Shown: positions 1 to 24,555 of the stretch, one piece after another
Layout of the letters: each line of letters opens with the position of its first letter
Position numbering within the stretch: the stretch's first letter is position 1
Assembly: GCA_015486015.1 (NCBI GenBank)
Contig: WFSL01000042.1
Coordinates: 1 to 24,555 of the forward strand
DNA length: 24,555 nucleotides
Direction of reading: 5' to 3'
DNA from: Aquificota bacterium
GTDB lineage: Bacteria; Thermosulfidibacterota; Thermosulfidibacteria; Thermosulfidibacterales; B14-G1
The notes under the pieces: generated by a model
What the model saw: the letters and a program-made list of their open reading frames with translations, nothing else
What the model was told of the DNA's origin: nothing
Database searches by the model: none
Program-made: the position numbers and the translations under genes

Positions 1-133
1 CAAGAGCTTTGGTGAAGCCAGGAAAGCTATTAGTAACTGGATCAGGTGGTACAATGAGGAGCGTCCCCATCAGGCGCTAGGATACCTCAGTCCTGTGGAA
101 TACAGGGCTCAAAAACTGAAGTTGGTGGCTTGA
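1..133 (+). CDS. IS3-family transposase OrfB, C-terminal end (cut by window edge)
   Basis: The frame starting at base 2 gives 43 residues and a TGA stop at 131-133. It contains WIRWYNEERPHQALGYLSP, the hallmark C-terminal end of IS3-family DDE integrases (WYN-x-RPHQALG-x-x-P), which lies just past the catalytic glutamate. The 5' part is outside the window, so it cannot be told whether the element is intact. It differs in sequence from the IS3 fragment near 24000 (which reads WYNTERPHQALEHKTP), so these are two different elements. Family assignment is firm; the subgroup was not determined. Confidence 0.9.
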   Translation, partial: KSFGEARKAISNWIRWYNEERPHQALGYLSPVEYRAQKLKLVA

Positions 134-138
134 AATGA

Positions 139-151
139 GGGGAGCAGTACA
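139..151. repeat. Candidate right terminal inverted repeat of the IS3 element
   Basis: GGGGAGCAGTACA lies 5 bases after the transposase stop and ends in CA; its complement begins TGTACTGCTCCCC, the TG-start and pyrimidine-rich form common for IS3-family ends. The left end is outside the window, so the match between the two ends cannot be tested. Confidence 0.4.
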
Positions 152-694
152 GTGGGGCGAGACCGGGGTCTTGGCAAATGCACATCAGGGTACTTTTCCA
201 TTCCTGTCCCATGAATAGAGCAAGTCCTTTTGGTCATTTGCGCCCCCCTTACCCTTGGAAACGACCATCAGTCTGCTAGCCCCTCACCTCAGGCAAAGCT
301 ATTAGTATTTATACATTTATCTTAGAAGAAAGCCCTTGGCAAGGGGAAAGGGGCTGAGGTGCCTTCATGGTTTTTTGATGAGACCTTAACAATCTCTTAA
401 TACTCACCAACCTATAGTAGCCCACTTCTTCGTCCAGTTGCTTCTCCATAAAGAGGACCTCCAGCTATGGGTAAAGAAGATGGGACGCCCCAGGGGGTCA
501 GAATCACCCTGATAGCTCCTGGAGGAAGGGTGCTTGTCAAATGTTGAGACCTGACACCTTTACCCTTTTACTTTTTCGGCCTTTTTAACCTCTCTCGGAT
601 AAGTCTCAGTTGGTGCTGCTCCCTTTCCCCATCTTTATCCGCTTTCATTGGCCTGGGAGTTCATAGAGAAACAGGTAAGCATACCCGCTCCCAA
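152..694. other. Intergenic region between the IS3 end and leuA
   Basis: About 540 bases with no recognisable gene. It is rich in runs of C/T and stops in all frames. The only coding signal is a 46-codon minus-strand ORF at 309-449 with a good ribosome-binding site (listed separately). I see no clear intrinsic terminator for leuA here and no RNA gene. It may be old, decayed DNA beside the insertion sequence. Confidence 0.5.
309..449 (-). CDS. Possible 46-residue small protein, unknown
   Basis: A short minus-strand ORF begins at an ATG (447-449) preceded by GGAGGT with a 7-base spacer and ends at TAA (309-311). The product starts MEKQLDEEVGYYRLVSIKRL, is basic and has one cysteine. I recognise no family, membrane segment or motif. 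It lies downstream of leuA in the same direction, in otherwise non-coding DNA next to an IS end, so it may equally be a remnant or chance. The ribosome-binding site is the main support. Confidence 0.25.
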   Translation of the reverse strand: MEKQLDEEVGYYRLVSIKRLLRSHQKTMKAPQPLSPCQGLSSKINV

Positions 695-2239
695 TTACTC
701 ACATTGTTCCTTAACTGGTTTTTCCCCCTCCCTTTTGTAAATGTACTTGTTCACTGCGTTGAGGTAGGCCCTCACTGAGGCCTCCACGATGTCTGTACTG
801 GCACCCCTTCCCAGCACAGTGACCCCATTAAACTTCACCTTCACTGTCACCTCACCCAAGGCCTCTCTTCCATGGGTGACTGCCCTAATCTGATATGAGA
901 GGAGCTTACCGGGCACCCCTGTTATACGGTCTATGGCATTATAGGAAGCCTCCACAGGCCCGTCTCCGATAGCAGAATCCTGAAACACCTCGTCTCCCCT
1001 CTTCAGAGACACAGTGGCTGTGGGCAATATCCGATTCCCCGCTGTGGTCTGGATGTAATCGAGCTCAAAGGCTTTGGGCACAGCCATCAACTCTTCCTCA
1101 GCGATGATGATGAGATCCTCGTCAAACACCTCCTTCTTCTTGTCCGAGAGTACCTTAAACTTCTCAAAGACCCTGCTCAGCGTGGCCTCGTCCAGATCAA
1201 ACCCCAATGAATTGAGGCGTTCCCTAAGGGCATGACGCCCAGAGTGCTTACCCAACACCAACTTACTGCTTGGGACACCCACAGACTCTGGGGTCATGAT
1301 CTCGTAGGTGAGGGGATTGGAGAGTACCCCGTGCTGATGTATGCCCGCCTCATGGGCAAACGCATTCTTACCTACAATGGCCTTATTAGGTTGGACATAG
1401 GCCCCTGTTACCCTGGAGACGAGCTGGCTCGTGCGATAGATCTCCTGAGTCTTGATTCCTGTGCTAAGACCAAAGAAATCGTTCCTGGTCTTAATGGCCA
1501 TAACGATCTCCTCCATGGAGGCATTACCTGCCCTTTCCCCTATGCCATTGACAGTGCATTCTACCTGCCGGGCCCCGGCCTTCACAGCCGCCAGAGAGTT
1601 TGCCACGGCCAGGCCTAAGTCATTGTGGCAGTGAACACTGATTGTGGCCTTATCCACATTGGGTACACGGTTCATGATGATTGAGATGCGTTCTCCGAAC
1701 TCATCGGGGATGGCGTAGCCCACGGTGTCTGGGATGTTAATCACAGTGGCTCCAGCATTTATCACTGCTTCTACCACTTGGCAGAGGAAGTCTATATCTG
1801 ATCGGGTGGCGTCCTCTGCGGAGAATTCCACATCGTCGGCATACCTTTTAGCCAGACGAACCGCACTCACTGCTGCCTGAAGCACATCAGCGGGGTTCAT
1901 CTTGAGTTTGTACCTCATATGGATCTCTGAAGTGGCTATGAACGTGTGGATCCTCTTTTTTTCTGCATAACGGAGAGCCTCTGCCGCACGTTCAACATCC
2001 TGAGGGTTTGCCCGGGCCAACCCAGCAATGATAGGGCCCTTCACTTCACGGGCCACTTGCGCCACTGCATCGAAGTCCCCTGGAGATGCAATAGGAAAGC
2101 CTGCCTCTATTACATCCACTCCCAGCTTGGCCAATTGCTTCGCCACCGCTATCTTCTCCTCGATGTTCATCGAGAATCCCGGGGCCTGCTCCCCATCCCT
2201 GAGGGTGGTATCAAAGATATACACCCTGTTGCCTGACAT
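695..2239 (-). CDS. leuA: 2-isopropylmalate synthase
   Basis: Condenses acetyl-CoA with 2-ketoisovalerate to 2-isopropylmalate, the committed step of leucine biosynthesis in the cytoplasm. The 514-residue length is usual for bacterial LeuA. The HMGL-like TIM barrel starts with [13 protein letters not shown] (about 9-21, metal and substrate loop). The HCHND metal-binding motif has histidines near 203 and 205, NGIGERAGN follows, and the C-terminal third fits the LeuA allosteric domain that binds leucine. The ATG at 2237-2239 is chosen because GAGGAGG precedes it; the longer frame opening at 2284 runs backwards through a terminator and is not credible. It is preceded by a leucine leader peptide and attenuator (2267-2494), so expression should be controlled by charged tRNA-Leu as well as by feedback. 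No leuBCD lies beside it. Confidence 0.97.
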
Positions 2240-2266
2240 ATCCCTTACCTCCTCTCTATGGTTTTC

Positions 2267-2305
2267 AAAAAACAAAAGGGCCACGGTCTCTTGAGGCCGT
2301 GACCC
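2267..2305 (-). terminator. Second (leuA-proximal) attenuator terminator hairpin
   Basis: On the minus strand GGGTCACGG (2305-2297) pairs with CCGTGGCCC (2286-2278), nine pairs including one G-U, with a 10-base loop, followed by TTTTGTTTTTT. It ends about 28 bases before the leuA start. Its arms are nearly identical to those of the hairpin just upstream, so the two can exchange partners. Confidence 0.75.
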
Positions 2306-2342
2306 AAATAAAAAGGGCCACGGGCTGACCCGCCCGTGGCCC
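2306..2342 (-). terminator. First attenuator terminator hairpin of leuA leader
   Basis: A perfect 11-bp stem, GGGCCACGGGC (2342-2332) with GCCCGTGGCCC (2325-2315), and loop GGGTCA, is followed by TTTTTATTT. It begins 18 bases after the leader-peptide stop, where the terminator of an amino-acid attenuator belongs. Confidence 0.9.
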
Positions 2343-2349
2343 CCAGAAA

Positions 2350-2414
2350 GTTGCTACACTTAGCCCTCCCTGAAGGCCCCCGGACGGGCCTTCAGCAACA
2401 GCAGGCTAAGCAAC
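2350..2414 (-). promoter_or_regulatory. Leader RNA hairpin overlapping the Leu codons
   Basis: The upper stem is perfect: CTGAAGGCCC (2395-2386) with GGGCCTTCAG (2379-2370), loop GTCCGG. It is extended at the base by CTTAGCC (2410-2404) with GGCTAAG (2365-2359) and GTTG (2414-2411) with CAAC (2353-2350). The leucine codons sit in the 5' arm and in the internal loop, so a ribosome stalled there would break the structure, as expected for a pause hairpin in attenuation. A GCCCGT segment at 2389-2384 is also complementary to ACGGGC in the 5' arm of the first terminator (2337-2332), a possible 6-bp alternative pairing. Structures were folded by eye only. Confidence 0.7.
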
Positions 2415-2431
2415 AACCCTATCTTTTTCAC
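2360..2431 (-). CDS. leuL: leu operon leader peptide
   Basis: A 23-residue peptide starts at GTG (2431-2429) after AAGGGTG and stops at TAA (2362-2360). Residues 6-13 read LLLSLLLL, seven leucines in eight positions (TTG TTG CTT AGC CTG CTG TTG CTG). This is a regulatory peptide: ribosome stalling for lack of charged tRNA-Leu would decide the fold of the downstream RNA. It lies between a sigma70-like promoter and two terminator hairpins ahead of leuA, the classical arrangement known from enterobacterial leu operons. It has no expected function as a protein. It is shorter than usual gene-calling limits and easily missed. Confidence 0.9.
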   Translation of the reverse strand: MKKIGLLLSLLLLKARPGAFREG

Positions 2432-2465
2432 AGTATCACCCTTTTCCTCAAATCTACTAAAATAA

Positions 2466-2494
2466 TTTTTACCCTCTCTCTTTTGCATTGTCAA
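2466..2494 (-). promoter_or_regulatory. Promoter of the leuL-leuA transcript
   Basis: TTGACA (2494-2489), a perfect -35 box, is followed by a 17-base spacer and TAAAAA (2471-2466) as -10. Transcription would start near 2459, about 28 bases before the leader GTG. The -35 box overlaps the stop codon of the upstream peroxiredoxin gene. Confidence 0.7.
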
Positions 2495-3099
2495 CTCCCA
2501 AGCTGAGGCTTCCAGACTTCCCATACCTTGCCCACCAGATCAGGGCCTGGCTTTAATGTCCTCTTGCCAGGTCTCCATCCAGCAGGACATGCCTCTGTTC
2601 CAGCACTCTCACGCACGTGTTGGAATGCCTGGATCTGTCTAATTAGCTCCTCTACATTTCTACCTACGGGTGGAGCCAGGATCTCCATCGACTGGATCAC
2701 CCCCTCCGGGTCAATAATAAAGCGCCCTCTAATGTTTAGACCAAGGCTTTCATCATATACGCCATAGGTTTGGCCTATCTTCCCTCCTGGATCCGACAAC
2801 ATAGGAAACGGCACTCCCCCCGGCAGCATCTTGGAGAGCTCTGTCTCTTGCCAAACTTTATGGATGAAGGCGGTGTCACAACTGATGGCCAACACGTCTG
2901 TGCCCAAATCCTTCAACTCCTGATATTTGGCTGCGACCGCAGCCAGCTCTGTCGGTCAGACGAAGGTAAAATCTGCCGGATAGAAGAAAAGTACCAGCCA
3001 TTTACCTCTGTAGTCAGAGAGCCCCACCGGCTTAAACTCTCCCTCCATAAAGGCCTGACCCTCAAAGTCTGGTGCTTCCATAAGCGGTCTCAAAGCCAT
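2491..3099 (-). CDS. prxU: Selenocysteine-containing 2-Cys-type peroxiredoxin (UGA = Sec48)
   Basis: Thiol/selenol peroxidase reducing H2O2 and organic peroxides in the cytoplasm. Reading starts at ATG 3097-3099, five bases after AAGGAGGT. Codon 48 (2956-2958) is TGA, exactly at the peroxidatic position: the context is PADFTFV-U-PTEL, matching the AhpC/Prx1 motif PxxxTxxC. The frame then continues without a break to TAG at 2491-2493, giving 202 residues, normal for the family. Downstream are a conserved GRFIIDPEG and a resolving cysteine in [10 protein letters not shown] (about 171), so the enzyme would form a Sec-Cys bond. A SECIS-like hairpin starts 11 bases after the TGA. Gene callers would report only a 141-residue fragment from 2916. 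A nonsense mutation or sequencing error at this very codon is the alternative, but is unlikely given the hairpin. Sec machinery (selABCD) would have to be elsewhere in the genome. Confidence 0.92.
2928..2945 (-). promoter_or_regulatory. Bacterial SECIS element of prxU
   Basis: On the minus strand, GGCTGC (2944-2939), loop GGTC (2938-2935) and GCAGCC (2934-2929) form a perfect 6-bp stem, extended by one T-A pair. The loop starts 17 bases after the TGA, close to the spacing in E. coli formate dehydrogenase mRNA, whose SelB-binding apical loop also contains GGUC (from memory). I see no bulged U in the 5' arm. It lies within the coding sequence, as bacterial SECIS elements do. Confidence 0.85.
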
Positions 3100-3131
3100 T
3101 GGCCACCTCCTTGATCTGATGTTGTTGCCCT

Positions 3132-3185
3132 ATAATATTGCTGAATTATATTATCATACATAATACAAGTTGAAACTAATTTCAA
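3132..3185. promoter_or_regulatory. Two inverted repeats in the prxU/amidohydrolase divergent promoter region
   Basis: ATAATAT (3132-3138) and ATATTAT (3148-3154) form an AT-rich inverted repeat with a 9-base gap. Further up, TTGAAA-CTAA-TTTCAA (3170-3185) is a perfect 6+4+6 palindrome. Both lie 33-86 bases ahead of the prxU start in very AT-rich DNA. On the minus strand TATGAT near 3160 is a possible -10 box for prxU, without a convincing -35. The repeats are candidates for operators of a peroxide- or redox-sensing regulator; none matches a binding site I can name with confidence. Confidence 0.4.
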
Positions 3186-3265
3186 GTTAGGCCAAAGGAG
3201 AGATTTTCTAATAACATGGCGTTTGTGGGGTGACAAACCTTCACGCCAAGGGTATAAGAGGGGTT

Positions 3266-4057
3266 ATGAAAGAGAAGGTTTGCGCTGCCCTGCTTCAGAT
3301 GGAGGTGGTCAAAGGGAATCCAGGGTTAAACCTGGCCAAGGCCTCCGCAATGTTGGATAAGGCTTATAGGATGGGAGCAGGACTGGCAGTGTTACCAGAG
3401 ATGTGGCTCACCGATTTCGTGCTTAAGGATCCTTATCCCAGCCTCCCTTGGACTGAGAAGGCTCTAAATATGATGACCTCCTTTGTCAGGAATAAGGGAA
3501 TGGTGATAGTGGCAGGCTCCATGATGGAGGAGGAGAACGGCAGGATTTACAATACCTCGTATGTAGTCTCCTCTGAAGGAATCGTTGCCAAATATAGGAA
3601 GGTTCACCTCTTTGAGCCTATGGGAGAGCTCAGGGTCTTTTCACCTGGCAGCAGGTCCATGGCCGTAGAGACCCCCTTAGGCAAGCTGGGTGTAGTTATC
3701 TGTTACGATCTACGCTTTCCCGAGCTCATTCGACCCCTTCCCTTCCAGGGGGTGGAAATCCTGTGCGTGCCGGCACAGTGGCCTGTTCAGCGCATCACCC
3801 ACTGGGAGATCCTCCTCCGGGCAAGGGCCGTAGAAAATCAGGTATTTGTTTTGGGATGCAACAGATGGGGCCAAACTGGACCTTACAACTTCCCTGGTCA
3901 CTCTCTCATCATAGACCCATTTGGGCAAATCCTGGCAACAACTAAGGAGGAAGGCATTGCCCTTGCTACCTTAGAAAAGAGAACAATGGAGGAGTGCAGG
4001 AGCCAAATCCCCTCCCTTAGGGACAGTGCATTACAAGGGGAAAAGGCTACCCTCTGA
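3266..4057 (+). CDS. Carbon-nitrogen hydrolase (nitrilase family, omega-amidase-like)
   Basis: Hydrolyses a C-N bond of an amide or related compound; cytoplasmic. The ATG at 3266 is chosen because AGAGGGG lies just upstream and because the family start (KVCAALLQMEVVKGN) begins here; the frame stays open to a GTG at 3230. The 263 residues carry the full catalytic triad: Glu45 (LPEMW), Lys112 (YRKVHLF) and Cys146 (ICYDLRFPEL). The ICYDLRFPE context and length resemble omega-amidase / Nit2-like enzymes more than true nitrilases, but the substrate cannot be read from sequence. It is divergent from prxU and its last 11 bases overlap the convergent small gene at 4047. Confidence 0.88.
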   Translation: MKEKVCAALLQMEVVKGNPGLNLAKASAMLDKAYRMGAGLAVLPEMWLTDFVLKDPYPSLPWTEKALNMMTSFVRNKGMVIVAGSMMEEENGRIYNTSYVVSSEGIVAKYRKVHLFEPMGELRVFSPGSRSMAVETPLGKLGVVICYDLRFPELIRPLPFQGVEILCVPAQWPVQRITHWEILLRARAVENQVFVLGCNRWGQTGPYNFPGHSLIIDPFGQILATTKEEGIALATLEKRTMEECRSQIPSLRDSALQGEKATL

Positions 4058-4322
4058 ATTCCCGAAACTCGTAAGTCTTGCCCTCTCCCATGTCGAAGAC
4101 CAGATGCTCATCGCTCTCTTCTCTTATTTTCCCTACTATCTGGCGGTAGGCTTCGAAGTCGAAGAAGCGTGCCACATGGGTGGCCTCCTCTCCTTGTGCA
4201 CCCAAGGCCTCCTTCTCCTCCGGCAGAAGCTCCCTGATGGTAAGGTGATTGCAACGCCCCTTCTTCTGCCAGTCTCCCACCCTGAGGATGAGCCAATAAA
4301 ATTTATTGGGCGAAATTTTCAT
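4047..4322 (-). CDS. Small conserved-looking protein of unknown function (91 aa)
   Basis: The start ATG (4320-4322) has a strong GAGGAGGG ribosome-binding site, which argues for a real gene. The product is hydrophilic and acidic in its C-terminal half, with no membrane segment or signal peptide; it begins MKISPNKFYWLILRVGDWQK and ends with an aromatic/charged stretch. I do not recognise a family. It is the last gene on the minus strand after the acyl-CoA operon, but a terminator (4343-4378) separates it, so it would be made from read-through or an unseen promoter. It overlaps the convergent amidohydrolase by 11 bases. Confidence 0.65.
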   Translation of the reverse strand: MKISPNKFYWLILRVGDWQKKGRCNHLTIRELLPEEKEALGAQGEEATHVARFFDFEAYRQIVGKIREESDEHLVFDMGEGKTYEFREFRG

Positions 4323-4342
4323 AGTATCCCTCCTCATTTTTA

Positions 4343-4378
4343 CAAAAAAGGGCCAACCCCCATGAGGAGCAGGCCCTT
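4343..4378 (-). terminator. Intrinsic terminator after the acyl-CoA operon
   Basis: On the minus strand AAGGGCC (4378-4372) pairs with GGCCCTT (4354-4348), with an inner CTCC/GGGG extension around loop TCAT, followed by TTTTTT. It lies 20 bases after the DUF35 gene stop and just before the ribosome-binding site of the 91-residue gene. Confidence 0.8.
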
Positions 4379-4397
4379 ATATTCTCACAATACTATG

Positions 4398-4784
4398 TTA
4401 CACTACCCGGCACTTGTAGCCATAGCAGTGGATACCAGCCTCACCTTCGCTGAGGATCTTGCGGAAGACAATCTCTACCTCCTTACCAATCTCGATCTCT
4501 TCTAAGGGTGTATCCGTCACCTGGCACTGGATGGTACCACCGCCCTCCAGCTCCACGACGGCCACGGCATAAGGTTTCTGATACTTGAACTGGGCAGGAG
4601 GGACCCTGATGATGGTGAAAGTCAGGATCTTTCCCTTCCAAGAGAGATTGTAGTCCTCCAGATCTTCAGAACCACAGGGACAGATCTTCCTCGGAGGCAA
4701 AAAAACCCTACCACACGCTTTGCATCTGTTACCTTGAAGCCTATACCTCTGGGGGATCTCTTTATAATGTCTGGGCACAATCAT
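4398..4784 (-). CDS. DUF35 / zinc-ribbon OB-fold protein, partner of thiolase and HMG-CoA synthase
   Basis: Small scaffold protein with an N-terminal rubredoxin-like zinc ribbon (Cys21, Cys24, Cys35, Cys37: CKAC and CPCG) and a C-terminal OB-fold (about 45-128). In methanogens a DUF35 protein bridges thiolase and HMG-CoA synthase and helps channel acetoacetyl-CoA; the same three genes sit side by side here, so this role is likely. The ATG at 4782-4784 overlaps the thiolase stop by one base (TGATG) and has GGAGGT six bases before it; a GTG one codon upstream is also possible. It is the last gene of the operon, followed by a terminator. Confidence 0.9.
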
Positions 4785-5932
4785 CACTGCACCTCCAGGA
4801 TGTGAACTACGGAGCTTCCGCCGGAACCACCCATGTTCTGGGCCAGGCCCCTCCTGGCGTTCTTTACCTGGCGCTCACCGGCGGTGCCCCTGAGCTGCTC
4901 CACCAGCTCCACGATCTGGGCTACACCGGTAGCCCCCACGGGATGACCCTTAGACTTGAGGCCACCGCTGGTATTGATGGGGATTTTGCCGTCCAGGGCC
5001 GTATTGCCTGCCTCAGAGAAGGGGCCTCCTTGGCCCACTTCACAAAAGCCCAAGGCCTCTATATCGCATATCTCGGCAATGGTGAAGCAGTCGTGGACCT
5101 CGGCGAGGTCTATGTCCTTAGGGCCAATACCTGCCATCTCGTAAGCCTTCTTACCCGACTGATAGACAGCATCTAAGAAGGTAATATCGTCCCTCTGATG
5201 GACAGCAATGGTAGATGTAGCGGCCCCAGAACCAATGACCTTGATGATGGTGTCGGTGTACTTTTTGGCCAGCTCTACTGGACAAAGAATGGCAGCAGCG
5301 GCACCATCAGTGACAGGAGAACAATCGAAGAGGCCCAAGGGGTCGGCCACGGGGGTAGCATTGAGCACAGTCTCCTTGTCTATCTTCATCTGAAACTGGG
5401 CTTTGGGGTTCATAGAGCCGTTATAATGGTTCTTCACGGCTACAGCAGCCATCTGTTCCCTGGTGGTGCCATACTTTGCCATATGGGCCCTGGCAATCAG
5501 GGCGTAGAGACCTGGAAAGGTATTACCGTGGAAGGCCTCATAATCCTGATCAGCAGCAGAAGCCAGGCAATAAGTGGCATCGGCACCCGTATGCATCTTC
5601 TCCACGCCACCTACGAGAACAATATCGCTCATCCCCGAGGCCACTTCAATAAAGCCCAAGCGAAAGGCCAGACCGCTTGAGGCGCAGGCCGACTCGATCC
5701 TATAGGCAGATATATGTTTCTGCCCCAAGTAATCGGCCATGAGGGAAGCCAGGTGCTCCTGGGCGCAGAAGAGGCCACTGGTCATGCATCCCACATACAT
5801 GGAGTCCAAGTGGTCCACGCCGGCATCCTTTATAGCCTCCAGGGCGGCCTCCACATAGAGCTCCCGGAGGTTCTGCCACCAGAGCTCCCCGAATTTTGTC
5901 ATGCCAACTCCAATGACTGCTACGTCTCTCAT
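4784..5932 (-). CDS. Thiolase (acetyl-CoA C-acetyltransferase, SCP2/archaeal type)
   Basis: Interconverts two acetyl-CoA and acetoacetyl-CoA. The 382-residue protein has the thiolase fold with the nucleophile Cys83 (ESACASSG), His280 in EVHDCF and His330 in [14 protein letters not shown]. The second catalytic cysteine of classical bacterial thiolases (CxGGG near the C-terminus) is absent; the end reads [10 protein letters not shown], as in SCP2-like and archaeal thiolases. AGGAGGT precedes the start. It lies 18 bases after the HMG-CoA synthase gene and overlaps the DUF35 gene, matching the archaeal thiolase/HMGCS/DUF35 module. The substrate chain length is not certain. Confidence 0.92.
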
Positions 5933-5950
5933 GCTTATACCTCCTGAATC

Positions 5951-7015
5951 TTAAACATTGGGGTTCAGATGAATCTTGCCCCTGAACTTGGCATACTGGC
6001 CATAGGTAAGATAAAACTTCTTGCCGCGGATGAGGTCCCACAGCTTGGGCACCATATCCCTTACCTCATTGATCCTGTCTCTCACTTTAAAAATGAAGGC
6101 ATCGGAACCAGCGCCGGAACCGAAAGAAACCATGAGGATTAGGTCCCCGGGCTTTGCAGCACTGTCTAAGGTGGCTGTCAAGCCATTGGGAGAAGAGCCT
6201 GAATAGGTGTTACCCTGCCATGGCACCACCCAGCCTGGCTCAATCTGCTCTTTCTTGAAGCCCAGCTGCCTGCCAGCCCTTAAGGGGAACTTTCCATTGG
6301 GCATGTGGAAAACGGCCCACTGGATGTCCTTGGCGGTAAGGCCAGCCATCTCCATAATGTTCCTGCCAGCAGAGACCACATGTTTAAAGTAAGCGGGCTC
6401 CCCTGTGAAACGGCCGCCGTGCTGGGGATACATTTGCTGATCCCTGCGCCAGAAGTCAGGGGTGTCTGTAGTAAAAGAGTAGGTGTATAGGACTTCGGCT
6501 ATGATCTTGTCCTCATCACTTCCAAAGATGAAGGCAGACCCTCCGGCTGCTGCAGAGTACTCCAAGGCATCGGCAGGGGCACCTTGAGATGTATCTGCAC
6601 CGATAGCCATAGCATACTTCATGTTGCCCGACTTCACATGGGAGTAGCATACGAACATCCCCTCAGAGCCAGCCTTGCAGGCAAACTCATAGTCGGCAAT
6701 GTGGATATCAGGAACCATGCCAAGGGCCTCTGCTACCACAGTACCAGAAGGTTTTACTGCGTAGGGATGGGACTCGGAACCAATGTAGAGGGCACCGATC
6801 TCCTTTGGATCGATGCCGGCCCTTACCAAGGCATACTTGGCAGCCTGATACGCAATGGTAATAGTATCCTCATCCTGAGCAGGCACTGTCTTTTCGTAGA
6901 GGAGCAGCCCCCGTTTGATAACCTCAGGGTCATCCCCCCATTGGGCGGCAATCTCCTCCACTTTGATCCTGTAGCGTGGAACATAAGCGCCATAACCAAT
7001 AATACCTACTGCCAT
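5951..7015 (-). CDS. Hydroxymethylglutaryl-CoA synthase, archaeal type
   Basis: Condenses acetyl-CoA with acetoacetyl-CoA to HMG-CoA. The length of 354 residues fits the archaeal subfamily and is shorter than the usual bacterial MvaS. Catalytic residues are visible: Glu81 ([12 protein letters not shown]), the acyl-carrying Cys113 ([11 protein letters not shown]) and His237 (FHMPNGKFP). GAGGAGG precedes the ATG. It starts its own transcript from a promoter at 7046-7074, though it also follows the carboxylase genes in line. No HMG-CoA reductase or mevalonate kinase is nearby, so a mevalonate role is not supported by context. The neighbours point instead to methylglutaconyl-CoA/methylcrotonyl-CoA chemistry. 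Confidence 0.92.
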
Positions 7016-7045
7016 GAAGCTACCCTCCTCAATATGTTTTCTGTT

Positions 7046-7074
7046 ACTATTGCAATTTTTTTAACTTTTGTCAA
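7046..7074 (-). promoter_or_regulatory. Internal promoter ahead of the HMG-CoA synthase gene
   Basis: TTGACA (7074-7069) with a 17-base spacer and AATAGT (7051-7046) lies in a markedly AT-rich 75-base gap, the only sizeable gap in the operon. Transcription would start near 7039, about 24 bases before the HMG-CoA synthase ATG. Confidence 0.6.
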
Positions 7075-7090
7075 TATCTTTTAAATTTTG

Positions 7091-8629
7091 TTAAACTTGC
7101 ATTACCCCGTGCCTCTTTGGGTATCGGAGTTCTCTGGGCTTATTCTCATAGAAAAGGAACCTCTTTATCAGCTCCTTCCTTAGCTCGTGAGGCTCTACCA
7201 TGTCCTCTACAATAAGATTGGCTGCCAGCTTGTAAATATCCACGTCCTTCTTATACTCCTCTTGCTTTTCCATCCTAAACTTCATCTGCTCTTTGGGGTC
7301 CTTCAGCTCCATGATCTTGTTGTAGTATACAGCGTTCACAGCAGCCTCTGGACCCATGACGGCTACCATGGCTGTGGGGAGGGCTAAGCATGCATCGGGT
7401 TCGTGAGATGGGCCACACATAGCGTAAAGCCCGGCCCCGTAGGCCTTCCTCACTATTACTGAGACCTTCGGTACTGTGGCCTCAGACACAGCATAAAGCA
7501 TCTTTGCCCCATGCCGCAGTATCCCTTCTCTCTCCACCTTCGAGCCAATCATGAACCCTGGCACATCACATAGATACAGGAGTGGGATATTGAAGGCATC
7601 ACACAGCCTTATGAAGCGGCAGGCCTTGTCTGCGGAGTCCACAAAGAGGACACCCCCTTTCACCTTGGGCTGGTTGGCGATAATGCCTATGGGCTTGCCG
7701 TTGAGCCTGGCGAAACCTGTGATCACCTCTTGGGCCCAGAGCTTCTTCATCTCAAACCAGCTACCCTTATCAATGATGCGCCAGATGACCTCATACATGT
7801 CGAAAGGCACATTCTGATTTTCAGGGATCACCTTTTCGATGTCGTCTATAGGCTTTTCTGGTTCGGCAGGTTCATATACCGGGGGTTTTTCGAAGCAGTG
7901 CTGGGGGAAGTAAGAGAGATAGTCTTTTACCATCTGGAGCGCCTCTTCCTCAGTCTCAACAAAGACATCCCCAAGGCCGCTGACAGAACAGTGCATCCTG
8001 GACCCACCCATCTCCTCTAAGGAGACCTTCTCTCCGATGGTCACCTCTGCGAGCCTTGGAGATCCCAGGTACATGCTCCCAATTTTGTCTACCATGATGA
8101 TTATATCGCAGAAGGTGGGCATGTAAGCCCCGCCTGCGGCGGATGGTCCACATAGCACGCATATTTGGGGGATCATTCCTGACATGAGGGCCTGGAGATG
8201 GAAGATCCTGCCTGCATGCCTGCGGCCAGGAAAAACGAAAATCTGATCCGTAATCCTAATACCTGCAGAGTCTACCAAGTATATGATGGGAATCCTGAGT
8301 TTCATGGCTGTCTCTTGGAGCCTGACGATCTTTTCCACTGTCCTCTCACCCCAGGATCCTGCCTTAACAGTGAAGTCATTGGCCATAACGGCCACGTCCC
8401 TTCCGTTGATTTTTCCCAACACAGTGACTACACCATCGGCTGCCAGTTCCTCCTCCAAGCAGTTGGCCAAAAGATAATCCTCTATCACAGGATCAGGGTC
8501 TAAGAGCATCTGAAGTCTCTCCCTGCATAGGAGCTTTCCCTGTTCTTTTACTCTTTTCCTGTGTCTCTCGGGCCCCATCTGGAGGACCTTCTCCCTAATG
8601 GCCTTAAGCTCCTCACCTTTGGTTGCCAT
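7091..8629 (-). CDS. Acyl-CoA carboxylase carboxyltransferase subunit, methylcrotonyl-CoA carboxylase-like
   Basis: Transfers CO2 from carboxybiotin to an acyl-CoA. The 512 residues contain the N- and C-terminal crotonase-like carboxyltransferase halves. Conserved segments are VDSAGI, PSAAGGAYMP and LGSPRLAEVTIGE in the N half and YLCDVPGFMIG, KAYGAGLYAMCG and AAVNAVY in the C half. FPGRRHAGRIFHLQALMSG and GGSRMHCSVSG resemble the beta subunit of methylcrotonyl-CoA (and geranyl-CoA) carboxylase; propionyl-CoA carboxylase has a different loop here. That and the adjacent methylglutaconyl-CoA hydratase support 3-methylcrotonyl-CoA as substrate. AGGAGGT overlaps the upstream hydratase stop. Substrate assignment is by eye and needs a tree. 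Confidence 0.9.
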   Translation of the reverse strand: MATKGEELKAIREKVLQMGPERHRKRVKEQGKLLCRERLQMLLDPDPVIEDYLLANCLEEELAADGVVTVLGKINGRDVAVMANDFTVKAGSWGERTVEKIVRLQETAMKLRIPIIYLVDSAGIRITDQIFVFPGRRHAGRIFHLQALMSGMIPQICVLCGPSAAGGAYMPTFCDIIIMVDKIGSMYLGSPRLAEVTIGEKVSLEEMGGSRMHCSVSGLGDVFVETEEEALQMVKDYLSYFPQHCFEKPPVYEPAEPEKPIDDIEKVIPENQNVPFDMYEVIWRIIDKGSWFEMKKLWAQEVITGFARLNGKPIGIIANQPKVKGGVLFVDSADKACRFIRLCDAFNIPLLYLCDVPGFMIGSKVEREGILRHGAKMLYAVSEATVPKVSVIVRKAYGAGLYAMCGPSHEPDACLALPTAMVAVMGPEAAVNAVYYNKIMELKDPKEQMKFRMEKQEEYKKDVDIYKLAANLIVEDMVEPHELRKELIKRFLFYENKPRELRYPKRHGVMQV

Positions 8630-8639
8630 GACTTACCTC

Positions 8640-9419
8640 CTATTCCCCTTTATAGAGGGGTTTTCTCTTTTCTCTGAAGGCCCTTAACCCCTCCAGCCTG
8701 TCCTTGGTGGGGATGATATTATCGTAGCATCGGGACTCGATCGTGAGCCCTGCATGGATCTCTACCTCTGCACCAGTGTTAATAGCGTACTTGGCCTGGG
8801 CTACTGCCAGGGGGCCATTTGCAGCGATTTCCTGAGCTACCTCCATGGCCCGCTCCAGGAGCTTCTCATCCGGCACCACCTCGCTCACTAAACCTATTCT
8901 TTCTGCTTCTTCTGCAGTAATACGCCTGGCAGTGAAAATGAGCTCTTTGGCCTTGGCCTTTCCCACTACCCTGGGTAGCCTTTGAGTTCCTCCTGCTCCT
9001 GGAATGATGGCCAAGCTGGTCTCGGTGAGGCCCATACGGGCGGACTCGGCGGCATAACGAAGGTCACAGGCCAGGGCCATCTCCAGTCCACCGCCGAAAG
9101 CCACCCCATTAATAACGGCAATGGTGGGCTTAGGTATCTCCTCCAGCATGGTGAAGGTATCCCTGATGGTGCGGATAAACTCTTTCACCTCTACTTCAGA
9201 TAGAGTAGTCCTCTCCTTGAGATCGGCCCCTGCGCAGAAGGCCTTCTTTCCAGCTCCTGTGACCAGGATCACCCTCACTTCCCTGTCGAACCAAAGGGCC
9301 TCCAGCCTCCCTTTCAGCGCCCTCAACATGGGGAAATTGAGAGCATTCATCACATGGGGGCGGTTAAGGGTCAAGAGGGCTACATAATCCTGTCTGTCTT
9401 CTAAAACCGGTTCTTCCAT
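8640..9419 (-). CDS. Enoyl-CoA hydratase family, probable methylglutaconyl-CoA hydratase (AUH/LiuC-like)
   Basis: Crotonase-fold hydratase of 259 residues with oxyanion-hole segments FCAGADLKER and GVAFGGGLEMALACD and the two catalytic glutamates Glu113 and Glu133, spaced as in mitochondrial enoyl-CoA hydratase. The sequence resembles human AUH strikingly: GADLKER, LAIIPGAGGTQRLPR, AKELIFTAR, and the end IPTKDRLEGL-x-AF-x-EKR-x-P-x-YKGE. AUH interconverts 3-methylglutaconyl-CoA and HMG-CoA, which links the carboxylase before it to the HMG-CoA synthase after it. It starts 3 bases after the biotin carrier gene and ends 10 bases before the carboxyltransferase gene. A broader crotonase role cannot be excluded. 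Confidence 0.9.
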   Translation of the reverse strand: MEEPVLEDRQDYVALLTLNRPHVMNALNFPMLRALKGRLEALWFDREVRVILVTGAGKKAFCAGADLKERTTLSEVEVKEFIRTIRDTFTMLEEIPKPTIAVINGVAFGGGLEMALACDLRYAAESARMGLTETSLAIIPGAGGTQRLPRVVGKAKAKELIFTARRITAEEAERIGLVSEVVPDEKLLERAMEVAQEIAANGPLAVAQAKYAINTGAEVEIHAGLTIESRCYDNIIPTKDRLEGLRAFREKRKPLYKGE

Positions 9420-9422
9420 GCT

Positions 9423-9635
9423 TCACTCCACTATAAGGACTACATCTCCCTCATTTACAAAGTCGCCTACATTCACCTTCACTTCCTTCACCACACCATT
9501 GGTCTCAGACTGGAAGGGAATCATCATCTTCATAGACTCTAAGATAAGAAGCTCCTGCCCAGGCTCTATGGAATCTCCGGGCTGGACCTTCACTTCTGCA
9601 ACCACTCCAGCCATGGGGCATGCCACTTCTGCCAT
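9423..9635 (-). CDS. Biotin carboxyl carrier protein (stand-alone biotinyl domain)
   Basis: A 70-residue protein that is only the biotinyl/lipoyl domain. The biotin-accepting lysine is Lys36 in LESMKMM, and the two-fold repeat of the flattened beta-barrel (GVVAEVKVQPGDSIEPGQ and GVVKEVKVNVGDFVNEGD) is visible. It has no proline/alanine-rich arm such as AccB has, so it belongs to a catabolic-type multi-subunit acyl-CoA carboxylase. It starts 3 bases after the biotin carboxylase stop, with its GGAGG inside the end of that gene. Confidence 0.95.
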   Translation of the reverse strand: MAEVACPMAGVVAEVKVQPGDSIEPGQELLILESMKMMIPFQSETNGVVKEVKVNVGDFVNEGDVVLIVE

Positions 9636-9638
9636 CTT

Positions 9639-10985
9639 TCATTCCTCCTTCTTCAACTGATCTATAAAGTTGGTGGTGGTCCTACCCCCCCGGAAGAGTT
9701 TACTCTTCAGGGCAGTAATATGGAAGGAGACGTTGGTCTTAATCCCATCCACCACCGTAGACTCTAAAGCCTGGATCATTCGGTCGATAGCCTGATCTCT
9801 ATTCTTACCCCAGGAGATGAACTTGGCTAACAGGGGATCATAATAGGGAGACACAGTATAACCCTCATATACGCCCACATCAGCCCTGAACCCTTCCAGT
9901 TCTGGTACTTGCCATTTGGTGATTTTCCCTGGTGAGGGCATGAAGTTCTTATCGGGATCTTCAGCATAGATGCGGCACTCAATGGCGTGGCCATTGATTC
10001 CAATTTCTTCCTGCTTCAAGGTGAGGGGTTCCCCAGAAGCAATCCTCAGTTGCCATTCCACAAGATCTACCCCTGTAGTCATCTCTGTTACAGGGTGTTC
10101 TACCTGAATCCTGGTGTTCATCTCCAAGAAGTAAAAGTGCTTCTCTGGATCCACCAGAAATTCCACGGTTCCGGCATTGTTGTATCCAATGGCCCGGGCT
10201 GCCTTCACTGCAGCGGTGCCCATCTTTTGCCTCATCTCTTGATCCACAAAGGTAGAAGGTGCCTCCTCAATCACCTTCTGGTGGCGTCTTTGGATAGAGC
10301 ACTCCCTCTCGTTCAAATAGATGGTATGCCCTGTGTTGTCTGCCAGGACTTGAATCTCTATGTGCCTGGGTTCTTCTATGTATCTTTCAAGATATAGGGA
10401 GGGGTTGCCGAAATAGGCCTTAGCCCTGGTCTCGCACATTTTGAAGGCCTGCTCCAGTTCTTTCTCATTGCGGGCAATCTGCATCCCAATACCGCCGCCA
10501 CCGGCTGAGGCCTTCACCATGACAGGGTAGCCAATCTCCTGGGCAAACCCCTTGGTCTGCTCCAGATCCAGGGCCTCTTCTACATTGCCGGGGACTATGG
10601 GTACTCCTGCAGCCTGCATAATCTGCCTGGCCTTCACCTTGAACCCCATGGCCTCTATGGGTTCAGGGTTAGGCCCAATAAAGACCAGCCCCTTCTCCTG
10701 GCACTTTCTGGCAAAGGCAGCATTCTCAGCCAGCAGGCCGTATCCGGGATGAATGGCCTGGGCTCCTGATTCCAAGGCCACTTGAATGATTTTTTCCATG
10801 TTTAGGTAACTTTGGGCCACAGGAGGGGGGCCTATATGGTAAGACTCATCTGCCATCTGAACATGAAGGGCCTCCTTGTCGGCGTCAGAATAGACAGCCA
10901 CTGTCTTGACCCCCAACTTCTGACAAGCTCTGATTACCCTGACGGCAATCTCACCTCTGTTGGCAATAAGCACTTTGTCAAACAT
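9639..10985 (-). CDS. Biotin carboxylase subunit of acyl-CoA carboxylase
   Basis: ATP-dependent carboxylation of the biotin carrier. The 448-residue protein matches single-domain AccC-type subunits: N-terminal domain FDKVLIANRGEIAVRVIRAC, ATP-grasp glycine-rich loop KASAGGGGIGMQ (about 160-171), ERYIEEPRHIEIQ, CSIQRRHQKVIEEAP, and the catalytic MNTRIQVEHPVTEM. It is the first gene of the operon; AAGGGGTG precedes its ATG. Since carrier and carboxyltransferase genes follow at once, it serves this acyl-CoA carboxylase and not, or not only, acetyl-CoA carboxylase. Confidence 0.95.
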   Translation of the reverse strand: MFDKVLIANRGEIAVRVIRACQKLGVKTVAVYSDADKEALHVQMADESYHIGPPPVAQSYLNMEKIIQVALESGAQAIHPGYGLLAENAAFARKCQEKGLVFIGPNPEPIEAMGFKVKARQIMQAAGVPIVPGNVEEALDLEQTKGFAQEIGYPVMVKASAGGGGIGMQIARNEKELEQAFKMCETRAKAYFGNPSLYLERYIEEPRHIEIQVLADNTGHTIYLNERECSIQRRHQKVIEEAPSTFVDQEMRQKMGTAAVKAARAIGYNNAGTVEFLVDPEKHFYFLEMNTRIQVEHPVTEMTTGVDLVEWQLRIASGEPLTLKQEEIGINGHAIECRIYAEDPDKNFMPSPGKITKWQVPELEGFRADVGVYEGYTVSPYYDPLLAKFISWGKNRDQAIDRMIQALESTVVDGIKTNVSFHITALKSKLFRGGRTTTNFIDQLKKEE

Positions 10986-11000
10986 GAGTCACCCCTTTTT

Positions 11001-11019
11001 AAGGTTTATAAAAAACCTT
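11001..11019. promoter_or_regulatory. Inverted repeat upstream of the acyl-CoA operon
   Basis: AAGGTT-TATAAAA-AACCTT, 16 bases upstream of the biotin carboxylase start, could be an operator or a small RNA hairpin. The whole divergent gap 10986-11279 (294 bases) otherwise shows no gene that I can support; a promoter for each side must lie here, but no strong pair of -35/-10 boxes stands out. Confidence 0.35.
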
Positions 11020-11279
11020 TAAATCTCGCTGTAACAATTGGCCAAAAAAAATCGGCCCATCAACCTAAAAATTTAGCTACCAGACCCCTCAACTTCTTGT
11101 CAAGCCAGGGGTCCATTGAAGAAAGGATATGGAAGAGGAGCTCATCCCCTCATTTCCTATCAGAGGCTTCCCCATGCAAGCCACTTCAAACGGGCTGAGT
11201 TCTTATCTCCCTTCCCATCCACCTAAAGAGGAGGCTATGCTCTCTTTCAAAACTGATCCTAAGCTTAGGGAGGAGAGAA

Positions 11280-11870
11280 ATGGACTATCATCGGTATCAG
11301 CTCCACCTTTGGAAACCCCGAAGGGGCGAAACCTGCCTTCTTGTAATAGACATGCAGAACTGTTTCTTAGATTTGGCTCGGCCTATTCTGCCAAAGGTAC
11401 ATAGGCTCTTGGACTTGTTTCGAAGGAGAAAATGGCCTGTGATTTTCACAGCTCACACCCACAGTGATCTGGAAAAAGACGGGGGACTCTTGGTCCAGTG
11501 GTGGGGCAAGGCCTTCATGGAGGTCTTCACGCCTGGTCGATGGGAACACAGGATCATTGAGGAGATAAAACCCCAAGACGAAGAGAGAACGATTGACACC
11601 AAAACCCGGTACTCTGCCTTCTACAAAACGGACTTAGAGGAACTCCTTAGAGAATTAGGGGTGAGGGACCTTCTCATCTGCGGTGTCATGACCAACTACT
11701 GCTGTGAGACTACAGCCAGAGACGGTTTCAACCGTGATTTTCGTGTCTTCTTTTTGGCCGACGCCACGGCCACCAGCGATCCGTATCTCCATCAGGCCAC
11801 CCTGTGCAATCTGGCCTCGGGATTCGCCACTATCTATACCACCCAGGAGATTATAGACCTTTTAGAATAA
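11280..11870 (+). CDS. Isochorismatase-family cysteine hydrolase
   Basis: A 196-residue protein of the isochorismatase/nicotinamidase fold. The putative triad is Asp24 (LVIDMQNCF), Lys108 (KTRYSAF) and Cys141 ([16 protein letters not shown]); the cis-peptide motif GVMTN is present. Known members hydrolyse isochorismate, nicotinamide, N-carbamoylsarcosine or related amides; the metal-site pattern of nicotinamidases (DxHxxxH) is not seen, so nicotinamidase is less likely. GGAGGAG stands five bases before the ATG. It is the first plus-strand gene here; dtd follows closely. Confidence 0.88.
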
Positions 11871-11919
11871 TAAAATGGCCGTTGCCAGTGTAGGACGAGG
11901 CCCTGTATATTTGAAATCC

Positions 11920-12372
11920 ATGATAGCTGTTATCCAGAGGGTAAGGAGCTCCAGGGTAGAGATAGAAGGCCAGGTGGTGGGCTGCATAGGTCGAGGTATC
12001 AACTGCCTATTGGGGGTGGAACGGGGAGATACGTTGGAAGACCTGGAGTGGCTCTGCGATAAGATCTTACATCTGCGCATATTTGAAGATACACAGGGAA
12101 GGATGAATCTTTCCCTTCTTGACATTCAGGGGGGCATTATAGTGGTCCCTCAGTTCACCCTCTTAGGGGACTGCCGAAAGGGGAGGAGGCCAAACTTCAT
12201 GAAGGCTGCACCTCCACAAGAGGCCTCAAGCCTTTTTGATCAGGCTGTGGAGCGGCTAAAAAGATACCCTGTTGAGGTGGCCCATGGCGTTTTTCGAGCC
12301 CATATGATGGTCTATATAGAGAACGATGGACCTGTTACCTTCATTGTGAACTCAAAGGAGAGGGGAAGATGA
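11920..12372 (+). CDS. dtd: D-aminoacyl-tRNA deacylase
   Basis: Removes D-amino acids (and glycine) mis-attached to tRNA, a translation quality-control step. The 150 residues match the family length. Visible motifs are [15 protein letters not shown] at the start, [17 protein letters not shown] (about 87-103) and the cross-subunit motif [11 protein letters not shown] at the C-terminus. The ATG at 11920 is chosen from the family start; the frame is also open from an ATG at 11875, and neither has a good ribosome-binding site, so coupling to the gene before is possible. Its stop overlaps the next start (ATGA). Confidence 0.93.
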
Positions 12373-13010
12373 GGATCAAGACTTTGGTAGTAGGACCGTT
12401 AGAGGTCAACTGCTATCTGGTATGGGACGAAGAAATCAATCAAGGCATAGTGATAGATCCTGGGGCAGAGGGACCTATGATAGTTGGGGAAATCAAGAAG
12501 CTGGGCTTTACCCTCACCCACATAGTGAATACCCACTCTCATGTAGATCATATAGGTGCCAACTCCGATGTGAAAGAGGCCTTTCCTGACGCCCTACTTG
12601 CTATACCAGAGAAAGACCTCCCCCTCTTCAGATCACCCCACAATCCCATGCTCGTGATGGTATGCAGGGCCAAGCCCTCTCCAGAACCAGACCTCTTGCT
12701 GAAAGAGGGAGATTCCATACCTGTGGGCAGCGAAGAACTCACCGTGATAGAAACTCCTGGCCATACTATTGGCTCCATCAGCCTTTATAGCTCAGGCGCT
12801 GGTGTCATCTTCACGGGAGACACCCTTTTTGCAGGCTCTGTGGGCAGGACGGATCTCCCTTTTTCACAACATGAGGCCCTCTTTGCCTCGGTACGGGAGA
12901 AGATATTCCCACTTCCAGAAAAGACGGAGGTATTTCCAGGCCACGGTCCTCCCTCCACAGTAGGCCGGGAGAAGAGATTTAATCCCTTCTTCAGCGGTAT
13001 CATTCTGTAA
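12369..13010 (+). CDS. MBL-fold metallohydrolase (glyoxalase II-like)
   Basis: A 213-residue zinc hydrolase with the signature THSHVDH (His56, His58, Asp60, His61), then GHT near 132, GDTLF near 150 and PGHGP near 191, which complete a binuclear metal site. The layout is that of short hydroxyacylglutathione-hydrolase-like proteins; the C-terminal glutathione-binding domain of true glyoxalase II is missing, so the physiological substrate is unknown. It overlaps dtd by four bases (ATGA) and is probably co-transcribed with it. Confidence 0.92.
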
Positions 13011-13080
13011 CGGCTTCACATTGGCAGTCTTTAAAGTTAATTACATAATCTTATTCCTTTGAAAAGCCCCAGTGATTCCC

Positions 13081-13110
13081 TTGATTCTCTGAGAGAGATG
13101 ATGGTATAGT
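13081..13110 (+). promoter_or_regulatory. Promoter of the Fis-like gene
   Basis: TTGATT (13081-13086), an 18-base spacer and TATAGT (13105-13110) form a good sigma70-type promoter 38 bases before the ATG of the Fis-like gene. Confidence 0.6.
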
Positions 13111-13147
13111 TTGCACAAAAGAGCACAAATTAGGAGGAATAAAAGCT

Positions 13148-13381
13148 ATGTCGCCTGATCTCCCTTCTCTAATTGGGAGTCTTGTGAGGGAAGCAATAGA
13201 TAAACCAGAATTATACAGTGGCAGGAACCTACATACCCTAATAATGGAAGAGGTGGAAAGGGTGCTCATTGAGAAGACATTGGAGCACACCAAAGGGAAC
13301 AAAAAAAAAGCAGCTCAGGTATTAGGAATTAATAGAAATACCCTAAGTAGCAAGATAAAGAAGTACAAAATAGGTTCTTGA
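13148..13381 (+). CDS. Small Fis-type helix-turn-helix DNA-binding protein
   Basis: A 77-residue protein made almost only of a Fis/HTH_8 domain: LIMEEVERVLIEKTLEHTKGN leads into the helix-turn-helix KKKAAQVLGINRNTLSSKIKKYKI (about 52-75), the form found at the C-terminus of NtrC-type activators and in Fis. It lacks any AAA+ or receiver domain, so it would act as a nucleoid-type or local regulator and not as a sigma54 activator. AGGAGG precedes the ATG and a promoter is visible. It is not E. coli Fis (98 aa) in detail, so I give no symbol. Confidence 0.88.
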   Translation: MSPDLPSLIGSLVREAIDKPELYSGRNLHTLIMEEVERVLIEKTLEHTKGNKKKAAQVLGINRNTLSSKIKKYKIGS

Positions 13382-13403
13382 TTAAAGAGAAGGCGAGAGG
13401 ACA

Positions 13404-13592
13404 ATGGATTATTCAAAGATGAGTGGAATATTCTGGATAATAACTGGTGTCATTTTATGTATATCTGGTATGATCTCCATATTTCACAGATCATATGCAG
13501 AAGGGCTTGGTCCTCTCCTCTTGGGGGTTCTAATCCTTGTTTTTCAGTTTTATGTATACCGCAAAACGGGGACTATTAAAGGCGGTCTTTGA
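13404..13592 (+). CDS. Small two-helix membrane protein, unknown
   Basis: A 62-residue protein with two hydrophobic segments, about residues 8-26 (IFWIITGVILCISGMISIF) and 36-52, joined by a short polar loop and ending in a basic tail. Starts 22 bases after the Fis-like gene, with GAGAGGAC as a modest ribosome-binding site, so co-transcription is likely. I know no family for it; an inner-membrane location is inferred. Confidence 0.7.
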   Translation: MDYSKMSGIFWIITGVILCISGMISIFHRSYAEGLGPLLLGVLILVFQFYVYRKTGTIKGGL

Positions 13593-13603
13593 GCCTTGTC
13601 TGA

Positions 13604-13664
13604 ATCCTCCCGTGTGGAGGGTAAAGGCCGCTGCTCGAACATAGAGGCCACGGGAAGGCAGGAT
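13604..13664 (+). promoter_or_regulatory. Structured RNA region ahead of the pilM-like gene
   Basis: TCCCGTG (13608-13614) is complementary to CACGGGA (13649-13655); outside it ATCC (13604-13607) can pair with GGAT (13661-13664), and inside it GGCC (13626-13629) can pair with GGCC (13646-13649). The leader therefore can fold into one long hairpin ending 21 bases before the TTG start. It does not show the conserved GEMM (cyclic-di-GMP) riboswitch boxes. It may be a regulatory leader or merely chance pairing. Confidence 0.3.
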
Positions 13665-13685
13665 CAGGGGGGTGTTGATTAATCC

Positions 13686-14798
13686 TTGAGCAAAGACCGA
13701 AATTTCAAAATAAGTTTGAGAAAGGGGGCCTTGAAGCTATTGGATAAAATGGGATCCTTCGAGGTAGGATTGAAGAGGGAAAGGGCGCCCTTGGGTGTGG
13801 AATTGAGCGGGAACTCTATTAAGATTGCGGAGCTGGGCAAAATGGGCGAGAAGATTATTCTCAAACAGGCGCATGTTATTCCCATTCCTTCCAAAAAGAT
13901 GCATATGGGGCACATAGAAGACATGGAAGGGCTCGCTTTAGAGCTGGATTCTATCTGGGTTTCTCTTAATCTAAAGAATCGGCACGTAAATCTGGCCCTC
14001 CCGGGGAACCTCACCATCTTACGGAGATCTCGCCTGCCTTATGTTCCCCCTGAAGAGGTGGAAAATGCCATAAAGTGGGAAATCGAAAAGACGCTTCCCT
14101 TCAAGTTAGAGGAAATTCTTTTCGACTTTCACGTGTATGAATCTCACGAGGGAGAGAGCATAGACCTCATCTACGTGGTTGCCAGGAGGGATATCATAGA
14201 GTCTTATCAAGGCCTCTTTCAGATGGCGGGTATAAACCTTGATGTATTGGATTCTGCCTTCCTTGCTCTTGGAAATACTATCATAGTGAATTACGGAGAC
14301 CTCTCCGGTACTCTCGTCATGGTGATAGATATTGGTACAAAAGATTCTAACCTACTGGTGTTAAGAGACAATCGGATCATTTACGGTCGGAATATAGAGG
14401 TTGGCGGGGTCTTGGTGGATCAGATACTCACCCAAAAGACAGGTTGCACCTTGGAGGAGGCAGAACACCTTAAGTTGAGTGGAGAGGCAGATGAAGCCAT
14501 TCTACGTGAGGCCTCTCATACCTTGGCTATCAAACTACACGGAGAGGTAATGGCTTCTCTCGACTATTCTCAAAGCCTCTTGGGTATCCACCAGCAGGTG
14601 GACAAGGTATTCATTACCGGTGGGGCATCCAATACACCTTTCTTGCTCACCGAACTCAGTGCCCTTCTATATGCACATACAGAAACACTCTCACCCATAC
14701 GAAAAGTAGAGCTGGATGCCCAACTGGACCCTTCTTGCATAGATAAAATTTCCGCCAGGATCCCTGTGGCTATGGGCACAGTGCTGCAATCTTTTTGA
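13686..14798 (+). CDS. pilM: PilM-like type IV pilus assembly ATPase-fold protein
   Basis: Actin-like (ASKHA-fold) cytoplasmic protein; PilM binds the N-terminus of PilN at the inner membrane in type IV pili. The fold is seen from LGVELSGNSIKIAELGK (phosphate-1 loop, about 36-52), RSRLPYVPPEEVENAIKWEIEKTLPF, MVIDIGTKDSNLLVL (phosphate-2) and VFITGGASNTPFL (adenosine motif). The 370 residues fit PilM. The start is uncertain: TTG at 13686 is the first codon after an in-frame stop, and ATG 13749 (codon 22) is an alternative that would remove a basic tail unlike the family. No pilN, pilO, pilP or pilQ follows; the next gene is convergent, so this copy is isolated. Confidence 0.8.
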   Translation: MSKDRNFKISLRKGALKLLDKMGSFEVGLKRERAPLGVELSGNSIKIAELGKMGEKIILKQAHVIPIPSKKMHMGHIEDMEGLALELDSIWVSLNLKNRHVNLALPGNLTILRRSRLPYVPPEEVENAIKWEIEKTLPFKLEEILFDFHVYESHEGESIDLIYVVARRDIIESYQGLFQMAGINLDVLDSAFLALGNTIIVNYGDLSGTLVMVIDIGTKDSNLLVLRDNRIIYGRNIEVGGVLVDQILTQKTGCTLEEAEHLKLSGEADEAILREASHTLAIKLHGEVMASLDYSQSLLGIHQQVDKVFITGGASNTPFLLTELSALLYAHTETLSPIRKVELDAQLDPSCIDKISARIPVAMGTVLQSF

Positions 14799-14838
14799 AA
14801 GTGGAGCCCTTTTTTAATCTCTCAAATTAGATCAAGAA

Positions 14839-15405
14839 TTACACATCTGCTAAACAACTCACATTCTTCTGCACCATCTGCCTGACGTATGCCAGCTTCC
14901 CAATGGCACCTTGGGCATCGACTCCTCTGACGAGAATAGGGTCCATCATGGTGAATCCCAAGACAGAGGCTATGCAGTTCATGGTTAAGATGATGCCCTC
15001 AAAAAGTCTGTCTCCTTTGGTTGCCCCAACAGCCAGAAGAAGCAGGTAACCTCGGCTTCTTCTCCATGGGCTTCCTAAAAGTGACCTCTTCACCCACAAG
15101 GGTTGCAAACGATCTATTAGGGCCTTCAGCTGGGCTGGTACATGGTAAAAATAAACGGGCGTCGAGACTACTAAGTGGTCACTCGTTTTTAAGGCCTCTA
15201 TTACCCATGCCATATCATCTTTAATGATGCATTCCCCCCTCTCCCTGCACCCTCCGCATCCTCTGCAGGGTTCGATAGAGAGGTCCCTTACACAGCACCG
15301 GGTTACTTCTCCTCCGGCATCAAGGATCCTCTCTATAACCCAATCGAGGAGTATAGATGAATTCCCCCTTTCGCGGGGACTTCCCTCAATGGCCAAAACC
15401 CTCAT
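14839..15405 (-). CDS. Iron-sulfur flavoprotein (flavodoxin-fold, NADPH-dependent FMN reductase family)
   Basis: The N-terminus MRVLAIEGSPRERGNSS is the FMN phosphate-binding loop of flavodoxin-fold reductases; TPVYFYHVPAQLKALIDR is the second FMN contact. Between them lies a compact four-cysteine motif C47-x2-C50-x2-C53-x5-C59 (CRGCGGCRERGEC), typical of anaerobe iron-sulfur flavoproteins that bind a [4Fe-4S] cluster. The 188-residue start at 15405 is chosen for its AAGGGGT site and family start; an ATG eight codons upstream is weaker. The electron partner is unknown. It is the last gene of the thrS-infC group on this strand, 112 bases after infC. Confidence 0.88.
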   Translation of the reverse strand: MRVLAIEGSPRERGNSSILLDWVIERILDAGGEVTRCCVRDLSIEPCRGCGGCRERGECIIKDDMAWVIEALKTSDHLVVSTPVYFYHVPAQLKALIDRLQPLWVKRSLLGSPWRRSRGYLLLLAVGATKGDRLFEGIILTMNCIASVLGFTMMDPILVRGVDAQGAIGKLAYVRQMVQKNVSCLADV

Positions 15406-15517
15406 TCCACACCCCTTGAGGAGGCGCATCCGCTCGCCTGCTACTTCTATTCGGTGGGGGCTATCGCTTTTATCAATGCTTGATGAAATATTTAGCCCAA
15501 GTGTCGGTGAGCATGGG

Positions 15518-16054
15518 CTATGACCCTGCTTTTACCATGCTCTTGGGGGCCAGCACCATTATCATGTTCCTCCCCTCCATATTGGGGAGGCTTTCCACCA
15601 CCGCTATATCTGAGAGATCACGGGCAACCCTGGCGAGCACCTCCCTCCCAGCATCTGTAAAGGCCAGCTCCCTCCCTCGAAAGCGCACGTTGATCTTTGC
15701 CTTATTCCCTTCTTCCAGAAACTTTCTTAGGTGTCTGAGCTTCACCATGTAGTCATGCTCCTCAATCTTGGGACGCATCCGCACCTCTTTCACCTGGATC
15801 ACATGTTGCTTTTTCTTTGCAGCATGGGCCTTCTTCTTTTGTTGATATTTGTATTTGCCCAGATCCATGATTCTACACACAGGAGGATCAGCATTGGGCG
15901 CCACCTCCACCAGATCCAATCCTCTATCCCTTGCCACCGCTAAGGCATCACTTAGGGGCAATATGCCCAGCTGTCTACCGTCTTCGTCAATTACCCGAAC
16001 CTCCTGAGCCCGGATCTGTTGATTGGCCTTAACTTTGATCTCCCTAACGCCTAT
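15518..16054 (-). CDS. infC: Translation initiation factor IF-3 with apparent AUA start
   Basis: Binds the 30S subunit, checks the initiator tRNA and codon, and keeps subunits apart. The N-domain ([18 protein letters not shown], then [39 protein letters not shown]), the lysine-rich linker and the C-domain ([14 protein letters not shown] to MVLAPKS) are complete. No ATG, GTG or TTG lies in frame at the right place: the first TTG (15961) would cut off 31 residues of the N-domain. ATA at 16052-16054 follows GGAGGGAGGT by about six bases and gives 178 residues, the normal length. E. coli infC uses AUU for self-repression, since IF3 rejects such starts; AUA here suggests the same. It lies 21 bases after thrS. 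Confidence 0.93.
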
Positions 16055-16075
16055 CGCTGCACCTCCCTCCGAAAC

Positions 16076-17989
16076 TTATTCGTTGCTCTTCCTTGCTACC
16101 TCATCCTCCATCATCTGGATCACAGCCTCCAATCTCATGACCCCAAGATCGCCCCTTCGACGGTGTCTCACTGAAACTGTCCCATTGGCCTCTTCCCTCT
16201 TTCCCACAATGAGCATGTAAGGTACCTTTTCTACTTGGGCATCCCGCACCTTTGCCCCCAGCTTCTCATTCCTCAGATCTGCCTCGGCACGAAACCCCCT
16301 TTCTATGAGCTGCTTTGTCAGTAAGGTGGCGTATCCAGCCTGGTTATCGGTGATGCTCATCACTTTGACCTGGACAGGGGCAAGCCAAAGGGGGAAAGCC
16401 CCAGCATAGTGCTCTATAAGCACCCCCAGGAATCTGTCCATAGAGCCAAGTATCACCCTGTGAAGCATGGCGGGGCGCCTCCTTTCACCATCACTTCCCA
16501 TGTAGGTGAGGTCAAAACGATCGGGCAGGGCAAAATCGCACTGGACAGTGCCGCACTGCCATTTACGCCCAATGGCATCGGTGAGTTTTACGTCTATCTT
16601 TGGGCCATAGAAGGCCCCCTCTCCCTCGCATATCTCATAGGGCAGTCCCAAATCATCCAAGGACTCCTTTAAGGCATTGGTGGCCCGCTCCCACATCTCA
16701 TCAGTACCTATGTAGTGCTCAGGGCGGGTGCTTATCTCCACCTCATATGGGAATTCAAAGACCCCCATCACATCGTGGATGAAGTTCATCACCCCTTTGA
16801 TCTCGTCCTTAAGTTGCTCGGGGGCACAGAATATATGGGCATCATCTTGGGTGAAGGCCCTGGCCCTCAACAGGCCGTGGAGAACCCCAGACTTCTCATG
16901 ACGATGAACGGTGCCCAATTCGAAGTAACGCAGTGGTAAATCCCTGTAACTGCGGATCTTGGATTTGTAAATGAGGATATGGGCCAGGCAGTTCATGGGT
17001 TTGATGCCATAGAGCTCCTCATCCACCTGGGTGAAGTACATCATATCCCGATAGTGCTCCCAATGGCCGGATTGTTTCCACAGGTCAGCCTTGAGGAGGG
17101 TGGGTCCTATCACGATCTGATAGCCCCTCTTCAGGTGTTCTTTCTTCTCGAAGTCCTCCAGGATAGTGCGTACAAGTGCACCCTTAGGGTGGTAGATGAC
17201 AAAACCAGGCCCCACCTCTTCCCGGATGGAGAACAGTTCCAGCTCCTTCCCTATGCGCCTGTGGTCCCTGCGTCGGGCCTCTTCCAGAAAGTGCAGATAC
17301 GCATCCAACTCCTCACGAGAGGGATATGAGACCCCGTAAATTCGCTGCAGCATAGGGTTCCTTTCATCCCCCCTCCAGTAGGCCCCCGCAACAGAGAGGA
17401 GCTTCACCGCTTTCACCTTTCCCGAGGAGGGGATATGGGGCCCCCGGCATAAGTCCACAAAGATATTCCCCGTCCGGTAAAGGGAAACCTTATTGTCGGG
17501 GATCCCATCAATGATCTCCACCTTGTAGTTCTCCCCCATCTCCTCAAAGAGGCGGATGGCCTCTTCTTTTGATACCTCTTCCCTTTTGAAAGGCTCATCC
17601 CTTGCAATGATTTCGGCCATCTTGGCCTCGATCCTTTCCAAATCCTTTGGGGTGAAGGGTCTCTCATAGTCAAAGTCATAGTAAAAGCCCGTTTCCACTG
17701 CGGGGCCAATAGTCACCTTTGCAGTGGGGAAGAGCTCCTTTACAGCAGCGGCCATGATATGGGCTGTGGAGTGCCAGTAGACCTCTCTCCCCTGGGGTTC
17801 CTGAAATGTGATGGGTTTGATCTCACACTCATCTTCTACAGGAGATGAGAGATCCTTCAGTTCACCATTCACCTGGACTACCAACACGTCCTCAATGGGT
17901 TCATAGCCTGCCCTCTTCAAAACATCCAGATAAGGTTCCCCCTTATCTGCATCTACGGTTCCATCTCCCTTTATACGCACCTTAGGCAT
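16076..17989 (-). CDS. thrS: Threonyl-tRNA synthetase
   Basis: Charges tRNA-Thr; cytoplasmic. The 637 residues contain an N-terminal TGS domain (about 1-60), the editing domain with HSTAHIMAAAVKELFP, the class II catalytic core with motif 2 (RYFELGTVHRHEKSGVLHGLLRARAFTQDDAHIF) and motif 3 (HRVILGSMDRFLGVLIEH), and the C-terminal anticodon-binding domain (about 540-637). The ATG at 17987-17989 is chosen because GAGGAGG stands before it; a TTG five codons upstream lies inside that ribosome-binding site. tRNA-Val lies upstream and infC downstream. Confidence 0.97.
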   Translation of the reverse strand: MPKVRIKGDGTVDADKGEPYLDVLKRAGYEPIEDVLVVQVNGELKDLSSPVEDECEIKPITFQEPQGREVYWHSTAHIMAAAVKELFPTAKVTIGPAVETGFYYDFDYERPFTPKDLERIEAKMAEIIARDEPFKREEVSKEEAIRLFEEMGENYKVEIIDGIPDNKVSLYRTGNIFVDLCRGPHIPSSGKVKAVKLLSVAGAYWRGDERNPMLQRIYGVSYPSREELDAYLHFLEEARRRDHRRIGKELELFSIREEVGPGFVIYHPKGALVRTILEDFEKKEHLKRGYQIVIGPTLLKADLWKQSGHWEHYRDMMYFTQVDEELYGIKPMNCLAHILIYKSKIRSYRDLPLRYFELGTVHRHEKSGVLHGLLRARAFTQDDAHIFCAPEQLKDEIKGVMNFIHDVMGVFEFPYEVEISTRPEHYIGTDEMWERATNALKESLDDLGLPYEICEGEGAFYGPKIDVKLTDAIGRKWQCGTVQCDFALPDRFDLTYMGSDGERRRPAMLHRVILGSMDRFLGVLIEHYAGAFPLWLAPVQVKVMSITDNQAGYATLLTKQLIERGFRAEADLRNEKLGAKVRDAQVEKVPYMLIVGKREEANGTVSVRHRRRGDLGVMRLEAVIQMMEDEVARKSNE

Positions 17990-18021
17990 ACCTTTCCTCC
18001 TCAATACTCACCGATAAATAA

Positions 18022-18065
18022 GGAAGACCAAAAGGGCGTGGATCTCCAAACTTAAAAGGTCCTCC
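18022..18065 (-). promoter_or_regulatory. Inverted repeat in the thrS leader
   Basis: GGAGGACC (18065-18058) can pair with GGTCTTCC (18029-18022) with one G-T pair and a 28-base loop that holds a small TGGA/TCCA hairpin. It lies 33 bases ahead of the thrS start and could be an mRNA operator. No T-box signature is seen. Confidence 0.3.
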
Positions 18066-18117
18066 CCCGGGGCGGATATAGAAATACAGCCCTGTTGGCA
18101 TCAGAAACGGATAAAGC

Positions 18118-18192
18118 TGGTAGGGACGGGCGGATTTGAACCGCCGACCCCTTGCGCGTCAAGCAAGTGCTCTCCCCCTGAGCTACGTCCCT
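18118..18192 (-). tRNA. tRNA-Val (anticodon GAC)
   Basis: Complete cloverleaf: acceptor AGGGACG pairs with CGTCCCT (7 of 7), D-stem GCTC/GAGC with loop AGGGGGA, anticodon stem CTTGC/GCAAG with loop TTGACGC, T-stem GGCGG/CCGCC with loop TTCAAAT, discriminator A and an encoded CCA (18120-18118). The anticodon is GAC, reading GUC and GUU. It lies between the dolichol-kinase-like gene and thrS in the same direction. Confidence 0.97.
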
Positions 18193-18231
18193 TCTCATCA
18201 GTATTCTTATTAAGGGAGAAGGGAAGGATTG

Positions 18232-18804
18232 TCAACAGAAAAGGAGGGCCAGGAGGGCACCCGTAATCAGGGGGATAGAGACGTTGTCGTCCAGAGGCCA
18301 AGGCACAGTTTCTACCAGGGCGCCTGCCAAGGCGCCCACTAAGGCGTACGGGAAGGGAATGAAAAGGGCAGCATATAAGGTGCCCCCCACAAAGAAGGCC
18401 AGGCTTCCTTCTATCGAGAGGCGGCGGTTCCACGGCCACCGCCTCTTACCCCAGGCCTTGCCCACCAAGGTGGATAGAGAATCCCCCGAGGCCAATACGA
18501 CAATGGCGCCCAGGGCAGCATAGTAGGGATAGATACAGAGAGATAGCCCTACAGCCAGACCATAAAGGACGGCGCCCTTGGCTGGGAAGTTCTCGATATC
18601 ATGGGGGCGATCGAGGAAGCTCAATACGGGTTCTGCCCATGGAAACGGCTTCTGGGTATGGCGCCATGAGAGGATCCATCCTATAAGGGACATGAGGATA
18701 AGCACCCATCCTACCTTGGCCCCCCACTGTGTGTAGGCCAAGGCGATCACGGTACCATTGAAAAAATGAAAAACCTGTCTGGGCAGTTCCCTTTTCAAAC
18801 CCAT
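18232..18804 (-). CDS. Dolichol/phytol kinase-like integral membrane protein
   Basis: A 190-residue inner-membrane protein with about six hydrophobic segments. Family signs are ASGDSLSTLVGKAWGKRRWP (about 105-124), LSIEGSLAFFVGG (129-141) and the C-terminal VETVPWPLDDN (164-174), as in the CTP-dependent polyprenol/phytol kinase and CDP-diglyceride synthetase-like clan. It may phosphorylate a prenol or another lipid alcohol with CTP; substrate unknown. GAGGTTGGG lies just before the ATG. It is 39 bases upstream of tRNA-Val and divergent from the efflux operon. Confidence 0.85.
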   Translation of the reverse strand: MGLKRELPRQVFHFFNGTVIALAYTQWGAKVGWVLILMSLIGWILSWRHTQKPFPWAEPVLSFLDRPHDIENFPAKGAVLYGLAVGLSLCIYPYYAALGAIVVLASGDSLSTLVGKAWGKRRWPWNRRLSIEGSLAFFVGGTLYAALFIPFPYALVGALAGALVETVPWPLDDNVSIPLITGALLALLFC

Positions 18805-18908
18805 CCCAACCTCAACAAAGATTCAATGTTAAAGGCTAAGCCTCAGCCTACACCCAAAAAGGCAATTGTCCTACCCTTCCGGAGATTGAAGACACAGAGA
18901 GATAGTAC

Positions 18909-18937
18909 TTGACAAGCCCGTCATTGGGTGCTTTAAT
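18909..18937 (+). promoter_or_regulatory. Promoter of the efflux operon
   Basis: TTGACA (18909-18914), a 17-base spacer and TTTAAT (18932-18937) form a near-consensus sigma70 promoter; transcription would start near 18944, inside the first operator-like repeat. Confidence 0.8.
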
Positions 18938-18939
18938 TT

Positions 18940-18976
18940 TTGAATTAAGGTTCATATTTTGAAATAGAGGTTCATA
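18940..18976 (+). promoter_or_regulatory. Paired operator-like repeats for the TetR regulator
   Basis: Two direct copies, TTGAATTAAGGTTCATA (18940-18956) and TTGAAATAGAGGTTCATA (18959-18976), lie 20 bases apart measured at the shared AGGTTCATA. Each is also an imperfect palindrome, TGAA-N6/7-TTCA. They cover the start of transcription and the ribosome-binding region directly before the TetR gene, a natural place for self-repression. Confidence 0.65.
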
Positions 18977-18978
18977 AA

Positions 18979-19584
18979 ATGGGCCGTAAAGAACGGGAGC
19001 TTCAGCAGAGAAAGAAGGAGATCCTGGATGTGGCCCTGCGCCTCTTTTCCCAAAAGGGCTATAGGGCCACATCTATGCAGGAGATTGCCAAGAGCTCTGA
19101 GTTTGCGGTGGGTACCATTTACAGGTTTTTCCCAACGAAGAAGAGGCTTTACGAGGAGATTGTCCTGGATAAGGCAAAGGAGATCTACAACAAAATTGTA
19201 CCCGTATTCAACGAGGATTTGGACCCCTTTGCGTTGCTCAATAGGCTCATAGCTGTGAAGATCGCCGTTCTGAAGAGTTATTCCTCATTTATAAGGCTTT
19301 ACTACACTGTGTTGTGGGAGGCCAGATTTGGTGTGAAAGAGACCCTAAGTGAGCAAGTCCTGGCGCTTTATGAGAAATATCTCTGCAAGCTGGAAGCAGT
19401 GTTCGCTAAGGGCATAGAGGAGGGGATCTTTAGGAGGCGCTCCTCCAGATTTTATGCTATGGCCTTCGAGGGGATGTTCAATGCCCTGATTCAGGAATCC
19501 ATCCATCATGATCTCGAATTTTCTCCCAATGAAGTGGCTGAGGTCTTTTTTGGTGGAATCCTTGTTCAGGGGATGGGGAGATGA
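18979..19584 (+). CDS. TetR-family transcriptional regulator
   Basis: A 201-residue regulator with the N-terminal helix-turn-helix (KEILDVALRLFSQKGY, then TSMQEIAKSSEFAVGTIYRF and FPTKKRLYEEI, about 12-60) and an all-helical ligand-binding C-terminal part. It heads the efflux operon and its stop overlaps the TolC-like start (ATGA), so it is expected to repress its own operon until a toxic ligand binds. AGAGGTT serves as ribosome-binding site and lies within one of two operator-like repeats. The inducing compound is unknown. Confidence 0.94.
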   Translation: MGRKERELQQRKKEILDVALRLFSQKGYRATSMQEIAKSSEFAVGTIYRFFPTKKRLYEEIVLDKAKEIYNKIVPVFNEDLDPFALLNRLIAVKIAVLKSYSSFIRLYYTVLWEARFGVKETLSEQVLALYEKYLCKLEAVFAKGIEEGIFRRRSSRFYAMAFEGMFNALIQESIHHDLEFSPNEVAEVFFGGILVQGMGR

Positions 19585-20954
19585 AGAGTAGCATCCTTCT
19601 TGTTGTTGCCCTGTTGGTGCTGCCTATTGGTGCCCATGCCTTGACTGTTGAGGACGCAGTGAGGCTTGCTCTTCAGAAGAACCCTTCTGTTAAGGCATCG
19701 CTTTACAGAGTAGAGGCCCAGAAAAACAGGGAGAGGAGTGCATTCACCAGGCGCCTTCCACAGATCACATTCGACTACAAGTACACTCACCTCAAGGAAG
19801 CGCCTTATGCTATCTTCCACTATAAGGGATTGACCCTTCCCAATATGCCGCCCTTGAGGATCCCCCAAAAGGTGAAGGTGGGAGAGCATCAGGATGTGAA
19901 GTGGGGCATCCAGGCAACATGGCCGATATTCACGGGCTTTTATCTTGAGACCGTTCAAAAGATGGAGAGGCTTGGGATCAGTGTCTCTAGTTTTGAGGAG
20001 GAGGCTACGAAGGTGGATACCGCCTTTCTTGCCAGGAAGGCTTACTACGATGTGCTACTGGCCCAAAGGAACTTGGAAACTGCCAAGGAGACTGTAGACC
20101 AGTTCAAGGCCCATCTAAAAGATGCCCAGAACTACTATGAACAGGGTCTCGTTCCGTACAACGATGTACTCAAGGCCGAGGTAGCACTCTCTGAGGCTGT
20201 TCAACGCTTGACATACTGCAGGCAGCATTTGGAGACCATGTGGGTAAATTTTAATCTCGTGATCCATTCAAAGGAGCTTTCTAAGCACTATCCCCTTTCC
20301 TTTTCCTTAGAAGAAAGGCTGATGCAGCCTGTTCTGGGCCTGAAGAGTCTATACGAGCTGGCCCTCTCCCATCACCCAGAGATAAAGGCTGTAAGAAAGG
20401 CAGTAGAGCAAGCAAGGCTGAAGATAAGGCTTGCAAAGAGCGAGTACTATCCCCAGGTGAGCCTCTTCAGCAGGTACGAGCAGCACGGGGATAACTGGTT
20501 GGCCAACAACAACGATTATTCCAACAGGCAGAACTTTCTGGTTGGCGTAAAGATGGACCTTCTGGTGTTCGATTGGTTTGGGAGAAGGCACAGGGTATTA
20601 GAGGCAAGGAGCGACTACCTTGCGGCTGAAGAAGAGCTTGAGCATCTGAGGGATCAGATAAGGCTTGGTGTAAGGAGGGCCTATGCCGCTGTGATGGTGG
20701 CAAAAGAGAACATAGAGACTGCCAGGGCAGCCCTTAGTCAGGCGAAGGAGGATTTGAGGATCACTAAACTCCAATACTCCCAGCAGGTCGTGAAATCGTC
20801 TGACGTGATCGACTCTGAGAGGGCTTTGACCAATGCCCGGAATAACTACAACAACGCTATATACAGCTATCACTTGGCCTTGGCTGCCCTTGCCAGGGCC
20901 TGCGGGTTTGTAGAACTGAAGGGATTGAATTCTGAGAAGGGGCAAGGGTTATGA
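19581..20954 (+). CDS. TolC-family outer-membrane efflux protein
   Basis: A 457-residue outer-membrane channel. Residues 1-20 form a signal peptide (MKSSILLVVALLVLPIGAHA); no lipobox cysteine is seen, so it is TolC-like and not an OprM-type lipoprotein. LTVEDAVRLALQKNPSVKA opens the OEP repeat. The long helical hairpins (about 150-215 and 355-445) and the paired sequences ARKAYYDVLLAQRNLETAKE and VRRAYAAVMVAKENIETARA show the internal duplication of the family. It overlaps both neighbours by four bases and would form the exit duct of the pump encoded next. Confidence 0.94.
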   Translation: MKSSILLVVALLVLPIGAHALTVEDAVRLALQKNPSVKASLYRVEAQKNRERSAFTRRLPQITFDYKYTHLKEAPYAIFHYKGLTLPNMPPLRIPQKVKVGEHQDVKWGIQATWPIFTGFYLETVQKMERLGISVSSFEEEATKVDTAFLARKAYYDVLLAQRNLETAKETVDQFKAHLKDAQNYYEQGLVPYNDVLKAEVALSEAVQRLTYCRQHLETMWVNFNLVIHSKELSKHYPLSFSLEERLMQPVLGLKSLYELALSHHPEIKAVRKAVEQARLKIRLAKSEYYPQVSLFSRYEQHGDNWLANNNDYSNRQNFLVGVKMDLLVFDWFGRRHRVLEARSDYLAAEEELEHLRDQIRLGVRRAYAAVMVAKENIETARAALSQAKEDLRITKLQYSQQVVKSSDVIDSERALTNARNNYNNAIYSYHLALAALARACGFVELKGLNSEKGQGL

Positions 20955-22132
20955 CAGGAGAGGTCAGAGTAAACGAGGAGAAAACACCAAAAAGGGGGCT
21001 CGATGTCAATAAAAAGGTGGCACTCTTTATCCTCATAATGCTCACCCTTGCCGTGGTAGCCTATGGCGGCTGGATGATAAAGCACAGGATGGATTACGCT
21101 ATTACCAACGCCGTCTTTGTGGACACCGAGGATATCACCAACGTAGGTTTCGAGCGGGTAGCCGGAAGGATCATCAGGATGACAAAAAAGGAGGGGGAAA
21201 GGGTCAAAAAGGGAGAGCTGTTGGCGGAGATTGATCCCACCGATTACCAACTGGCCGTCGAGGCCTTGGGGAGGGAGCTTGAGGCTACGAAAAAAGAGAA
21301 GGAGAAGTTGGAGATCACCCTAGGGAGGATCAGCAAGCAGATAAACCTCAGGGTGCGCATGGCAAGAGACAAGGTCAAGGCCTTGAGGCAAGAGATCGAC
21401 GCACTGAGGGCGAATATTGCTGCCTCAGATGCCGACATAGATCAGCTCAAGAGGGACAGGGCACGCTTTGAGGAGCTCTACAGGCAGAAGGCCGTGGCCA
21501 GGAGGAGGTTTGAGCTTGTGGATACAGAGCTCAAGGCAAAGGAAAGGCAGAGAAAGGCCTTGGTGTGGAAGCTGGGGGCCTTGAAGGCCCAGCTCTCGTC
21601 TTCAAAGAGGGAGGTCCAGGTAGCCCTTGCCGACAAGAAGAAGATAGACGAGACGAAAATGACCATTGAGACCCTGAAGGAGAAGATAGAGGCCCTCCAG
21701 GCCAAACTGGAAGACACCAGATTAAACCTGAAGTACTGCAAGTTAGTGAGCCCTATAGACGGGAGGGTGGCCAAAAAGTATGCCAGCCTTGGAGATGTGG
21801 TGGCCCCTGGGAGACCCGTTTATGCCTTAGTTAACCCCAAAGACATTTACATCCTGGTGCTTTTGGAAGAGACCAAGCTGAAGGGTGTTGTTCCGGGATG
21901 TCCAGCCAAGATAAAGATAGATGCCCTTCCAGGAGAAGAGTACGAAGGGGTGGTGGACAAGATCCTCCCCACCTCTGCTGCCAAGTTTGCCCTTGTGCCC
22001 CGTGACATCTCTGCCGGGGAGTTCACCAAGGTGGTCCAAAGGATGCAGGTGAAGGTCAAGATCACAAAGGGGGATGTGTCCAAGCTGGTGATCGGGATGG
22101 GAGGGGAGATAGAGATCAAAAGGAAGAAGTGA
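20951..22132 (+). CDS. HlyD/EmrA-like membrane-fusion protein
   Basis: Periplasmic adaptor of a tripartite pump, 393 residues: short cytoplasmic tail, one membrane segment (about 22-43), a first lipoyl half (AGRIIRMTKKEGERVKKGELLAEIDPTDY, about 71-99), a long coiled coil rich in Lys/Glu/Arg (about 100-255), the second lipoyl half (LVSPIDGRVAKKYASLGDVVAPGRPVY, about 265-291) and a beta-barrel. It is encoded between the channel and the pump with ATGA-type overlaps. Lysine/arginine-rich helices are stronger than in E. coli EmrA, but the layout is the same. Confidence 0.94.
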   Translation: MTGEVRVNEEKTPKRGLDVNKKVALFILIMLTLAVVAYGGWMIKHRMDYAITNAVFVDTEDITNVGFERVAGRIIRMTKKEGERVKKGELLAEIDPTDYQLAVEALGRELEATKKEKEKLEITLGRISKQINLRVRMARDKVKALRQEIDALRANIAASDADIDQLKRDRARFEELYRQKAVARRRFELVDTELKAKERQRKALVWKLGALKAQLSSSKREVQVALADKKKIDETKMTIETLKEKIEALQAKLEDTRLNLKYCKLVSPIDGRVAKKYASLGDVVAPGRPVYALVNPKDIYILVLLEETKLKGVVPGCPAKIKIDALPGEEYEGVVDKILPTSAAKFALVPRDISAGEFTKVVQRMQVKVKITKGDVSKLVIGMGGEIEIKRKK

Positions 22133-23715
22133 TGGAGGATGCCCTTCCCATATACCAGCGTATAAGTGAGCTTGAGCGGGCCTTTCTGACGGCCATCATC
22201 ATTGTTGGTGTCTTCATGGCCATCCTGGATACCACCATAGTGGAGGTCATCGTTCCCAAGATCATGGCCCCCCTTTCCACAGACCTGTACGGTGTCCAGT
22301 GGGTGATCACCTCCTATATGATAGCGGCCGCCACGGGGCTCTTGATGGTGGAGTCCCTGGCCAGGTCCTTTGGGCTGAAGTTGGTCTTCATCCTGGGTCT
22401 AATATTGTTTACCGGGGCGAGTTTTGCCTGTGGACACGTAAGGAGCCTGGGGGAGATGATCGCGTTCAGGGCTATTCAAGGTAGTGGCGAGGCCTTCATT
22501 GTTGCAACGGCAGAGACCATGCTCTTTACCATATATCCGCCGGATAGGAGGGGCCTGGCCATGGGAATATATGCCCTCGCTGTGAGCTTTGCCCCGTCTT
22601 TGGGTCCCACCATCGGGGGGTACATCACAGATCATCTCACCTGGCACTTTGTGTTCTATATCAATGTGCCCATTGGCATAATAAATATTATAGCTGCCAT
22701 CTTTTTTATCCCCAAAGTTATGGCCCAGAGGGAGAGATTTAGGATCAACCTTACCAGTTTCCTCCTTGTCTCCATTGCCACCATATCCCTTTTGACCCTG
22801 CTTTCCAAAGGGCAGCAGAAGGGTTGGTTTCAGTCTATGTTCATTACAAAGCTGGCCTTGGTGGCTGCCCTCGCGTATCTCCTCTTTGGCATCTCAGAAA
22901 TCCTCTCCAAAGAGTCCCTGATAGACTTTGGCATCTTCAAGATCCCTGAGTTTCATACAGCCTCCAGTATCTACTTTGTGGTTCTGGGGCTGTCTATGTA
23001 CCAGGTGTTTTATTTGTTGCCCTTGTACTACGAGCGCTTGAGGTTCCTGAGCACCTTCAATACGGGCCTGCACCTTTTGCCTATTGCCCTAACAATAGGG
23101 GTTTTTTCCATTGCCTCGGGGGCCATGAGTGACAAGATCGGGCCTGAGCATGTCCTTGTGGCATCTGCAATTGTGCTATTCATAGGGGCCTCTTTCTTCC
23201 TGCCTAAGCTCAATTATTACACGCCAAAGGTGAAGACCTCCCTGCTTGCGATACCCTATGCAATCGGCATGGGGATGTTCTTTGCCCCCATAACCACCAT
23301 GGCCTTGAGGGAGCTTGGGGAGAAGACGAACCTCGGGGTGAGCCTCATGCACTACGTGAGGTTTGTGGGAGGCTCTTTGGGAACGGCCCTTGCCACCAAC
23401 GCCCTGCAGAGAAACATCGCCTTTCACTACGATGAGATCTGTGCCATGCAGGGAAGGGATCTTCACTATATCCAGGCATATGTCCAGAAGTGGTATGGTC
23501 TTATTTCGCCATATATGGCGCCAGATGTGGCCCTCAAGAAAGCCAAGGCCCTCTTGGGTCATGCTACCCAAGTGCAGGCCATGAGCCATGCCTTTCAGAG
23601 TACATTCTTTGAGTCTTCCCTCTTTGCGTTTTTAGGGTGCGTCATTCTTGCGATCTTCTTTCTTGAGAAGAGATGCATCTTGAGAAAGGAAACAGGATTG
23701 GTGGCTGAAAAGTGA
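22132..23715 (+). CDS. EmrB/QacA-type drug:H+ antiporter (MFS, DHA2 family)
   Basis: A 527-residue inner-membrane transporter with about 14 hydrophobic segments. Signature segments of the DHA2 family are visible: FMAILDTTIVEVIVPKIM in helix 1 (with the conserved Asp), VQWVITSYMIAAATGLL in helix 2 and ITDHLTWHFVFYINVPIGI after helix 5. It would pump hydrophobic compounds out of the cell using the proton gradient, together with the adaptor and channel genes before it. The ATG at 22132 overlaps the adaptor stop by one base; a GTG one codon earlier is also possible. Last gene of the operon; no clear terminator follows. Confidence 0.94.
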   Translation: MEDALPIYQRISELERAFLTAIIIVGVFMAILDTTIVEVIVPKIMAPLSTDLYGVQWVITSYMIAAATGLLMVESLARSFGLKLVFILGLILFTGASFACGHVRSLGEMIAFRAIQGSGEAFIVATAETMLFTIYPPDRRGLAMGIYALAVSFAPSLGPTIGGYITDHLTWHFVFYINVPIGIINIIAAIFFIPKVMAQRERFRINLTSFLLVSIATISLLTLLSKGQQKGWFQSMFITKLALVAALAYLLFGISEILSKESLIDFGIFKIPEFHTASSIYFVVLGLSMYQVFYLLPLYYERLRFLSTFNTGLHLLPIALTIGVFSIASGAMSDKIGPEHVLVASAIVLFIGASFFLPKLNYYTPKVKTSLLAIPYAIGMGMFFAPITTMALRELGEKTNLGVSLMHYVRFVGGSLGTALATNALQRNIAFHYDEICAMQGRDLHYIQAYVQKWYGLISPYMAPDVALKKAKALLGHATQVQAMSHAFQSTFFESSLFAFLGCVILAIFFLEKRCILRKETGLVAEK

Positions 23716-23755
23716 CAGGCTGACATCCATACTTTCAAATCTCTCCAATTCTTCC

Positions 23756-23802
23756 TTACCCCTCTAATCCTTTACCCCTCTAATCCTTCAATCCTTCAAT
23801 CC
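23756..23802. repeat. Short tandem repeats after the efflux operon
   Basis: TTACCCCTCTAATCC occurs twice with a 16-base period (23756-23770, 23772-23786), followed by two copies of TTCAATCC (23787-23802). The shared TAATCC/CAATCC core suggests slippage-derived expansion. It lies in the 280-base gap between the pump gene and the IS3 fragment. Confidence 0.8.
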
Positions 23803-23936
23803 TGTCTATTGATCGTCCTAAGACTCTTACCGGCATTGATAAGGATTAAGATTAAGGGATAAGGGTAAAGCATGTTTGTGGCAATGTTCGATTGTTTTCA
23901 GTCTACCGATCTTCAATCCTTTAAAGTGGCCCTGGC

Positions 23937-23959
23937 TGTCTGGACCGTTTTGGGAGTCA
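23937..23959. repeat. Candidate terminal inverted repeat of the minus-strand IS3 element
   Basis: TGTCTGGACCGTTTTGGGAG and the three bases after it begin with TG and lie 37 bases beyond the transposase stop at 23996, where the right end of an IS3 element is expected. The other end is outside the window or lost, so it cannot be matched. Confidence 0.4.
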
Positions 23960-23995
23960 GCTAAGCTTCCTCTCCCGGATTTTATCCTTACCCCA

Positions 23996-24364
23996 TCAGA
24001 CCGCATAATGTAAAGCCTCCTGTCTTTCTTGGTAGAGCGTGTTTGGTGTCTTGTGTTCCAATGCCTGATGAGGCCTCTCTGTATTGTACCATCCAAACCA
24101 CTTCTTTAGTCCCATTCTCAGCTCTTTCACCTCCTTGAACTCCGTGATGCATACACACTCATACTTCACGCTCCTCCACAGCCTCTCAACGAATATGTTG
24201 TCCCTGAAGCTGCCTTTGCCGTCCATGCTGATCCTTACCTTGTTTTCTTTCACGGTGGATACGAATTTCTCGTTGGTGAACTGGCTTCCCTGATCCGTGT
24301 TGAATATCTCCGGAACCCCATACAACCGTAAGGCCTTCTCAAGGGCATCCACACAAAACGAGTT
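23996..24364 (-). pseudogene. IS3-family transposase OrfB, C-terminal fragment
   Basis: About 120 residues of the DDE integrase core: FCVDALEKALRLYGVPEIFNTDQGSQFTNEKF includes the second catalytic Asp (NTDQGSQFT), DGKGSFRDNIFVERLWRSVKYE includes the catalytic Glu, and WYNTERPHQALEHKTP is the usual end. The N-terminal part with the first catalytic Asp is missing: homology stops near 24364, 25 bases from an IS256-family transposase stop, so the IS3 gene was broken by that element. An open frame runs on to an ATG at 24388, but those first residues (PYTRFNYN) come from the other element. Non-functional as it stands. Confidence 0.88.
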
Positions 24365-24389
24365 ATAGTTAAATCTGGTGTACGGCATC

Positions 24390-24555
24390 TCAGGCGGCCT
24401 CCTGCTGAGAAACTTTGTCCTCAGCTATGCCATCTATAAATTTTACGCCCTGTACCACCTCCGGCAGCCGGTGGTACCCACGTATCCTCTGCCACCTCTT
24501 CTGGGCGCTCTGCCCCAGCTTGTAGACCATGGCCAGTATGGTAACCCTGGATACG
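24390..24555 (-). CDS. IS256-family (mutator-type) transposase, C-terminal end (cut by window edge)
   Basis: The minus-strand frame gives 54 residues to a TGA at 24390-24392. It contains LAMVYKLGQSAQKRWQRIRG and VVQGVKFIDGIAE, the characteristic C-terminal end of IS256/Mutator transposases (LAMVFKLxxSAxKRWRRL, then VxFVDG). The bases between its stop and the IS3 fragment (about 24365-24389) would hold the terminal inverted repeat. The rest lies beyond the window. Confidence 0.85.
   Translation of the reverse strand, partial: VSRVTILAMVYKLGQSAQKRWQRIRGYHRLPEVVQGVKFIDGIAEDKVSQQEAA

Follow-up and report, generated by a model that had tools for sequence, protein, structure and literature searches.

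A predicted PrxU-type selenocysteine peroxiredoxin that keeps the resolving-cysteine position, from a thinly sampled bacterial phylum

Background

Peroxiredoxins with selenocysteine (Sec) at a TxxU site are listed among the known selenoprotein families in three papers, from 2006 (PMC1794560), 2022 (PMC9312934) and 2026 (PMC13188914), and PxxxTxxU is the published motif of the Sec peroxiredoxins (PMC13188914). All three papers cite a 2001 report of the first such enzyme, which, going by its entry as reference 83 in PMC13188914, is the description by Sohling et al. of PrxU of Peptoclostridium (Eubacterium) acidaminophilum. Many anaerobic bacteria are already known to have a PrxU. Given that Sec peroxiredoxins with a TxxU site have been published before, the gene that we describe here, which lies in a 24,555-nucleotide stretch of Thermosulfidibacterota DNA analysed as a whole (the window), is a fresh member of the PrxU family and not a new kind of gene; its less common feature is a partner cysteine that has been kept. 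It widens the range of this selenoprotein family to a sparsely sampled lineage, with nine genomes for the whole phylum. We consider it nearly certain that the gene encodes a peroxiredoxin of the Prx1/AhpC type, in which UGA48 would be read by the ribosome as Sec at the peroxidatic site, using SelB, Sec-tRNA-Sec and a downstream hairpin, and which would serve in peroxide removal in an anaerobe.

Results and discussion

The prxU frame and its family identity

Translation of the minus strand from 3099 to 2491 gives a frame with a single internal TGA and, apart from Cys171, one further cysteine (C74). A sequence-only reading made beforehand had the coordinates, the motif, the 202-residue length and Cys171 all correct, and the ribosome-binding site that it described as normal could be confirmed as an AAGGAGG, 6 nt before the ATG (Table 1). 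It also held that the gene would be hidden by the TGA. This is true in so far as the standard-code listing of open reading frames, which does not allow for Sec decoding, leaves only a 141-residue frame starting at TTG, but the type of gene is not hidden, as NCBIfam contains a PrxU model and in P. acidaminophilum the full-length gene carries the annotation prxU.

Table 1. Features of the prxU locus and of the selD genes in the same genome
Feature	Position	Strand	Details and basis
prxU coding sequence	2491..3099	minus	202 codons, Sec48; stop TGA 2493-2491
Peroxidatic motif PADFTFVU, codons 41-48	2956..2979	minus	translation and family alignment
Sec codon 48, in-frame TGA, peroxidatic residue	2956..2958	minus	TGA in 85/85 family members and in P. 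acidaminophilum prxU
Ribosome-binding site AAGGAGGTG	3104..3112	minus	6 nt separating GGAGG from ATG
Predicted bacterial SECIS hairpin	2929..2944	minus	stem GGCUGC/GCAGCC (6 bp), loop GGUC at 2938-2935; folding and family covariation
Cys171 codon, EACPAGW	2587..2589	minus	aligned with AhpC/Prx4 resolving Cys (1we0, 3vwv)
leuA leader region	2431-2275	minus	23-codon frame VKKIGLLLSLLLLKARPGAFREG, seven Leu codons
selD genes, Sec TGA in catalytic loop	L019 1486-2493; L020 from about 1342

The protein scores 345 bits with the PrxU model (NF040737 peroxi_PrxU), well above the equivalog cut-off of 270, and 205.9 bits with the AhpC model (TIGR03137), for which the equivalog cut-off is 272. Pfam recognizes an AhpC-TSA domain (PF00578; 8e-38) and a 1-cysPrx C-terminal domain (PF10417), and its nearest relatives of solved structure belong to the typical 2-Cys peroxiredoxins; an alignment to solved AhpC sufficed to place both the Sec and Cys171. 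With regard to the residues that define the two families, the TGA-encoded Sec of PxxxTxxU is present in the window as in the reference prxU. The peroxidatic Cys of a typical 2-Cys AhpC is absent, the codon being TGA and not TGC or TGT, and the resolving Cys of its C-terminal EVCPAxW motif is present, within EACPAGW.

Conservation of the TGA codon

A homologue scan covering about 85,000 species genomes gave 372 relatives, of which we took the best 80; these GTDB loci, four relatives from the same order and the window constitute the 85-member family set used throughout. All 80 loci and all four relatives have TGA at the position of codon 48 (with the window, 85/85). The titles of the best 80 loci name Thermodesulfobacteria, Deltaproteobacteria, Chloroflexi, Spirochaetes, Nitrospirae, Zixiibacteriota and others. 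A TGC was found at this codon in two alignment rows only, both distant paralogues, where the survey for Cys forms within the PrxU clade covered the best 80 matches of the 372 relatives. Within the same order, five of nine genomes contain a TGA-bearing relative.

The frame after the TGA shares 83% amino acid identity with that of a same-genus relative over 150 codons, with synonymous sites saturated, and between close homologues the codons after the TGA show a dN of about 0.01-0.03 against a dS of 0.2-0.8. The codons 3' of the TGA are thus under strong purifying selection. Considering the conservation of this downstream frame and the fact that the TGA is shared at the same codon by all 85 members, the frame is not a product of chance. 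A normal Cys-type AhpC in which TGC or TGT was misread as TGA might be suspected in a 43-contig draft, where a single base change would give Cys, but the TGA recurs in each of the best 80 homologues, taken from independent assemblies, and in the same-genus genome, so that sequencing or assembly error is rejected as having practically no probability. An equally negligible chance is given to a pseudogene with a nonsense mutation: in the standard code the frame is indeed broken by a stop, but the downstream frame is under selection, the ribosome-binding site and motifs are intact and the same TGA occurs across many phyla, and this conservation pattern led us to discard it.

The SECIS hairpin

The stem of the predicted hairpin begins 11 nt from the UGA and its loop 17 nt from it, and the folding energy is -12.8 kcal/mol. 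Loop, stem, spacing and energy all agree with the published rules for bacterial SECIS elements (PMC13188914). As an Rfam search of the window returned no SECIS match, the hairpin was assessed by these rules and by covariation. In the window sequence alone it is not decisive and only mildly unlikely given the protein, since 4.6% of codon-preserving shuffles attained its energy. In the 85-member set, pairing held in 470 of the 510 cells of the six-pair stem versus 395 +- 5 after shuffling, and in a thinned set (n=19) the paired fraction was 0.94 versus 0.79 +- 0.02. When the partner was shifted by one or two bases, pairing fell to about 0.3; a shift of -3 left it fairly high (0.84 versus 0.92), because the region repeats GCN codons. 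Stem pair 17-26, which joins third codon positions on both sides, occurs in the family as GC, AT, TA and CG, and nearly all members have either AGUU or GGUC as their loop.

In the element (columns 14-29, window 2944-2929), PTEL is followed by Ala, Ser or Thr, the codon of which has its first base in column 15; this residue tends to vary jointly with column 28, the middle base of the codon four positions further on. This co-change apparently keeps the hairpin paired, and the RNA may constrain the PrxU protein.

Sec-decoding genes in the source genome

The source genome, a 97% complete draft of 1.62 Mb in 43 contigs, contains selA (608 bits) adjoining selB (332 bits), a tRNA-Sec (selC; 83 bits), whose anticodon UCA lies within ACUUCAAAU, and two selD genes, both with a TGA at the known SelD Sec position (RASGUGAK and LGGGUGTK). 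With selA, selB, tRNA-Sec and selD all present, as the sequence-only reading had proposed to verify, the organism is equipped for Sec decoding. Besides prxU at least two genes, both selD, appear to use it; a search for a Sec formate dehydrogenase found none. One selD (L019) is preceded by an apparent cysteine-desulfurase-like gene and a TusA/YedF-like gene. Seven of the nine genomes of the order contain selA. In one draft (G007) a TGA-bearing PrxU relative is present (L027, 2055-1501) and selA was not found, which reflects either an assembly gap or loss of the machinery.

It is very improbable that some other residue is inserted at the TGA, through suppression or a change of code, or that termination there yields a functional short product. 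prxU itself terminates in TGA, so the codon has not been reassigned throughout and a code change is rejected; moreover, the full Sec apparatus and the location of the TGA at the catalytic Cys position of the family, with a SECIS following, argue against a residue other than Sec. The family score, the Sec machinery, the TGA in all near homologues and the covarying SECIS together bear out the original proposal of a Sec peroxiredoxin of the PrxU type.

The resolving cysteine

Because Cys171 aligns with the resolving Cys of AhpC and Prx4, the selenenylsulfide cycle suggested on first reading is plausible for the window protein. Such a Sec-Cys cycle cannot be general in PrxU, as most TGA family members lack the Cys: position 171 is Cys in 18 of the 85, Thr in 58 and Met, Ala or Leu in the rest, and 63 of the 85 have no Cys anywhere after the Sec. 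The sister species and Thermodesulfobacteria also retain Cys171. A PrxU tree was computed with the position-171 column masked and AhpC as outgroup. A branch with 100/99 support has on one side the window protein with that of the sister species, three from Thermodesulfobacteria, two from relatives in the same order and the AhpC outgroup, all with Cys, and on the opposite side all Cys-less PrxU forms, with about seven changes in total; support for the inner nodes close to the root is modest, and the AhpC outgroup sits on a long branch. In the simplest reading of this tree, Cys171 would be a retained ancestral trait. Its alignment with the AhpC resolving Cys and its retention in the window branch suggest that the enzymes of this branch probably use both residues, Sec and Cys, and an intersubunit Sec-Cys cycle is likely in the window PrxU.

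Alternatively, PrxU could be a single-Sec enzyme, in which Cys171 is uninvolved and an outside thiol directly resolves the selenenic acid, as in the relatives without Cys. This would fit the 67 of 85 TGA family members in which the Cys at position 171 is missing, the many members devoid of any Cys after the Sec, and the Ala that P. acidaminophilum PrxU has at position 171, but two observations speak against it: within an intact EACPAGW, Cys171 falls exactly on the resolving Cys of AhpC and Prx4, and it is retained in the sister species and Thermodesulfobacteria. We regard the single-Sec enzyme as fairly unlikely here. The two-residue reading in its full form is that the window PrxU belongs to a basal, poorly known branch that kept the ancestral resolving Cys after the change from Cys to Sec and would run an intersubunit Sec-Cys selenenylsulfide cycle, while most PrxU, among them the one that has been studied, lost that Cys and need an outside thiol; we put this forward tentatively, with somewhat less than even confidence. 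If true, the PrxU family would be a record of the stepwise loss of the resolving Cys after the gain of Sec. A comparison of PrxU with and without the resolving Cys could show how the recycling step changes once selenium replaces sulfur.

Gene neighbourhood

The window prxU lies upstream of leuA, and the neighbouring gene that had been called an amidohydrolase does exist, its identity being that of a carbon-nitrogen hydrolase (PF00795). The position between the two had been considered unusual. However, the neighbourhood turned out to be variable, and the leuA/nitrilase position was rejected as a meaningful context. In a sister species of the same genus, prxU is found between NAD synthase and a redox-stress cluster, near genes for a flavin reductase, a rhodanese-MBL protein, a flavodiiron-like protein, ferritin and desulfoferrodoxin (superoxide reductase), which is a typical oxygen-stress set of anaerobes; the cluster (L118, 7732-14757) also has multihaem cytochrome genes. 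In another genome prxU is convergent with leuA. As leuA is preceded by signals of its own, namely a leader frame rich in leucine, a terminator hairpin and a promoter-like TTGACA, it and prxU are probably separate transcription units. The leader contains a 13-bp GC-rich hairpin with a T-run (2344-2313) and then a second hairpin, the leuA ATG being at 2239, and looks like a classical leucine attenuator.

Proposed function

Apart from prxU, no gene for an AhpC/Prx1-type peroxiredoxin was found in the genome, which has just one other AhpC/TSA gene and, elsewhere, a desulfoferrodoxin gene. We infer that the Sec selenolate would reduce H2O2 or alkyl hydroperoxides and thereby become a selenenic acid. 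By analogy with the AhpC/Prx1 mechanism, Cys171 of the partner subunit would then probably form a selenenylsulfide, which a thioredoxin-type reductant would open. The enzyme would thus provide peroxide removal in an anaerobe without any other enzyme of the AhpC/Prx1 type.

Comparison with known systems

The UxxC Prx-like thiol:disulfide oxidoreductases and other Prx-like selenoproteins (PMC9312934) have PF00578 and the use of Sec in common with the window PrxU, but carry Sec in UxxC or UxxU, whereas the window protein has PxxxTxxU followed by PTE and no UxxC. The AhpC/Prx1-type 2-Cys peroxiredoxins (PDB 1we0) share with it the fold family, an alignment over the full length, the position of the resolving Cys and a match to TIGR03137; they differ in that the peroxidatic residue of the window protein is Sec (TGA) and that its TIGR03137 score remains below the cut-off (206 against 272). 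An alignment with PrxU had been suggested on the basis of the sequence, and P. acidaminophilum PrxU (WP_084481301.1) is indeed 61% identical to the window protein, with the TGA at the same codon (in the context PGDFTFVU) and a hairpin-forming sequence at the same place. It differs by an N-terminal extension of about 36 residues, the window protein starting at model position 41, and by the Ala that it has where the window PrxU keeps Cys171.
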